Shown here: positions 1 to 64,000 of the stretch, in pieces
Layout of the letters: each line of letters opens with the position of its first letter
Numbering within the stretch: the first letter of the stretch is position 1
NCBI RefSeq assembly: GCF_016097415.1
Contig: NZ_JAEHGE010000001.1
Span: forward strand, 1,971,157-2,035,156
Direction of reading: 5' to 3'
Length of the DNA: 64,000 nt
Origin: a sulfur-oxidizing endosymbiont of Gigantopelta aegis
Lineage (GTDB): Bacteria; Pseudomonadota; Gammaproteobacteria; GRL18
Notes under the pieces: model-generated
What the model was told of the DNA's origin: nothing
What the model saw: the letters and a program-made list of their open reading frames with translations, nothing else
Database searches by the model: none
Translations under genes and position numbers: made by a program

Positions 1-875
1 GTCCATTGTAAATGATGGGCTTCATCGACAACAATTAAATCCCATTCACCTGCTAATGCATCGTTGAGTGAGGTTTCATTATTGGCCAAAAATTCTAAGC
101 TACAAAGCACTAATTGCTCACTGAGAAAAGGATTGCTGACAGACTCATCTTCAGATTCATTTTGCATGGCCTGAATACGTTGTGTATCAAAAATGCTAAA
201 CATTAAGTTAAAACGGCGCAACATTTCCACCAGCCATTGATGCACGAGGCTTTCAGGCACGATGATCAACACTCTTTGTGCCCGTTCATTGAGCAATTGA
301 TGATGCAGAATCAATCCCGCTTCAATGGTTTTACCCAGGCCCACTTCATCGGCTAATAACACGCGAGGGGCATATCGATTGGCAACCTCATGAGCAATAT
401 ATAATTGGTGAGCAATTAAACTTGTACGCACACCAGTGAGGCCGGATAATTGTGAATGAGCCAATTGGTTATTATGCTTTAAGGTTTGATAACGTAAATT
501 AAACCAGTTGTTTTTATCTATTTGCCCAGTGAATAAACGCTCGGCAGGGCGGTTCAGTTGAATAAAGTGATCCAAGTCTGCTTCAGGCAAAGCCAATGCC
601 TCACCCTGATCATTAATGCCGACATAGGTGATAAGACCGTTATCATTAGAAATTGACTGAATGTTGAGGCTGTCACCAGCAACTGATTTAACCTGTTCAC
701 CCTTATCATAAATAACCCGTGTAAGCGGCGCATTTTGTTTGGCATAAGTGCGGGTTTCATCGCTGGCTTTAAAGACAATGGTAACGGTTCGGTGTTCTGT
801 TGCGACAATGGTACCAAGACCAAGTTGTAATTCTGCGTGGCTGATCCAACGCTGACCTGAGATAAATTCTTCCAC
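1..875 (-). CDS. rapA: RNA polymerase-associated protein RapA, N-terminal part (cut by window edge)
   Basis: Translation of the minus strand matches the start of RapA (HepA), the SWI2/SNF2-family ATPase that binds RNA polymerase and helps recycle it. Visible are the N-terminal Tudor-like region beginning EEFISGQRWIS, the Walker A segment LLADEVGLGKTIEAG and the DEAH-box DLIVVDEAHHLQW at the window edge. About 291 codons are present; the family is normally about 950 residues, so roughly two thirds lies outside. The start is a GTG at 875: an in-frame stop lies just upstream (899-897) and an AAAGG ribosome site sits six bases before it. The reading frame is intact over the visible part. Confidence 0.93.
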   Translation of the reverse strand, partial: MEEFISGQRWISHAELQLGLGTIVATEHRTVTIVFKASDETRTYAKQNAPLTRVIYDKGEQVKSVAGDSLNIQSISNDNGLITYVGINDQGEALALPEADLDHFIQLNRPAERLFTGQIDKNNWFNLRYQTLKHNNQLAHSQLSGLTGVRTSLIAHQLYIAHEVANRYAPRVLLADEVGLGKTIEAGLILHHQLLNERAQRVLIIVPESLVHQWLVEMLRRFNLMFSIFDTQRIQAMQNESEDESVSNPFLSEQLVLCSLEFLANNETSLNDALAGEWDLIVVDEAHHLQW

Positions 876-962
876 AAAAAACCTTTCAAATAGTGACTAA
901 AATAAGTGAGCTATTATAATGGAATTTTGCTGAAATTTCTTGTGAATTTAATGCTGAAAAGG

Positions 963-1002
963 TGGGCAGTGCCCGGCCTACATAAAGAGGTACTATGTAG
1001 GC
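963..1002. terminator. Hairpins beyond the secreted-protein gene, possible terminator
   Basis: GCCTACATA (976-984) pairs exactly with TATGTAGGC (994-1002), next to a second small palindrome, GGGCAGTGCCC. In the minus direction this lies just past the stop of the 1015-1836 gene and is followed by a short T run, so it could end that transcript. It also resembles small intergenic REP-like palindromes, so the function is uncertain. Confidence 0.4.
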
Positions 1003-1014
1003 TAGAGGGTGTGT

Positions 1015-1836
1015 TTAATCGCTATAGACGCGGATTAGACTCGGTACTTCTTTACTGGCTTTTTCTAGTTGGTCTTCAAGATCAACCGGATTTGGCACGC
1101 TGATGGAGGGGACATTCCAGCCGCCGGGCATTGTGCCAATATCATCCGGCGCCGCAATTAAATCGTCCCACATGATGGCCATGCCTTCTTTAGGATCGCC
1201 GGGTTGGAACCAGTCAGTTGGGTTTTGAGTTTTAAAAGGCATTTCTTTACGGTTCCAGAAGCTATCACGTGCGCCAAAGGGCCAGCTTTCCCAAGGTGCT
1301 GAATTGCCACCAAAAGGGCTACCACCGAAGGGGGTATTTTGTGATGGGCCATAAGGTCCACGATTATAGGGATTGCCATAAGGACCCTGTGCATAAGGAT
1401 TGCCGTTATAGGGTCTGTTATAAGGATTATTGTTGTACGGATTACCACGATATGGGCCTTGGTTCGGCATGCCATAAGGGCGAGGTGCGCCATAATTAGG
1501 TGCCATATTAGGGTATCTATTTTGTGGCATTGGTCTTTGTTGTATCGCACCTTGTGCAGGGTAAGGCCTTGGGAATCTGGGCGCTTGATTGTTTGGCCTA
1601 GCCATTGGTTGCGCATTGGCAACAGGTCTGGTAACTTGGTTATGAGCTGGTGCTTGTTTTCTTTGTTGCAAAACATCTGCAGGAGGAAAACGGTATTGCT
1701 GTTGCTTGTTATTGCTGTCTTGACCGCGAATGATGACATTGCTTTCTTCAGCGCTGACGGATCCCCCAAGGATAGAACTAGCAATCACAAAAGAGGTGAT
1801 AGCGATTATATTTGTTGTTTTATTTAGAAAGAGCAT
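1015..1836 (-). CDS. Secreted Pro/Asn/Gly/Tyr-rich low-complexity protein, possibly sulfur-globule-like
   Basis: About 273 residues. A signal peptide is visible (MLFLNKTTNIIAITSFVIAS, then ...GGSVSA/EE), so the product is exported. Residues about 70-190 are dominated by short NPYN, GPYG and PYGN units, giving a Pro-, Asn-, Tyr- and Gly-rich repetitive region. The last 90 residues are ordinary sequence (WESWPFGARDSFW..., then an acidic/amphipathic tail). The open frame extends upstream to 1908, but the ATG at 1836 has AGGAGA before it and starts the signal peptide. Composition and export resemble sulfur globule envelope proteins of sulfur-oxidising gammaproteobacteria; this is an inference from composition, not a family match. 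A glycine/proline-rich structural or surface protein is the alternative. Confidence 0.7.
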   Translation of the reverse strand: MLFLNKTTNIIAITSFVIASSILGGSVSAEESNVIIRGQDSNNKQQQYRFPPADVLQQRKQAPAHNQVTRPVANAQPMARPNNQAPRFPRPYPAQGAIQQRPMPQNRYPNMAPNYGAPRPYGMPNQGPYRGNPYNNNPYNRPYNGNPYAQGPYGNPYNRGPYGPSQNTPFGGSPFGGNSAPWESWPFGARDSFWNRKEMPFKTQNPTDWFQPGDPKEGMAIMWDDLIAAPDDIGTMPGGWNVPSISVPNPVDLEDQLEKASKEVPSLIRVYSD

Positions 1837-1966
1837 TAGGTTCTCCTGCGTCTGCTCATTTATAATGATTGACATAGTATAGTCTGATTTTGAAAATTCA
1901 TCCATCATTAAATGCTAATATAGTAAAGTGTAGGGAAAATACCTAGTAATCTAGGTGGTTATTTTG

Positions 1967-1996
1967 TCGGGTAAGGGATTACACCGAATAGTTAAA
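1967..1996. repeat. Copy 1 of a 30-bp interspersed repeat
   Basis: The segment starting TCGGGTAAGGGATTACAC is repeated at 56203-56232 with two mismatches over 30 bases. Both copies are intergenic, here immediately upstream of the gene at 2021, and both end GAATAGTTAAA. No coding role is apparent. Confidence 0.75.
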
Positions 1997-2020
1997 TAAA
2001 TTGAATATAAGAGGTTTTTT

Positions 2021-2821
2021 GTGTTTTTTGATTTTTTAAAATCGACGCCTGTTCTTGATGAAGAATCAGTGCAATGGCAATTTGAGCTTTATGAATGGGC
2101 ATTAATAAATTTTGATGCTGAAGTTTTTTTTTCGAAAACAGTTTTAGTTGAGCCATCGAATCAGTTTTTCCCGGGGCATGCTGATAATATTGACGAAATG
2201 GCACAATTAATCTTCAATAAAGTTAAACATTATGCCTCACTCTCACATTGGCCTTGTCGCCTGACCACAGAACAAAGTTGTGCCTTACCAAGCAAGCAGG
2301 TAAGAATTCCCGGTAGCTTGCGTGATGTGAGTGCTACAGAATCCATAAAGCTGGCTGAAGAAGAACAGCTACCTATATTGTATGATCCACGTCAGGTGCG
2401 TAATCCCGAAGCTATTATTGCCTCTTTTGCTCATACTCTCGCACACTATCTTGGCACAATGGCCAAGGATATGCCGCCCGGGGGCGAAGAAAACTGGCCT
2501 CAAGTGACAGAAGTGCTGGCCGTCTTTATGGGCTTTGGCTTAATGTTTGCCAATAGTGCTTTTGTCTATCGAAATGTCACCTGTGGCAGCTGTCAGCCAA
2601 CAACAGTCAATCGCACCGCTTATTTATCTCAATATGATATTACTTATTCCTTAGCTATTTTTTGTGTGCTTAAAGATATTCCGGCTAAAGATGCTCTGAA
2701 AAATATCAAAAAAACACTCCGCTCATACTTTAAAAAAGCCTATAAAGATGTCAAAAAAAGGCCGGCAGAACTTGCAAGATTAACGGCTTTAAGACAGGAT
2801 AAGTCTATAGCTTCTACATAA
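2021..2821 (+). CDS. Conserved hypothetical protein
   Basis: Encodes 266 residues starting at a GTG with an AAGAGG ribosome site seven bases upstream. No family is recognised. The protein looks soluble and globular, with a mid-protein helix containing [12 protein letters not shown], a hydrophobic stretch [16 protein letters not shown] and a CGSC pair at about residues 188-191 that could bind metal or form a disulfide. The C-terminus is strongly basic ([18 protein letters not shown]). It stands alone between the divergent secreted-protein gene and pfkA. Codon use is like its neighbours and the frame is intact, so it is very likely a real gene. Confidence 0.8.
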
Positions 2822-2900
2822 AAGATGCATAAGCTGGCAAATATATTTTTCTAATCTCAAAATAACTTCTAATCACCAAAAAAGAGTGAAAGATAAAACT

Positions 2901-3956
2901 ATGACGAACGGTTCAAAATCAATTGGTATTTTAACGGCAGGTGGCGATTGTCAGGGCTTGAATGCAGCCATTCGCGGGGTGGCGAAAACGGCAATTAATC
3001 AATATGGTATGCAAGTCATTGGTTTTCTTGATGGTTTTAGAGGCTTGGCAGAAAATCGTTATGAACGTCTGGATGGTGAAAAATTATCCGGTATCTTAAC
3101 GCTGGGTGGGACTATTTTAGGTACCAGTCGTGATAAGCCTCATAAAATAGCCATTGGTGATAAATTCATTGATGCTATTTCTCAGGCGGAAGAAAATTAT
3201 CATAAGTTGCATTTAGATGCCTTAGTTTGTATCGGTGGTGGTGGCACCCAGAAAAATGCCCTGCGCTTGCTGAAAAAAACTGATATGAACATTATCACCC
3301 TGCCAAAAACCATTGATAATGATGTTTGGGGAACGGATCTTTGTTTTGGTTATGATACTGCTGTTGAAATTGCTACAGAAGCCATTGACCGCCTGCATTC
3401 AACTGCCTCAAGTCATCACCGTGTCATGGTCGTGGAAATTATGGGGCACAATACAGGCTGGTTAACGGCAGCATCGGGATTAGCCGGTGGAGCTGATGTC
3501 GTGGTGATTCCAGAAATCCCCTATGATATTGAGGTCATAAAAAATGCCCTTATTGAGCGCAATCGAAAAGGTAAACGTTTTTCAATTGTTGCCGTGGCAG
3601 AGGGCGCTCGCCCCAAAGATGAAAATGAAATCCCCAATGATTTTGAAGACAGTACTGCCGTACATTTAACTCATAGGCTAGCTGAATTGACGGGTTTGGA
3701 AACTCGTTTAACCAGTTTAGGTCATGTGATGAGAGGCGGTAGCCCAACGGCGGCGGATAGAATTCTGGCAACCAAATTAGGCACTAAGGCGGCTCAATTG
3801 ATTGCCGAAGGACAGTCAGGTGTTATGGTTGCAGAGCGGGCAGGTTATGCGGTTCCAGTTCCTTTAGAAGAAATAGCGGGGAATCGCCGCATTATCGAAG
3901 ACGATCATCCCTTACTAGAGAGTCTAAGGAATTTAGGTATTTGTTTAGGTGTTTAG
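2901..3956 (+). CDS. pfkA: 6-phosphofructokinase, phosphofructokinase-A family, mixed donor signature
   Basis: Phosphorylates fructose 6-phosphate in glycolysis. The family core is clear: [15 protein letters not shown] at the N-terminus, [12 protein letters not shown], the donor loop [15 protein letters not shown], the catalytic [10 protein letters not shown] and MGHNTGWL. The protein is about 351 residues, longer than the 320 of E. coli PfkA. Two donor-site positions are unusual. The Asp of the canonical GGDGS loop is Gly here, and the residue before TIDND is Lys, as in pyrophosphate-dependent enzymes, where ATP enzymes have Gly. The phosphoryl donor therefore cannot be assigned from sequence. 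The ATG at 2901 is chosen over the GTG at 2886, which would leave no room for a ribosome site. Confidence 0.92.
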
Positions 3957-3994
3957 TGCAACGTCTTCTATCGCTTGAGCTTAAAGCTATAAGA

Positions 3995-4189
3995 TTATTG
4001 GGGCATGAGATTCTTATAGCCAAAATTCATTTTTTTCATTTTTTTTCTTTTGGCTAGAATAAACATGCGATATTGGCGCACAGCAAAATCTTCCTGATTT
4101 CCGTTGAGCGCCATCATTTTGTCTATTTCGAGTTCTAATTGTATTATTTCATGCAGTAGTCTATCTGACCTCTGCTCCGTGCTATCCAT
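3995..4189 (-). CDS. Small hypothetical protein, predicted helical
   Basis: 64 codons from an ATG preceded by GGGTGAGAC. The sequence is charged and heptad-like (LLHEIIQLELEIDKMMALNG), then a basic tail (LAKRKKMKKMNFGYKN), suggesting a short coiled-coil or helical hairpin. No family is recognised. It is convergent with pfkA and upstream of thrS on the other strand. Composition and the plausible ribosome site favour a real gene, but length alone cannot prove it. Confidence 0.45.
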   Translation of the reverse strand: MDSTEQRSDRLLHEIIQLELEIDKMMALNGNQEDFAVRQYRMFILAKRKKMKKMNFGYKNLMPQ

Positions 4190-4450
4190 GTCTCACCCGT
4201 GAGTCTAATTTGTATCCATCCGATTCAAGATTGTGTGGGCTACCAGTATAATTACTCATTCATCAGATAAATGTAGGAATATTCTTAAATTTGTGTAGGA
4301 CTTGCAATTTTTTTGCTTGAATCGACTGTTTTGACTGCTAGTGCATTAGAATTGAGTAAATTAACCATTATGGGGACTTTAAGCCAGTAATTTAGTAGGT
4401 TATAATAATCGGATTTTTCACTCATTTTAAAACTTATTGGTTCAAATATA

Positions 4451-6370
4451 ATGCCTGTAGTCACTTTACCTGACGGTTCTTCTCGACAATTTGATTCTGC
4501 TGTTACTATTTATGATGTGGCAGCTGATATTGGTCCCGGTTTAGCCAAAGCGGCTTTAGCGGGAAAAATCAACGGTGAATTAGTTGATACCTCTTATCTC
4601 ATTGATGAAGACGTAGAGTTAGCGATTGTGACCGAACGGGATGCCGAAGGCCTAGAAGTTATCCGCCATTCGACTGCTCACTTGCTGGCTCAGGCCGTTA
4701 AAACGTTGTTTCCTAAAGCACAAGTGACTATCGGGCCAATCATCGAAGATGGTTTTTACTATGACTTTTCCTATGAAGAAAGCTTTACTCCGGAAGATCT
4801 ACTGGCAATAGAGAAAAAAATGGCAGAGTTGGTTAAGGCCAATCATCAAATTTCTCGTTCTGTGAAAACCCGTGATGAAGCGGTGAAATTCTTCCGTGAT
4901 ATGGGCGAAGAGTATAAAGCCGAAATCATCGAAAGTATTCCAGCCAATGAAGAACTATCGCTTTACCAACAGGGTGATTTTATTGATTTATGCCGAGGCC
5001 CTCATGTACCGTCTACCGGAAAAATCAAAGCCTTCAAACTAATGAAGCTGGCAGGTGCATACTGGCGTGGTGATTCAAACAAAGAAATGCTGCAACGTAT
5101 TTATGGTACGGCATGGACCAATAAGAAAGATCTGAAGGCCTATCTACATCGTTTAGCAGAAGCAGAAAAACGTGATCACCGTAAATTAGGCAAAAAATTA
5201 AATTTATTCCACATGCAAGAAGAAGCGCCGGGTATGGTTTTCTGGCACGAAAAAGGCTGGATCATCTATCAGGAAGTGGAACAATATATTCGCAATGTGT
5301 TAGTGAAACACAATTATCAGGAAGTGCGTACCCCTCAAGTGGTGGATCGCAGCCTATGGGAAAAATCCGGCCACTGGGATAAATTCAGTGAGATGATGTT
5401 TACCACATCATCAGAAAATCGTGACTATGCAATCAAGCCAATGAACTGCCCCTGTCATATTCAAATTTTTAATACCGGACTAAAGTCCTATCGTGATTTG
5501 CCCTTACGTATGGCGGAATTTGGATCGTGCCATCGTAATGAGCCATCGGGTACCTTGCATGGCTTGATGCGGGTGAGAAACTTTGTCCAGGATGATGCAC
5601 ATATTTTCTGTACCGAAGATCAAATTCAGAGTGAGATTTCTGCCTTTATTGATTTATTGTTTGCTGTTTATAAAGACTTTGGTTTTACCGAAGTCATAGT
5701 TAAACTGTCAACACGTCCAGAAGAGCGCGTGGGTGCCGATGAAGTCTGGGATAAAGCAGAAGCGGCTTTAGAAGCATCGCTCAATAGCAAAAATCTGGAT
5801 TGGGAACTACAACCGGGTGAAGGGGCATTTTATGGCCCTAAGATTGAATTCTCATTAAAAGACTGTTTAGGTCGAGTCTGGCAATGTGGCACAGCACAGG
5901 TTGATTTCTCCATGCCGGGGCGTTTAGATGCGCACTTTATTGATGAGCAAGGTGAAAAAGTCGTGCCGGTGATGATTCACCGTGCCATATTAGGTTCGCT
6001 CGAGCGTTTCATTGGCATTCTGATAGAAGAACATGCGGGCAAAATGCCCTTATGGTTATCGCCGGTTCAGGCTGTAGTGATGGGTATTACCGACAAGCAA
6101 GCCGATTATGTCACTGCCTTCGTACAAAAACTCAAAGACGCTGGTCTGAGAGCTAATGCAGACTTACGCAATGAAAAAATTGGCTTTAAGATCCGTGAGC
6201 ATACATTAGCACGTGCACCGTATATTCTGGTCGCAGGCGACAGAGAAATAGAGCAGGATGCGATTGCCGTACGGACGATGGCGGGTGAAGATCTGGGGAC
6301 GATGAGCAGTGATGAACTGATTGCCAGAATGAAAGCCGAAATTAAAAACTATGGTATTGAAGACAAATAA
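4451..6370 (+). CDS. thrS: Threonine--tRNA ligase
   Basis: Charges tRNA-Thr. The 639 residues match the family length. Domains in order: N-terminal TGS domain ([14 protein letters not shown]), second additional domain with the [12 protein letters not shown] editing motif (His/Cys zinc-type site, with the FIDLCRGPH motif near residue 180), the class II catalytic core with [30 protein letters not shown] and [13 protein letters not shown], and the C-terminal anticodon-binding domain. The zinc ligands of the core (Cys of MNCPC, His of LMRV region, His of IHRAI) appear present. It heads the thrS-infC-rpmI-rplT-pheST block, the standard order in gammaproteobacteria. The 260-base leader upstream could hold regulatory structure, but I see no clear tRNA-like operator. 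Confidence 0.97.
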
Positions 6371-6551
6371 TTTATCTAACAGTGATAAATAACGCTTTAT
6401 TAAAAATTAATGTGGCTTTTCACAATAAAGTCTAATAAAATATCGCGTTCAGTGAATTACAGTTATTATTGCTCAAAAAATAAGCAATAAACGATTGAAG
6501 TAAAAATTAAGCAGTACAAATTACAGTGGTCAAATTCAGGAGAAATAACCC

Positions 6552-7100
6552 ATCGCAGCCCCAAGAAGACAGTTTGATAAATCCAAATCAAACAAAACCC
6601 GTATAAACGACGATATTATAGCTAAAGAACTTCGAGTCATTGGCGCAGACGGGGAGCAAGCAGGGATTATGGGCCTTGCCGATGCCAAGCGATTGGCCGC
6701 TGATAGTGAAATGGACCTAGTGGAGATTGCGCCAACGGCCAATCCTCCTGTGTGTCGGGTCATGGATCACGGTAAATTTATTTTTGAGCAAAAGAAGAAA
6801 AAGGCTCAGGAAAAGAAAAAACAGAAACAAACCCAGGTCAAAGAGGTTAAGCTCCGACCCGGAACTGAAGAAGGCGATTATCAGGTCAAATTACGCAACC
6901 TGACACGCTTTCTTGAAAACGGTGATAAAACCAAAGTCACTATTCGTTTTCGTGGTCGAGAAATGGCTCATCGTGAGCTAGGAATGGACGTACTGAATCG
7001 AGTAGCTAAAGATCTTGAAGAACTGGCCAATGTTGAACAACGTGCCAAGCTTGAAGGTCGTCAGATGACGATGGTGTTAGCGCCAAAAAGCAAGAAGTAG
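6552..7100 (+). CDS. infC: Translation initiation factor IF-3, AUC start
   Basis: IF-3 binds the 30S subunit and checks start codons. The full protein is about 182 residues, the normal length, but the first ATG in the frame (6669) would remove about 39 residues including the conserved [15 protein letters not shown] segment. The frame is open back to a stop at 6546-6548, and the only sensible start is the ATC at 6552, giving [20 protein letters not shown], nine bases after an AGGAGA ribosome site (6537-6542). Non-AUG starts are the known autoregulatory feature of infC, usually AUU; AUC is a variant. The C-terminal domain ([15 protein letters not shown]) is complete. Confidence 0.94.
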
Positions 7101-7230
7101 CAACCACTCACTAAGAGACCTACCTCAGGCCATCTTTCTGAGTCATTAAGTGTTGTTGTTTTACTAAACATAATAGGCAAAATAATTTTTCTATTATGAA
7201 TCAATGCGTAGTTGTATATAGAGGTGTATT

Positions 7231-7428
7231 ATGCCAAAAATGAAATCTAAACGTGGCGCTTCAAAGCGTTTTCGCGTAACTGGTTCTGGCCGTATTAAAC
7301 GCGGCAATGCCAACCGTAGTCACATCCTGACTAAAATGACCACCAAGCGTAAGCGTCATTTACGTGGCCCTGACTCTGTTGATGCGTCAGATGCTCCAGC
7401 AATTAAACGTATGTTACGTTTAGTTTAA
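7231..7428 (+). CDS. rpmI: 50S ribosomal protein L35
   Basis: 65 residues, the normal length. The product begins [20 protein letters not shown] and is highly basic, matching L35 of the large subunit. It lies between infC and rplT with a 27-base gap to rplT, in the usual IF3-L35-L20 operon. A ribosome site (GAGG) precedes the ATG. Confidence 0.97.
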
Positions 7429-7455
7429 CTCTTTAAATAGGAAGGAGCAGATAAA

Positions 7456-7815
7456 ATGGCAAGAGTAAAACGTGGTGTTCAGGCACATGCTAAACACAAG
7501 AAAATTATTAAACTGGCGAAAGGTTATTCCGGTCGTCGTAAAAATGTCTTCCGTGCAGCGGTACAAGCTGTTACTAAGGCCGGTCAATATCAGTATCGTG
7601 ACCGTCGTCAACGCAAGCGTCAATTCCGTCAGTTATGGATTGCACGTATCAATGCGGGCGCACGTGAAAACGGTTTGAGCTATAGCCGTATGATCAATGG
7701 CCTGAAAAAAGCTAATATCGAAATCGACCGTAAAGTCCTTTCTGATATGGCAATTGCTGATAAAGGTGCATTTGCTGCGATTGCTGAACAAGCAAAAGCT
7801 GCACTTTCTGCATAG
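7456..7815 (+). CDS. rplT: 50S ribosomal protein L20
   Basis: 119 residues matching L20, which binds 23S rRNA early in assembly and in E. coli represses rpmI-rplT translation. It begins [20 protein letters not shown] and ends with the conserved helical domain ([20 protein letters not shown]). A GGAAGGAG ribosome site precedes the ATG. It is followed by a strong intrinsic terminator at 7852-7885. Confidence 0.97.
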
Positions 7816-7851
7816 TCTATCGTTCAGAGTTGTAAAACTTTGTACATGACA

Positions 7852-7885
7852 AAAAAGGGGGAAGGCGAAAGTCTTCCCCCTTTTT
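7852..7885 (+). terminator. Intrinsic terminator after rplT
   Basis: GGGGGAAG (7857-7864) pairs with CTTCCCCC (7873-7880) around an eight-base loop, flanked by A5 and T5 that extend the stem and supply the U tract. It separates rplT from pheS. I looked for a Phe-rich leader peptide before it, as in E. coli pheM attenuation, and found none, so simple termination is the better reading. Confidence 0.92.
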
Positions 7886-7919
7886 ATTGATTGGCAATAG
7901 AGTAAAAGATTAATCGTAA

Positions 7920-8966
<1,047 letters not shown>

Positions 8967-9046
8967 CTTGAAAGCTCCTTACAATAAGAGCGCTTCCCCC
9001 CTTAATCAGCATAAGATAAGTACCAGAAGTCCAGGAAATAAAAAAT

Positions 9047-11548
9047 ATGAAATTCAGTGAACAATGGCTAAGAGAATGGGTTAATCCAGACCTGAGCACT
9101 AGCGTATTGGGACATCAGCTCACCATGGCCGGCCTAGAAGTCGATGCCATTGAACCCGTCGCACCAGAGCATACTGGTGTTGTTATCGGTAAAATCCTCA
9201 GTGCAGAAAAGCATCCTGATGCCGATAAACTGCAAGTATGTCTTGTGGATGTCGGTGAACTCTCCGAACAACCCTTGCAAATTGTTTGTGGTGCTAAAAA
9301 TGCCCGTCCCGGTTTGATTGTTGCCTGTGCAATGATCAAAGCCGTCTTGCCGGGCAATTTTAAAATCAAAAAATCCAAATTACGTGGCGTTGTATCCATG
9401 GGGATGCTCTGCTCAGAAAAAGAAATCGGCCTGGCTGATAATGCTGAAGGCATTATGGAATTACCTCTAGATGCACCGATAGGGACGACCATTAATGACT
9501 ATTTGCAACTCAATGATGTCAGTATCGAATTAGGCTTGACGCCCAATCGCGGTGATTGTTTCTCAATTGCGGGCATTGCCCGGGAAACTGGCGTCATGAC
9601 ACGCAATGATGTGACTCCGGTCAGCATTACAGAACAAACGGTCACTATTGATGACACCATGGACATTAATGTTGATGCTCAGGAAGCTTGTCCACGTTAC
9701 GTGGGTCGTATCATCAAAAACGTCAACATCAAGGCTGAAACGCCTATGTGGATGCAGGAAAAATTACGTCGTTGTGGCAACCGCTCTATCAGCCCCTTAG
9801 TTGATATCACCAATTTTGTGATGATTGAGCTAGGTCAGCCCATGCATGCCTTCGATCTGGATAAGATTCAGGGAAAAATTAATGTCCGTATGGCACAACA
9901 GGATGAGAAACTGAGTTTGTTAGATGGTCAGGAGATCAGCTTAAACAGTGATAACCTGGTCATTGCTGATGACAATCAGGCCTTGGCCTTGGCAGGTATT
10001 ATGGGTGGCGAAAGCTCAGCCGTGGGTGATAACACCCAACATATCTTATTAGAAAGTGCCTTCTTTAATCCAGAAAAGATTATCGGTAAAGCCCGTGCAC
10101 ACGGCCTGCATACTGACTCATCCCATCGTTTTGAACGGGGCGTGTCGCCTGAGTTGCAAGTTCAGGCCATTGAACGTGCCACCGAGTTGATTTTGCAAAT
10201 TGCCGGTGGCGAAGTTGGGCCGATTGCCGAACAGCGTTTTGCTGCTCATATTCCACAAGCCAAAGCCGTTTTCTTGCGTAAAGAAAAAATTCTTAAGGTG
10301 CTTGGCGTTGAGATAGATGATAAAACTGTGAAGGATGTCCTGCAGCGTTTAGAAATGGACGTGGTAGACTGTGATGATGGTTGGCAAGTAACGGCCCCGG
10401 CATTTCGTTTTGATATCGAATATGATGTTGATTTAATAGAAGAAATAGGGCGTATTTATGGCTATGATAATTTGCCATTTACCTTGCCTCATGGCTCGAT
10501 TGAAATGTCTGCCTGCCCTGAAGACACCATTAATGAACTGAAAGTGAAGCAATTGATGGTTGATCTGGGTTATCAGGAAGCCATTTGTTATAGCTTTGTT
10601 GAACCCAAGGCACAGAATTTAATTACCCCGGATAATCCCGGTATTAAGCTGACCAATCCAATTTCTGAAGAACTGTCAGTGATGCGCACCAGCTTATGGA
10701 CAGGTTTAATTGGCGCTTTAGTGTACAATCAAAATCGCCAGCAGAATCGCATTCGGATGTTTGAAGTGGGCTCGCGTTTTGTGCCTGGTGCAGATTCTGC
10801 TTCTAATTCTAATGAGGCGAGTACTGATGCTAATAATGCTTCGAGTAAAGATGGCCTTTTACAAGAGGTGATGATTGCTGGTATTATCAACGGTACAGCT
10901 TTTCCGGAGCAATGGGGTGAGAAAGCCCGAGCAGTTGATTTCTTTGATCTAAAGGCCGATGTTGAGGCACTTTTGAGTTTGGGCGGTGATTTAGCAAGTT
11001 ATCACTTTGCAGCGGAACAAAATCCAGCACTGCATCCTGGACAATCAGCAAGAATTTATAAAGATAATCATCCAGTTGGCTGGATGGGTACCTTGCATCC
11101 CAATGTTGCCAAGGCAATGGATGTAAAGAGCACAAGTATACTTTTTGAACTGGAATTTGCGGCTATTTCGGGCGCAAAAGTACCTAATTTCAAAATTATG
11201 TCGAAATTTCCTGCAATTCGCAGAGATATTGCTATTATTGTAGATGACGAAACGAATTCATCTGCTATAATTAATACTATTCGACAGACAGCAAAGACGA
11301 CTTTGGCTCAAAATAAGGCTGCTGAACAGGAAACTGGTCAAAATAGCAGTGAAAGTGAGAGCAATGTAAGGGTGGAACTGTTTGACGTCTATGTTGGTGA
11401 CGGTGTTGATGCGGGTAAAAAGAGCCTGGCGGTTAGCCTGAGCTTGCAAGAACAATCTCGGACATTAAAAGATGACGAAATTGATACTCTGATTCAAGCA
11501 GTACTGAGTGACCTTGAGCAACAACACGGAGCTAAACTAAGAGATTAA
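9047..11548 (+). CDS. pheT: Phenylalanine--tRNA ligase beta subunit
   Basis: 833 residues, about 35-40 longer than E. coli PheT. N-terminal OB-fold tRNA-binding domain (KHPDADKLQVCLVDVG), B3/B4 editing region, B5 domain, pseudo-catalytic core and C-terminal ferredoxin-like anticodon-binding domain are all recognisable. Extra length comes from two low-complexity Ser/Asn/Glu insertions, one near residues 583-606 (GADSASNSNEASTDANN) and one near residues 755-780 (EQETGQNSSESESNV). Both look like surface loops and the frame is intact. It is followed 61 bases later by ihfA, the standard gammaproteobacterial order. Confidence 0.97.
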   Translation: MKFSEQWLREWVNPDLSTSVLGHQLTMAGLEVDAIEPVAPEHTGVVIGKILSAEKHPDADKLQVCLVDVGELSEQPLQIVCGAKNARPGLIVACAMIKAVLPGNFKIKKSKLRGVVSMGMLCSEKEIGLADNAEGIMELPLDAPIGTTINDYLQLNDVSIELGLTPNRGDCFSIAGIARETGVMTRNDVTPVSITEQTVTIDDTMDINVDAQEACPRYVGRIIKNVNIKAETPMWMQEKLRRCGNRSISPLVDITNFVMIELGQPMHAFDLDKIQGKINVRMAQQDEKLSLLDGQEISLNSDNLVIADDNQALALAGIMGGESSAVGDNTQHILLESAFFNPEKIIGKARAHGLHTDSSHRFERGVSPELQVQAIERATELILQIAGGEVGPIAEQRFAAHIPQAKAVFLRKEKILKVLGVEIDDKTVKDVLQRLEMDVVDCDDGWQVTAPAFRFDIEYDVDLIEEIGRIYGYDNLPFTLPHGSIEMSACPEDTINELKVKQLMVDLGYQEAICYSFVEPKAQNLITPDNPGIKLTNPISEELSVMRTSLWTGLIGALVYNQNRQQNRIRMFEVGSRFVPGADSASNSNEASTDANNASSKDGLLQEVMIAGIINGTAFPEQWGEKARAVDFFDLKADVEALLSLGGDLASYHFAAEQNPALHPGQSARIYKDNHPVGWMGTLHPNVAKAMDVKSTSILFELEFAAISGAKVPNFKIMSKFPAIRRDIAIIVDDETNSSAIINTIRQTAKTTLAQNKAAEQETGQNSSESESNVRVELFDVYVGDGVDAGKKSLAVSLSLQEQSRTLKDDEIDTLIQAVLSDLEQQHGAKLRD

Positions 11549-11609
11549 CTCTTAAAATCCAGTGATTCTTTAAGTATCACTGGAAATAGTTAAGAAAAAA
11601 GAGAAAAAG

Positions 11610-11909
11610 ATGGCGCTAACCAAAGCCGATATGGCAGAACGATTATTTGATGAATTAGGTCTAAACAAACGCGAAGCAAAAGAGTTTGTTGAAGCTTTTT
11701 ATGAAGAGTTGCGAATTGCTCTTGAAACAGGTGGACAGATAAAACTATCTGGATTTGGGAATTTTGATATCAGGGATAAAAGCGAGCGCCCTGGTCGCAA
11801 CCCTAAAACCGGCGAAGAGATCCCTATCTCTGCACGTCGGGTGGTTACATTTAAACCAGGACAAAAACTAAAGGCTCGGGTAGAAGCATATGCTGGAAGC
11901 GTCGAATAA
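11610..11909 (+). CDS. ihfA: Integration host factor alpha subunit
   Basis: 99 residues, the normal length. HU/IHF-family DNA-bending protein, with the beta-arm consensus [20 protein letters not shown] and the N-terminal [20 protein letters not shown] alpha pairs with IHF beta (not in this window) to bend DNA sharply, for example at sigma-54 promoters, which are relevant to the flagellar genes further along. Its 3' end overlaps the start of the downstream merR-type gene by 20 bases. Confidence 0.96.
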
Positions 11910-12246
11910 TAATGAACTTCCCGTTATACCGGGGAAGCGCTATTTTACCATTGGAGAGGTCAGTGAACTCTGTGACGTAAAACCTCACGTACTTCGCTAT
12001 TGGGAACAGGAATTTCCCAAACTAAAGCCGGTCAAACGCCGTGGTAATCGTCGTTATTACCAGCGCCAAGACGTTATTATGATCCGTCAAATTCGTAGTT
12101 TACTCTATGAACACGGTTATACCATTGGTGGTGCGAGACAAAAACTCGAAGGTGAAGAATCCAAAGAAGATGTCACCCGTAGTCATCAGATCATTTCTCA
12201 ATTAAGAACTGAACTGGAAGAAGTGTTGGATATCTTAAAAGCCTGA
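11890..12246 (+). CDS. MerR-family transcriptional regulator
   Basis: 118 residues with an N-terminal MerR helix-turn-helix ([29 protein letters not shown], residues about 16-45) and the following wing ([17 protein letters not shown]). The rest is a short helical dimerisation segment; no metal-binding Cys cluster is visible, so it is not a metal sensor of the MerR or CueR type. A small MerR-like gene directly after ihfA is the conserved arrangement in gammaproteobacteria; its targets are not generally known. The 20-base overlap with ihfA suggests translational coupling. Confidence 0.92.
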
Positions 12247-12282
12247 TATGACATTGCAACAAACATAAAAAGCAACAAACAT

Positions 12283-12312
12283 AAAAAAACCGACTCATGA
12301 GTCGGTTTTTTT
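12283..12312. terminator. Intrinsic terminator after the merR-type gene
   Basis: CCGACTCATGAGTCGG forms a perfect self-complementary stem (12290-12305) flanked by A7 on the left and T7 on the right. It closes the pheST-ihfA-merR transcript; the A/T flanks would let it work in either direction. Confidence 0.92.
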
Positions 12313-12438
12313 ATGCCTAATAGAACAGTAGGAAGTAGGATGCTGCTGAGGAACGAAGCGCATCACAAATAATACAAACTGAACAATCCCATTAATTATT
12401 ATCCGGGACTCAGGTTATTTACAGAATTCAGGTTAATT

Positions 12439-12771
12439 ATGATTAACAAAGATGAACTAGAGCAACTCTTCAAAAAAATGCGCAAGGCAGGCTGGAATAT
12501 GGAGCAAGCACTGTCATGGGGCTATTTTTTTAAACACCAAAGCAAAGAACCCTTGCAACAACTTGCCAATGAGTTTCAGCAACAGGGGTATGACATATTA
12601 GAGATCAATCAGTCCTATCCCGATAATATGTATTGGCTACAACTGGAAAAGATCGAGCAACACAGCATTGACAGCCTGCATGCTAGAAATCAACAATTGC
12701 ATGAACTTGCTCAGCAATACCACATCCATGCCTATGATGGTATGGATGTTTCGCCGATTGATATTGAGTGA
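12439..12771 (+). CDS. RraB-family protein (ribonuclease E inhibitor family)
   Basis: 110 residues resembling the RraB (regulator of RNase E activity B) family, small acidic proteins that bind the RNase E scaffold and lower mRNA turnover. Supporting features are the central GYFF motif, the SLHARNQQLHELA helix and the conserved C-terminal YDGMDVSPI. The start ATG has CAGGTTAAT before it, a weak ribosome site. The gene stands alone between a terminator and convergent slyD. Family assignment is fairly secure; actual RNase E inhibition is inferred. Confidence 0.82.
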   Translation: MINKDELEQLFKKMRKAGWNMEQALSWGYFFKHQSKEPLQQLANEFQQQGYDILEINQSYPDNMYWLQLEKIEQHSIDSLHARNQQLHELAQQYHIHAYDGMDVSPIDIE

Positions 12772-12816
12772 TGCTTTTTAGAAACAGTATTTAGCAATAG
12801 ACTTTAGCGACAGGGG

Positions 12817-13371
12817 TTAGTGACAGCAACCACCATCCTTCTTATCTGATTCACCGCCACCACAGCAACCACTGCCTTCTTCATGATGATGATGATGATG
12901 GTGCTGGTTTTCAGCCGCAACACCCATGGTCAGTTCGTCTTCACTGGCATCACGGATATCCTTAATCGTCACAGAGAAGCTGACATCTTTGCCGGCCATA
13001 GGGTGATTATGATCCATTATCACCTTGTCGTCAGTGATTTCTTTGACAACCACCATCACTGGTTCGCCACCATCTCCCTGACCTTGTAATACCAGCCCTT
13101 CATGTAGATCTAAATGAGCCAGATGCTCTTTAGGCACGGTTTGCACTGCTTCAGGATCATAGGCGCCATAAGCTTCGGCAGAAGGGATGTCTAAATCAGC
13201 AGAGTCACCCACATTCATATCAGCGATACGGCTTTCCAAGCCTGGCATCATTTGCCCACGACCATACATGAAAAAAAGTGGCTCTGCTGCATCCATATTA
13301 TTATCAATGGTTTCATCTTCAACGCTTGCGCTGTATTGAATTGCAACAATTTGATCTTGTTTAATCGCCAT
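12817..13371 (-). CDS. slyD: FKBP-type peptidyl-prolyl isomerase SlyD
   Basis: 184 residues. The N-terminal FKBP domain (IVAIQYSASVEDETIDN, EPLFFMYGRGQMMPGLE) is interrupted by the insert-in-flap chaperone domain (about residues 70-120), which is the SlyD architecture. The C-terminal 30 residues are a metal-binding tail with seven consecutive His, then two CC pairs, as expected for nickel/zinc binding and delivery to hydrogenase or urease maturation. The start ATG is at 13371, with a GGTAGAAAAT-type leader. Confidence 0.95.
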   Translation of the reverse strand: MAIKQDQIVAIQYSASVEDETIDNNMDAAEPLFFMYGRGQMMPGLESRIADMNVGDSADLDIPSAEAYGAYDPEAVQTVPKEHLAHLDLHEGLVLQGQGDGGEPVMVVVKEITDDKVIMDHNHPMAGKDVSFSVTIKDIRDASEDELTMGVAAENQHHHHHHHEEGSGCCGGGESDKKDGGCCH

Positions 13372-13657
13372 GGGGATTTTCTACCTTTGTAATGTGAGAC
13401 GCTACTGATTAATATAAAAAGATACTTATATCTTATTTTTTTGCTGGGTGCAATTGTCGTGCGGTATTTAATCCACGGTTTTTATTGTATGAAATAGGAT
13501 GAATGTTCGAAAAATACGAACTAAGTGTTGTAGATATTCGAATTATATTGTTGTTATGTTTACGCTATCATCCCATTGAATTCTTACCGCATTGGCTTCA
13601 TTAAGTAAGTAAGCAGTTATTATTTTATCATTATTTATTGTTTAAACAGGTAACAAA

Positions 13658-14545
13658 ATGAAACGCATTCTATTATTTATCGCCACGAATATCGCTATTA
13701 TGTTTGTGTTGAGTATCACCCTGAGGATTTTGGGTGTTGATAGCATACTCGCGGCTAATGGCTCCGATCTTAATATACAAGCACTGGTTATTCTTTCTGG
13801 TGTGATTGGCTTTGGTGGCTCGTTCATTTCTTTGCTAATTTCCAAATGGATGGCAAAACGCATGACCGGTGCGGTGGTTATCACTCAACCAGCCAATAAT
13901 ATGGAACAATGGTTAGTCGATATTGTCGAAAAACAGGCCAAAATTGTCGGCATAAAAATGCCTGAAGTGGCTATTTTTCCATCGCCCGCAATGAATGCCT
14001 TTGCCACCGGCGCGAGCAAAAACAATGCCCTAATGGCTGTTTCCCAAGGTTTATTGGATTCAATGAGCCAAGGCGAAATTGAAGCCGTTGTCGGGCATGA
14101 AATGAGTCATATTGCCAATGGTGATATGGTGACTTTAGCTTTAATACAAGGTGTGGTGAATACCTTTGTGGTATTTTTGTCGCGTATAGTGGGTCATGTG
14201 GTTGATCGTGTTATTTTGAAAAATGAGCAGGGACATGGTATCGGTTATTTTATAACCGTCATGATTGCCCAGGTGGTATTATCAATTCTGGCATCCACTA
14301 TCGTGATGTATTTTTCCAGAAAACGAGAGTTTATTGCTGATACCGGCGGTGCAGATTTAGCCGGTCATCAAAATATGATTAATGCTCTGAAACGTCTGGG
14401 ACAAGTAGAGCCGGAAGCCTTACCAGAACAAATGGCAGCCTTCGGCATTAATGACAAAGGTGGGTTTATGGCGCTCTTTTCATCCCATCCACCGATTGAA
14501 GCAAGAATTGCGGCACTTGAAGCACGTGCCCTACAAGGTGCTTAA
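13658..14545 (+). CDS. htpX: Membrane zinc protease HtpX
   Basis: 295 residues, matching the usual 290. M48-family endopeptidase of the inner membrane involved in membrane-protein quality control. Two N-terminal transmembrane segments ([20 protein letters not shown] and [19 protein letters not shown]), the zinc motif [13 protein letters not shown], two more hydrophobic segments around residues 155-220 and the downstream Glu ligand region ([14 protein letters not shown]) are all present. The 286 bases upstream contain no gene; I searched for a sigma-32 promoter and found no convincing match. Confidence 0.96.
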
Positions 14546-14598
14546 TGTGCTACTCTCTAATGTATGTTTTGGTTAAAAAAATATTAAAGAGATAGTCT

Positions 14599-15978
14599 AT
14601 GTACATTAGTGTTCTTGAGCTTTTTAAAGTGGGTATCGGCCCCTCTAGTTCCCATACGATGGGGCCGATGCTAGCTGCCTATGAATTTACTCGCCTTATT
14701 AAACAATACTTATCAACCCACCCCAATGAGCAAAAACTTTCTATTCAATGTGTCCTTAAAGGCTCTTTGTCTTTAACCGGCAAAGGGCATGCGACCGATC
14801 GTGCTGTGGCCTTAGGGCTACAGGGATACACGCCCATAGAAGTTGCCGATGAAGACTTGGACTCCATAGTGCAACGTATTTGGCAAGATAAAAATATTAA
14901 GATAGATGAGCAGTGTCATGTTAGTTTTTCACCGGCTGAAGATATTATCTTTGATCAAGGCGAGGCACTGCCTGAGCACCCCAATGGACTGATTTTAAAT
15001 CTGCTTGACGCTGCGGGTGAGGTGCTGCTTTCAGAAACCTATTTCTCTATTGGTGGTGGCTTTATTAATACCCATGCGGAAATTAAGCAATTGGTTGCGC
15101 CATTGAAAATGGCAAAGACTGATGCATTACCCTATGGCTTTAACTCAGCACGTTCTATGTTGGAGATGGCAACGCTGAGCGGTCTGACGATTACTGCAAT
15201 GAAACGCCTCAATGAGCTTGAGTATATGTCAGAAGAGGCGTTGAATCATGGTTTGGACACGATTTGGAATGCCATGCAAGGCTGTATCCACAATGGTTTG
15301 AAGACTGAGGGCATTATTCCCGGTGGTCTGGAATTAGCGAGAAGGGCGAAACAATTATACCAACAATATCAACAGCATCCTGATGATGTTGAAATTAATG
15401 ATTGGCTGTGTGCCTATGCAATGGCAGTGAATGAAGAAAATGCAGCAGGTCACATGGTTGTTACAGCGCCGACCAACGGTGCTGCTGGGGTTATACCCGC
15501 TGTACTTTATTACTTTATGCAGCATAAAAAAGGTACTTTAGAACAGGCGAGATCGTTCTTATTAACGGCGAGCGCCATCGGCGGCATTATAAAGCACCGT
15601 AGTTCTATCTCGGGTGCTGAAGTGGGATGTCAGGGTGAAGTTGGTGTTGCGGCAGCGATGGCGGCGGCTGGTCTTTGTGCGGTGCGTGGCGGCAGTCATC
15701 AACAAGTTGAAAATGCTGCAGAAATTGCCCTTGAGCACCATCTGGGTATGACTTGTGATCCAGTACATGGACTGGTGCAAGTGCCTTGTATTGAACGCAA
15801 TGGTTTCGGTGCCATCAAGGCCTATACAGCGGCATCACTTGCGCTCAGAGGCGATGGTGAGCATTTTATGCCCTTAGATAATTGCATTGCGGCTATGAAA
15901 CAAACCGGCGAGGAAATGTCGCATATTTTCAAAGAAACATCATTGGGTGGGCTGGCGGTTAATGTGACGGAATGCTAA
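14599..15978 (+). CDS. sdaA: L-serine ammonia-lyase (iron-sulfur type)
   Basis: Deaminates L-serine to pyruvate and ammonia. 459 residues in the single-chain form: N-terminal beta domain with GIGPSSSHTMGPM and the alpha domain with AENAAGHMVV-type motif (NEENAAGHMVVTAPTNGAAG). The [4Fe-4S] ligand cysteines appear conserved: EVGCQGEVGVA, TCDPVHGLVQVPC. The length matches E. coli SdaA (454). It is a single gene 53 bases after htpX. Confidence 0.95.
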   Translation: MYISVLELFKVGIGPSSSHTMGPMLAAYEFTRLIKQYLSTHPNEQKLSIQCVLKGSLSLTGKGHATDRAVALGLQGYTPIEVADEDLDSIVQRIWQDKNIKIDEQCHVSFSPAEDIIFDQGEALPEHPNGLILNLLDAAGEVLLSETYFSIGGGFINTHAEIKQLVAPLKMAKTDALPYGFNSARSMLEMATLSGLTITAMKRLNELEYMSEEALNHGLDTIWNAMQGCIHNGLKTEGIIPGGLELARRAKQLYQQYQQHPDDVEINDWLCAYAMAVNEENAAGHMVVTAPTNGAAGVIPAVLYYFMQHKKGTLEQARSFLLTASAIGGIIKHRSSISGAEVGCQGEVGVAAAMAAAGLCAVRGGSHQQVENAAEIALEHHLGMTCDPVHGLVQVPCIERNGFGAIKAYTAASLALRGDGEHFMPLDNCIAAMKQTGEEMSHIFKETSLGGLAVNVTEC

Positions 15979-16051
15979 AAGGATAATGGTATATATGAGG
16001 GGTGGATGCAAGCGCATTCACCCCCCGCCCCAAAAAAAAGCACTTATTCGC

Positions 16052-16585
16052 TTATCCGTAAACGAGATTAGGCAACCAGGTAACAAGGCCGGGTAGCATA
16101 ATACATAGCATTAAGGCTATAGCTTGCATGGCAAGAAAAGCCAGTGCGGATTTAAAAATAGTCGCCATCGTAATTTCAGGTGGACAAACCCCCTTGATAT
16201 AAAAAAGTGCATAGCCAAAGGGTGGGCTTAGGAAAGACATTTGCATATTCACCAGATACAAAACACCAAACCAAAGCACCACATCATCACCGGGTAGACT
16301 GACCGTTGAAACGCCGAACTTTTGGAATACTTCTGCCACCATACCCAGAGCATAAAAGAGGGTATCCCACTGGTGTGGTTGATCGGGGTCACCGGGATAA
16401 GAGGAGAGAAAGACCGAAGCCGGTATCTTGCCTGACCAGTAGAGTGTAAAGGGATTCATCCCCTGTAGAATACCATTGCGCACCGCATCAAAGAGTGAAT
16501 TGTTGTCTGCGGCAACGAATTTAGCGGCAAAGGCTTTAAAGGTAAGTTGGTTCCTCTCCGCTTTTAGAATGAAATTAAACAGGTT
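16052..16585 (-). pseudogene. TRAP transporter large permease (DctM-type), C-terminal remnant
   Basis: The minus-strand frame is open from 16585, just after an in-frame stop, to 16052 (178 codons). It ends with the C-terminal part of a DctM-type permease: WFGVLYLVNMQMSFLSPPFG, then ALFYIKGVCPPEI and a last membrane helix. The upstream part (FKAFAAKF..., TLYWSGKIPASVFLSS) has no start codon of its own and no N-terminal ten-helix core. A GTG at 16483 could initiate only an isolated tail. It is therefore a 5'-truncated relic of a second TRAP system, distinct from the intact dctM at 20309, whose C-terminus differs. Confidence 0.82.
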
Positions 16586-16592
16586 TTAAAGT

Positions 16593-16847
16593 ATGTTTGA
16601 AATAAACGCTTTCGTTAGTTTTTTGGGTTATTGTTCTATTATTAATATCAGTGTATTTGTAGCTTCTATTATTGTTTTGAAACTCTTTAGTCGTCCCATT
16701 TTATCCCTTCATAGTCAATTGTTCGGAGTAAAGCAAACGGATTTACCCGTGCTTTATATGCAGTATCTGGGTAATTATAAAATTGCTATATTGATATTTA
16801 ACCTCGTGCCCTATCTTGCCTTGAAAGCGATGAGCTATTTTTCATAA
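16593..16847 (+). CDS. Small membrane protein, DUF6868-like
   Basis: 84 residues with two or three hydrophobic helices (INISVFVASIIVLKLFS and YKIAILIFNLVPYLALKAM). The layout, a short N-terminal helix starting FLGYCSIINIS followed by LHSQLFG and a C-terminal FNLVPYLAL, resembles the DUF6868 family of small inner-membrane proteins of unknown function. It is divergent from the TRAP permease remnant, eight bases from the end of that open frame, so the remnant's missing 5' part may have been lost when this junction formed. Confidence 0.7.
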   Translation: MFEINAFVSFLGYCSIINISVFVASIIVLKLFSRPILSLHSQLFGVKQTDLPVLYMQYLGNYKIAILIFNLVPYLALKAMSYFS

Positions 16848-16933
16848 AAATCGACATGAGGGCTAGACCTCTGATAATTGGAGGCAGTTCTAAGCATTAT
16901 GGCTATAGTGGCCATGTTTAGGGAGAAAACTGC

Positions 16934-16962
16934 TTGATATAGGTTTTATCTGTGTTTATAAT
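16934..16962 (+). promoter_or_regulatory. Sigma-70-type promoter for tRNA-Pro
   Basis: TTGATA (16934-16939), a 17-base spacer and a perfect TATAAT (16957-16962). Transcription would start near 16969, about 40 bases before the tRNA. A small hairpin (ATATCTG/CAGATAT) with a T run lies in the leader. Confidence 0.75.
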
Positions 16963-17008
16963 GTGCGCCACAAAACAGAATATCTGATCCCAGATATTTT
17001 TCTTGTTT

Positions 17009-17085
17009 CGGGGCATAGCGCAGCCTGGTAGCGCACCAGCATGGGGTGCTGGTGGTCGTAGGTTCAAATCCTACTGTCCCGACCA
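17009..17085 (+). tRNA. tRNA-Pro (anticodon GGG)
   Basis: 77 bases folding as a cloverleaf. The acceptor stem CGGGGCA pairs with TGTCCCG (one G-T pair). The D arm contains AGCCTGGTAG, the anticodon stem CCAGC/GCTGG encloses the loop ATGGGGT giving anticodon GGG, and the T arm contains GTAGGTTCAAATCCTAC. The discriminator A and encoded CCA are at 17082-17085. It is a single tRNA with its own promoter. Confidence 0.97.
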
Positions 17086-17418
17086 ATTAAATCAGTTTCA
17101 GTTGTTAGTCTCTCTAATTTCAGCATCATATCCATAATGAAGCATTATCTTTTGCGTCGTATTGAACGCCAGTCTGGATCTGTTAGCACTGGAGAAAGCG
17201 GGTGATATTCGAATCCCGGCAAGTTTTTCTATCCAAAAATTAAAGATATTTATACCACTAGTATTGATTTTGAAGCTTTTTAAAGTGTACTGCTGAGGAT
17301 CGAAGCACATCATCAATGGCATAAACAAAACAACAAAATATACCACCTACATTGAAAAAATACGATTTTTAAACTACAAATTAATAATCAAGCATTTTGC
17401 TCGTAAAGGAGAAATACT
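17086..17418. other. Intergenic region after tRNA-Pro
   Basis: About 330 bases without a convincing gene. An 82-codon minus-strand frame (17098-17346) has no recognisable domain and atypical composition. The stretch near 17287 (ctgctgaggatcgaagcaca) resembles the one at 12344 (ctgctgaggaacgaagcgca), so part of this is probably a degenerate interspersed repeat. The A/T-rich end holds the AAAGGAGAA ribosome site of the next gene. Confidence 0.5.
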
Positions 17419-18414
17419 TTGACCCATGAGCAAGAATCCGATCACCATTGTTACTACACCTCACCTGAAGGTCTGCAATGCCAACAACTGCCATTAAAAA
17501 ATTCAGATTATTGTTATTGGCACAATCAACAAGCAATAAAAACAGCACCGAATCTGAGCGAAAAATTACAACAGCAAGCCCAGTCGGGTGTGTCTTTATC
17601 CGGCTATTCTTTAAAAAGAGCCGATTTAACAGAAATTAATCTGGTCAATTATAATTCTAAACAGGGCTATGATTTCTCCTACGCAGATTTGTATCATGCC
17701 AAGCTCAGTGGCGCGCATCTTTTCCACATTGATTTACACGGTGCTTCTTTAATGAAAGCCGATTTACGAAATGCCAATTTACATTGTGCCAACCTGGAAG
17801 ATTGTAATTTACTCGGGGTAAACCTAACAAATGCCCGGATAGAAAATGTCACTTGGGGCAAGCAAATCTTACAGGAAAAAAATGCCCACAAGGCCGATCG
17901 TCAGGGAAATAGAACAGCAATGTTGGATTGTCTGGAGCAAGCTGAAGAGATTTATCGAAACCTGAGAAAAGCGGCTGAAAATCAGGGCTTGTTTGAAACT
18001 TCTGGTTACTTTTTCTACAAAGAAATGGTCATGCGTCGCTACCAATTACCTAAGTTTTCCTTTCAGCGCATGGTGTCAAAAACCGTTGACTGGTTTTGTG
18101 GTTATGGCGAGCGACCATTGAACGTGGTGTTGTTTTCTTTATTGTTGATTGGTGCTTGCAGCATTTTATATTTTTTTATGGGCATTGAAGGCAATGGTCA
18201 GCCTGTTCAAATTGATTTGTCTGCTTCTCTCTATACTAATTTTATTAGTTTTTTAGAGTGCCTCTATTTTAGTGTGGTGACATTTACAACCCTGGGCTAT
18301 GGTGATTTAGTGCCTGTTGCTGCGGCACGACCGATTGCAGCACTGGAAGCGTTCACCGGCAATTTTACCATTGCACTTTTTGTCGTCGTTTTTGTGAAAA
18401 AAATGACCCGCTAA
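17419..18414 (+). CDS. Pentapeptide-repeat / two-helix potassium channel protein
   Basis: 331 residues. Residues 1-40 contain a Cys/His cluster (HHCYYTSPEGLQCQQL, YCYWHN) like a small zinc knuckle. Residues about 60-140 are pentapeptide repeats (ADLTEIN, ADLYHAKLSGAHLF, ADLRNANLHCANLEDCNLLG) that fold as a right-handed beta helix. After a helical linker come two transmembrane helices flanking a pore loop with the potassium selectivity filter TTLGYGDLVP (residues about 288-297). The start is TTG, with AGGAGAA upstream; the nearby ATG is out of frame. It probably acts in the inner membrane with the beta helix in the cytoplasm. Confidence 0.88.
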   Translation: MTHEQESDHHCYYTSPEGLQCQQLPLKNSDYCYWHNQQAIKTAPNLSEKLQQQAQSGVSLSGYSLKRADLTEINLVNYNSKQGYDFSYADLYHAKLSGAHLFHIDLHGASLMKADLRNANLHCANLEDCNLLGVNLTNARIENVTWGKQILQEKNAHKADRQGNRTAMLDCLEQAEEIYRNLRKAAENQGLFETSGYFFYKEMVMRRYQLPKFSFQRMVSKTVDWFCGYGERPLNVVLFSLLLIGACSILYFFMGIEGNGQPVQIDLSASLYTNFISFLECLYFSVVTFTTLGYGDLVPVAAARPIAALEAFTGNFTIALFVVVFVKKMTR

Positions 18415-18493
18415 ACTATACTGTGCTTCTTTTCATTATGTGATAGTATTCTTGGGATATTTTTTAATTCCCTGATGTTTATTGGAGCATAAT

Positions 18494-19498
18494 ATGCCAG
18501 TTTGCTTTAAGCCGATAATTTTAGCCACCATGATCAGTAGTTTTTTTGCCGGAGAGGTATTAGCTGCGACTGAATGGAATGTGTCTCTTTGGGGGAAAAG
18601 ACGTGCCTTTACTGAACATGTAGAAAAAATTGCAGAACTGGTTGAGGCGAAAACCAAGGGGGATTTCAAACTGAAAATTTCTTATGGCGGTTTATCTAAA
18701 TCGCGTGAGAATTTAGATGGTATTTCATTTGGTGCTTTTGAAATGGCACAGTTTTGTTCCTTTTATCATAAGAAAAAGAACCCGACCATTACCGTCACTG
18801 AACTACCATTTTCGCAAAATTTATCTTTAAGCCGTATCGCAAAAATTTACCAAGCGGTTTATGAAAACCCGATTGTCAGTAAAGATCTGGCGCGTTGGAA
18901 TGCCACCTTGTTAATGCCAACCCCTTTACCTCAGTATAATATTATTAGTAAATCCGATGCTCTGAATAGTTTGGCTGATTTTAAAGGCCTTCGGGTGCGT
19001 GGCCCCGGCGGTATTATGGGCGTTTTAGAGCAATTAGGTGCGGTTAAAACCAGTGTGCCTTTTTCTGAAGTCCGTCAGTCTATGGATTCGGGTGTTATTG
19101 ATGCCGCTTCGTTTGCTCCCCATGCTCCTCTTGCCACTAAAACTTATAAAGTCGGCAAGTGGGCAACCACCAATTTAAATCTTGGCTCGGCGAACTGCCC
19201 AGTGGTTGTTAACACCGATGCTTTGAACTCGCTTAAACCAGCACACAAAGAAGCCTTGCTGGGCTCGGTTGATGAAGCGATGGCATATTATGTGAAAAAC
19301 TATAATGACAAGACCACCGCTAAATATGAAGCGGCAATAAAAGAGCAGGGCTTAACTCAAGTAACTTTTTCAGCGGAACAAACCAAAAAACTCAATGCCT
19401 TGTCTGAATCAGTCCGTAAGGATTGGATAAAAAGTAATAGTAAAAACTTTGATGCACAAAGTTTGTATGATTTTACTGAAACATTATTCAGTAAATAA
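18494..19498 (+). CDS. dctP: TRAP transporter periplasmic substrate-binding protein, DctP type
   Basis: About 334 residues with a signal peptide (ILATMISSFFAGEVLA/AT). The DctP fold is recognisable by LADFKGLRVRGPGGIMG, the substrate-carboxylate Arg in that motif, and SFAPHAPLATKTYKVGKW. It captures an organic anion in the periplasm and delivers it to DctQM; the ligand is not predictable by eye. The ATG at 18494 has GGAG just upstream; the TTG at 18482 would not. It is the first gene of the dctPQM set, separated from dctQ by repeats at 19521-19648. Confidence 0.92.
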   Translation: MPVCFKPIILATMISSFFAGEVLAATEWNVSLWGKRRAFTEHVEKIAELVEAKTKGDFKLKISYGGLSKSRENLDGISFGAFEMAQFCSFYHKKKNPTITVTELPFSQNLSLSRIAKIYQAVYENPIVSKDLARWNATLLMPTPLPQYNIISKSDALNSLADFKGLRVRGPGGIMGVLEQLGAVKTSVPFSEVRQSMDSGVIDAASFAPHAPLATKTYKVGKWATTNLNLGSANCPVVVNTDALNSLKPAHKEALLGSVDEAMAYYVKNYNDKTTAKYEAAIKEQGLTQVTFSAEQTKKLNALSESVRKDWIKSNSKNFDAQSLYDFTETLFSK

Positions 19499-19520
19499 GA
19501 GCTTAGTAAGCAAACAATAA

Positions 19521-19593
19521 GGAGCAGGGTCAAATGGCATTAGATTTTATTTTGTTATAAATATTATAATTTTAAGCCATTTGCTCCGACCCC
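19521..19593. repeat. Imperfect inverted repeat, REP/MITE-like
   Basis: GGAGCAGGGTCAAATGGC (19521-19538) and the complement of 19576-19593 (GGGGTCGGAGCAAATGGC) form an imperfect inverted repeat around an AT-rich core. Ends of this type (GGGTC next to CAAATGG) are common in intergenic mobile palindromes. It lies between dctP and dctQ. Confidence 0.6.
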
Positions 19594-19614
19594 ACTGGTA
19601 ATGAATACAAAATA

Positions 19615-19648
19615 GTAGGGTGGGCAGATAAAGCCGTGCCCACCCTAC
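19615..19648. repeat. Perfect 12-bp stem-loop between dctP and dctQ
   Basis: GTAGGGTGGGCA (19615-19626) pairs exactly with TGCCCACCCTAC (19637-19648) around a ten-base loop. It looks like an intergenic REP-type palindrome. In a dctPQM transcript it could protect the dctP mRNA end or lower dctQM expression, since binding protein is needed in excess. There is no T run, so it is not a simple terminator. Confidence 0.75.
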
Positions 19649-19670
19649 GTTCTCCAAGGAATGACACAGC

Positions 19671-20312
19671 ATGTCAAATCACTCACCAGTATTGAGCGAT
19701 CAATCAACGTTAAGTTGGCTGGACAGGACTTTTTTTAAACTTGAGTCAGGGTTAAATTTACTCGGTGGAATAGTGATATTTCTCTTGGTATTTTTAGCCA
19801 CAGCTAATGTCCTAGGTCGCTGGTTGTTCAATATGCCAGTCAGTGGCTATATTGACTGGGTTGAACAAGCAATGGCCTTTATGGCTTTTCTAGGTATTGC
19901 CTATACCATGCGTCAGGGTGGTCATATTCGTATGGATATTATCGTCAGTCATCTTCATGGACGCAGACTTTGGCTGGTTGAAATTCTCTCATCTATTCTC
20001 ATGTTGTTGATGACCTTAGTGCTCATCTATGGTTCTTATTTACACTTTTTACGTGCTTACTCTCTGGGTGATTCATCTCTGGATATTGATCTGCCAACCT
20101 GGCCAGCAAAATTAGTGGTACCTGTGGCATTAAGCGTCCTAGCTTTACGTTTATTACTACAAATATGGGGCTATGCCAGAGCCTTACGCAGTAACACAAC
20201 AACGCCAGTGGTAGTGCCATTAATTGAAGACGCAGCGACAGTAGCGGCTCAGGAAGCGGAGTCATTGAGTGGTTCTGAGACTGGCTCTGTGACAGATAGG
20301 GATGGCCGATGA
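19671..20312 (+). CDS. dctQ: TRAP transporter small permease, DctQ type
   Basis: 213 residues with four transmembrane segments (GGIVIFLLVFLATANVLG, AMAFMAFLGIAYTMR, LVEILSSILMLLMTLVLIYG, LVVPVALSVLALRLLL). The DctQ signature GYIDWVEQAMAFMAFLG and RQGGHIRMDI is present. A 40-residue hydrophilic tail rich in Glu/Ser extends the C-terminus. It overlaps dctM by four bases, indicating translational coupling. Confidence 0.93.
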   Translation: MSNHSPVLSDQSTLSWLDRTFFKLESGLNLLGGIVIFLLVFLATANVLGRWLFNMPVSGYIDWVEQAMAFMAFLGIAYTMRQGGHIRMDIIVSHLHGRRLWLVEILSSILMLLMTLVLIYGSYLHFLRAYSLGDSSLDIDLPTWPAKLVVPVALSVLALRLLLQIWGYARALRSNTTTPVVVPLIEDAATVAAQEAESLSGSETGSVTDRDGR

Positions 20313-21727
20313 GTGCATTTGAAAGCTTGTTTCAAACCATGGGGGATATGGACTCTATCAGTATCGGCCTATGGGTGACGGCTTCGATGATGCTCTTTGT
20401 TATTATCGGTGTGCGTGTCGCCTTTGCTGCTGCGATGGCCGGTTTTATTGGCCTAGTGTGGATTTTCTCAGCTAAGTTAGGCTTTGAAAAAGGCTTTATT
20501 GTCGCGGTAAAAATGGCGGGTACGATTCCCCATTCAAAAGTATCAACCCTGGCTTTATCATTGATTCCCACGTTTATTCTGATTGGCTTTTTAGCCTACC
20601 ATGCTGGACTCACGCGGGCTTTGTTTGAAGCCGCTAAACGCTGGTTAGGCTGGTTGCCAGGTGGCATGGGTGTGGCGACGGTTTTCTCAACGGCGGGTTT
20701 TGCCGCAGTATCCGGTGCTTCGGTTGCCACTTCGGCTGTTTTTGCCCGTATTGCAATTCCAGAAATGTTAAAACTGGGCTATGACAAACGCTTTGCTGCC
20801 GGGGTAGTCGCCGCCGGTGGCACTTTAGCTTCCTTGATTCCACCCTCGGCTATCCTGGTTATCTATGCCATTATTGTTGAACAGGACGTGGGTGTTTTAT
20901 TAATGGCGGGTTTTTTACCTGGCGCAGTATCCGCTTTGATTTATGGTGGTTTGGTGGTTTTTCTGGCCTCGGTGCGCAAAGATGTCGGCCCTCCCGTCAC
21001 CGGTTTTAGTTGGAAACAACGATTTGAAAGCTTACCGGGTGCGTTACCTATTTTTCTGGTGGTTGCGAATATTATGATCTGCATCTATGGTGGCGTTGGT
21101 ACTCCCACCGAGGCAGGGTCATTAGGTGCATTTATTATTCTTTGCCTGGCCTTATTTAAAGGCATGCGCTGGAAAGAGTTGAAAGATTCCCTGATGGAAA
21201 CCGCCAAGCTCACTGCGATGATTTTCACCATCATCTGGGGCGTATTGCTCTATGTGCGGTTTTTAGGTTTTGCCGATTTACCCGGTGCTTTTTCAGAATG
21301 GATCAGTGCTTTGGATTATAGCCCGATGCTGATTTTAATCATGATCCTATTAGCCTATGCTGTTCTGGGCATGTTTATGGATGCCATTGGCATGTTATTA
21401 CTGACATTACCCGTTGTTTACCCTGCGGTCATTGCCTTAAATGGTGGTGAAACTGTCAGTGCCGCAGACTCTGCCTTTGGTGTCTCAGGTGTTGGTTGTG
21501 CTATTTGGTTTGGTATCATTGTGGTGAAGATGGCCGAAATTTGTTTAATAACACCACCTATTGGCCTCAACTGTTTTGTCGTGGCAGGTGTCAGACCGGA
21601 ATGCTCAGTACAAGATGTGTTTCGTGGCGTTACCCCATTCTTTATTGCTGATGTGATTACCATAGCCGTACTCATTACCTTTCCTGCCATTGTGCTATGG
21701 ATACCACAAATGATGGGTTATAATTAG
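20309..21727 (+). CDS. dctM: TRAP transporter large permease, DctM type
   Basis: 472 residues, slightly longer than the typical 430, with about 12 hydrophobic segments. DctM motifs seen: GMGVATVFSTAGFAAVSGAS, GVVAAGGTLASLIPPSAILV, TPTEAGSLGA and LITPPIGLNCFVVAGV. It forms the sodium-driven permease with DctQ. The left inverted repeat of the IS30 element starts eight bases after its stop, so nothing downstream belongs to this operon now. Confidence 0.95.
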   Translation: MSAFESLFQTMGDMDSISIGLWVTASMMLFVIIGVRVAFAAAMAGFIGLVWIFSAKLGFEKGFIVAVKMAGTIPHSKVSTLALSLIPTFILIGFLAYHAGLTRALFEAAKRWLGWLPGGMGVATVFSTAGFAAVSGASVATSAVFARIAIPEMLKLGYDKRFAAGVVAAGGTLASLIPPSAILVIYAIIVEQDVGVLLMAGFLPGAVSALIYGGLVVFLASVRKDVGPPVTGFSWKQRFESLPGALPIFLVVANIMICIYGGVGTPTEAGSLGAFIILCLALFKGMRWKELKDSLMETAKLTAMIFTIIWGVLLYVRFLGFADLPGAFSEWISALDYSPMLILIMILLAYAVLGMFMDAIGMLLLTLPVVYPAVIALNGGETVSAADSAFGVSGVGCAIWFGIIVVKMAEICLITPPIGLNCFVVAGVRPECSVQDVFRGVTPFFIADVITIAVLITFPAIVLWIPQMMGYN

Positions 21728-21790
21728 TAGCTTAGATTCAACTCATAAGTGCAACACTATTTGGTTGTATTTGTGATATTTGCTGGTTTA

Positions 21791-21862
21791 TCGCTGGCTC
21801 ATGAAATTCCCGGGGTGGCCGAGCGTAGCGATGGCCACCCCGGGAATTTCATGAGCCAGCGA
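21791..21862. repeat. 30-bp perfect inverted repeat inside the IS30 element
   Basis: Bases 21791-21820 are the exact complement of 21833-21862, leaving a 12-base spacer (GAGCGTAGCGAT). The arms contain CCCGGG and are more GC-rich than the surroundings. It lies upstream of the transposase start. As RNA it would form a very stable hairpin; as DNA it could extrude a cruciform. There is no T tract directly after, but TAAAAAAAT follows 20 bases later. Confidence 0.95.
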
Positions 21863-21973
21863 CGCGCCTGACGGCGCTACTAAAAAAATCATAAGTACAG
21901 CAATGATTTGCTCGAAAAAATGGCCAATTGCTTGTAAAATCGGCCATTTTCTCCTGCAAGAGTAAAGTGACTT

Positions 21974-22969
21974 ATGAGAACTTACAAGCAATTGACACAA
22001 GAACAAAGATACTACATTTCGACTGAGATTAAAAATGGCATTTCCCAGTCTAAAATTGCTCAGGCGATTGAGGTGAGTAAATCTACTATATGCCGTGAAA
22101 TTAAACGCAACGCTGGTTTACGTGGCTATCGATTTAAGCAAGCTCAAGAAAAAGCCGTTAAGCGTCGCTACAATGCTTCTAAAGCAATTAAAATGACGGA
22201 TGACATGATTGCCCTTATTGATGAAAAGCTTTCACAGCACCAGTGGAGTCCTGAACAGATATCAGGTTGGTTACTGAATGACAAAATGCTACTTCTTAGC
22301 CATGAACGTATTTATCAACACATATGGGATGATAAGAAGCAAGGTGGTGATTTACATCAGTATTTAAGGCGTCAGGGAAAGAAATACCAAAAGCGTGGTA
22401 GTAACGGTAAAAGCAGTCGAGGACAAATAATTAATCGAATTTCCATTGATGACCGTCCTAAGATTGTTGATGATAAACGTCGTGTTGGTGACTGGGAAAT
22501 TGATACAGTGATCGGTAAAGGACACAGTGGTGCTCTGGTCACGATTGTAGAAAGAAAAACGCTTTACACATTAGTAGCAAGAGTGAATGGCAAACAGGCT
22601 GATTGGGTGACACAAGCAACAATACAATTGCTTAAACCCTTTAAAGACAGGCTTCATAGTATTACCGCAGACAATGGCAAAGAGTTTGCTTATCATGAGC
22701 AGGTAAGCAAAGCTCTTGATACAGCATTTTATTTTGCCCACCCTTATTCTTCATGGGAGCGAGGGTTAAATGAAAATACTAATGGACTGATTAGACAATA
22801 TTTTCCTAAAGATACAGACTTTAAAGAAGTGACTGATAAAGAGGTTTACAACATGATGGAAAAACTTAATAATAGACCTAGAAAGGCACTCGGCTTTCAA
22901 ACACCATTCCAGGCAATGAAAAAATCATTTGCAAGAACTGGAATTTCCTGCGTTGCACTTCAGAGTTGA
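21974..22969 (+). CDS. IS30-family transposase
   Basis: 331 residues, an intact frame. N-terminal helix-turn-helix (LTQEQRYYISTEIKNGISQS, IAQAIEVSKSTICREIKRN) and a C-terminal DDE integrase core: VGDWEIDTVIG (first Asp), ITADNGKEFAYHE (second Asp), WERGLNENTNGLIRQYFPK (Glu), all typical of IS30. The final codons overlap the right inverted repeat. Unlike both IS66 elements nearby, this transposase has no frame break, so the element may be active. Confidence 0.95.
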   Translation: MRTYKQLTQEQRYYISTEIKNGISQSKIAQAIEVSKSTICREIKRNAGLRGYRFKQAQEKAVKRRYNASKAIKMTDDMIALIDEKLSQHQWSPEQISGWLLNDKMLLLSHERIYQHIWDDKKQGGDLHQYLRRQGKKYQKRGSNGKSSRGQIINRISIDDRPKIVDDKRRVGDWEIDTVIGKGHSGALVTIVERKTLYTLVARVNGKQADWVTQATIQLLKPFKDRLHSITADNGKEFAYHEQVSKALDTAFYFAHPYSSWERGLNENTNGLIRQYFPKDTDFKEVTDKEVYNMMEKLNNRPRKALGFQTPFQAMKKSFARTGISCVALQS

Positions 22970-22972
22970 ATC

Positions 22973-23223
22973 CGCGATTCAAGGTTAAAAGTTGCTTATG
23001 ATTTAGGAACACTTCAGTTGTTTTATGAGCATTATAAAATGAATATTAAAATAATTGAGGGTGTTAGTTCTGAATTGATTTTTCCATCTGAAACAGTTGT
23101 TAAATTATCAATAAAGTATTCAAAAGCCTCAAATGAGCTGAAAAACTACTTAGAAAGTACAATTGGTGATACGCCTTTTGATTTAATAAAAACCATTAAA
23201 ATAAGTAACTTATCTAGAACGAA
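22973..23223 (+). pseudogene. Orphan coding fragment trapped between two insertion sequences
   Basis: The frame is open from the right edge of the IS30 element to the left edge of the IS66 element, reading RDSRLKVAYDLGTLQLFYEH and on through SSELIFPSETVVKLSIKYSK to KTIKISNLSRTK. There is no start codon with a ribosome site at the 5' edge, and the 3' end runs into IS66 sequence before stopping. It is therefore an internal piece of a lost gene of about 84 codons. I do not recognise the family. Being next to a flagellin gene it could come from a flagellar or glycosylation gene, but that is a guess. Confidence 0.55.
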
Positions 23224-23224
23224 A

Positions 23225-25129
23225 GTAACTTCTCAATAAGTCTGTGCAAAACTTGAAATAAAAACAAAAAAAGTCTTGACAGCATTTTAGAGGACAAAAA
23301 TTGCATTTTCACTGCCCCATGTAATTTATCCCTATAAATGATCCTGTCGATCTGTCTCAGATCGAAATAGAATATTTTTGAATATTATCTTAACTGAGAG
23401 GGAGTTTGATCAACACAGGGCAAACTAAAGAGCCTTAAAAAGCCATGATACAATTGTTTTATTGAAAACAACCTGTATTGATTATAGTGAAAAAATTACC
23501 TCCAATTCCAGAGATACCTGAAGAAGAAAAGACACCGGTAGTCCGATTACTCCTTGCTTTCATGGAGCAACAACAGGAAATCATTCAAAACCAACAGGTT
23601 GAAATCGATGCCCTTAAAACAGAAGTTGCTAAGCTTAAAAGCTACCTCCAAAGCCTAAATAAGAGCCAGTAAATTGCCAAAGGATGATGACAATGATAAT
23701 CCGACAGGTCATTCAGGAAGCAAGAAAAAACAACTCAGGAAATGGGACTAGTAAAAGTCGTAAACGAAAGAAGAAATTGGCTATTCATAAAACCACCGTT
23801 ATCAAACCAGATAACCTGCCAGAACATTCACGTTTTTTAGGGTATCAGGATTATTTTGTTCAGGAGCTGCTGATTAAGCCTTTCAATACTCGTTATCGAT
23901 TGGCTCGCTATAAAACACCCGATGGTGATACCTGTATAGGAAAATTGAGCTTTGATACACATATAGGACATTTTGGCCATACATTACAGAGTTATATCGT
24001 TTATCAATATTATCACCAGAGAGTGACTCAGCCATTGATAATACAACAATTAACAGAATTAGGTTTTGATATTTCAACGGGTCAGATCAATGAGATTTTA
24101 ATCCATGACAAAGACCATTTTCATACTGAAAAAATACATTGCTAACTGCCGGTATCAACAATAGTACTTATATCCATGTTGATGATACGGGTAGTCGTCA
24201 TGATGGAAAGAATGGTTATTGTACTCACGTTGGCAATGAAACCTTTGCCTGGTTTTCAAGTACTCGATATAAGAGCCGGATTAATTTTCTACAATTGTTA
24301 CGAGGTGCTGCTGTTGATTATACGCTCAACGATGCAGCACTTGATTATATGAGAGCAGAAAAATTACCTCACAAGCCATTGAGCGTTATTGAACAAAGTC
24401 ATCAGACTTGCTTTGATAATGAAGAAGCCTGGAAATACTATCTGCAGAACAATAGTATCATAACACAACGGCATGTTCGCATTGCCACAGAAGGCGCTTT
24501 ACTGGGGGCATTAATTAACAGTGGCTTTCCAAGTGATTTGGTGATTGTGAGTGATGATGCAGGACAATTTGATATTTTGTTGCACGCATTATGTTGGATA
24601 CATGCAGACAGAGTGTTTCAGCGGATACTACCACTCAATGAGCGACATGATAAAGAACTGAACTGGGTACATACTCAGATTTGGGAACTATTTTATGATC
24701 TCAAACAATATAAACTTGAGCCAGATGATCCGTTGAAGTCAGCGATTGCTGAACATTTTGATGAATTGTGCCGGACTAAAACAAGCTTTGAAACGTTGAA
24801 TCAGGCACTGAAACGATTGGCAAGAAATAAAACAGAATTACTGCTGGTATTGGAACGGCCTGATATTCCTCTTCATAATAATTTGAGTGAAAATGATATT
24901 CGAGAATATGTTATTAAGCGTAAAATTAGTGGTAGTACACGCTCAAAGGATGGGCAACTTTGCAGAGATACCTTTGTCAGTTTAAAGAAAACTTGTTTGA
25001 AACAAGGAATTTCATTCTGGGATTTTATTAATGACCGGATCAGCAAGAGAAATTTGATCCCATATCTGCCTGAGTTGCTGAAAGGTAAAGTTTGTGCTGT
25101 TTAAATGCACAGACTTATTGAGAAGTTAC
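23225..25129 (+). mobile_element. IS66-family element with a single transposase gene, decayed
   Basis: A perfect 24-bp inverted repeat, GTAACTTCTCAATAAGTCTG... at 23225-23248 and its complement at 25106-25129, bounds the element (1905 bp). It starts with GTAA, as IS66-family ends do. Only a TnpC-type transposase is inside, with no tnpA or tnpB, as in the ISBst12 subgroup. No 8-bp target duplication is visible (flanks gaacgaaa and tctattgg), which suggests rearrangement after insertion. Confidence 0.88.
23478..25104 (+). pseudogene. IS66-family transposase (TnpC-type), several frameshifts
   Basis: The reading passes through at least three frames. 23478-23672 gives the N-terminal coiled coil (VVRLLLAFMEQQQEIIQNQQ). 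A second frame gives KLPPKPK and SKLPKDDDNDNPTGHSGSKK. 23684-24145 gives LPEHSRFLGYQDYFVQELLI onward. 24139-25104 gives the catalytic domain (YIHVDDTGSRHDGKNGYCTH, then DIPLHNNLSENDIREYVIKR). The frames can mostly be rejoined by adding one A at short A runs near 23635, 23656 and 24133; near 23731 the A6 run would need one fewer or two more. As written no full-length transposase is made. Confidence 0.88.
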
Positions 25130-25164
25130 TCTATTGGTTCTTTAAATTGTTTTATTTAAAATAA

Positions 25165-25302
25165 ATTGAATATATTTCTAAAGAAAACACATCTCCCGAC
25201 GCTAATTATGTTCAAGAGGCGGTGAATATTCCACTTTCTAGAATAAATAGGAAGACGAGAGTATATCCGCATAGTAAATTTCTCCACAATTCGTTTTTGT
25301 AA
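25165..25302 (+). pseudogene. Possible 3' gene fragment to the right of the IS66 element
   Basis: A 45-codon frame opens after a stop at 25162-25164 and ends at 25300-25302, reading KENTSPDANYVQEAVNIPLS and then [15 protein letters not shown]. No start codon or ribosome site is evident. It may be the tail of the gene interrupted or rearranged by the IS elements, or chance. I do not recognise it. Confidence 0.3.
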
Positions 25303-25364
25303 AATACACAAGATTGTATCAAAACAATACGGGATCAGTGGGGCATATCACAGGAGATGTCGTC

Positions 25365-26174
25365 ATGGCACAAGTAATTAACACTAATGTTCCTTCATTA
25401 AGCGCGCAAAGTAGTTTAAATCGTACTAATACTGGTCTAACTCAGGCACTGGAAAGATTGTCAACCGGTAAACGTATTAATAGTGCGAAAGATGATGCGG
25501 CTGGTATCGCGATTGCTTCACGTTTTACTGCACAAATTCGTGGTTATAATCAGGGTACTCGTAACGCGGCAGATGCAATTTCTCTAGCACAAACTGCTGA
25601 AGGTGCATATGATGAGATGTCTAGTAATATGCAGCGCATTCGTGAATTGGCTGTTCAATCAGCGAATGCAACCAATAGTAGTACTGATAGAGCTGCACTC
25701 AATACAGAAGTATCACAGCTTAAAGCTGAAATCTTACGTGTTCAACAAACAGAATTTAATGGTGTAGCTGTTATTGGTGCTAGTGCTCAAGCTTTTGCTT
25801 TCCAGGTGGGTCCTGATGCGGGTGGTAATAATGTTATTACCGTGACTACACAATCAGTTGATGCAACACTGACGGGTGGTGTGGGTACCGTTGCAGAAGC
25901 ATCTGCGATGATTGCGACTGTTGATGCGGCTTTAACTGCTATTAACACCGAAAGGGCGACTTTGGGTGCCGTTCAAAATCGTTTTGATTCAGTTATACGT
26001 AATGGTGAAAATGCATCTGAAAACCTCAGCGCTGCACGTAGTCGTATTGAAGATGCTGATTTTGCTGCAGAAACGGCTAATTTAACCAAATTCCAAATCT
26101 TACAGCAAGCGGGCACCTCGGTGTTGTCACAGGCTAACGCTTTACCACAAAGTGTGCTAGGCTTATTAGGGTAA
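25365..26174 (+). CDS. fliC: Flagellin (first copy)
   Basis: 269 residues: conserved N-terminal D0/D1 helices ([40 protein letters not shown]) and C-terminal helices ([20 protein letters not shown], ending VLGLLG), with only a short middle (about residues 140-190). It therefore lacks the large surface D2/D3 domains. The frame extends upstream to 25314, but the ATG at 25365 has CAGGAGATG before it and begins the true flagellin N-terminus. The IS66 element ends 236 bases upstream, and no sigma-28 or sigma-54 promoter is evident in that gap. Confidence 0.96.
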
Positions 26175-26239
26175 AGGTGAATGACTGAGCACTCAAATTG
26201 ATTGTTTAATGTGAGTGCTGAGTCTTTTAGGAGAAAATT

Positions 26240-26728
26240 ATGGCCGATTTTAATATGAATACCAAATTGCCGGATTTGAATGCAATTAATGGTTTCGTAC
26301 GTGAAAATTTGGTTCAGCCTTTGCAAAATAGCCAAAAAGCAGATACTAAAGGTGCAGTCAAAAGCGATCAAAGTGGCCAGGCACGGCAAGAAATTGCCTC
26401 TTCCACTGAAGATACGAAAGCTGAAGCATCTAAAGATGTACGTGAAGAAGAACTGGATAAGACAATTACTCAGTTAAATAATGCTTTACAGAATGTTCAA
26501 CGTAATCTTGAGTTTAGTGTTGATAAAGATGTCGGAAAAATTATTATCAATGTTAAAGATAAAGAAACCGATGAGGTTCTCAGGCAAATTCCCTCAGAAG
26601 AAATTCTTCAGTTGGCAAGAAATTTGCAGAATATAAGTGCAGGACTGAATCAAAGTGTTAATGAGCGTAAAGATTCCTATAGCTCTCAAACGGCAGCTGA
26701 AGGAGTGTTTTTAAAAACAAGTGTTTAA
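26240..26728 (+). CDS. flaG: FlaG family protein
   Basis: 162 residues. The C-terminal half is the FlaG domain: LDKTITQLNNALQNVQRNLE, then FSVDKDVGKIIINVKDKETD and EVLRQIPSEEILQLARNL. The N-terminal 60 residues are hydrophilic and variable. FlaG affects filament length in polar flagellates. It sits between flagellin and fliD, the standard position, with a GGAG ribosome site before the ATG. Confidence 0.93.
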   Translation: MADFNMNTKLPDLNAINGFVRENLVQPLQNSQKADTKGAVKSDQSGQARQEIASSTEDTKAEASKDVREEELDKTITQLNNALQNVQRNLEFSVDKDVGKIIINVKDKETDEVLRQIPSEEILQLARNLQNISAGLNQSVNERKDSYSSQTAAEGVFLKTSV

Positions 26729-26823
26729 ATATGATACTTGTACTAAGTGGTTTTAACGTTTAAGGCTGCTTAGTTTCTTTTATGAAAGTAATAAAATAAA
26801 AATAGTATAGTGGAGTCGATATT

Positions 26824-28161
26824 ATGGCTGGTTTGTCTCTAGGAGGTGTTAACCTTGATGTAAGAGGACTGGTTGATCAATTGATGCAAGTTGAAAGTCG
26901 CCCTCTAATACGTCTGCAACAAAAAGAAAGTAATTATCAATCTCAACTCAGTGCTTTTGGTCGCTTAAAAAGTGCGATGTCATCTTTTCAAACATCAATG
27001 GGTAATTTAGGCTCGCTTGATAAGTTTGAAACTTATAAAGTTTCTACATCAGAAGCTTCTACCGATCAAAGTTTTACGGCAACCGTGGATAGCAACGCTG
27101 CACCCGGTACATTTTCTATTGACGTGCAAAACTTAGCCCGGTCCAATAAGTTTGGTTCGACGGCTGCCTTTGCTGATACCACTAGTGCTATTACTACGGA
27201 TGCTAATTTAGATATTAGTGATGGCACAGATTCCTTTTCAATTGATATTAATGGTAAATCATTGGCAGAAATTCGTGATGCCATTAATGCTGCCGCCGAA
27301 TCCGGAAATGTCGGTGTTTCAGCCTCTATTGTTCAGGAAAGTGGTAGTGCATTTCAATTAGTGTTGACCGCATCAGACACCGGCGTTGCTAATGCAATTA
27401 CAGTGAGTTCAACGGGCAATGCTGTGACTCAATTGGACTTAACTGAAAAACAAACAGCTTTGGATGCTACTGTACTGGTTGATAATGCCTATACCATCAC
27501 CAGTGCTTCTAATTCAATCAAAGATGCTATTTCAGGAATATCGCTTAATTTACTTAAACCCAGTACCAGTGTGGCTGATTTAACCATTCAAAGAGATACA
27601 GAAGCGGTCAAAACAAGTATTGGTACATTTGTCAGTGCCTTTAACACCTTTCTCAGTACCGCCAATGCGTTAAAGAAAAGTGGTTTGGAAGGGGATAGTA
27701 TTACCAATAGTATTTTATCTAATATTCGCGGTGAATTTAATACTAGTGCTGGACTTGGCGGTGCATTTAACTTCCTATCAGAAATGGGCATCACTAGTAA
27801 TGCTAAGACGGGAGAGCTGGAATTGGATAGTAGTAAGTTGGATGCTGCTATTGCTAAGGATTATGAAGGTATCTCGCAGTTATTTGCCAATGATAACAAA
27901 GGCATTGCCTTTCGCTTAGAAGCTCAAATGGATGAATATTTGAGCTTTGATGGCTTGCTTAAAAGTCGTGAAAATGCGCTTAATACCCGGATTAAGGATA
28001 ATGAGGGACGGCAATTAACCATGGAATATCGTTTAGGAAAAATTGAAGAACGTTTATTAAAACAATTTGGTAATTTAGACAACATTATTTCGCAATCAAA
28101 CTCAACCAGTAGCTACTTAGCACAACAATTAGCTAATTTACCAGGTTTTACGCGCAAATAA
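26824..28161 (+). CDS. fliD: Flagellar filament cap protein FliD
   Basis: 445 residues. N-terminal FliD domain (GGVNLDVRGLVDQLMQVESR, PLIRLQQKESNYQSQLSAFG) and C-terminal domain with the coiled-coil end (RQLTMEYRLGKIEERLLKQF, then LAQQLANLPGF). It forms the filament cap that folds exported flagellin. It follows flaG by 95 bases and precedes fliS. Confidence 0.95.
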   Translation: MAGLSLGGVNLDVRGLVDQLMQVESRPLIRLQQKESNYQSQLSAFGRLKSAMSSFQTSMGNLGSLDKFETYKVSTSEASTDQSFTATVDSNAAPGTFSIDVQNLARSNKFGSTAAFADTTSAITTDANLDISDGTDSFSIDINGKSLAEIRDAINAAAESGNVGVSASIVQESGSAFQLVLTASDTGVANAITVSSTGNAVTQLDLTEKQTALDATVLVDNAYTITSASNSIKDAISGISLNLLKPSTSVADLTIQRDTEAVKTSIGTFVSAFNTFLSTANALKKSGLEGDSITNSILSNIRGEFNTSAGLGGAFNFLSEMGITSNAKTGELELDSSKLDAAIAKDYEGISQLFANDNKGIAFRLEAQMDEYLSFDGLLKSRENALNTRIKDNEGRQLTMEYRLGKIEERLLKQFGNLDNIISQSNSTSSYLAQQLANLPGFTRK

Positions 28162-28200
28162 TGAGAATAAATTAAATTTATTCTTTCTATCAATCATACC

Positions 28201-28227
28201 TATAGAAAATTGAATGCTGGCCGATAA
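28201..28227 (+). promoter_or_regulatory. Sigma-28 (FliA) type promoter before fliS
   Basis: GCCGATAA (28220-28227) is an exact match to the sigma-28 -10 consensus. TATA (28201-28204) stands at the -35 position with the correct 15-base spacing, one mismatch from TAAA. It lies 96 bases before the fliS start. Confidence 0.65.
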
Positions 28228-28322
28228 TCTTAGTAAGACCGATTCAATACTAATTAAGCTTTAACTTCAGCTTATTAGACAGTTTATCAGACCGTTTATC
28301 AGACAACCTACTTGGATACTTT

Positions 28323-28781
28323 ATGAATTACACACATAATCAAGCTGCAATGAACAAATATGCTCAAGTGGGCAATCAAAGCACGGCAGCTTTTGCAAAC
28401 CCTCATCGTTTGATACAAATGCTGATGGAAGGTGCATTGGAAAAAATATCCAAGGCCAAGGGCTTTATGAAAAATGGGGACATTGCCAAGAAAGGTGAGC
28501 ATATCTCTTGGGCTATTTCAATTATTGAAGGCTTAAGGGTTAGTTTAGATCATACTCAGGGCGGTAAAATTTCTGAGAATCTTGAATCATTATACATCTA
28601 TATGAATAGTCGTTTAACTCAGGCAAATCTGAATAACTCCTTAGAAATGCTGGATGAAGTAACGACCTTACTTGTTGATATAAAATCAGGTTGGGATGCG
28701 ATTCCACAAGATGTTATTGATGAACATGCGAAAAGTGATGCAGGAAAAAGACCTGCGTCATTAGCGAAAGCAAGAATATAG
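28323..28781 (+). CDS. fliS: Flagellin export chaperone FliS
   Basis: 152 residues. Typical FliS helices: ANPHRLIQMLMEGALEKISK, the MKNGDIAKKGEHISWAISII segment and the LYIYMNSRLTQANLNNSLEM helix. It binds the flagellin C-terminus in the cytoplasm and prevents early polymerisation. Followed 25 bases later by the FliT-like gene. Confidence 0.95.
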   Translation: MNYTHNQAAMNKYAQVGNQSTAAFANPHRLIQMLMEGALEKISKAKGFMKNGDIAKKGEHISWAISIIEGLRVSLDHTQGGKISENLESLYIYMNSRLTQANLNNSLEMLDEVTTLLVDIKSGWDAIPQDVIDEHAKSDAGKRPASLAKARI

Positions 28782-28806
28782 AATTGACGTATAGGACTAT
28801 AATAAT

Positions 28807-29142
28807 ATGCAACAGTCGCTTGAATTAGCTCAATTTTTAAACATCAGCCAAAGTATGTTGAGTGCAGCAGAAGCGGGTGACTGGGCGTGTTTGCCAGAAC
28901 GGGAGGTTGAACGAAAAAAAGTGATGCAGCAATACTTTTCATCGGAAAGTTTTAATCAAGCAGTATCATTGCAAGGTGGTATTGAAGAGAGTGATGGAAT
29001 TTCACAAGTGATTAACCAAGTATTAGAAATTAATACGCAAATTGAAACACTTGCTGAGCAGGGAAAATTAGCAATTAATCTACAACTGCAAGGAATGAAA
29101 AAAAAGCAGAGTGTTCATTCAGCTTATTTACAAAACGAATAA
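28807..29142 (+). CDS. fliT: FliT-like flagellar chaperone
   Basis: 111 residues, helical, with the FliT-type signature DWACLPEREVERKKVM (W..L...E..R) and a helical tail (LEINTQIETLAEQGKLAINL). FliT-family proteins are chaperones for FliD. Sequence conservation is low in this family, so the call rests on motif, length and the position directly after fliDS. Confidence 0.8.
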   Translation: MQQSLELAQFLNISQSMLSAAEAGDWACLPEREVERKKVMQQYFSSESFNQAVSLQGGIEESDGISQVINQVLEINTQIETLAEQGKLAINLQLQGMKKKQSVHSAYLQNE

Positions 29143-29178
29143 TTTAACTCGAAACGGTTGGCTTCTAAAGCCTTTGAA

Positions 29179-29661
29179 TCAACTCTTTGAATCAACAACA
29201 GGCACATTCAAGAAAATATCATAATCCAAATCTTTAATTGAACGTTGCAAACCTTTTTGGGAATGTAGGTTAAGAAAGAGTGGTTCAGTGATATTCGCGT
29301 TCACCAGCGTTAAACCTTCTTTTTTTACCCCACTATCCGCATTACTATCCTTAACAATAACCATCATTGCTATTTCACTAGAACCTTCGGAATCAAGCAA
29401 TTTGTAATCTTCATCAGGCAATGATACTTCATAATAAAAATTGGCAAGTGATGGATCAAAAATAGAAAAAGCCGTATCGGGTTGTTCGATAGATTGAAGC
29501 CAAAAAACAACAGGCGCCCCCTCTTTATCTTGAGCATCATCTTCTTTATGAAAAAGTTTAAAATTCTTTAGTTCAGCGTTGCTTAATAGTCCATTAGGAA
29601 AATGGATAATGCTCTCTTGTGTAACTTCCTGTGAGCCAAAGCGAGTGGTTTCAATTTTCAT
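29179..29661 (-). CDS. fliW: Flagellar assembly factor FliW
   Basis: 160 residues on the opposite strand to the flagellar genes. FliW features: METxRFG-type start (MKIETTRFGSQEVTQES), IIHFPNGLLSNAELKNF, FWLQSIEQPDTAFSIFDP and FYYEVSLPDEDYKLL. FliW binds flagellin and sequesters CsrA in Bacillus and Campylobacter. It is uncommon in gammaproteobacteria. No csrA gene is in the window. Its start region faces the flrA promoter region, so the two are divergent. Confidence 0.9.
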   Translation of the reverse strand: MKIETTRFGSQEVTQESIIHFPNGLLSNAELKNFKLFHKEDDAQDKEGAPVVFWLQSIEQPDTAFSIFDPSLANFYYEVSLPDEDYKLLDSEGSSEIAMMVIVKDSNADSGVKKEGLTLVNANITEPLFLNLHSQKGLQRSIKDLDYDIFLNVPVVDSKS

Positions 29662-29880
29662 TATCGACCTTTATCAAATTTATTGTTATTTTTTTTGCCA
29701 GTGAAGTAAGCTATTTAACTTTTTCCAATAAAAAATCAAGATAAGCTTGATAAGTTATTATTTTATAAAAACTATTATTACTGATAACTATCAATCTGTC
29801 AAAAAAAGCCAGTAGAACAATTGGAGTGACATTTTTTTGACTAAATAAGCTTTATTTTGACTTATTAACAAAGTTTTGAC

Positions 29881-29908
29881 TTTACATATCTCAAAAATCC
29901 GCTATATT
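29881..29908 (+). promoter_or_regulatory. Possible sigma-70 promoter of flrA
   Basis: TTTACA (29881-29886), 16-base spacer, TATATT (29903-29908). It is the best match in the 336-base divergent region between fliW and flrA; the rest is very AT-rich with several TTTTGACTT-like repeats. Transcription of the flagellar master regulator by sigma-70 would be expected. Confidence 0.4.
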
Positions 29909-29948
29909 TTCATTGCTAGGATAATATTTTCTATTTCTGCATTTTTTA

Positions 29949-29984
29949 TTGTCAATTTTTTGATAGCTGACAATAAATTGACAA
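29949..29984. promoter_or_regulatory. Inverted repeat just upstream of flrA
   Basis: TTGTCAATTT (29949-29958) is the exact complement of AAATTGACAA (29975-29984), separated by 16 bases, ending 13 bases before the GTG start. A third GACAAT lies between. It could be an operator for feedback control of the flagellar master regulator, or a leader hairpin. Confidence 0.5.
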
Positions 29985-29997
29985 TTTGAGGTTTTCA

Positions 29998-31131
29998 GTG
30001 GTTCAAAATTCAGAAACAATCAACTCAGGCTCATTTTTAGACGAAGCATTTGTTGGTGATAGTGTTGTGATTCGCCAGGTAAAAAAATTAATCAATCAGG
30101 TGGCAAAAAGTAATGCCAGTGTCCTGATACTCGGTGAATCAGGCACGGGTAAAGAAGTGGTGGCAAATTGCCTGCATAAACTGTCCAAACGTACTAAAAA
30201 GCCCTATGTGCCCGTCAATTGTGGTGCAATCCCCAGAGACTTATTAGAGAGTGAATTGTTTGGTCATGAAAAGGGGGCTTTTACCGGCGCGTTAACACAA
30301 CGCAAAGGACGCTTTGAAATGGCTCAGGAAGGCACACTCTTCTTAGATGAAATTGGCGATATGCCTCTTGCCATGCAAGTGAAAATTTTACGTGTCCTGC
30401 AAGAACGTATCTTTGAACGCGTTGGGGGCAATAAAAGTCTCCATGCTGATGTGCGGGTCATTGCCGCAACCCATAGAGATTTAGAAGACGAAGTCAAAGC
30501 GGGTCGCTTTAGAGAAGATTTATTTTATCGTCTTAATGTATTCCCCATCGAAATTCCGGCTTTAAGAGAGCGTGTAGAAGACATTCCACTGTTATTCCAA
30601 GTGCTCAATCAACGTATGCAGGAGATCAGTGAAAGTTCTGTAGCACTTAGCCCTGAAGCCATGGCATCTATTATGCAACATGCCTGGCCAGGCAATGTGC
30701 GTGAATTATCTAATTTAGTGGAACGCTTGGGTATTATGTTCCCCGAAGAACCGGTTAGTTGGGATGATTTGCCAGAAAAATATCAATACGATATTTCTCA
30801 TATTGAAGAATTACCTGATATCAATAATATTGGTGTTTCAAATGAGAACGATACTGAAGATAAAACTTTAGCCACTGAAAATATAGCAACGCAGAATGAA
30901 GCAACACCTTTGCTGGATGATGGTTCAAACTTAGACGCTTTATCCAGTCAATTACCACAAGGTGGTTTTGATTTAAAAGATCACATGGCCAACCTTGAAT
31001 ATTCTCTTATACAACAAGCCCTCAAAGAGTCTGATGGTGTGGTTGCTCACGCGGCCAAACGCTTGAATATGCGCAGAACTACTCTGGTGGAGAAAATGAA
31101 AAAATATGAAGTGATGTTTCAAAGTAATTGA
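29998..31131 (+). CDS. flrA: Sigma-54-dependent flagellar master activator (FlrA/FleQ type)
   Basis: About 377 residues. It has the AAA+ sigma-54 activation domain: Walker A ILGESGTGKEVVAN, the sigma-54 contact loop GAFTGA, Walker B GTLFLDEIGD, the second-region FREDLFYRLNVFPIEIP, and a C-terminal Fis-type helix-turn-helix (AHAAKRLNMRRTTLVEKMKK). The N-terminal FleQ-type receiver is missing; only about 15 residues precede the AAA+ domain. GTG at 29998 is preferred over TTG at 29986 because GAGG lies six bases before it. Location right before flrBC supports the FlrA role. It ends in a bidirectional terminator. Confidence 0.9.
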   Translation: MVQNSETINSGSFLDEAFVGDSVVIRQVKKLINQVAKSNASVLILGESGTGKEVVANCLHKLSKRTKKPYVPVNCGAIPRDLLESELFGHEKGAFTGALTQRKGRFEMAQEGTLFLDEIGDMPLAMQVKILRVLQERIFERVGGNKSLHADVRVIAATHRDLEDEVKAGRFREDLFYRLNVFPIEIPALRERVEDIPLLFQVLNQRMQEISESSVALSPEAMASIMQHAWPGNVRELSNLVERLGIMFPEEPVSWDDLPEKYQYDISHIEELPDINNIGVSNENDTEDKTLATENIATQNEATPLLDDGSNLDALSSQLPQGGFDLKDHMANLEYSLIQQALKESDGVVAHAAKRLNMRRTTLVEKMKKYEVMFQSN

Positions 31132-31235
31132 GTGATTTTGGATGGTAGGACTATACGTAGCTGTAGAGTCGATGGGTAGAGCGATAAACAAATGACATAA
31201 TTATTTCACGGTATCTTCATAACACGGCTTTAAAC

Positions 31236-31266
31236 AAAAAAACCAACTTTATAAGTTGGCTTTTTT
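31236..31266. terminator. Bidirectional terminator between flrA and the PEP-CTERM gene
   Basis: CCAACTT (31243-31249) pairs with AAGTTGG (31253-31259), flanked by A-rich and T-rich runs on both sides. The two genes converge here, so it can end both transcripts. Confidence 0.9.
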
Positions 31267-31281
31267 GTTCTAAATAACTAA

Positions 31282-32040
31282 TTAATTAGCTTGTTTTTTT
31301 CTACGAGAAAAACCCATTCCTACAAGTCCAAGACCAAAAAGAGCCAAAGATGCGGGTTCTGGAATACTAGGTAAGCTTCCCTGATTGAGCAAGGCATAAC
31401 GTACTTGTCCACCCGCTACAAGCACTTCACCAATGCCATTGCCCCAGAAAGACACTTTGGTAAAATCCCCCGTATCATCAAAAGCCGCAACAAAGATTTC
31501 AAATACACTTCTACTGGGATCGGTTTGTGATGGGAATTGGCCATCAGCTCTTGCATTGGCACTTGCGACTTTGATAGGTGTACCATCATCAAAAGACATA
31601 AATAATTCAGTCAAAGGATCAAAACAACAAGTTGCCCAATCACCTACCTCAAAACCAACCGCATTAACGGGAGTATCAAAAGTAAAGCTAATCCCACTCG
31701 CAAAATAATCCATAGGATCAGTACGTGGATTAGAACCACCTGTAGCAGAAGTAAAAGGATTGATCCTAATGGTTTCTCCTGACATTGAACCATAAGACCT
31801 TACAGAGGCTGAACCACCATCATTTTGAGTGATGACATAGTCGCCTCGGTCAATACTAACCCCACCGCTCATAGTTGACCAAACATCAACTGATTCAGTA
31901 CCACCCGCACCGGCAACAGTTGAGCTAAAGCTACTGACACCTGCGCTAATGCCATCAAAAACAGTAGCAATTGTTGCATTAGCTGTTGTGCTCACAAGCA
32001 TTACTGCCGCTACTGTAAGCATTCTAAATTCATGTATCAT
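31282..32040 (-). CDS. PEP-CTERM sorting-domain exported protein
   Basis: 252 residues. N-terminal signal peptide (MLTVAAVMLVSTTANA), a beta-rich middle and a C-terminal sorting tripartite signal: IPEPASLALFGLGLVGMGF followed by SRRKKQAN. PEP-CTERM proteins are processed by an exosortase and usually end up in extracellular polymer matrix. No exosortase is in this window. The start ATG (32040) has AGGAG upstream. It interrupts the flr genes on the opposite strand. Confidence 0.92.
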   Translation of the reverse strand: MIHEFRMLTVAAVMLVSTTANATIATVFDGISAGVSSFSSTVAGAGGTESVDVWSTMSGGVSIDRGDYVITQNDGGSASVRSYGSMSGETIRINPFTSATGGSNPRTDPMDYFASGISFTFDTPVNAVGFEVGDWATCCFDPLTELFMSFDDGTPIKVASANARADGQFPSQTDPSRSVFEIFVAAFDDTGDFTKVSFWGNGIGEVLVAGGQVRYALLNQGSLPSIPEPASLALFGLGLVGMGFSRRKKQAN

Positions 32041-32645
32041 AATAAAACTCCTAGTTTAACTTAAGGATAAAATGTGTTTGTAATACATGTTAAGCATAAA
32101 ATGTTCCATGAGTGTTAACTAATTGTTTTTTTACATAAAATTATTATGTTTGTTTAAATGGAATATAAAAAATAGTAGGTTTGTAAAAAAAACTGACACT
32201 AAAAAACGGAGTGTAGAATAAGTTACAGTGCAATAGTATTTGAATAACTATCAGTGAAAAGAAAATTTCGAATTATTAATATTTTGTTTCAAGTGTTATT
32301 CAAGGTGTTGTTTAATAACATTATATAATGGATGTTGGGCTTTAAAGTTGCGTGTGGTTATAAATTTAACTAATTACTATCTTCTTTTTTGTGGTATCTA
32401 TAAGTGAACTAAAAATAAGCATTATTAATTTATAGAATAAAAAATATTGTAAAAAAAGTTGACAGTATAATCATTAGGGTGACTCATAGAGACGGGCATA
32501 ACTAAACCCTGAATTTTTTCAATCTGTGTTGCTAAAAATTACTTGATAATTATCATTAAAAATTAAGTCAAAAAAATGTCATGTATCTACTTTAATTAAA
32601 TGGCATGTGTCGTAACCTACTGTAATTTAATGTCTAATTATTAAT
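32041..32645. other. Long AT-rich intergenic region before flrB
   Basis: About 600 bases without a gene on either strand. It is very AT-rich, with repeated TAATTATTAA-like tracts and several near copies of gtgttatt/taatgtc motifs. It must contain the promoter of the PEP-CTERM gene on the minus side. No RNA gene or repeat family member was recognised. Confidence 0.5.
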
Positions 32646-32661
32646 TGGTTTGCTTTTTGCA
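32646..32661 (+). promoter_or_regulatory. Sigma-54 type promoter before flrB
   Basis: TGGTTTGCTTTTTGCA has the invariant GG and GC with exact sigma-54 spacing and a full TTGCA -12 box. It lies 48 bases before the flrB start. FlrA with sigma-54 drives flrBC in Vibrio, so its position fits. Confidence 0.7.
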
Positions 32662-32708
32662 GCAAACCCGTAGAAAACTTCAATAAAAAAGAGACGCTGG
32701 AGTAAATT

Positions 32709-33853
32709 ATGGGTGTAGCGGCATTTTTCGATACAGAATTAACAGAAGCAAGTTCAATGACATTGCTCAAAGAGCAGAGTGTTGAGGTTAATTCTATACA
32801 ACAAAGTAAGCCTTCACTGCAAGAATCAATTACGGAAAACCGCTTAAAAGCACTGCTTAAGGCTTTGCCCGCAGGTGTGATCGTATTGGATGGTAAAGGT
32901 TTAGTGCAAGAGTGTAATCCGGCCGCTATCGAATTGTTAGATGAGCCTTTGATAGGTGTGGCCTGGTATTCTGTCATTAATCGTGCCTTTGATCACAGCC
33001 GAACTTCCGGGCAAGATTCTATGACTAAAAAGGCCAGATTGTTAGTATCTCGACCTGTCCTCTAGGTGAGGGCGTTCCCGGTCAAATTATTCTTCTACAA
33101 GATGTGACCGAGAAACGTCAGCTACAAGCTAAATATGATCAGCAAAACCGTTTGGCATCCATGGGGCAAATGGCTGCGCAATTAGCCCATCAAATTAGAA
33201 CGCCCATTTCAGCCGCCTTACTCTATGCTTCACATTTAAAATCACCCAATTTAGATAATGACAAACGCCTGCGTTTTGCAGACAAAATATTGACTCGTAT
33301 TCAAAGTCTGGAACAATTGATCAATGATATGTTGCTCTTTTCTCGCAACGGTATGGAACATCGTGAAAGCATTTCAGTGCAGCAACTGCTCAATGAATTA
33401 CAGCAAAATATTGTTTTACCTGAAAGCAATCAAGCCATTAATTTATCCTTTAATTATAAGCCTGAAAATACATTTTTTATTTCCGGTAATCGCAGTCTTC
33501 TCATTAGCGGGTTGGTGAATCTAGTTAATAATGCCTTACATGCAGTTAAAACTAATAATGACAGAGCAGCAAAGGTAACAATTAACGTCTCACAACCCAT
33601 TCATGGCGCAATTGATTTCACGATTATAGACAATGGTGTAGGTATTTCATCTGAAGACGAAACAAAGATATTTGAACCCTTTTACACCACCAAAAATAAT
33701 GGTACAGGCTTAGGGTTGGCGGTAGTAAAAGCCATTGCCAATGCTCATGATGGTGAGCTTTGGTTAGAAAGTTCCTCAACAAAAGCTGAAGCATCAGGGA
33801 GTGTGTTTAGAATGCGTATTCCCACACAAATTCAAAACTTGCACAAAAAATAG
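32709..33853 (+). pseudogene. flrB: Flagellar sensor kinase FlrB/FleS, frameshifted in an A5 tract
   Basis: The first frame (32709-33065) carries an N-terminal region and PAS domain (ALLKALPAGVIVLDGKGLVQ). The second frame, readable from about 33032 to 33853, continues GQIVSISTCPLGEGVPGQII, then the His box MGQMAAQLAHQIRTPISAAL, N box and G boxes (IDNGVGISSEDETKIFEPFY, GTGLGLAVVKAIANAHDGEL). One extra A in the five-A run at 33027-33031 would rejoin them as T-K-K-G-Q-I-V-S-I-S, the expected sequence. As written the kinase is split after about 108 correct residues. FlrB phosphorylates FlrC. A GTG/ATG start within the second frame (33104) would yield the bare kinase core. Confidence 0.88.
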
Positions 33854-33878
33854 CAAACCATCATTCGGAGACCTTAGC

Positions 33879-34056
33879 ATGATGAATACTAAAAAACGAA
33901 TCCTCAAAGCCCTTTAATTCTAGTAGTTGAAGATGATGAGGCTCTGCGTGAAGCCTTAGTTGATACATTACAGATGGGTGGTTATAACACGCTGGAAGCG
34001 GATAATGGTCGTGCGGCATTAGAACATCTTGCACAGGATGAAATGTCAGAAATAGA
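33879..34056 (+). pseudogene. flrC: FlrC/FleR response regulator, 5' fragment before the IS66 insertion
   Basis: The start ATG at 33879 has GGAGA upstream. The frame breaks in the A6 tract at 33891-33896: with one more A it would continue NPQSPLILVVEDDEALREAL, the start of a receiver domain, then DTLQMGGYNTLEADNGRAAL. The IS66 element enters after codons reading QDEMSEI. The last eight bases (34049-34056, GAAATAGA) are the left target duplication. The rest of the gene resumes at 36443. Confidence 0.9.
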
Positions 34057-34140
34057 GTAAGCGCTTAACCATCTAGCGTTATTCAAAAAATATCTCCCCT
34101 GCCTCATAATCAATCCATCGATTAATTATGAGACATATCA

Positions 34141-34470
34141 ATGAAACCAGAAACCCAAGCCAACTCAAAACAATTTTGGCAAGACCACGTTAATCAATGG
34201 AATGAAAACAGTATCAGCCAGGCATCCTATTGTCAGGAACATGGGCTATCCATCAAACGTTTTGGCTATTACAAGCGTAAGTTGCTGGGTGCAACAACGC
34301 AAACCAGTGCGATGACAAAGGGGAATGGTTTTATTCAACTATCCTCCCCGAAACACTATTCAGCCCGCACCTCAGCATTAATTGTAGAATTACCCAATCA
34401 GCTACGCATTGAAGGAGTGACTGCCGATAATGTACAGCTGGTAAAACAATTAGCAGGACTGTTCCAATGA
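34141..34470 (+). CDS. tnpA: IS66 accessory protein TnpA
   Basis: 109 residues with the typical start (QFWQDHVNQWNENSISQASY, CQEHGLSIKRFGYYKRKLLG), a helix-turn-helix-like region, and a C-terminal segment ending LAGLFQ. It overlaps tnpB by four bases, as in other three-gene IS66 elements. The frame is intact. Confidence 0.88.
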   Translation: MKPETQANSKQFWQDHVNQWNENSISQASYCQEHGLSIKRFGYYKRKLLGATTQTSAMTKGNGFIQLSSPKHYSARTSALIVELPNQLRIEGVTADNVQLVKQLAGLFQ

Positions 34471-34832
34471 AGTCAGCCATACGTCCATCACTCAGCCTGC
34501 CACAGGTGTATCTCTATCTGAAGCCTGTTGATTTTCGTAAAAGTTTTATTGGCCTCAGTGCCATTGTTGAATGTGAATTAGGTCATAATCCTTTTGCAGG
34601 CCATCTGTATGCCTTTACCAATCGTCAGCGTAATAAAATTAAATGCCTCTTCTGGGATAATACCGGTTTTGTATTCTATTACAAAAGTCTCTCAGAAGAA
34701 AAGTTCAAATGGCCAAAGGGTGAAGATGACCTGATGAATATCACCGGACAACAAATCAACTGGCTATTAGACGGCTATGATATCAGTGTCATGAAACCGC
34801 ATAAGAAATTGCATTATGAGTCTGTATTTTAA
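34467..34832 (+). CDS. tnpB: IS66 accessory protein TnpB
   Basis: 121 residues of the IS66 Orf2 family: VYLYLKPVDFRKSFIGLSAI, NPFAGHLYAFTNRQRNKIKC, LFWDNTGFVFYYKSLSEEKF and WLLDGYDI. The frame is intact and coupled to tnpA. It is required for transposition of this IS66 subgroup. Confidence 0.92.
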   Translation: MKSAIRPSLSLPQVYLYLKPVDFRKSFIGLSAIVECELGHNPFAGHLYAFTNRQRNKIKCLFWDNTGFVFYYKSLSEEKFKWPKGEDDLMNITGQQINWLLDGYDISVMKPHKKLHYESVF

Positions 34833-34866
34833 GTACTTTTAGTCTATTTTTTGTTATAATAAAGCC

Positions 34867-36427
34867 ATGCAAAACAAGGCTGAATCCACAAAAACGACTC
34901 TATATTTTCCGCTTTTTCACACGCGGACAAGAATGAATTGTTGAGTGTCATTGAACAGAAAAACCACCGTATAAAAATACTGGAAGAAGCCCTTCGTCTG
35001 GCTCGTAGTAAACGCTTTGCACCCAGCAGTGAAAAAAGTGATGGTCAGGAACGCTTATTTGATGAAGCTGAGCAGGCGGCTGACGATGAGGGGCTCCCTG
35101 AACCTAAAACCACTTCGCCTAAGAAGAAAGAAAAAACAGGCAGGAAGCCTTTCTCAAAGATATTCCAAGAGTCCCTGTCTTCATCGATCTGACAGATGAA
35201 GAAAAAGCCGGTGCCATTGAGGTTTTTTACACTAAAGTCAGAGAAGAGCTGGATATCATTCCAGCTAAAGTCCAAATACTGGAATACTTCCAGGAAAAAG
35301 CCGTCTTTGCAGGCACCAATGACACAGACAGTCGTTCAATGAAAGCTGCGGTCATGCCAAAACATCCATTACCTAAATCAATGGGCAGTATTCACCTGAT
35401 GGCACACATCATTATCTCAAAATATGCCGATGGTTTGCCTCTGTATCGAATGGAAGGCATATTATCACGCTATGGCGGCGATATAACCCGAGCCACCATG
35501 GCCAATTGGGCTATTAAACTGGCTCATCAGTTCCAGCCGCTCATCAACCTCATGCGAGAACATCAACTGTCGGGTGACATCATCCAAATGGATGAAACGG
35601 TGCTCAAAGTATTAAAAGAGCCGGGACTCAGTGCTCATTCGAACAAATACATGTGGGTCACGTGGCGGGCCACCTGGACAACCCAGTGTGCTGTTTGAAT
35701 ACGATCCTTCTCGTAAGAAGGAAGTACCACTGCGCCTGCTTGATGGCTTTAGCGGCTATCTGCAAACCGATGGCTATGCCGGTTACAATGCCGTGTGTGC
35801 ACAAAATAATGCCACATCGGTCGGCTGCTGGGATCACACTCGCCGTAAATTCAAAGATTCTCAGACGGCACAACCAAAGAAAAAGAGAGCAATCAAAAGC
35901 CTACAAAGCCGATGTGGCACTGGCCCATATCAATAAGCTGTATTTAATTGAGCGTGAGATAAAAAGAAGCCAGTGTTAATGAAAAATTTAAGGTTCGTCA
36001 GAAACAGAGCCTGCCGCTTCTTGAGAAAATAAGAACATGGGTCGATAACACCCTGGGCAAAGTGCCGAACGACAGCTTGACAGGAAAAGCACTCACCTAT
36101 ATTAATAATCAATGGCCTAAGCTGACTGTTTATTGTGAAGATGGTCGGTTGAATATCAGTAATGTGCTGGCAGAAAATGCTATCCGTCCATTCTGCGTGG
36201 GTAGAAAGGCCTGGTTATTTTCAGATACGCCAAAGGGTGCACATGCCAGTGCAGTTCATTATAGTTTTATTGAAACCGCTAAGGCCAATGATATTGAGCC
36301 ATATACGTATATGGTCTATGTATTAACCCAATTACCTTATGCGGATACGGTTGAAAAGCTGGAAGCATTGCTTCCCTGGAATTTTAAAAAATCAGAATTG
36401 GAAAAGGTAAAGAACGCTGTTCGTTAA
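34867..36427 (+). pseudogene. tnpC: IS66 transposase TnpC, multiple frameshifts
   Basis: The ATG at 34867 opens MQNKAESTKTTLY, then the frame breaks near 34905. It continues as AFSHADKNELLSVIEQKNHR to 35150, then LKDIPRVPVFIDLTDEEKAG, the core DIIQMDETVLKVLKEPGLSA (to 35665), RGGPPGQPSVLFEYDPSRKK, KADVALAHINKLYLIEREIK and EASVNEKFKVRQKQSLPLLE, ending with the C-terminal domain (LAENAIRPFCVGRKAWLFSD). About six breaks are needed; most are repaired by adding one A or T to a short run. The encoded protein sequence is otherwise well conserved. Confidence 0.9.
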
Positions 36428-36442
36428 GCGCTTACGAAATAG

Positions 36443-37752
36443 ACATTGTGATCAGTGATGTGCAAATGCCTAAAATGGATGGTCATCAAATGCTCAAGCA
36501 AATTAAACGCCACTATGATGTGCCGGTGTTATTGATGACAGCTTATGGCACCATCAGCAAGGCCATTGAGGCCATGAAAGATGGGGCGGTTGATTATCTG
36601 GTCAAACCCTTTGAGGCCGAAGTCCTTGTGTCAGTAGTGAGTCGTTATGTGGGCAAGAGCATTGAAGATCATCAAATGATTGCAGAATCTGTGAGTATGA
36701 AACAAATTACCCAACTTTCAAAACGCGTGGCCGCCAGTGATGCCACGGTCATGATTGGTGGTTCAAGTGGTACGGGTAAAGAGGTCTTAGCCCGTTTCAT
36801 TCATAATAATTCCAGTCGTGCAGATAAACCCTTTGTTGCCATTAACTGTGCCGCTATTCCAGAGAACATGCTTGAAGCAACCTTGTTTGGCTATGAAAAG
36901 GGGGCTTTTACCGGCGCTTATAAAGCCTCATCCGGTAAATTTGAGCAAGCTCAGGGTGGCACTTTATTACTGGATGAAATTTCAGAAATGGATTTAGGCC
37001 TGCAGGCAAAGCTTTTACGTGTCCTGCAAGAAAAAGAAGTTGAACGTCTGGGAGGGCAGGAATTGATACCTCTTAATGTGCGTGTTTTGGCAACGTCTAA
37101 CCGTAATATGCAGCAGCAGGTTAAAGATAATCGTTTTAGAGAAGATTTATTTTATCGTCTCAATGTATTCCCTTTAAGTATTCCTGATTTAAAAGATCGT
37201 AAGGAAGATATTATTCCTTTAGCGGAACATATTATTAATAAAATGGCCAAACAAAATGGTTGTCAAATCCCTCAATTATCTGATGAGGCGAAACAAAAAC
37301 TGATCAGTCATAACTGGCCGGGCAATATTCGTGAAATGGATAATGTTATTCAACGGGCTTTTATTTTACACATTGATAATATTATTACACCAGAAGACAT
37401 GCCGATGGAAATGTTCTCCGAAACCGGTGTTGAAGCTGAGTTAAATTCTGTTGATAGAGTCTCTGCCAAAGTAGCGGATTCAATAGTAACTGAACAAATG
37501 AATAGTACTCAGGCGAATAGCTCTAATGTGATGAGTATGCTGGCTGAGAGTAAAACTTCATCAAATTTAAATGATGAGTTGCGTGGTCGAGAATTTGACA
37601 AAATTCTGGAAATTCTTCACACCACAATGGGCAATAGAAAAATGGCGGCAGAACAATTAGGTATTAGCCAAAGGACGCTGAGATACAAGTTAGCCAAGAT
37701 GCGTGATGGCGGTATTGTTGTGCCGGGCGGTTTTGGCGCGAAAACTGCTTAA
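36443..37752 (+). pseudogene. flrC: FlrC/FleR response regulator, 3' fragment after the IS66 insertion
   Basis: About 434 codons from a GTG at 36448. It starts inside the receiver at IVISDVQMPKMDG, so the phosphoacceptor Asp is kept but the first receiver strands are lost. Then come the AAA+ domain (MIGGSSGTGKEVLARFIHNN, GAFTGA loop, GTLLLDEISEMD) and a C-terminal Fis-type helix-turn-helix (MAAEQLGISQRTLRYKLAKM). If translated from 36448 it would be an activator without a complete receiver, which could be inactive or unregulated. It lies directly before fliE. Confidence 0.9.
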
Positions 37753-37830
37753 ATAATGCTTAAGTATATAAAACAATATAAATAACACTTATTTTTTGAC
37801 ACTTGTGCAGAAAATATCAAGGACACTGAG

Positions 37831-38199
37831 ATGATTAACGATATTAATAGCTCCAGTATGATGCTGCAAATGCGCTCTATGGCTGATATGGCTAAGACTA
37901 AAAACACCGCCTTGGACATTAATAATGACGGGCTTCCGGGTACTGCGTCGGTGAATAAAATGGCAGAAACGGAATCTGTTGATTTTGGTAGCTTATTAAA
38001 ATCAGCAGTGCAACAGGTGAATTCAATGCAGCAAGTTTCCGGCGATTTAAAGAAAGATTTTATTTCTGGTAAAGAAGGTGTGGACTTGGCTCAAGTGATG
38101 ATTGCTACGGAAAAATCCAGCGTTGCTTTTGGTGCAATGCTTGAAGTAAGAAATAAATTGCTCAAAGCTTATGAAGAAGTTAAACGTATTCGTGTGTAA
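37831..38199 (+). CDS. fliE: Flagellar hook-basal body protein FliE
   Basis: 122 residues. The C-terminal FliE core is clear: VDFGSLLKSAVQQVNSMQQV, then DLAQVMIATEKSSVAFGAML and EVRNKLLKAYEEVKRIRV. It connects MS-ring and rod. An AAGGA ribosome site precedes the ATG. I see no convincing sigma-54 promoter between flrC and fliE. Confidence 0.95.
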   Translation: MINDINSSSMMLQMRSMADMAKTKNTALDINNDGLPGTASVNKMAETESVDFGSLLKSAVQQVNSMQQVSGDLKKDFISGKEGVDLAQVMIATEKSSVAFGAMLEVRNKLLKAYEEVKRIRV

Positions 38200-38239
38200 T
38201 TCGGCTAAATACTACTAGTGATGTGTGGAGAAATAACTA

Positions 38240-39874
38240 ATGGCTGAAGAAACAGCAAACAAAAATTCGATGGTGATGTTACAAAACATTAGTGAATATC
38301 CGCTATTAAGGCAATTAGGCCTAATGGTGGGACTTGCTGCGAGTGTTGCTTTAGGCGTTGCTATTGTCTTTTGGTCGCAATCACCCGACTACACAACGCT
38401 TTATGCAGAATTACCTGACAATGAACTTTCGCAAGTCGCAGATGCTTTAAAGCAAAGCAAAATAAAGTACAAAATAAGTGCTGGTAATATCATGGTGCCA
38501 GCCAATGAAATTGACACAGCACGTATGCAATTAGCTGCCCAGGGCTTACCGAATGTGAGACCTGAGGGTTTTGATATTCTCAGTGAAGACCAATCTTTTG
38601 GTACTAGTCAATTTATTCAGGCCGCTCGCTATCAACATGCCCTTGAAGAAGAGCTGTCTCGCTCTATTTCCGCACTAAGAAATGTTAAGTCTGCTCGGGT
38701 ACATTTAGCACTCCCCAAAGAGTCTGTTTTTGTCAGAAATCGCAAAAAAGCCAGCGCTTCAGTGATTGCCAATATTTATTCAGGCCATCGTATGACGCTT
38801 GATCAAATTAATGCCATTACTTATATGGTGGCTTCCAGTGTGCCTAATTTACAAGTTGAAGAAGTGACCGTGGTTGATCAAATGGGGCGTTTGCTGACTA
38901 ATACTGAAAATAAACAACAGGTATTAAACTCAAAGCAACTTGAGTATACTAATAAAGTAGAACAAAACTATATTGAGCGAGTGAGCAATATACTCTCGCC
39001 CTTTTTAGGGGCTACAGGCTTTAAAGCACAAGTGAATGCTGATATTGATTTTACTCGAATCGAAAAAACTTCAGAAACCTTTAACCCTGATGCTGCGGCA
39101 ACGCGTAGTAAGCAGCAATTAATTGAAAGAATGTCTGCTTCTGATGAGGGAGGCATTCCTGGTGCATTATCTAATCAACCCCCCGGTGGTTCAATTGCAC
39201 CAGAAAATGCGGGTGGTGTAGAAGGAGAAGCTGGCGGCGGTGGTTTTAAAAATAAAGAAACACTGACGCAAAACTTTGAATTGGATAAGACGATTAGTCA
39301 CACCCGTTTGTCTACGGGTAATGTGAAGCGTATTTCGATTGCAGTGGTCATTGATGATAAAAAGGTGGTTGCAGAAGATGGCACGGTGACAGCGACACCC
39401 AGAACAGAAGATGAATTGAAACGTATTACAAACTTGGTGAAAGAAGCCGTGGGCTTTAATGCTCAGCGCGGAGATAGTGTCAATATTATTAATGCCGGCT
39501 TTGTTTCTCCGACTGAACTTGAAGCCTTACCTGATGTGCCAGTCTGGGAACAAGCCTGGTTTGCCCCCTTGGTCAAACAAGTCTTGGCAGCTCTGGTGGT
39601 TCTCTATATAATCTTTGGAGTGATAAAACCAGCGTTCAAAAGCTTGTCCAAACCACATAAAGAACTGGTTGGTATTGAAGGTGAAGGTGTCGACGGGGCA
39701 TCAGCACAAGCCGCTCTGGCTGCCGGTGGTGCGGATGGCATGGGGGGTGAAGAAGCCGATGCCTTACCTAAGCCACCGGATGACTATGAACTACAACTTG
39801 ATATGGCACGTAAATTAGTCGTAGAAGATCCTAAAATTGCTGCTCAAGTGGTAAAAAACTGGCTAGCGGCTTAA
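38240..39874 (+). CDS. fliF: Flagellar MS-ring protein FliF
   Basis: 544 residues with two transmembrane helices (about 30-50: MVGLAASVALGVAIVFW; about 445-465: LVKQVLAALVVLYIIFGVI) and a large periplasmic region with the ring-building motif (PEGFDILSEDQSFGTSQFIQ, ARVHLALPKESVFV). The C-terminus (KLVVEDPKIAAQVVKNWLAA) is the FliG-binding tail. It is the first ring of the basal body. Confidence 0.96.
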   Translation: MAEETANKNSMVMLQNISEYPLLRQLGLMVGLAASVALGVAIVFWSQSPDYTTLYAELPDNELSQVADALKQSKIKYKISAGNIMVPANEIDTARMQLAAQGLPNVRPEGFDILSEDQSFGTSQFIQAARYQHALEEELSRSISALRNVKSARVHLALPKESVFVRNRKKASASVIANIYSGHRMTLDQINAITYMVASSVPNLQVEEVTVVDQMGRLLTNTENKQQVLNSKQLEYTNKVEQNYIERVSNILSPFLGATGFKAQVNADIDFTRIEKTSETFNPDAAATRSKQQLIERMSASDEGGIPGALSNQPPGGSIAPENAGGVEGEAGGGGFKNKETLTQNFELDKTISHTRLSTGNVKRISIAVVIDDKKVVAEDGTVTATPRTEDELKRITNLVKEAVGFNAQRGDSVNIINAGFVSPTELEALPDVPVWEQAWFAPLVKQVLAALVVLYIIFGVIKPAFKSLSKPHKELVGIEGEGVDGASAQAALAAGGADGMGGEEADALPKPPDDYELQLDMARKLVVEDPKIAAQVVKNWLAA

Positions 39875-39931
39875 ACAAAGCAATAATACACGACCAATTT
39901 AACTCATAATTGTAATAAAAGAGAAGTAAGC

Positions 39932-40966
39932 ATGGCGGATGAAGATAAAAAACAAGCGGGAGGGGCTGGTGGGGGACTAGACGGTATCCAGCAAGCCGCT
40001 GTTTTTCTTATGTCAGTAGGCGAAGAAGAAGCTTCAGGTATACTGAAACATCTAGGCCCTAAAGAAGTGCAAAGTCTTGGTGAAGCCATGGCCACCATGA
40101 GTAATGTTGACAAAGGTAAAGCCAAAGATGTGCTAGCAAATTTTAATACCATTGTGGGTGGCCAAACAGCCTTAGGCATGGGCTCAGAAGATTATCTTCG
40201 TAACGTCTTAAATAAGGCGCTTGGAAAAGATAAGGCTGGTGGGGTCATTGACCGTATTCTTCTTGGCCGTCAGTCAAAAGGTCTGGAAGCTCTTAAGTGG
40301 ATGGAACCACGTTCTATTGCCGAAGTCATTCGTTTAGAACATCCACAAATTATTGCCATTGTTTTATCTTATCTCGAAGCCGATCAAGCTGGTTTAGTGC
40401 TATCTAATTTACCCGAAAATACCCGCGCTGATATCATGATGCGTATTGCCAGTCTGGATGCCATTCAGCCTGCAGCTTTGTTTGAGCTGGATGAAATTTT
40501 AGAAAAACAATTCGCCGGTCAGGAAAGTAGTATCCGTTCATCCAGTGTGGGCGGCATTAAAACCGCAGCCGACATTCTTAACTTTGTTGATGGCACATCA
40601 GAAGCTGCCATTATGGAAGGCATCAAAAATGTCGATGAAGATTTGGGGCAGGAAATTGAAGACAGTATGTTTGTTTTTGACAATTTGTCCGGTGTCGATG
40701 ACCGAGGTATTCAGGCACTCCTAAGAGAAGTTTCCTCTGATATCTTAATTGTTGCTCTCAAAGGTGCCGATGACGATGTGAAAGAAAAAATCCTGAAAAA
40801 CATGTCTAAACGTGCGGCGGAAATGTTGCGTGATGATCTTGAAGCCAGTGGGCCGGTGAAACTCAGTGAAGTGGAAGATGCCCAGCGTGAAATTCTCAGT
40901 GTGGCACGACGTATGGCTGAGTCGGGCGATATCGCTTTGAGTGCGGGCGGCGATGAATATGTCTGA
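39932..40966 (+). CDS. fliG: Flagellar motor switch protein FliG
   Basis: 344 residues, the usual length. It has the N-terminal FliF-binding domain (IQQAAVFLMSVGEEEASGIL), the middle EHPQIIAIVLSYL (EHPQ motif) and the C-terminal torque domain (MFVFDNLSGVDDRGIQALLR, then EKILKNMSKRAAEMLRDDLE). The stop overlaps the start region of fliH. Confidence 0.96.
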   Translation: MADEDKKQAGGAGGGLDGIQQAAVFLMSVGEEEASGILKHLGPKEVQSLGEAMATMSNVDKGKAKDVLANFNTIVGGQTALGMGSEDYLRNVLNKALGKDKAGGVIDRILLGRQSKGLEALKWMEPRSIAEVIRLEHPQIIAIVLSYLEADQAGLVLSNLPENTRADIMMRIASLDAIQPAALFELDEILEKQFAGQESSIRSSSVGGIKTAADILNFVDGTSEAAIMEGIKNVDEDLGQEIEDSMFVFDNLSGVDDRGIQALLREVSSDILIVALKGADDDVKEKILKNMSKRAAEMLRDDLEASGPVKLSEVEDAQREILSVARRMAESGDIALSAGGDEYV

Positions 40967-41765
40967 TTCGGATAAGGAGACTAAGCTTAGCAAGGTCATT
41001 TCCGCTGATTCGCAAATAAAATATCAACGTTTGTTTGTGCCCAGTGGTAAAAGCAAAGCGCAAAGAGAAAAAGAGCAGTCAGGTTTAATGACTGCTCGAA
41101 AATTGGAAGCGCTGCAAAAGCAAGCTTATGACGAAAGCTTTCAACAAGGTAAAGATGAAGGCTATCAGGCTGGATTGGAAGAAGGTCGTAAAGAAGGGCT
41201 AGTCAAAGGCCAGGAAGAAGTGGCTCAAATTGTTAAACATTTTGAGCAAATGATTCAGTTTATAGCCACTCCCATCGAAGCAGTTAACGAGACCGTTGAA
41301 GAAGAGTTAGTGAGCTTAGCCATTGCGACGGCCAAGCAAATCATTCGCCGTGAGATCAGCGTTGATCCGGGACAAATTATAGCGGTTATCAAAGAAGCAC
41401 TCTTCGTTCTACCTTCCAGTGCAAAAAAAATCAAAGTGTATTTACATCCTGCTGATGCAGCTATCGCCAGAGAACATTTATCAAGCACAAAAAATGACTC
41501 AGACAGCTATCAGGAAGATGAATCATGGGCTATCATTGATGAACCTAATATTACGCGTGGTGGCTGTGAAATTAAATCAGCCACCTCACAAGTGGATGCT
41601 AAAATTGAAACCCGAATCGCTGAAATTGCAGTACGTATCCTTGGTAGTGAAAGAGCGGGCAGTGAAAGAGCCGGCAATGAGCGAGAGGAAAGTGAAAGTG
41701 TTGCAAAAGATGATACGCTTGATGATGAAGTCGATGAAACGGCTGGTGTTACCAGCAAAACCTAA
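40953..41765 (+). CDS. fliH: Flagellar export apparatus protein FliH
   Basis: About 270 residues. FliH-type features: a charged N-terminus, the GxxxG-rich helix (QQGKDEGYQAGLEEGRKEGL) and the C-terminal FliI-binding domain (VSLAIATAKQIIRREISVDP, IKVYLHPADAAIA, GGCEIKSATSQVDAKIETRI). The last 40 residues are an Arg/Glu-rich tail with three near-repeated SERAGSERAGNEREESE units. The start is ATG 40953 or 40959, inside the end of fliG. It regulates the FliI ATPase. Confidence 0.92.
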   Translation: MNMSDSDKETKLSKVISADSQIKYQRLFVPSGKSKAQREKEQSGLMTARKLEALQKQAYDESFQQGKDEGYQAGLEEGRKEGLVKGQEEVAQIVKHFEQMIQFIATPIEAVNETVEEELVSLAIATAKQIIRREISVDPGQIIAVIKEALFVLPSSAKKIKVYLHPADAAIAREHLSSTKNDSDSYQEDESWAIIDEPNITRGGCEIKSATSQVDAKIETRIAEIAVRILGSERAGSERAGNEREESESVAKDDTLDDEVDETAGVTSKT

Positions 41766-41805
41766 AATAATGCAGCTGAAACTGCATTTAATCTGTGGAT
41801 AAACT

Positions 41806-43287
41806 ATGAGTTCTGACTCGCCTCCTACTGAGAATCCTGCTAAGCAAAGGCTTGATATCCCTTTGCTATCAAATAGTGTCACACAATGGACAAAATTACT
41901 GGCAGAAGGACGTGAAAACATAGAAAACAAACCATTTACTTTGCAGGTAGAAGGTAAATTGACACGTATGGTGGGCATGACTTTGGAAGCAGAAGGTTGT
42001 GAGTCTGCTATCGGTAGTCGTTGCTTGGTTGAAGGCGTGGATAAGCAGTGTATTGAGACAGAAGTGGTTGGTTTTTCTGGCGATAAACTCTATCTAATGC
42101 CAACTGAAGGACTGCATGGCATCTTACCGAATGCTCGCGTGATTCCGACTTCAGACTCATATCGCGTACCCGTTGGCATTGAGTTATTAGGTCGGGTTAT
42201 TGATGGTGCAGGGAATCCACTGGACGATAAAGGGCCATTAGAAAATACTCGACAAGCCCCACTAACGGGCAAGATTATGAACCCATTATCCAGAGAACCC
42301 ATTACGACTCATCTTGATGTGGGCGTTCGTGCAATCAATGCCATGCTGACTGTAGGACGTGGTCAGCGCATGGGCTTATTTGCCGGTAGTGGTGTGGGTA
42401 AAAGTGTACTCCTGGGGATGATGACCAAATTTACCGATGCCGATGTTATCGTTGTGGGCTTGATTGGTGAACGAGGACGTGAGGTTAAAGAGTTTATTGA
42501 AAATATTCTCGGCGATGAAGGCATGGCACGTTCGGTCGTCGTTGCTGTTCCCGCTGATCAATCACCTGTCATGCGTCTTCATGGGGCACAGGTGGCCACC
42601 AGTATCGCTGAAGATTTTCGTGATCAGGGTAAACATGTTTTATTATTAATGGACTCATTGACACGTTTTGCTCAGGCACAACGTGAGATAGCACTCGCTA
42701 TTGGTGAGCCGCCAGCGACAAAAGGCTATCCACCTTCTGTTTTTGCCAAGTTACCGGGTTTAGTAGAACGGGCAGGCAATGGCGTGAGTGGCGGTGGCTC
42801 GATTACGGCCTTTTATACGGTATTGACAGAAGGTGATGATCAGCAAGATCCAATTGCGGATGCCGCCCGTGCCATTCTTGACGGTCATGTGGTGTTATCA
42901 AGAGAGTTGGCTGAAAAAGGTCATTATCCCGCCATTGACATTGAAGCTTCAATTAGTCGTGTTATGACTGAAGTGGTTGATGAATCGCATATTGAATTAG
43001 CCCAGCGTTTCAAACAAATTTACTCTGTTTATCAGCAAAACCGTGATTTAATTAATGTCGGTGCCTATACTTATGGTACAGAGCCTGCCATTGATGAAGC
43101 CATTGAACTACAGCCTTCCTTAATGAGTTTTTTACAACAGGGCATGAATGAAGCAATGAGTTTTGAGGGGTGTTTACATGATCTGGAAATGGTTATGACA
43201 CAGCCCACGCAATCTCAGCAAGTAATCAATACTCAGCAACCCGCTGTAACGCCAGGAATGGCGTCAGCCAATGTTTATAAGCAGTAA
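41806..43287 (+). CDS. fliI: Flagellum-specific ATPase FliI
   Basis: 493 residues, long for FliI because of extra residues at both ends. F1-ATPase-type core: Walker [34 protein letters not shown], Walker [21 protein letters not shown] and [20 protein letters not shown]. It powers export of flagellar proteins together with FliH and FliJ. Followed six bases later by fliJ. Confidence 0.96.
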
Positions 43288-43293
43288 ACCCGT

Positions 43294-43768
43294 ATGCCAA
43301 AGTCTAAGTCCAAACGCATGAAACCTGTTAACCAGTTGGCAGAAAAAAAACAGCAGCAATCGGCTGTTGTTTACTCTGAAACAACGACACAACTCAGGGC
43401 GATGGAAAATCAATTAGAAAAACTCTATAGTTATCGAGCGGGCTATAATCAACAAATGATCGAACTCTCGCAAAGTGGTGTGGGGACTCATCGCTTACAA
43501 GATACCTTGATGTTTATGAATAATTTAAATCAAAGTATCGAAGGTCTGTCATTGCAGATCCAAGAACAAAAAAAAAGTGTGTGAGGCTAAAAAACAACTC
43601 TGGTTAGCAACGCGTAATAAAACAAAAATTTATTTAAAAGTGACTGAGAAGTATATTGTAGAAGAAAAACTCGTGCTACAAAAAAATGAGCAGAAACTGG
43701 CTGATGAATTCAACCAGTCTCTGTTTTATCGTAGAATGAGCAAAGCCGATCATAACTCCAACTCTTAA
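43294..43768 (+). pseudogene. fliJ: Flagellar export chaperone FliJ, frameshift at an A9 tract
   Basis: The first frame (43294-43584) gives the N-terminal coiled coil (TTTQLRAMENQLEKLYSYRA, LMFMNNLNQSIEGLSLQIQE). The second (43577-43768) gives the C-terminal helix (CEAKKQLWLATRNKTKIYLK). Together they make about 157 residues, near the normal 145-155. The nine-A run at 43568-43576 has one A too many for a continuous frame. Slippage at A9 could restore FliJ, so it may be a translated gene rather than a dead one. FliJ is the stalk/escort for export chaperones. Confidence 0.85.
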
Positions 43769-43823
43769 ACCTAGAAACCTCAGTTGAATCGCTCGCAGTA
43801 GGTTCAACTGAGGTTTCTAGGTT
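43768..43823. repeat. 21-bp perfect inverted repeat after fliJ, MITE-like family (copy 1)
   Basis: AACCTAGAAACCTCAGTTGA... (43768-43788) is exactly complementary to 43803-43823, with a 14-base loop TCGCTCGCAGTAGG. A related longer copy lies at 56279-56458 and shares the outer arms and the internal TCG...GTAGG. Here it sits between the convergent fliJ and the Gly-rich gene, so it may act as a bidirectional terminator. Confidence 0.88.
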
Positions 43824-43843
43824 AAATCCTATCTTTATGTGTT

Positions 43844-44365
43844 TTAACGACCGCCGCCATAACGTCGGTCACCACCACCACCACCGCCATACTGGCTATT
43901 AGAACCACCACCATATCCATATTGGTTATTGTTGCCACTGCCAGAATCGTTGCCTTGTCCATAACGATATTGATTGCCGCTACCAGAAGTATTACCTTGA
44001 CCATAACGGTGTTGCTTGCCACCACCACTGCCACCATTCTGTGAGTTTTGACCGCCTCCGCCTCCACCTCCACCTCCGCCCTTGCCGCGCCCATTACCAC
44101 GACCGCTTCCCATCTGATCCATATTGCGTTTGCCACTGGCACCCATATTGGCGAAGCGAGAATCACGCTCAGATTGATCCATACTTCCCATACGGCTTTG
44201 GCGTTCTGAACGATAAGCGTCTTTAGCGCTATTATCCATGCTTCTCACCTGATCTCTCATGCCAAATAAATCATCGTTTGAATAGCTGCTGAAATCTTCG
44301 CTATAACTTAAACTGGAAAAAGTCATGGCAGTCATGAGCATCATGCCTGATAAATTGCTTTTCAT
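43844..44365 (-). CDS. Exported Gly-rich protein, divergent from a two-component system
   Basis: About 173 residues. Signal peptide MKSNLSGMMLMTAMTFSSLS-YS. Residues 20-75 form a charged helical segment (YSNDDLFGMRDQVRSMDNSA, RSERQSRMGSMDQSERDSRF) resembling small periplasmic DUF1104-like proteins. Residues 80-173 are Gly/Asn/Tyr/Gln-rich repeats (SGSGNQYRYGQGNDSGSGNN). The frame runs upstream to 44458, but the ATG at 44365 has AGAGGATA before it. It is transcribed away from the response regulator gene, reminiscent of cpxP/cpxRA, so it may be under that system's control. Confidence 0.72.
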   Translation of the reverse strand: MKSNLSGMMLMTAMTFSSLSYSEDFSSYSNDDLFGMRDQVRSMDNSAKDAYRSERQSRMGSMDQSERDSRFANMGASGKRNMDQMGSGRGNGRGKGGGGGGGGGGQNSQNGGSGGGKQHRYGQGNTSGSGNQYRYGQGNDSGSGNNNQYGYGGGSNSQYGGGGGGDRRYGGGR

Positions 44366-44507
44366 AATATTATCCTCTTGTTTTGTTGTCTGTGAATGAG
44401 TTAATGATAAAAAATGAATGTTGTCATAAAATTTCAAAATGACACTAAATTGTTTCAAAATGTTTCACATCAAGTTCAGTTTGAAGTACAGATGCTATAA
44501 TTAAGTT

Positions 44508-45218
44508 ATGAATACACAGCAAATTAAAATTTTAATTATTGATGATGATCCGAAACTGGGCGATTTATTGGCGCGTTATTTAAGTGAACAGCAAATATCT
44601 GCCCAAGTTGTTTATGATGGTAAACAAATGGATGATGTGCTGGCTGTTGATAGTTTTGACCTCATCATTCTTGATATTATGTTGCCAGGTGAGGATGGTT
44701 TAAGCATTGCCCGGCGTTTGCGAAAAGATTCATCTATACCCATTATAATCCTTTCTGCCCGAGGTGAAGATGTAGAAAAAATTATTGGCCTAGAAGTAGG
44801 GGCGGATGATTATTTGGCCAAGCCTTTTAACCCAAGAGAATTACTGGCCAGAATACGGGCTGTGTTAAGGCGGCCGGTAGAAAATGCTTCAATACCTGAA
44901 AAAATAAACAAGTCAATTCGACCTTTTGGCCCGTTTAAGTTGAATTTAAACAATCATGTTTTATTGGAGTCCAATAAGCCCGTCGAACTGACCAGTGGTG
45001 AATATGATTTACTTGAGGCTTTTGTAAAAAATGCCAATCAGGTATTGAGTCGTGATCAACTGATTGATCACTTAAAAGGTTATGAACGCTCTCCCTTTGA
45101 CCGTAGCATTGATGTGCGCGTCACTCGATTAAGAAAAAAATTAGGTAATAATGATTACATTCGTACCATACGAGGCATTGGCTATATGTTTATTACTGAT
45201 CCCCTGGCTGATCAGTAA
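44508..45218 (+). CDS. OmpR-family response regulator
   Basis: 236 residues. Receiver domain with LIIDDDPKLGDLL, phosphoacceptor Asp in LIILDIMLPGEDGLS and Lys in DDYLAKPFNPRELLARI. C-terminal winged helix (ELTSGEYDLLEAFVKN, SIDVRVTRLRKKLGNNDYIR). Closest in layout to RstA/CpxR regulators. It overlaps the sensor kinase by one base (TAATG). Confidence 0.94.
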   Translation: MNTQQIKILIIDDDPKLGDLLARYLSEQQISAQVVYDGKQMDDVLAVDSFDLIILDIMLPGEDGLSIARRLRKDSSIPIIILSARGEDVEKIIGLEVGADDYLAKPFNPRELLARIRAVLRRPVENASIPEKINKSIRPFGPFKLNLNNHVLLESNKPVELTSGEYDLLEAFVKNANQVLSRDQLIDHLKGYERSPFDRSIDVRVTRLRKKLGNNDYIRTIRGIGYMFITDPLADQ

Positions 45219-46528
45219 TGCGTAAACCCAGTTCTTTATATTTCAGAACCAGTTTGACGATTTTCGTTGCACTGTTTATTTTCCTTGCCTTTGCTGCTGT
45301 CGTTGTTTATCAGAATCTCATGCAGCCTATTGCTCGTCAAGCAGCAGGTGACATGGCAGCATTGATGGTATTGTCATCACAAACATGGGTAGAATTATCA
45401 CCTGAAGCACGCTCGCGGTTTACGATTGAATTAAAAAGTTATCATCATATTCTTATTACAGACCAGCAAAAAAATCTGAGTCCTATCGTCCATCGACATC
45501 CATTTTTACATTTTTTAAAAGAAGCTTTGGAAAAACGTCTGCAACAAAACATCGTATTATTAGAAGATGATAAAAATGTCTGGCTTGATATTCGTCTCTC
45601 TGAACAGGTTGTGCGTATTGGTTTTCCTTACAAGCATATCGGTCCCAATCCACCTATTGTTATCTTTTTATTGCTATTCGGAGCGGCAACGCTCATTTTT
45701 CTCACCAGTAGCTTTTTAGTCAGACGTTTAATTAAACCTTTAGAAAAATTATCTCAGGCTACCATGCAGATGGGAACCGGCAGTAAAGTCCCGCCATTGG
45801 ATGAATCCGGTGCAAAGGAATTATGCCAGTTGACCCGCAGTTTTAATCAAATGAATCAACGAGTACAGCAATTACTGGATAATCGTAATACCTTACTCGC
45901 GGGTATTTCACATGACTTACGTACGCCAATTGCTCGAATACATTTAGGCTTAGAGCTATTAGACAAGCAAAATGATCAAGCCTTGATTGATGATATTCGT
46001 GCCGATCTGGATGAAATGAATCACTTAATCGGGCAAACGCTGGAGTTAGCTATCAGTCGTGAAAAAGCGTTGGATAATCTGAAACGTGTTGAAATTAATG
46101 AACTCATAGCACAAGAAGTCGATAAGTTTCATCATCAATATGCGTTAATAGAATGGCAAGCATCAACAGCTTGTTATGCTCTCATCTCCCAAACTGCCCT
46201 ACAGCGTATTATTCAAAACTTGCTACAAAATGCAATTCGTTATGGCGATAATACAAAAATTAAAGTCACCCTTAGCTCATCTGCTGAAAAAATTGTTTTA
46301 TGTGTTTGTGATCAGGGGCCGGGTATTCCTGATGAATATAAAAATAAAATTTTTGAACCTTTTTTCCGTCTGGAAAAATCACGCAATGTTAGTACTGGCG
46401 GTACAGGCTTAGGATTGGCCATCGTCAGTCAGTTGTGTGAGCTTTATGGTTGGACTATTGAATTAAAAAATAATCCTCATAAAGGTAGTACTTTCTGCCT
46501 AAATATTCCTATTCCCTCTTCTCTTTAG
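45218..46528 (+). CDS. Sensor histidine kinase of the OmpR/EnvZ-RstB type
   Basis: 436 residues. Two transmembrane helices (SLTIFVALFIFLAFAAVVVY and IVIFLLLFGAATLIFLTSSF) bracket a periplasmic sensor domain of about 110 residues. Then HAMP (IKPLEKLSQATMQMG), the His box NTLLAGISHDLRTPIARIHL and the ATPase G boxes (VCDQGPGIPDEYKNKIFEPF, GTGLGLAIVSQL). It is paired with the upstream regulator. The system sits between fliJ and fliK and is not part of the usual flagellar set. Confidence 0.94.
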   Translation: MRKPSSLYFRTSLTIFVALFIFLAFAAVVVYQNLMQPIARQAAGDMAALMVLSSQTWVELSPEARSRFTIELKSYHHILITDQQKNLSPIVHRHPFLHFLKEALEKRLQQNIVLLEDDKNVWLDIRLSEQVVRIGFPYKHIGPNPPIVIFLLLFGAATLIFLTSSFLVRRLIKPLEKLSQATMQMGTGSKVPPLDESGAKELCQLTRSFNQMNQRVQQLLDNRNTLLAGISHDLRTPIARIHLGLELLDKQNDQALIDDIRADLDEMNHLIGQTLELAISREKALDNLKRVEINELIAQEVDKFHHQYALIEWQASTACYALISQTALQRIIQNLLQNAIRYGDNTKIKVTLSSSAEKIVLCVCDQGPGIPDEYKNKIFEPFFRLEKSRNVSTGGTGLGLAIVSQLCELYGWTIELKNNPHKGSTFCLNIPIPSSL

Positions 46529-46648
46529 CAGCCTTTTTTATCCTTAGCATCCTCAAAAAAATATTCCCTTAAAGTCATTTCTATAAAGTAAGTTCTCAGA
46601 ACACTCTCTAATTCTTTAATTAATAAGAATTTTTTAAAATTAAAAAGT

Positions 46649-46664
46649 TGGTACGGGAGTTGCA
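46649..46664 (+). promoter_or_regulatory. Sigma-54 type promoter before fliK
   Basis: TGGTACGGGAGTTGCA matches the sigma-54 consensus at all invariant positions (TGG, ACG, TTGCA) with exact spacing. It lies 51 bases before the fliK start, so fliK and the second flagellin would form a sigma-54 transcript. Confidence 0.85.
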
Positions 46665-46714
46665 TTCTCATACAGTAAGAGCATAAAAAGTTAATTTATT
46701 GACGAATTGAGAAA

Positions 46715-48289
46715 ATGAATACAGCAAACTTATTAAATATCAAAGCAACGGCTAATAATAGCGCTAATGCCTTAACTGGGCAGGTGCTAGCAATGGTTTC
46801 GGCAGATAAAAATGATGGCATTGCTTTTAAATCTGAATTTAAAAATCAAATTGCAAAGAAAAAAGACCTTGTCCGTGCGGAAAAAGACTTGCCACAAAAC
46901 GGCAATGACTTGCCAAAGAAAAAAATGGCCAATGAAAAAGATGATAAGGATATAGTGCGTAAAAATAATAATGACGTGGCTGAAAAAGCAAAACCACAAG
47001 TGGCGACGGCATCTTCAAATGACAATAATGTTGAGAAAGCTAATAAGTCAGAGCAAGTTGATAAGCCTCAGCAAAGCACTAAGACTGAAGCTGAAAACAA
47101 GTCAGAACAACAAAACAATACAGGACAGGAAAATAATTCAGAACAACAAAACAATACAGGGCAGGAAAATAATTCAGAACAAAATGCATCGATAGCCAAG
47201 CAAGAAAATCTGGAATCAGACAAGCAAATTAATAATCGTATTGAAGACAGTGACTCTGTTGAAATACCAGCCTTAGTCATCAGTGAATTTGGTGGGGATG
47301 CTACTGAAACGAATGTTTTAGCATTGCAACAACAAACAACAGGACTAAGTCCATTAACTCAGCCTTCTTTACTTGCTGCTGAGGTTTCAAATACCTTGGG
47401 CAATGCAAGTGGCATAGCTCAAGCGACTGGCTTAGATAAGAAACCCACCATAGACGCCACTAAAGTACCATTTTCTCTGGCTCAGGTGCCATCCAATAGT
47501 GCCAACTCATCTACTATCAGCACGTCTGGTGAAGGAAAAAATGAATCAGCACTGAGTAAAAGTGTGGCTGATTTTCAGCAGTACATTGATATGTCGAAGA
47601 AAATATCCATGTCAGGTGAGGCTATCGCCAGTGTCAAATCATTTGAAAATAATATGAAAAATGCGCAAGCAAGCGCACAGATTAATGCTCAGTTTTTAGC
47701 CAGTGATCTTAAAGCGACAACTGCACAAACAAGCACTCAGACTGCTCCGGTGAGTGGTGTTTTAGCACTGGACAAAATGACTGCTTCGCTGCATAGCGCA
47801 TCACAATCTTTAACAAAAACGACCCCGTCATTGGATGTCAAAACTGGGGTTGGCAAGTCAGGCTGGAATCAGAGTTTTTCCAATCAAATTCTCGTCATGG
47901 CAAATAATGGCATACAACATGCAAAAATAAAATTAAATCCTTTAAGTCTTGGTCCGGTTGAAGCAATGGTCAGACTTTCGGGTGAAACGGCGGTAGTGAA
48001 TTTATCGGCGGTTAATTTAACCACCAAAGATGCTCTGGAAAATGCTTTACCGCGTTTAAAAGAAATGCTGAATGAGAATGGATTTTCACAAGTTGATGTG
48101 AATGTATCTCATCAGGATAAAAAACAACAGCAGGAAGCTGCTTTAGATTCAAAAACAGGTTCTAACAATGAGCATGGTAATTCCACTATGCCAGGTGACG
48201 AGCAATTATCAGATGATGATCCAGATTCTGAGGCCAATATAACGGCTTTAGATGAAAATGGTCTCAAGATTGTTGATTACTATGCTTAA
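46715..48289 (+). CDS. fliK: Flagellar hook-length control protein FliK
   Basis: 524 residues. The N-terminal 380 residues are hydrophilic and low-complexity (Asn, Gln, Lys, Ser, Thr), as expected for the molecular ruler. The C-terminal substrate-switch domain is clear: ILVMANNGIQHAKIKLNPLS, then GPVEAMVRLSGETAVVNLSA and NALPRLKEMLNENGFSQVDV. It contains a 36-base tandem duplication (47102-47173). Confidence 0.94.
   Translation: MNTANLLNIKATANNSANALTGQVLAMVSADKNDGIAFKSEFKNQIAKKKDLVRAEKDLPQNGNDLPKKKMANEKDDKDIVRKNNNDVAEKAKPQVATASSNDNNVEKANKSEQVDKPQQSTKTEAENKSEQQNNTGQENNSEQQNNTGQENNSEQNASIAKQENLESDKQINNRIEDSDSVEIPALVISEFGGDATETNVLALQQQTTGLSPLTQPSLLAAEVSNTLGNASGIAQATGLDKKPTIDATKVPFSLAQVPSNSANSSTISTSGEGKNESALSKSVADFQQYIDMSKKISMSGEAIASVKSFENNMKNAQASAQINAQFLASDLKATTAQTSTQTAPVSGVLALDKMTASLHSASQSLTKTTPSLDVKTGVGKSGWNQSFSNQILVMANNGIQHAKIKLNPLSLGPVEAMVRLSGETAVVNLSAVNLTTKDALENALPRLKEMLNENGFSQVDVNVSHQDKKQQQEAALDSKTGSNNEHGNSTMPGDEQLSDDDPDSEANITALDENGLKIVDYYA
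47102..47173 (+). repeat. 36-bp tandem repeat inside fliK
   Basis: Two copies of a 36-base unit (47102-47137, 47138-47173), one base different, plus a partial third copy. It encodes SEQQNNTGQENN twice. Copy-number change would alter FliK length by 12 residues at a time without a frameshift. Confidence 0.93.
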
Positions 48290-48301
48290 AGGAGAATAAC
48301 A

Positions 48302-49165
48302 ATGGCACAAGTAATAAATACGAATATCTATTCATTAAATGCGCAGAGAAATCTGAACAATACTTCGACGCAATTGGCTACCGCATTACAGCGACTATCG
48401 TCGGGTTTGCGTATTAATAGCGCCAAAGATGATGCTGCAGGTCTTGCTATTGCATCGCGTTTTACCGCTCAGATTAGAGGTTATAATCAGGGTGTCAGAA
48501 ATGCGGCAGATGCAATTTCGCTTGCTCAGACCGCTGAGGGTGCTTATGATGAATTAAGTAATAATTTACAACGTATTCGTGAGTTAGCGGTTCAGGCTGC
48601 TAATGCGACGAATAGTTCAACCGATAGACAAGCAATTCAGACAGAAATCTCTGATCTAAAAGCTGAAATTAATCGTGTGACCTTTACACAGTTTAATGGT
48701 GTTGAAGTCATTTGTGCTGATGCGGGGTCATTTTATTTTCAGGTTGGACCCAATGGTGTTGCCTCCATTGATGGTATTACGATTAATACCGTTAATGTGC
48801 GAGCGAATAATGGCTTTTTAGCAATGCAGGGTACATCAGCAACTGTTTACACCGCTAATGCGGGGGCGGTGGCCAATACGGGAGCAGCACTCAGTTTAAT
48901 TGGTCGAGTGGATAACCTATTACAAGTTATCAATACTCAACGGGCGATTCTAGGTGCGACACAAAATCGTTTTGAATCGGTTATCCGAAATGGTGAAAAC
49001 ATCGCTGAACAGTTATCAGCTTCACGTTCACGCATTCAGGATGCTGATTTTGCTAAGGAAACAGCGGCTCTAACTAAGGCTCAGATCTTGCAGCAGGCGG
49101 GTACGACAGTACTGTCTCAAGCAAATGCAGTACCGCAGAGTGTTCTATCGCTACTACAGGGTTAA
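48302..49165 (+). CDS. fliC2: Flagellin (second copy)
   Basis: 287 residues. Same short architecture as the first flagellin: N-terminal D0/D1 ([40 protein letters not shown]), short central part, C-terminal D1/D0 (QDADFAKETAALTKAQILQQ). The middle differs and contains a Cys (GVEVICADAG), unusual for an exported flagellin. It starts 12 bases after fliK with AGGAG before the ATG, so it is probably cotranscribed with fliK. Confidence 0.95.
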   Translation: MAQVINTNIYSLNAQRNLNNTSTQLATALQRLSSGLRINSAKDDAAGLAIASRFTAQIRGYNQGVRNAADAISLAQTAEGAYDELSNNLQRIRELAVQAANATNSSTDRQAIQTEISDLKAEINRVTFTQFNGVEVICADAGSFYFQVGPNGVASIDGITINTVNVRANNGFLAMQGTSATVYTANAGAVANTGAALSLIGRVDNLLQVINTQRAILGATQNRFESVIRNGENIAEQLSASRSRIQDADFAKETAALTKAQILQQAGTTVLSQANAVPQSVLSLLQG

Positions 49166-49190
49166 ATAGTTCTTTAGTGAGGCAGGCATA

Positions 49191-49751
49191 ATGACTGAAG
49201 TTCTTCAAAACGCACTTGCCGGTCGTCATTCGGTTGATGAAACATCAAATCATACCAGTGACAGAGGGCAAAATGGCGTTCGAGATAGGCAAGCGTTAAA
49301 TGAGGGAACTCAGGATTCGATTCTGGGTACGGTTAATATTTCATTTAATGCACAAATGCGTCTGCAAGCTTATCAAGAACAAAAGAATCAGCTTGTTATG
49401 GGTGATGTGCAGCCGTTGAGTAAGGAACCGCTTCAAGCATTAGAACAAAAGCCTTCACAATTATTAAATAAACCATTGGCAAGTGAGCTTTCAAGCAAAA
49501 TTACCAACATGTTAACGGAAGTTGAAAATAATATTGTGCAATCATCTGAACCTGGTTATCGCTACTTGGTCAATATGCTGAACAATTATGGAACCAAGCT
49601 AGAAGATCCTGGCCAACTGCAGGAAGTGATGCGTAAAGAAGAATTTTACCTGAATCGGCGCAAGGCCTTTATGGATAGTTCAGAGTATCAAAGTTATAGT
49701 CAGGTGCTGAATCAATTTTCCAATATTATTGGGCGGCAACAATATGCCTAA
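49191..49751 (+). CDS. Unrecognised protein following the second flagellin
   Basis: 186 residues, no family recognised. The first 90 residues are polar and probably disordered (SDRGQNGVRDRQALNEGTQD); residues about 100-186 are helical and charged (LASELSSKITNMLTEVENNI, VMRKEEFYLNRRKAFMDSSE). No signal peptide or membrane segment. It starts 25 bases after the flagellin, with GAGGC upstream, so is probably cotranscribed and could be a flagellar chaperone, exported accessory or regulator. That is inference from position. Confidence 0.75.
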   Translation: MTEVLQNALAGRHSVDETSNHTSDRGQNGVRDRQALNEGTQDSILGTVNISFNAQMRLQAYQEQKNQLVMGDVQPLSKEPLQALEQKPSQLLNKPLASELSSKITNMLTEVENNIVQSSEPGYRYLVNMLNNYGTKLEDPGQLQEVMRKEEFYLNRRKAFMDSSEYQSYSQVLNQFSNIIGRQQYA

Positions 49752-49892
49752 TATGCACGTTTATAATACTCTTTCTTAAAATCGATAAAATCATTTTCCT
49801 AGGCAAATCACCCTATTTACAAGCATATTCGCTATTTTTGTCCTATACCTTTAATTGTATTCCTGAATTTAAGAAATACTGCACATTTATAT

Positions 49893-49919
49893 TAAAGCTT
49901 TTTTGCTTTTAGCCGAATC
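49893..49919 (+). promoter_or_regulatory. Sigma-28 (FliA) type promoter before the receptor-like gene
   Basis: TAAAGCTT (49893-49900), an 11-base spacer and GCCGAATC (49912-49919) match the sigma-28 pattern TAAAGTTT-N11-GCCGATAA with correct spacing. It lies 39 bases before the gene at 49958, placing that gene and the following ODP-like gene in the flagellar/chemotaxis regulon. Confidence 0.75.
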
Positions 49920-49957
49920 ATTATTTATACGCTTTTATTTTTATTTGGGAAAGAATC

Positions 49958-50584
49958 ATGTCGATAAATAACAAGTCAATGGATGCCAGTGCCAGGCAAT
50001 TTTTAGCCGTTGCTTCTGTTCAGGCAGAATTGTTTGCCGTTAAACAGATATCCAAACGCATTTCACTCAGTGCCAAAAATGCCAAAGCCATTGCTGCCCG
50101 TGCGGGTAGTCAGGCGATGGGGTTTCATCCGATTACTGATTTCATTGATGATGTGGCAATTAATATTACCCAACTAGTCGAAAAAATTAATGCTGAAGCC
50201 TTAAAATTATCCAGTTTCGCCATTTCTAATCGCAATCGCAGTAAGACTATCGAGCAAATGATGGCAGCCAGAGAAGATATGCTGAAATATGCGGATCATA
50301 ATGGCATTAAAAAGCGCTTAGATGAATTAGAAAAAATGAAAAAACAATTTCTAATTGATTATGGTCGGAAAAATGGGGATCTTTTAGAGCTTTTAGCTGA
50401 AATTAGAAATCAATTACAGGCCGCTGAAATGATTTGTACGACTTCACGTACCGAAGCAACCAGGGCCGGGGATTTTCAATCAAATTTAGAAGTAGTGGCC
50501 GATGAAGTGTCCATTGCCGTTAATAATATTAAAGATACCTTACAAAGTAGTAAGTACCATTTATCGCAATTGTCATTACGCTAA
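49958..50584 (+). CDS. Soluble chemoreceptor-like signalling protein
   Basis: 208 residues, no membrane segment or signal peptide. The N-terminal 100 residues (QISKRISLSAKNAKAIAARA, GSQAMGFHPITDFIDDVAIN, ITQLVEKINAEALKLSSFAI) resemble part of the methyl-accepting chemotaxis protein cytoplasmic helices. The remainder is coiled coil with a C-terminal helix (EVVADEVSIAVNNIKDTLQS). The hairpin tip that binds CheA/CheW is not obvious, so it is degenerate or atypical. Its sigma-28 promoter and the downstream ODP-like gene point to a role in chemotaxis signalling. Confidence 0.7.
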   Translation: MSINNKSMDASARQFLAVASVQAELFAVKQISKRISLSAKNAKAIAARAGSQAMGFHPITDFIDDVAINITQLVEKINAEALKLSSFAISNRNRSKTIEQMMAAREDMLKYADHNGIKKRLDELEKMKKQFLIDYGRKNGDLLELLAEIRNQLQAAEMICTTSRTEATRAGDFQSNLEVVADEVSIAVNNIKDTLQSSKYHLSQLSLR

Positions 50585-50630
50585 CAAGCGTGACATTAAG
50601 TAATAATTAAATTGATTAGAGAACAGAATA

Positions 50631-51368
50631 ATGATTACACAAACAATATATGATGGCAGTTATCAATGGATTATCATGGGTAGGGATCCGGACAAACCAG
50701 GGAAAATAATTGATACCAACCAATATATTATTAAAGATGGTAATAGGACACTATTACTTGATCCCGGTGGTATGGAGATTTTTTCATCGGTACTGGCTGC
50801 GACATTGAGTGTTTCAAAATTGGAAAATATTACCGATATTTTTGCTTCTCATCAGGATCCAGACATTATTTCTTCCCTGGGTCTATGGCATGAGATGTTA
50901 CCGGATATACGTTTACATGCATCGGTTCTTTGGGAAGGTTTTATTCGTCATTTTAGTAGTGGTGATGTGACTTACGTTCCCATTGACGATAAAGGCGGTA
51001 GTATTCGTCTGGAATCGGTCGAATTGCAATTTATTCCGGCGCATTACTTACACTCTTCTGCTAACTTTAATGTCTATGATCCGAATGCAAAAATATTGAT
51101 GAGCGGTGATATTGGTGCGGCTTTGGAAGCACCGGGTTCGCCCATGTTTGTCGATGATTTTGATAGTCATAAAGAGAAAATGCGTTTTTTCCATAAACGC
51201 TGGATGCCTTCTAATGAAGCCAAGCGTGATTGGGTGCGTCGAGTGAGAGAGCTGGATATTGATATTATGGCACCGCAGCATGGTCGCATGTTCAGAGGGG
51301 ATGATGTAAAGCGCTTTTTGGACTGGTTTGAAGCCTTAGATGTGGGTGTGGCGATTCATGGTGGTTAA
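50631..51368 (+). CDS. Metallo-beta-lactamase-fold diiron protein, ODP type
   Basis: 245 residues of the flavodiiron-like metallo-beta-lactamase fold without a flavodoxin domain. Metal-ligand positions are visible: FASHQDPDI (H-x-D instead of HxHxDH), IPAHYLHSSANFNVYDP, MSGDIGAAL and APQHGRMFRG. This pattern is that of oxygen-binding diiron proteins, which in Treponema denticola act as oxygen sensors for chemotaxis. It follows the receptor-like gene by 46 bases and precedes a terminator, so the two form a two-gene unit. Confidence 0.85.
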   Translation: MITQTIYDGSYQWIIMGRDPDKPGKIIDTNQYIIKDGNRTLLLDPGGMEIFSSVLAATLSVSKLENITDIFASHQDPDIISSLGLWHEMLPDIRLHASVLWEGFIRHFSSGDVTYVPIDDKGGSIRLESVELQFIPAHYLHSSANFNVYDPNAKILMSGDIGAALEAPGSPMFVDDFDSHKEKMRFFHKRWMPSNEAKRDWVRRVRELDIDIMAPQHGRMFRGDDVKRFLDWFEALDVGVAIHGG

Positions 51369-51396
51369 TTGAGTGGCTTATTTTTCATGAACAGTT

Positions 51397-51422
51397 AAAA
51401 ACCTGCCTTGCAGGTTTTTTTT
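51397..51422 (+). terminator. Intrinsic terminator after the ODP-type gene
   Basis: ACCTGC (51401-51406) pairs with GCAGGT (51410-51415) around CTT, flanked by A4 and a run of eight T. It closes the receptor-like/ODP unit. Confidence 0.9.
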
Positions 51423-51508
51423 ATGTGCCTTGAAAATAGCACGAAAAAACCCAATATTACGCTTATAACGAGTTAATAATTGAATATAAGTAATGGTTGA
51501 TATACTAT

Positions 51509-51820
51509 ATGATTGTCCAGACATTAATTGAAAAAAAATTACAGCAAGCTTTTACACCGACTTATTTATTGGTTGAAAATGAAAGCCATACGCACAATGT
51601 ACCAGCAGGTTCAGAAAGTCACTTTAAAGTACAAATTGTATCAGATGAATTTGATGGCCAGATGCTGATAAAACGCCATCGTGCAGTCAATAAGGTACTA
51701 GCGGAAGAATTAGCAGGCACAATTCATGCCTTGTCGATGCATACTTTTACTCAGGATGAATGGCAGCAGCGCAATGGTCAGGTACAAGAGTCACCGCCCT
51801 GTCATGGTGGTGGTAAGTAA
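51509..51820 (+). CDS. bolA: BolA-family protein
   Basis: About 103 residues. BolA fold: N-terminal MIVQTLIEKKLQQAFTPTYL, ESHTHNVPAGSESHFKVQIV and the conserved KRHRAVNKVLAEELAGTIHA, HALSMHTFTQDEW. The frame extends upstream to a TTG at 51497; the ATG at 51509 fits the family N-terminus. BolA proteins partner monothiol glutaredoxins in iron-sulfur biology and affect morphology and biofilm. The C-terminus contains CHGGGK, and GGTGGTGGTAA is duplicated across its stop codon. Confidence 0.9.
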   Translation: MIVQTLIEKKLQQAFTPTYLLVENESHTHNVPAGSESHFKVQIVSDEFDGQMLIKRHRAVNKVLAEELAGTIHALSMHTFTQDEWQQRNGQVQESPPCHGGGK

Positions 51821-51901
51821 TGGTGGTGGTAAATAAAAGTGCTAGTAAGTAGAGCTGGAAAACGACAACATTTTCTAAAAAGATAAAACTGAGGAGTTAT
51901 C

Positions 51902-52282
51902 ATGGCGACAATAGAAGTAACAGCAGAAAATTTCAATGATATTATCACTAACAACGAATTTGTCATTGTTGACTTTTGGGCGCCATGGTGTGGTCCTTGT
52001 AAAGGTTTTGCACCGGTTTATGAGGAGCTTTCAGAAAAATATCCTGATCTTGTCTTTGCCAAAGTGAATACGGAAAATGAGCAGCAATTAGCCGGTGAAT
52101 TTCAGATCCGCTCAATTCCAACACTGATGATTTTCCGTGAACAAATTATTCTGTTTTCACAGCCAGGTGCGCTACAAGGTGCTCAACTGGAACAGGTGAT
52201 TGATCAGGCTAAAGGTCTGGATATGGAAGAAGTGAAGATGGATATTGAAAAACAACAGGCCGAGCAAGCGACAAAACAATAA
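51902..52282 (+). CDS. Thioredoxin-family protein
   Basis: 126 residues. Thioredoxin fold with active site WAPWCGPCKG, cis-Pro in IRSIPTLMIF and the usual strands. A charged C-terminal extension (MEEVKMDIEKQQAEQATKQ) of about 20 residues is not in standard TrxA. A GAGGAG ribosome site precedes the ATG. It overlaps hemH by one base. Confidence 0.93.
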   Translation: MATIEVTAENFNDIITNNEFVIVDFWAPWCGPCKGFAPVYEELSEKYPDLVFAKVNTENEQQLAGEFQIRSIPTLMIFREQIILFSQPGALQGAQLEQVIDQAKGLDMEEVKMDIEKQQAEQATKQ

Positions 52283-53382
52283 TGAAGTTTCATGCCGAAG
52301 CGTTTAAGCATGATCAGGCTGAAAAAATTGGTATTCTACTGGTTAATCTGGGCTCACCGGATGCCCCAGATGCCCGTTCGATCCGTCGATTTTTACGCGA
52401 GTTTTTATCGGATCAGCGGGTTATTGAGATCCCGAGAATTCTCTGGTTATTGATTCTTAATCTCTTTATCTTACCTTTTCGTCCCCGAAAGTTAGTTCCT
52501 CTCTATCAATCTATTTGGACTAAAGATGGCTCACCACTAGTTTCTATTGCTGAAAAACAGAAAGTTAAGCTGGCGGCCTTCTTTAAAGAAAAGCGCAATA
52601 AAGAAAAAAAGAGTAATGATGTCAGCTTCGCCTTGGCAATGCGTTATGGCAAACCGGATATTCGTACCGCACTGCGTCAACTGGCCAAAGACAATGCTCA
52701 TAAAATTCTAATTTTACCCACCTATGCCCAGTACTCAGGTACGACAACCGCTTCAATATTCGATGCCATCAGCAATGAGTTGCAACAATGGCGTTGGATA
52801 CCTGAATTACGCTTCATCAATAATTATCATGACCAAGTTGAGCATATTCAGGCACTGGCTGATTCGGTGCAAAGCTATTGGCAGCAGCACAAACAAGGTC
52901 AAAAATTGCTCATGTCATTTCATGGCTTGCCACAACGCAATTTACGCTTGGGTGACCCCTATTATTGCCAATGTCATAAAACGGCACGTTTATTAGCGAA
53001 CAAATTGGGTTTAAATGATGACCAATGGCTGATCACATTCCAGTCACGTTTTGGTAAAGCGGAATGGCTCAAGCCTTATACCAGTACCTCATTGGCGTCA
53101 CTGGCAAAAGAAGGGCTTGAGTCGGTCGATGTGATTTGCCCGGGCTTTGCCATTGATTGTCTGGAAACACTGGAAGAAATTGCGGTAGAAAATCGTGATG
53201 TTTTTCTTGGCGCAGGGGGTAAAAACTATCAATACATACCCGCGCTCAATGATTCCGATGTCAATATTCAGGCGATGGCGAGCTTAATCGAGCAGCACAT
53301 TCAAGGCTGGCAAGTCGAGTCTGACTCAGTTGAGCTAGAAAAGAGAGAGAAGCGGCACTCAGGTCTTAGTTCTAAAAATTGA
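52282..53382 (+). CDS. hemH: Ferrochelatase
   Basis: 366 residues, somewhat longer than the usual 320 because of a basic C-terminal extension. Inserts ferrous iron into protoporphyrin IX. Family motifs: GILLVNLGSPDAPDARSIRR, FLREFLSDQRVIEIP, LLMSFHGLPQRNLRLGDPYY (catalytic His), WLITFQSRFGKAEWLKPYT and DVICPGFAIDCLETLEEIA (catalytic Glu). It overlaps the thioredoxin gene at TAATG. Confidence 0.96.
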   Translation: MKFHAEAFKHDQAEKIGILLVNLGSPDAPDARSIRRFLREFLSDQRVIEIPRILWLLILNLFILPFRPRKLVPLYQSIWTKDGSPLVSIAEKQKVKLAAFFKEKRNKEKKSNDVSFALAMRYGKPDIRTALRQLAKDNAHKILILPTYAQYSGTTTASIFDAISNELQQWRWIPELRFINNYHDQVEHIQALADSVQSYWQQHKQGQKLLMSFHGLPQRNLRLGDPYYCQCHKTARLLANKLGLNDDQWLITFQSRFGKAEWLKPYTSTSLASLAKEGLESVDVICPGFAIDCLETLEEIAVENRDVFLGAGGKNYQYIPALNDSDVNIQAMASLIEQHIQGWQVESDSVELEKREKRHSGLSSKN

Positions 53383-53440
53383 ATGCGGCTTTTGGTGATG
53401 TCAATTCGGGGTCGCCTATTAGAGCTACATTAATAATGAT

Positions 53441-54718
53441 CTAAGCAATCAAGCCTTCAAAAGGCTGTACGGTCACCATTTTACCGGCTTCAACGCTACC
53501 GCTCTCAGCGGCTAAGACAATAAAACAATTAGCCTGACTCATGGCTGTCAGCACGTGTGATGCTTGCATACCAGCACTGCGCACAGTGAATTCGCCACTC
53601 TCAGATTGTTCTAGAATTCCCCGCTGAAAATCAGTACGACCGGGACGTTTTTTCAATAATTCGCTGGTTTTAACCTGTATTTCAAGGGGAAGCACAATGC
53701 TCTGACCTTTCATGCGCTTTAAAGCCGGTTGCACAAACTGATAGAAGGTGGCGATAACGGCGACAGGATTACCTGGTAGGCCAAAAAATAAACTCTTGCC
53801 CAGCGTGCCAAAAGCTAATGGCTTACCGGGTTTCATGGCAATTTTCCAAAAATTAATCTGCCCCAGTTTTTCTAACGTTTCCTTTACATAATCCGCTTCA
53901 CCGACAGACACGCCACCGGAAGTGATTACTGCGTCAGTGACTTCTGAGGCGGATAAAAAGGCCGCTTCAATGGCTTGGCGATCATCAGGAATAACCCCCA
54001 TATCAATTAATTCGACATCGAGATTTTTCAACAAACCATAGAGAGAATAGCGATTGGAGCCATAAATATCGCCTTCGCCTAATGTTTCACCAATTGAGCG
54101 CAATTCATCACCCGTGGAAAAGAAAGCGACACGTATTTTCCGTGATACTTTAACTTCCGGTATTCCTTGAGTGGCAAGAAAGGCCAGGTCAGTGGGGGAG
54201 AGTTTCTTGCCACAGGATAAAAAAGTGTGTCCTGTGCTTAGGTCATCCCCCTTTTTTCTGACATTGGCCAATGCTTTGGGCAGGGTAGTGATGTTGACCA
54301 AACCTTCTTCAGGTGTTTCTGTATGCTCTTGCATGACCACGGTATCAACATCAGAGGGCACTGCTGCGCCAGTCATAATACGAATCGCTTCACCTTTGGC
54401 TATAGCGCCCTGATAGGGGTGGCCAGCAAAGGATTGACCAACAACTTTTAGGCTAATAGCCGTCTGTTCACCGTCTTTAATCGCTTGTGAGTCGAGTTCT
54501 TTACTGGAAAATGCATAACCATCCATGGCTGAATTGTCACAGGGCGGGGTATCAAAGGTGGCCACTACATTCTGAGCTAAAATTCGTCCTAATGCCTGAC
54601 GAATACCGACTTGTTCAATGCCATTAATGGCTTTAATGTCATTGATAATACGTTGTTGTACTTCTTTGACGCTAAGAAAAAGATTTGCAGTATCTGTCGG
54701 GTTGTTTTTTTGACTCAT
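53441..54718 (-). CDS. moeA: Molybdopterin molybdenumtransferase MoeA
   Basis: 425 residues, the normal size. Inserts molybdate into adenylylated molybdopterin. Motifs seen: DTPPCDNSAMDGYAF, FAGHPYQGAIAKGEAIRIMT, GDDLSTGHTFLSCGKKLSP, VITSGGVSVGEADYVKETLE and MKPGKPLAFGTL, FGLPGNPVAVIATFYQFV. It overlaps mobB upstream by four bases on the same strand, forming a cofactor operon. Confidence 0.96.
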   Translation of the reverse strand: MSQKNNPTDTANLFLSVKEVQQRIINDIKAINGIEQVGIRQALGRILAQNVVATFDTPPCDNSAMDGYAFSSKELDSQAIKDGEQTAISLKVVGQSFAGHPYQGAIAKGEAIRIMTGAAVPSDVDTVVMQEHTETPEEGLVNITTLPKALANVRKKGDDLSTGHTFLSCGKKLSPTDLAFLATQGIPEVKVSRKIRVAFFSTGDELRSIGETLGEGDIYGSNRYSLYGLLKNLDVELIDMGVIPDDRQAIEAAFLSASEVTDAVITSGGVSVGEADYVKETLEKLGQINFWKIAMKPGKPLAFGTLGKSLFFGLPGNPVAVIATFYQFVQPALKRMKGQSIVLPLEIQVKTSELLKKRPGRTDFQRGILEQSESGEFTVRSAGMQASHVLTAMSQANCFIVLAAESGSVEAGKMVTVQPFEGLIA

Positions 54719-55323
54719 AATGATGCCTTGCCTATAGAAGATAATGGAATTAGTTCGCTAATAAAAGCGCATATTTCAGAGATGTTATTGATATCCAATA
54801 ACGGATAATTGCTAATATCGGGATAAGTTGCTGTGGTTTTTCCCAGACTATTGCTGGTCTTAAAATTCACTTGATCACTGGCAATCGCAATGATATTTTC
54901 ATCATCAGGATAGAGTAATGGCTTTGCTAATAGAGGACGATGTAATTCAATTTTACTGATATTTTCGTGCTTAAAGCCTTCAACAAGGATTAAATCTGCT
55001 TTATTGAGCTCCAAGTGGGGTAAGAGTTCAAACAAATTCGGCTCTGTGAGTTTAGTTTGTTCAGGATGTTCAACCATCAATGCCCAACGTTTGGCTGAAG
55101 CCACCAGCATTTGTTCAGCCCCTGCTTTACGCAGTCGATAACTGTCTTTACCCGGCTTATCAATATCAAATTTCTCATGATGGGTATGTTTTACCATCGC
55201 CACGCGAATATTGGCTTGATTTAACTCAGGGATTAGTTGCTCTAAAAGCGTTGTTTTGCCCGTACCGCTGAATGCGGCAAAGCCTAATAGAGGAACACCT
55301 TGAAAAGTCGAGAGTGAAATCAT
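54715..55323 (-). CDS. mobB: Molybdopterin-guanine dinucleotide biosynthesis adaptor MobB
   Basis: 202 residues. P-loop GTPase: Walker A GFAAFSGTGKTTLLEQLI, then VAMVKHTHHEKFDIDKPGKD and SYRLRKAGAEQMLVAS, and LILVEGFKHENISKIELHRP. MobB supports MobA in forming the guanine dinucleotide cofactor. It is first in the mobB-moeA pair. Confidence 0.95.
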   Translation of the reverse strand: MISLSTFQGVPLLGFAAFSGTGKTTLLEQLIPELNQANIRVAMVKHTHHEKFDIDKPGKDSYRLRKAGAEQMLVASAKRWALMVEHPEQTKLTEPNLFELLPHLELNKADLILVEGFKHENISKIELHRPLLAKPLLYPDDENIIAIASDQVNFKTSNSLGKTTATYPDISNYPLLDINNISEICAFISELIPLSSIGKASL

Positions 55324-55403
55324 GGCTGAATTATATCATAATAGATTTTTTTATCTGCCTATGATGCTTTAAATGACGAGATCTAACGTATGAAATTTTG
55401 CTC

Positions 55404-56063
55404 ATGAAACAGCCTAACGATTCTGATGTTAATATTATCACCAAAAAATCTGCTTATCAGGGATTTTTTAAGGTCAATCAATATACGCTACAGCATGGCC
55501 TGTTTGCCGGAGGCAAAACACGTATTTTGACCCGTGAGTGTTTTGAACGTGGTCATGCGGTCGGTGTGCTGGCCTACGATCCCTGGCTGGATAATATTGT
55601 TCTCTTGGAGCAATTTCGCATTGGCGCCTATGTTTATGGTAAGGAACTCGCGGATGATGCCGTTCAAAGTGAAAAACACTCCGCCTGGTTGCTAGAAATC
55701 ATTGCCGGTATTGTGGATCCGGGTGAAGCTCAAGTTGAAGTGGCGCATCGTGAAGCACAAGAAGAAGCCGGTTTGGAACTACTCGCATTAGAAAGCATTG
55801 GTGATTTTTATGCTAGTCCCGGCGGCACATCTGAAACAACGCAACTCTACTGCGCCTGTGTGAATAGTCAGGGAGCGGGCGGTATTCATGGTCTGGAAGA
55901 AGAAGGCGAAGATATTCGAGTGCGAGTGGTTACTTATGAAGAAGCTGTGCAATTGTTAAAGGATGGACGTTTAAATAATGCCAGCGCCATGATTGCAATG
56001 CAGTGGTTAATGCTCAATCGCGTAGCAATGCGCACAAAATGGCATGATTTAGGTAAAAATTAG
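55404..56063 (+). CDS. nudF: ADP-ribose pyrophosphatase (Nudix hydrolase)
   Basis: 219 residues. Nudix box GEAQVEVAHREAQEEAGLEL with the catalytic Glu residues, plus EQFRIGAYVYGKELADDAVQ and DFYASPGGTSETTQLYCACV, typical of NudF. It hydrolyses ADP-ribose to AMP and ribose 5-phosphate. The ATG at 55404 is chosen over the TTG at 55398. In many gammaproteobacteria nudF is followed directly by a yqiB (DUF1249) gene; here that relative is 2.5 kb away at 58556. Confidence 0.94.
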   Translation: MKQPNDSDVNIITKKSAYQGFFKVNQYTLQHGLFAGGKTRILTRECFERGHAVGVLAYDPWLDNIVLLEQFRIGAYVYGKELADDAVQSEKHSAWLLEIIAGIVDPGEAQVEVAHREAQEEAGLELLALESIGDFYASPGGTSETTQLYCACVNSQGAGGIHGLEEEGEDIRVRVVTYEEAVQLLKDGRLNNASAMIAMQWLMLNRVAMRTKWHDLGKN

Positions 56064-56105
56064 ACAACTATTCATCGTACTATAACACTCCGCTAGAGTA
56101 TCTGG

Positions 56106-56202
56106 TTGAATAGCTTGTCTTTACAGGGTTTTGAAAACAGGATGTTTTCATAAAGCGTCATAGGGATGTGCTCGAGCGACCCTGTAAAGACAAGCTATTT
56201 AA
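56106..56202. repeat. Intergenic inverted repeat adjoining repeat copy at 56203
   Basis: TAGCTTGTCTTTACAGGGT (56111-56129) is the exact complement of 56179-56197; extended to 24 bases (56106-56129 and 56179-56202) one mismatch appears. An internal GAAAAC/GTTTTC hairpin is nested. Immediately to the right lies the 30-bp repeat shared with position 1967, so both may belong to one composite element. Confidence 0.85.
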
Positions 56203-56232
56203 TCGGGTACGGGATTACACTGAATAGTTAAA
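56203..56232. repeat. Copy 2 of the 30-bp interspersed repeat
   Basis: TCGGGTACGGGATTACAC... matches 1967-1996 with two mismatches in 30 bases. It is flanked on the left by the inverted repeat ending at 56202. Confidence 0.75.
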
Positions 56233-56278
56233 AATTAGTTAAAGATGTCTATAAACAGGACGCTATAAGTCTTAGTTC

Positions 56279-56458
56279 AACCTAAAATAATCAGTTGAAT
56301 CGTAGCGAGAGCGACTTAGGTGCTGAAGATTAAGGGTTTTACAGGTTATTTTGGCTTTATTCGTAGTCACCCTACGGGTGAAGTCAAAATGTTCTGGAAA
56401 ATTCTTAAGATTCAGTGCATAAGGCGGTCACAGTAGGTTCAACTGATTTTTTTAGGTT
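56279..56458. repeat. MITE-like element, copy 2 of the AACCTA...GTTGAA family
   Basis: The 21-base ends at 56279-56299 and 56438-56458 are complementary with one mismatch and match the arms of the element at 43768-43823. The interior here is 138 bases, with nested palindromes (TCACCC/GGGTGA near 56365), rather than 14. No gene inside. It ends 31 bases before the small rod-like gene and so lies in its promoter region. Confidence 0.8.
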
Positions 56459-56489
56459 CAATATTTCATTTCATTTGCGGAGCTTTTTT

Positions 56490-56744
56490 ATGTCAGTTGA
56501 TAGCATTTCAGGGGCAAATTTAGGCTCTGTTCTAGGCACTGCCAGACAAGGTATGCAAACAGGCATGGATGGCATCAAAAAAAATGCCCTGAATCTTGCC
56601 AGCAAAGAAGCAATGCAAGGGAATCGTTCACCGATCAATGATTTGGTAGAAATGAAAATGAATAAATATCAGGTGCTTTCGTCCGGCAAAGTGGTAACAA
56701 CGGTGGATGAAATGCTTGGCTCTCTATTGAATGAAAAAGCCTGA
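56490..56744 (+). CDS. Tiny flagellar rod/hook-like protein (terminal helices only)
   Basis: 84 residues from the ATG at 56490, which has GGAG upstream. The N-terminal half (GSVLGTARQGMQTGMDGIKK, NALNLASKEAM) resembles the N-terminal D0 helix of rod and hook proteins. The C-terminal half (INDLVEMKMNKYQVLSSGKV, VTTVDEMLGSLLNEKA) resembles the C-terminal helix of FlgC/FlgG (VxMxxAQRAYxANxKVxxTxDEML). No domain is left between them. It may be a minimal axial or regulatory protein. Known annotation of such proteins is only hypothetical. Confidence 0.7.
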   Translation: MSVDSISGANLGSVLGTARQGMQTGMDGIKKNALNLASKEAMQGNRSPINDLVEMKMNKYQVLSSGKVVTTVDEMLGSLLNEKA

Positions 56745-56914
56745 AAAGCGAACACTATTTCCCTTCTTATAAAAAATTACCTTCAGCTAATTCTCTGCTA
56801 TACTAAAACATCGACAGCTCAATATTAAAAAATTACATCAAGGTGATTTCATTATCTATTTTAGCTGTCAAAAAAAACAAACGACTCACATAAAATAAGG
56901 TATTATTTATTAAG

Positions 56915-57736
56915 ATGACAGCTTGTATCAATGAGCTCAAAGAACTACCGCCACTATCGACATCCGCACGAGAAATTTTAAAAATAGTGCACAATGATGA
57001 TGCGCATGTCTATGAATTAACACGCATTATTGAGCAAGATCCCGCCTTGCTTTCACGGATTATCGGCTTGGCTAATTCAGCATTCTTTGGTTCTCGGGAA
57101 GTGTCGGGCGTGCAACGAGCGATTATCGATGTATTGGGTTTTCGTACGGCAAAAAATATTGTATTAGGTGTGGTCTTGGGAGGGATATTTAATCCCCAAA
57201 AATGCCGTTCGTTTGATTTGCCTCGCTATTGGTTTGTCAGTCTAATGACTGCAACACTGGCTAAAGATATTGCTCAAGAGCTGAAAATGTCATCTATGGA
57301 TGCTAATGATGCCTATTTAAGTGGTATGCTCAATGAGGTTGGCCTAATGGCACTGGCCTATTTATACCCCAACAAACTAGAAGCAATATTATCTGAAAAA
57401 AGCAGCCATCTTGCGGAACGAGAAAAAGATGTATTTGGGCAAAGTCATTATGAAATTAGTGCTCAATTTTTACGTGAGTGGCAATTACCGGAAATTGTTA
57501 TGGAAGTGATGTTGGAATCTTGCCATTTACTGAAAAAAGAATGTGGAGAACTGTGCAGCGTGATTTGCTTGGCACATAGTTTGGCCAATATGATTTATGA
57601 AGAGGCTCCTATTGAGCTCGGTGAAATGTCACTGCCGAAAATTCTTAAGCATCGCACGGGCATGATTAGAAAAATCATTGATAAAACTAAAGGACAAGCT
57701 GGTATTTATCGTGAAATGGCGAGCGTGCTTAGTTGA
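56915..57736 (+). CDS. HDOD-domain signalling protein
   Basis: 273 residues nearly filled by an HDOD domain: LPPLSTSAREILKIVHNDDA, IIEQDPALLSRIIGLANSAF, RAIIDVLGFRTAKNIVLGVV, AYLSGMLNEVGLMALAYLYP, FLREWQLPEIVMEVMLESCH. HDOD proteins are degenerate relatives of HD phosphohydrolases, usually regulatory. Directly upstream of fliA, it may belong to flagellar or chemotaxis control. The stop is followed by a 21-base direct repeat. Confidence 0.9.
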   Translation: MTACINELKELPPLSTSAREILKIVHNDDAHVYELTRIIEQDPALLSRIIGLANSAFFGSREVSGVQRAIIDVLGFRTAKNIVLGVVLGGIFNPQKCRSFDLPRYWFVSLMTATLAKDIAQELKMSSMDANDAYLSGMLNEVGLMALAYLYPNKLEAILSEKSSHLAEREKDVFGQSHYEISAQFLREWQLPEIVMEVMLESCHLLKKECGELCSVICLAHSLANMIYEEAPIELGEMSLPKILKHRTGMIRKIIDKTKGQAGIYREMASVLS

Positions 57737-57780
57737 AGGATTTAAGTTAATAGTTGAAGGATTTAAGTTAATAGTTGAAA
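57731..57780. repeat. 21-bp direct tandem repeat between the HDOD gene and fliA
   Basis: AGTTGAAGGATTTAAGTTAAT occurs at 57731-57751 and 57752-57772, with a partial third copy to 57780. The first copy contains the HDOD stop codon. It may result from slippage and could alter fliA leader length. Confidence 0.9.
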
Positions 57781-57813
57781 AGATGGCGAGTTTAAAATTG
57801 AACAATCTAGTGG

Positions 57814-58521
57814 ATGACTATGTATTCATCTGAAGGCAAAGAAATTGCTGAGCAACTGGTGGAGAAATATGCACCACTGGTAAAAAAAATTGCTTATCAT
57901 ATGTCGGCACGCTTGCCAGCAGATATCCACATAGATGATATTATTCAATCAGGACTCATTGGCTTGTTAGATGCCGGTAAAAACTATGATCCCAGTCAGG
58001 GAGCTCAATTTGAAACCTATGCTACGATCCGTATTCGCGGTGCGATTCTGGATGAAGTGAGACGCAGTGACTGGGCACCCAAATCGGTGCATAAAAAAGC
58101 CCGTGACCTGAGTGCGACTATTCAGGAAATTGAGCGTCGCACGGGCAGGGATGCACGGGATATTGAAGTGGCTCAGGAAATGGGCATCAGCATTAGTGAT
58201 TATTACCAAATTTTAAAAGACAGTAGCTCATGTCGCATGCTGAGTTTTGATGATCTCGGCGTTGATGACACTCAAAGCCTAGGGATTTTTGAAGATAGAC
58301 AGCAAAATGTGGTGGCTGAAGTCCTGCAAAATGAGTTTCATCAACGTTTAGCTCAGGCTATATCGGGGCTTCCAGAGCGCGAACGCATGGTGATGTCCCT
58401 ATACTATGACACTGAAATGAACTTAAAAGAAGTGGGCGTATTGATTGGTATCAGTGAATCACGTGTCAGTCAATTATTGAGTCAGGCACAATTGCGCTTA
58501 CGCGCCCGGATTATGGACTAA
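57814..58521 (+). CDS. fliA: Flagellar sigma factor FliA (sigma-28)
   Basis: 235 residues, the normal length. Region 2 (VEKYAPLVKKIAYHMSARLP, DDIIQSGLIGLLDAGKNYDP), region 3 (DEVRRSDWAPKSVHKKARDL) and region 4 (GLPERERMVMSLYYDTEMNL, IGISESRVSQLLSQAQLRLR). It directs transcription of late flagellar and chemotaxis genes; two candidate target promoters are seen at 28201 and 49893. The anti-sigma factor gene flgM is not in the window. Confidence 0.97.
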   Translation: MTMYSSEGKEIAEQLVEKYAPLVKKIAYHMSARLPADIHIDDIIQSGLIGLLDAGKNYDPSQGAQFETYATIRIRGAILDEVRRSDWAPKSVHKKARDLSATIQEIERRTGRDARDIEVAQEMGISISDYYQILKDSSSCRMLSFDDLGVDDTQSLGIFEDRQQNVVAEVLQNEFHQRLAQAISGLPERERMVMSLYYDTEMNLKEVGVLIGISESRVSQLLSQAQLRLRARIMD

Positions 58522-58555
58522 CTTCTAATAAGTAATAAGTAATTAGCAATAATTT

Positions 58556-59041
58556 ATGAGCCATACGATAAAGCAATCAAAGCACAGTATTACGACACCA
58601 ACGGGCTTATATGAAGCAAACTATCGCCGCTTGATGCGTTTGGTACCGGACTTATGTGCCAAGCAAGTTAACGACAAATATTGCTTAAGCGCTGAACAAA
58701 TGACGTTGAAGGTTTTACAACAATACAAATATACCACGGTGATTTCTTTTCAACACTCATTGCATATACCGGGTAATACGGTAAATTTCTATCATGAGGA
58801 TTATGAGTTAAGTCACCTTCAAGCCATAGATATGGAATTACGTGTATGTCACGATGCCTGTTTACTTGAAGTGATCGCCTATCAGGGAAAATCACCCATT
58901 CATTCGAGTCAGGCTTTCCCTGCTAAGCATCTATTACAACGCGATGAAAAAAGGCAACTCAACCTGTTTTTAAAAGAACTACTGGAAAAATCTTTAAGGA
59001 CTGAATATCATCATAAACCACTGGCTAAATTATCATTTTAG
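58556..59041 (+). CDS. DUF1249 family protein (YqiB-like)
   Basis: 161 residues. The N-terminal GLYEANYRRLMRLVPDLCAK and the later VISFQHSLHIPGNTVNFYHE, DMELRVCHDACLLEVIAY correspond to the DUF1249 (YqiB) family, of unknown function. It lies between fliA and a Sel1/SPOR gene rather than next to nudF. Confidence 0.88.
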   Translation: MSHTIKQSKHSITTPTGLYEANYRRLMRLVPDLCAKQVNDKYCLSAEQMTLKVLQQYKYTTVISFQHSLHIPGNTVNFYHEDYELSHLQAIDMELRVCHDACLLEVIAYQGKSPIHSSQAFPAKHLLQRDEKRQLNLFLKELLEKSLRTEYHHKPLAKLSF

Positions 59042-59104
59042 CTTTTCAATAACACTATCGCTTATTCAATAAGAATAAGCCTTTCAACGGTAATTCAGAA
59101 CACC

Positions 59105-59839
59105 ATGATGGAAAAAATGCGCTTACTCCTCTTAATAATTTGTTGGTTTGGTTTTATAACTTTAACCTGGCAGGTCAGTGTTGCGGGTGAATTTGAGCAG
59201 GGTATTCAATTTTATGAGCAACATGACTACCCTCATGCCAAAGCGCTTTGGGAGCCTTTGGCTAATCAGGGTGATGTTAGGGCGCAATATAATTTAGCAC
59301 TGTTAACCAGTAAATATAGACCAACAGGTAAAGAGAAAAATTCTGCTGCGGTTAAAGATACAATCAATAAATACCTAGCCATGAGTCGCTCCAATGGTCT
59401 GATTGATGCTTACTATGCTGCTTTAGAGCGGGTAGAAGCTGAAGCAGATACAAACAAAACAGTCACATCCAACACCCAGTCGTCCGATATAAATAATCCC
59501 CTTGCATGGCTAAATCAGCAAAAAAAACGCGCCTACACCTTACAGTTAGCCACGGGGAAAAGTAGGGAAAGTATGGCGATGATGAAAAAACAATTGCTGT
59601 CGTTTAAATCTCTGGAACAACCGGAAAATATTTATATACACAAAGTATACAAGACTGAAAATAAAAAAACTGTCGTACGTTTTATTCTGGTGTATGGCAT
59701 TTTCGACTCATATCTGGAAGCCAAAAAGTCTACCGGACAATTACCGGCAGCTATTCAGAAATCCAGCCCGCCATGGATCAGGCAATTTGGCGTTTTACAG
59801 TCTATAGTCAATAGAACACAGGAAAAAACAGAAACCTGA
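59105..59839 (+). CDS. Exported Sel1-repeat/SPOR-domain protein
   Basis: 244 residues. Signal peptide (LLLIICWFGFITLTWQVSVA), a Sel1/TPR-like repeat (GIQFYEQHDYPHAKALWEPL, ANQGDVRAQYNLALL), then a linker and a C-terminal SPOR-like domain (KKRAYTLQLATGKSRESMAM, YKTENKKTVVRFILVYGIFD). It is probably periplasmic and peptidoglycan-associated. Between fliA and fliL, so a cell-envelope role near the motor is possible but not shown. Confidence 0.75.
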   Translation: MMEKMRLLLLIICWFGFITLTWQVSVAGEFEQGIQFYEQHDYPHAKALWEPLANQGDVRAQYNLALLTSKYRPTGKEKNSAAVKDTINKYLAMSRSNGLIDAYYAALERVEAEADTNKTVTSNTQSSDINNPLAWLNQQKKRAYTLQLATGKSRESMAMMKKQLLSFKSLEQPENIYIHKVYKTENKKTVVRFILVYGIFDSYLEAKKSTGQLPAAIQKSSPPWIRQFGVLQSIVNRTQEKTET

Positions 59840-59849
59840 ATGTAGACCT

Positions 59850-61073
59850 ATGAATAAATTACAATTTCATGATGCCAATGCACATTTGCCAGCAGAATCC
59901 GAAACCAATTTGGGGTGGAAGATTTTGATTGTGGATGATGATCCTCAAGTGCATCAAATCACTAAATTAGTGTTAAAACGCTTTGAGTTTCATAATAAAG
60001 GTATTCAAATTCTGCAAGCCTACTCCGCAGAAGAAGCTAAACAATATTTTGAAACAGAGGGCAATATTGCCGTTGCTTTTGTTGATGTGATTATGGAGAG
60101 TGATAAGGCAGGCTTAGAGCTGGTTGAATTTGTTCGAAACCAATTACATAACCAAAATGTTAGAATTATCATCCGCACGGGTCAACCCGGGAGTGTGCAG
60201 GAACAGACTACCATTAACAACTATGATATTGATGACTTCAAAGAAAAAACAGAGCTGACTAATAAAAAATTAATTGCGACGCTGACGCTGGCACTAAAAC
60301 ACTTTGAAACACACAAAGAACTGACCACAGCCAAAGAAGTTGCTGAAACCGCCAATGAATCAAAAAGTCTCTTTTTGGCTAATATGTCCCATGAATTGCG
60401 CACGCCGATGCATGCAATTCTTAGCTATTCTGTCCTAGGCTTAAAGAAAATCAAAGAAAAATATCCAGAAGATGAAAAACTCAATCTTTACTTAGAGCGT
60501 ATTAATCGCAGTGGTGAACGGCTTTTATGCCTCTTAAATGATTTATTGGATCTGTCCAAACTCGAAGCTAAGGCAGATAAGATAAATCTTGAATTTTTCT
60601 GTTTTTCCGATGTCATTCAAGACATGGTGCAGGAGCAGGATATTGTTATTCATGAAAAAAATCTGCACCTAAAATTTAATATTGATGTGAGTAGCACGCG
60701 TATTTATAGCGATAAGGGAAAAGTTCAGCAATTAATTTATAATTTTTTGTCTAATGCCATTAAATTTTCCCCCCATAATGCTACTATCAACATTGGCTTA
60801 AAGACTAATACCATCAATAAATATAATACGCCCTTAAGTGCCATTCAATTTTATATTGCCGATGAAGGGCCGGGTATCCCTGCTCAGGAATTAGGACTGA
60901 TATTTGATAAGTTTGTCCAAAGTAGTAAAACTGCTACGGGGGCTGGAGGTACGGGTCTTGGTTTGTCTATCAGTAATGAGATTGTTAAACTATTAGATGG
61001 CGAGATATGGGCAGAAAACAGAGTAGAGAAAGGGGCTTGTTTTAATGTCTTATTACCCTTAAAAAATACCTAA
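59850..61073 (+). CDS. Receiver-histidine kinase hybrid (soluble)
   Basis: 407 residues, no membrane segment. N-terminal receiver-like domain (KILIVDDDPQVHQITKLVLK, Asp in IAVAFVDVIMESDKAGLELV), then a kinase with His box LFLANMSHELRTPMHAILSY and ATPase boxes (IADEGPGIPAQELGLIFDKF, GTGLGLSISNEIVKLLDGEI). The receiver precedes the kinase, so it may be a phosphorelay input. It follows the Sel1/SPOR gene by 10 bases and precedes the fliL promoter. No DNA-binding partner is adjacent. Confidence 0.92.
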   Translation: MNKLQFHDANAHLPAESETNLGWKILIVDDDPQVHQITKLVLKRFEFHNKGIQILQAYSAEEAKQYFETEGNIAVAFVDVIMESDKAGLELVEFVRNQLHNQNVRIIIRTGQPGSVQEQTTINNYDIDDFKEKTELTNKKLIATLTLALKHFETHKELTTAKEVAETANESKSLFLANMSHELRTPMHAILSYSVLGLKKIKEKYPEDEKLNLYLERINRSGERLLCLLNDLLDLSKLEAKADKINLEFFCFSDVIQDMVQEQDIVIHEKNLHLKFNIDVSSTRIYSDKGKVQQLIYNFLSNAIKFSPHNATINIGLKTNTINKYNTPLSAIQFYIADEGPGIPAQELGLIFDKFVQSSKTATGAGGTGLGLSISNEIVKLLDGEIWAENRVEKGACFNVLLPLKNT

Positions 61074-61170
61074 ACGGGTTCATTTAAACCGGTGCCATTT
61101 TATTGACTTTTGTTTTAATTGCTTAAAAATAGCAATTAAATAGCTTTATAATACAATGTTTTCAAAGAGT

Positions 61171-61186
61171 TGGAACGAAATTTGCA
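61171..61186 (+). promoter_or_regulatory. Sigma-54 type promoter before fliL
   Basis: TGGAACGAAATTTGCA matches the sigma-54 pattern at TGG, ACG and TTTGCA with exact spacing. It lies 93 bases before the fliL start, in a 205-base gap without genes. It would drive fliLMNOP. Confidence 0.85.
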
Positions 61187-61278
61187 TGTCTTTTAATAGG
61201 CTTTTAAAGTCAATTTAATGTGACTGCGTATGTACGATTATTTTATTACATTAATATAACAGAAAACAGGATTTAACG

Positions 61279-61839
61279 ATGGCAGATGTAGATCTGGATT
61301 TAGACAGTGGTGACGAAGAAGAAGCACCAAAATCATCAAAAAAAATGATCATTATTATTGCAGTTGTTCTGCTTCTAATACTGGGTATTGTTGGTGGACT
61401 CTTTGTTGGCGGCGTGTTTGATTCTGAGCCCGATGCCACTGAAGCCTCACAAAGCGCTGATGGTGAGACGGGTGGCGATGGTGAAAGCAGCGCAGCCGAT
61501 GTTGCCCCGGAAGAAATTGCTGATGTGTCCTATTGGCCCTTAGAGCCAGCCTTTGTTCTCAATTTTGAAGGCAAAAGTAAGGCACGTTTTATGCAAATCG
61601 GTCTGGAAGTGTCAACGACCAGTGAAAAATCATATGCGGCAGTAAAAAAACATTTACCCGTGATTCGCAACGAAATAGTCTTGTTGCTCAGTGGTCAAAA
61701 GTATGAAGAAATGGTCACTCCGGAAGGTAAAGAACAATTACGAGCAGAACTTATTGAAACGATCAATATTATCCTTAAAAAGCATAAAGCTAAAAAAGGC
61801 ATCGATAATATTTATTTTACCAGTTTCGTGATGCAATAG
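61279..61839 (+). CDS. fliL: Flagellar basal body-associated protein FliL
   Basis: 186 residues. One N-terminal transmembrane helix (MIIIIAVVLLLILGIVGGLF) after an acidic cytoplasmic segment, an acidic Gly/Ser/Ala linker and the C-terminal FliL domain (YWPLEPAFVLNFEGKSKARF, MQIGLEVSTTSEKSYAAVKK). It supports the stator. First gene of the fliL-P set. Confidence 0.95.
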   Translation: MADVDLDLDSGDEEEAPKSSKKMIIIIAVVLLLILGIVGGLFVGGVFDSEPDATEASQSADGETGGDGESSAADVAPEEIADVSYWPLEPAFVLNFEGKSKARFMQIGLEVSTTSEKSYAAVKKHLPVIRNEIVLLLSGQKYEEMVTPEGKEQLRAELIETINIILKKHKAKKGIDNIYFTSFVMQ

Positions 61840-61853
61840 AGTAGGAAAAAAGA

Positions 61854-62927
61854 GTGACCGATCTACTTTCACAAGAAGAAATTGATGCCTTATTACATGG
61901 TGTTGACGATGGCGATGTCGATACCGATGATGAGGATGAAGGCGATGGCTCGGCCAGAGGATATGACTTCAATAGTGAAGATCGTATTGTTCGTGGCCGG
62001 ATGCCAACGCTGGAGATGATCAATGAGCGTTTTGCCCGTTATCTCCGTATCAGTATGTTTAACTTATTACGCCGTTCAACTGAAATATCTGTGGGTGGTA
62101 TTCAGACACTTAAATTTGGTGAATATATTCACACACTCTTCGTACCTACCAGTCTTAACTTAATAAAAATGAAACCCTTGAGAGGGACGGCATTATTGGT
62201 CATTGAGCCTACCTTGGTTTTCATTCTGGTGGATAATTTTTTTGGTGGTGAAGGTAAATTTCATGCAAAAATTGAAGGTCGTGAATTTACCCCGACGGAA
62301 CAACGTGTGATCCACATGTTTATGGAATTGTGCTTTGAAGACTTGATTAAAGCATGGTCGCCAGTGATGCCAATGCTGTTTGAATTTAGCTCACGCGAAG
62401 TGAATCCACAATTTGCCAATATTGTAAGTCCATCAGAAGTGGTGGTTGTGAGCAGTTTACATGTGGAACTAGAAGGGGGTGGCGGTAATATCCATATTAC
62501 CATGCCTTATTCGATGCTCGAACCCATTCGTGAATTATTAGATGCGGGCATACAAAGTGACCGTAGCGATGTTGATGAACGCTGGAGTCAGGCCTTGGGT
62601 GATGAAATTAAATCTGCTGATGTTGGACTGTCATCCGTATTAGCCAATACAAAATTGACTCTCAATGAAGTGGTTAAGCTCAAAGCCGGTGATATTATTC
62701 CTATTGAGATTGAAGATGAAGTGAGCGTGTTTGCAGAAGGCATTCCTGTTTTTAAGGCACAACATGGCATTCATAATGGCTATCATGCGATTAAAATTAA
62801 GGACAAAATGGAACGCCCAACGCATTTAGAAACCGGCATTCCATTTTTAGATGATGCTTTCACATCGACTGATTCTGAAGAAGATACGAGTGAAGGTGCC
62901 AAGGCTTTACCAAAGGCAGACACATAA
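61854..62927 (+). CDS. fliM: Flagellar motor switch protein FliM
   Basis: 357 residues. N-terminal CheY-binding DLLSQEEIDALLHGVDDGD, then CheC-like middle (PTLEMINERFARYLRISMFN) and the C-terminal SpoA domain (ADVGLSSVLANTKLTLNEVV). The start is a GTG at 61854 with GGAAAAAAG upstream. It is the rotor switch component that binds phospho-CheY. Confidence 0.96.
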   Translation: MTDLLSQEEIDALLHGVDDGDVDTDDEDEGDGSARGYDFNSEDRIVRGRMPTLEMINERFARYLRISMFNLLRRSTEISVGGIQTLKFGEYIHTLFVPTSLNLIKMKPLRGTALLVIEPTLVFILVDNFFGGEGKFHAKIEGREFTPTEQRVIHMFMELCFEDLIKAWSPVMPMLFEFSSREVNPQFANIVSPSEVVVVSSLHVELEGGGGNIHITMPYSMLEPIRELLDAGIQSDRSDVDERWSQALGDEIKSADVGLSSVLANTKLTLNEVVKLKAGDIIPIEIEDEVSVFAEGIPVFKAQHGIHNGYHAIKIKDKMERPTHLETGIPFLDDAFTSTDSEEDTSEGAKALPKADT

Positions 62928-62973
62928 ATTATTAATTTAAAAATATAAAATTACCATTGATTGGGTATGTATT

Positions 62974-63360
62974 ATGAGTGAAGAAACAGAAGATGCAGCA
63001 ACAGAAGATGACCCCTGGGCTGAGGCGATGAATGAACAGGCGGACTCTGAAGCAGCGGGATTTGAAAGCTTAGAAGATGATGGTATTGCATCGGAAGAAG
63101 AAATTAATCTGGATGTCATTCTTGATGTCCCCGTTGATATTTCTATGGAAATTGGACGTACCAAACTCAGTATTCGCAACTTGCTTAAATTGAATCAGGG
63201 TTCGGTTATTGAGTTGGATCGGCTTGCGGGTGAGCCAATGGATGTATTAGTGAATGGGACATTGATTGCTCATGGTGAAGTGGTTGTGGTTAATGACAAA
63301 TTTGGTATTCGTTTGACCGATGTCATTAGTCCGGTTGAACGTATTAAGAAGCTTAAATAA
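62974..63360 (+). CDS. fliN: Flagellar motor switch protein FliN
   Basis: 128 residues. Acidic N-terminus and C-terminal SpoA domain (LDVILDVPVDISMEIGRTKL, SIRNLLKLNQGSVIELDRLA, EPMDVLVNGTLIAHGEVVVV). It forms the C-ring with FliM. Four bases separate its stop from fliO. Confidence 0.96.
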   Translation: MSEETEDAATEDDPWAEAMNEQADSEAAGFESLEDDGIASEEEINLDVILDVPVDISMEIGRTKLSIRNLLKLNQGSVIELDRLAGEPMDVLVNGTLIAHGEVVVVNDKFGIRLTDVISPVERIKKLK

Positions 63361-63364
63361 AACA

Positions 63365-63952
63365 ATGACAAGCCGCCCGACAAAATTAATAGCTCTTTTT
63401 TTAATGATGATTTTTTCTCTCTCCCAACCCTTGCTTGCGGAAACAAAGGTTGAGAGCAATATAGAAAATGATACGGCTCTTCAAAAACAACAGGAAAACA
63501 CTCCACTCACAATATCTGAGACAGATGACAAAGGTTTTTCCGGATTGAGCAAAAGCATTTTTCCTGCTAATACGATAAACAATAGTCAGTCTACTACGAT
63601 AACGAATAGCTCAAAAGCACTGGATGTTTCTCTGGGACTCATTTTTATATTAATTCTTATTATGGCACTTGCCTGGTTTATGAAAAAAATGGGTTATAGT
63701 AACCTGACCGGGCAAGGACAGTTAAAAATCATTGCTTCACTTAACCTGGGACAAAAAGAAAAAATTGCGCTGATTCAAGTGGGCAAGCAACAATTATTAA
63801 TTGGTATGACTGCGCAACAAATTAATACGCTACATGTGTTAGATGAAATGTTGGAAGAATCAGAGTTTCCTAACAATAAAGCTTCGTCAATAGGGAATAA
63901 TGCCTTTGCTCGTGCTTTCGCACAAATAAAAGCAGCTAATTTAAAGCAGTAA
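63365..63952 (+). CDS. fliO: Flagellar biosynthesis protein FliO
   Basis: 195 residues from the ATG at 63365; the open frame extends back to 63320 inside fliN but that start lacks support. Signal peptide-like N-terminus (LIALFLMMIFSLSQPLLA), a transmembrane helix (SLGLIFILILIMALAWFMKK) and a cytoplasmic FliO domain (IIASLNLGQKEKIALIQVGK). It helps FliP assemble. Confidence 0.92.
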   Translation: MTSRPTKLIALFLMMIFSLSQPLLAETKVESNIENDTALQKQQENTPLTISETDDKGFSGLSKSIFPANTINNSQSTTITNSSKALDVSLGLIFILILIMALAWFMKKMGYSNLTGQGQLKIIASLNLGQKEKIALIQVGKQQLLIGMTAQQINTLHVLDEMLEESEFPNNKASSIGNNAFARAFAQIKAANLKQ

Positions 63953-63982
63953 TTTTTAAAATTATCCAGGTGATCCTATCCA

Positions 63983-64000
63983 ATGGAAAAAATAATTCCA
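63983..64000 (+). CDS. fliP: Start of FliP (cut by window edge)
   Basis: Only ATG GAA AAA ATA ATT CCA is present, 31 bases after fliO and preceded by AGGTGATCC. The position after fliLMNO makes FliP very likely, but six codons carry no diagnostic sequence. Confidence 0.5.

Follow-up and report, generated by a model that had tools for sequence, protein, structure and literature searches.

Organization of the locus

The window, a term that denotes here the whole 64-kb stretch of DNA analysed, accommodates two adjacent genes on the forward strand, preceded by a sigma-28-type promoter and followed by an intrinsic terminator (Table 1). A sequence-only reading of the region had delimited two open reading frames, and both are present as described: positions 49958–50584 encode a protein of 208 residues and positions 50631–51368 one of 245 residues, assigned below to the oxygen-binding diiron protein (ODP) family. 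The terminator that the same reading placed after the second gene is equally clear, with a 10-pair stem at 51397–51419 and T's beyond it. The neighbours of the pair in the window are fliK and a flagellin gene. A 186-residue open reading frame at 49191–49751, between the flagellin gene and the pair, has no match in Pfam or NCBIfam, and a BolA-family gene is found at 51518–51820, past the terminator; a similar frame follows the pair in another locus (L022). The genome encodes two sigma factors of the FliA/sigma-28 type (57814–58521 in the window and L106:4477–5205, scoring 287 and 309 bits against the NCBIfam FliA model) as against a single fliM.

Table 1. Features of the gene pair and its boundaries, in window coordinates
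Feature	Position	Strand	Basis
Sigma-28 (FliA)-type promoter, TAAAGCTT-N11-GCCGAATC	49893..49919	+	Sequence and conservation; the single match is weak by chance
Soluble double-tip mini-receptor, 208 aa, predicted single-chain four-helix rod	49958..50584	+	Open reading frame, AlphaFold, MCP-tip homology of both halves
Tip motif 1, residues 32–74, core SLSAKNAKAIAARAGSQAMGFHPITDFID	50051..50179	+	hhalign to MCP tip; near-invariant in family
Tip motif 2, residues 150–190, core ICTTSRTEATRAGDFQSNLEVVADEV	50405..50527	+	hhalign to the same MCP columns; near-invariant in own family
Oxygen-binding diiron protein (ODP), 245 aa	50631..51368	+	PF19583; solved chains 6qrq and 6qnm
Predicted diiron ligands H74, D76, D78, H141, D160, H217	50850..51281	+	Invariance in 11 diverse partnered ODPs; flavodiiron pattern
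Intrinsic terminator	51397..51424	+	10-pair stem (51397–51419), 3-nt loop, T-run

The promoter deserves separate consideration. The pattern TAAAG..T..GCCGA occurs once without mismatch in the 64 kb, and since chance alone would yield approximately 1.2 occurrences over this length when one mismatch is allowed, the single occurrence is weak. The site agrees with the TAAA-N15-GCCGATAA-type sigma-28 form at 9 of 12 positions. It becomes strong through its conservation: across 11 upstream regions from three genera the arrangement TAAAG-N14-GCCGA retains both blocks unchanged and at fixed spacing, while the flanks have diverged, a pattern that speaks for the sigma-28-type promoter proposed at this position. 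Promoter statistics computed locus by locus reached no significance for most loci, and outside the family to which the window belongs the site is patchy and not evident in all families.

The diiron protein

ODPs are known for oxygen sensing in bacterial chemotaxis and are distinguished by the reversible binding of O2 as a stable peroxo species. Judged by profile match and metal ligands, the product of the second gene can be identified as a true ODP, as the sequence-only reading had maintained. In a Pfam profile search residues 27–218 match PF19583 with an E-value of 2.7e-71 (239.9 bits against a cut-off of 27.2), and of the solved chains 6qrq (E 2.6e-65) and 6qnm (E 3.3e-51) come closest, both of them named oxygen-binding diiron protein. 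The six predicted ligands align with those two chains, fit the flavodiiron pattern H-x-E/D-x-D, H, D, H and are all invariant among 11 diverse partnered ODPs. With 245 residues and Pfam matches solely to ODP and Lactamase_B, the protein has no flavodoxin/FMN domain.

Two chemoreceptor tips in one chain

The first gene had been read as encoding a soluble, receptor-like helical protein. A search with the chemoreceptor signalling profile PF00015 (MCPsignal) does return a match, but at 18.3 bits (E 0.002) it stays below the family cut-off of 34.6. Around residues 41 and 163 the protein contains the motifs NAKAIAARAGSQAMGFHPITDFI and SRTEATRAGDFQSNLEVVADEV, respectively, both of them reminiscent of the stretch that chemoreceptors conserve best. 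An alignment of 21 members of the partner family, with identities down to 28%, was therefore compared, each half separately, with an alignment of ten MCPs from the window genome and its relatives. The N-terminal half (residues 20–84) aligns without gaps to the MCP tip with an hhalign score of 47.9 (E 3.6e-7), and the C-terminal half (134–207) aligns, again without gaps, to the identical MCP columns with a score of 38.9 (E 1.3e-5), so that both halves match in the same register. Coiled-coil coincidence was ruled out as the source of these scores: the best values from 150 column-shuffled MCP profiles were 24.7 and 18.9 for the N- and C-terminal halves, reversed profiles gave 12.3 and 16.5, and MCP arms devoid of the tip reached at most 19.9. 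When searched against 398 genomes, the partner family profile also retrieves long, MCP-sized open frames at E ~1e-7, aligned on the tip region; no relative was found among the sequences of the PDB.

By profile-profile homology, the 208-residue protein thus contains the hairpin tip of chemoreceptors twice, which substantiates its likeness to receptors. It is not classed as an MCP, as it falls short of the family cut-off and departs from the one-tip architecture. Likewise, the description as a soluble helical partner holds insofar as searches of the chain revealed neither a membrane segment nor a sensor domain, and fails insofar as the protein is no generic helical bundle.

Tip 1 is near-invariant in the family, with N41, G50, F56 and P58-I63 highly conserved, and tip 2 is near-invariant in the family of the window. 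By the mapping adopted here, tip 1 keeps N41, R48 and F56 as the counterparts of Tsr N381, R388 and F396 and does not keep those of the trimer-contact residues F373, E385, V398 and E402. Formation of classical trimers by this protein is consequently doubtful, and it may not join arrays in the canonical manner.

AlphaFold predicts four helices (residues 10–53, 56–108, 115–167 and 171–206) with mean pLDDT values of 83 and 86 from alignments of 12 and 21 sequences respectively, a shallow input for a class of fold, the helical bundle, that is easily predicted as compact. Helices 1 and 3 are each followed by a predicted turn that coincides with a tip motif or adjoins it; the turn in between (109–114) maps to a variable part of the family alignment. 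This placement of turns leads to the expectation that both tips lie at the same end, and the partner should be one four-helix rod with its tips together. The predicted arms span ~36–53 residues, about 50 per arm, and would leave no room for methylation helices. Such a rod would be roughly as large as the signalling subdomain of a receptor, which in Tsr runs from the glycine hinge up to the tip. On the model, the partner looks like a natural single-chain 'pseudo-dimer' of the receptor signalling tip, stripped of membrane, sensor and methylation regions. Structural comparison was not used as proof, four-helix bundles being common: Foldseek does not rank MCPs first (the best MCP cytoplasmic domain is 2ch7, E 0.24), and the top VIA-align matches are generic four-helix bundles with a Z of 16.

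Conservation of the gene pair

The association of the two genes is strict. In the family of the window the partner is present in 15 of 24 genomes, with an ODP gene directly downstream in all of them. In a sample of the class it occurs in 19 of 369 genomes, distributed over 13 genera and 12 families; each of the 19 carriers has the ODP gene immediately downstream, whereas the other flanking genes differ. A search of a plasmid collection yielded one named carrier, Pseudoalteromonas xiamenensis, where the two genes, under the locus tags NI389_RS18885 and NI389_RS18890, overlap by 4 bp and the record annotates them solely as 'chemotaxis protein' and 'MBL fold metallo-hydrolase'; two further genomes show the same order. 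Altogether, the partner is located directly upstream of the ODP in 35 of 35 loci examined, which bears out the proposed pairing. The sequence-only reading had named the joint absence of an MCP match and of co-occurrence as evidence against itself; what was found is a sub-threshold match and a conserved pair. The reverse dependence is looser: ODPs are encoded in 78 of the 369 class genomes, and those without a double-tip partner of the window's family outnumber those with one. No certain full-length partner was recovered outside Gammaproteobacteria in a phylum-wide sample.

A second, diverged double-tip family, represented by a profile of six sequences, matches the family of the window over its full length (E 3.3e-14), and both of its halves match the MCP tip (E 4e-7 and 8e-5). 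Members of this family lie upstream of DTNE-type ODPs at L104:2381–2959, L109:9630–10244, L058:2163–2795 and L120:2362–2967, three of them inside che clusters. With gene names read from the sequences, the orders are CheW-partner-ODP-CheR-CheB in L104, CheW-partner-ODP-CheR-CheD-CheB in L109 and CheB-like-partner-ODP-CheR in L058. Other ODP genes (L114, L117, L118 and L111) have directly before them a small open reading frame that, read from its sequence, resembles roadblock/LC7, which suggests that such proteins may be another kind of ODP partner.

Association with the F7 chemosensory system

The window genome contains two CheA genes. One belongs to a flagellar cluster (L106: FliA-CheY-CheZ-CheA-Mot) and the other to a cluster with the order STAS-CheY-CheA-CheW-ParA-receptor-CheR-CheD-CheB-STAS (L105), which agrees for the most part with the one published for stage-1 F7 systems (PMC7184735). 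The receptor of the latter (L105:3403–6069 on G000:C1, minus strand) has the architecture Globin-PAS-PAS-HAMP-MCP. Its best NCBIfam match is Aer2, with an E-value of 1.9e-236 that nonetheless lies below the strict cut-off, and its C-terminus, EWEEF, agrees with the motif described for the CheR tether of Aer2-like receptors (PMC7184735). The F7 receptor of this genome is accordingly Aer2-like and carries an additional globin domain.

The pair tracks the Aer2/F7 chemosensory system, not flagella as such. In the window's family an F7-type CheA, called at a dimerisation-domain score of E <=1.1e-20, is present in 15 of 15 pair carriers and in none of the nine other genomes (Fisher p 7.6e-7), and in the class an Aer2-type receptor, called at an E-value of at most 1e-110, is present in 19 of 19 carriers against 107 of all 369 genomes (p 1.8e-11 by genome, ~6e-7 by family); these statistics depend in part on phylogeny, the genomes being related and some of them incomplete, and score cut-offs take the place of a CheA phylogeny. 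Five relatives (G001, G002, G011, G014 and G015, four of them incomplete) possess flagellin and a flagellar-type CheA and lack both an F7-type CheA and the pair; a generic flagellar link was set aside on this ground. The pair type of the window mostly lies apart from the F7 operon, and in G270 (L107) it is located inside an F7-like cluster.

A sigma-28-type site also precedes the F7 chemosensory operon, at L105:10761–10786 and in relatives, amounting to 13 genomes from three genera. The window genome and seven relatives carry TAAAG-N14-ACCGATA upstream of the STAS gene, and five genomes of another genus carry the form TAAAGCTTTAA...CCGATAG; as background, the pattern searched for turns up 2 times over 365 kb of strand. 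In the genus of the window, sigma-28-type upstream sites are thus common to the pair and the F7 operon, and the shared promoter motif suggests that, in the window's family, both may be under common control with late flagellar genes.

Comparison with known systems

The arrangement of an ODP with a sensorless receptor is already known. In Treponema denticola the ODP TDE2498 is genetically coupled, like the ODP of the window, to a soluble receptor without membrane or sensor region, TDE2496, which can modulate CheA; deletion of the ODP changes the order of CheA in the arrays (PMC7666581). TDE2496 is described as an MCP homolog lacking only the transmembrane and sensing modules (PMC7666581), whereas the window partner has two tips on one short chain, is gammaproteobacterial and is tied to F7. 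A further sensorless soluble receptor is Tm14 of Thermotoga maritima (3g67, 3g6b), which is similar in length (213 residues). In Tm14 one stretch of the chain, 40–148, matches MCPs and corresponds to one central tip, and a second chain is needed for a four-helix bundle; the window partner differs in having a tip in each half. The same distinction applies to MCPs at large. Both halves of the partner are homologous to the hairpin tip covered by PF00015, but MCPs have one central tip per chain and long arms with methylation helices, while the partner scores below the family cut-off, contains two tips per chain and has short predicted arms devoid of methylation helices.

The main text of the F7 study makes no mention of ODPs and treats the function of the ancestral F7 system as unsettled (PMC7184735). 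No description of a double-tip single-chain receptor, or of its link to F7, was found in the open-licence literature. Campylobacter CheO, which connects oxygen with chemotaxis, was set aside as a related case, since no sensory domain is known in it and its distribution is limited to Campylobacterota (PMC9665402).

A candidate input module and its alternatives

The first interpretation of the locus stands with respect to the ODP, the receptor-like partner, their pairing and the sigma-28-type promoter, and is amended with respect to the generic helical partner, now replaced by a protein with two tips, and to the proposed link with the polar flagellum, in whose place the pair tracks Aer2/F7. The reading favoured here, at a probability of approximately 0.6, is that the two genes form a module through which an oxygen/iron input reaches a chemosensory kinase, probably that of F7. 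As in T. denticola, the reduced diiron site of the ODP would bind O2. The ODP would dock on the rod, passing on the status of O2 or iron; the tips of the docked rod would then change their engagement with CheW/CheA of the chemosensory array and so tune CheA. The target would most likely be the F7 array with its globin-PAS Aer2-like receptor. Without methylation helices, the rod would be expected to provide an input that does not adapt. A broader proposition has somewhat better than even odds: that the partners form a family of single-chain, monomeric mini-chemoreceptors, which mimic a dimer through a duplicated tip and serve as a plug-in for diiron-based O2/iron control of the F7 kinase, with at least two branches, one of them inserted between CheW and CheR/CheD/CheB.

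Might the pair instead feed the flagellar F6 array directly, in ordinary aerotaxis, with the F7 link reflecting, indirectly, a lifestyle that is aerobic and motile? The sigma-28-type promoter and the adjoining fliK and flagellin genes are in keeping with this scenario, as is the association of F7-encoded McpA-like receptors with the F6 array (PMC7184735). It is judged unlikely in view of the perfect F7 association in the samples, the related pairs inside F7-like clusters and the five flagellated relatives, four of them incomplete, that have neither F7-type CheA nor the pair. Less probable still is a role of the double-tip protein as a decoy or modulator that binds CheW or receptor tips and, under control of the ODP, competes with receptors and disorders or remodels the array. 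Two divergent tips on one short rod without an adaptation region would suit such a function, and in T. denticola deletion of the ODP alters CheA ordering although the ODP has no visible integral position in the array (PMC7666581). The conservation of tip 1 (N41, G50, F56, P58-I63), however, suggests a specific, productive interface.

A last alternative regards the ODP mainly as an enzyme, a detoxifying protein akin to O2 or NO reductases, with the helical partner as a scaffold whose receptor resemblance is an evolutionary relic. The fold is indeed related to that of flavodiiron NO/O2 reductases, and many other ODPs occur without such a partner. Yet the protein has neither a flavodoxin domain nor rubredoxin, its closest solved relatives are ODPs, and strict conservation of the tips and the che-cluster contexts weigh against a relic, making this explanation very improbable.

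Implications

The accepted picture of a chemoreceptor is a dimer of hairpins. If the proposed architecture is true, a receptor made of one chain shows that evolution has produced a minimal signalling tip, and such a tip would be useful in structural work on the receptor-CheA-CheW core. With a conserved ODP pair whose distribution follows that of F7, an oxygen/iron input to this system becomes directly testable; the pair also carries the association of an ODP with a receptor, known in detail from T. denticola, over to many gammaproteobacteria.
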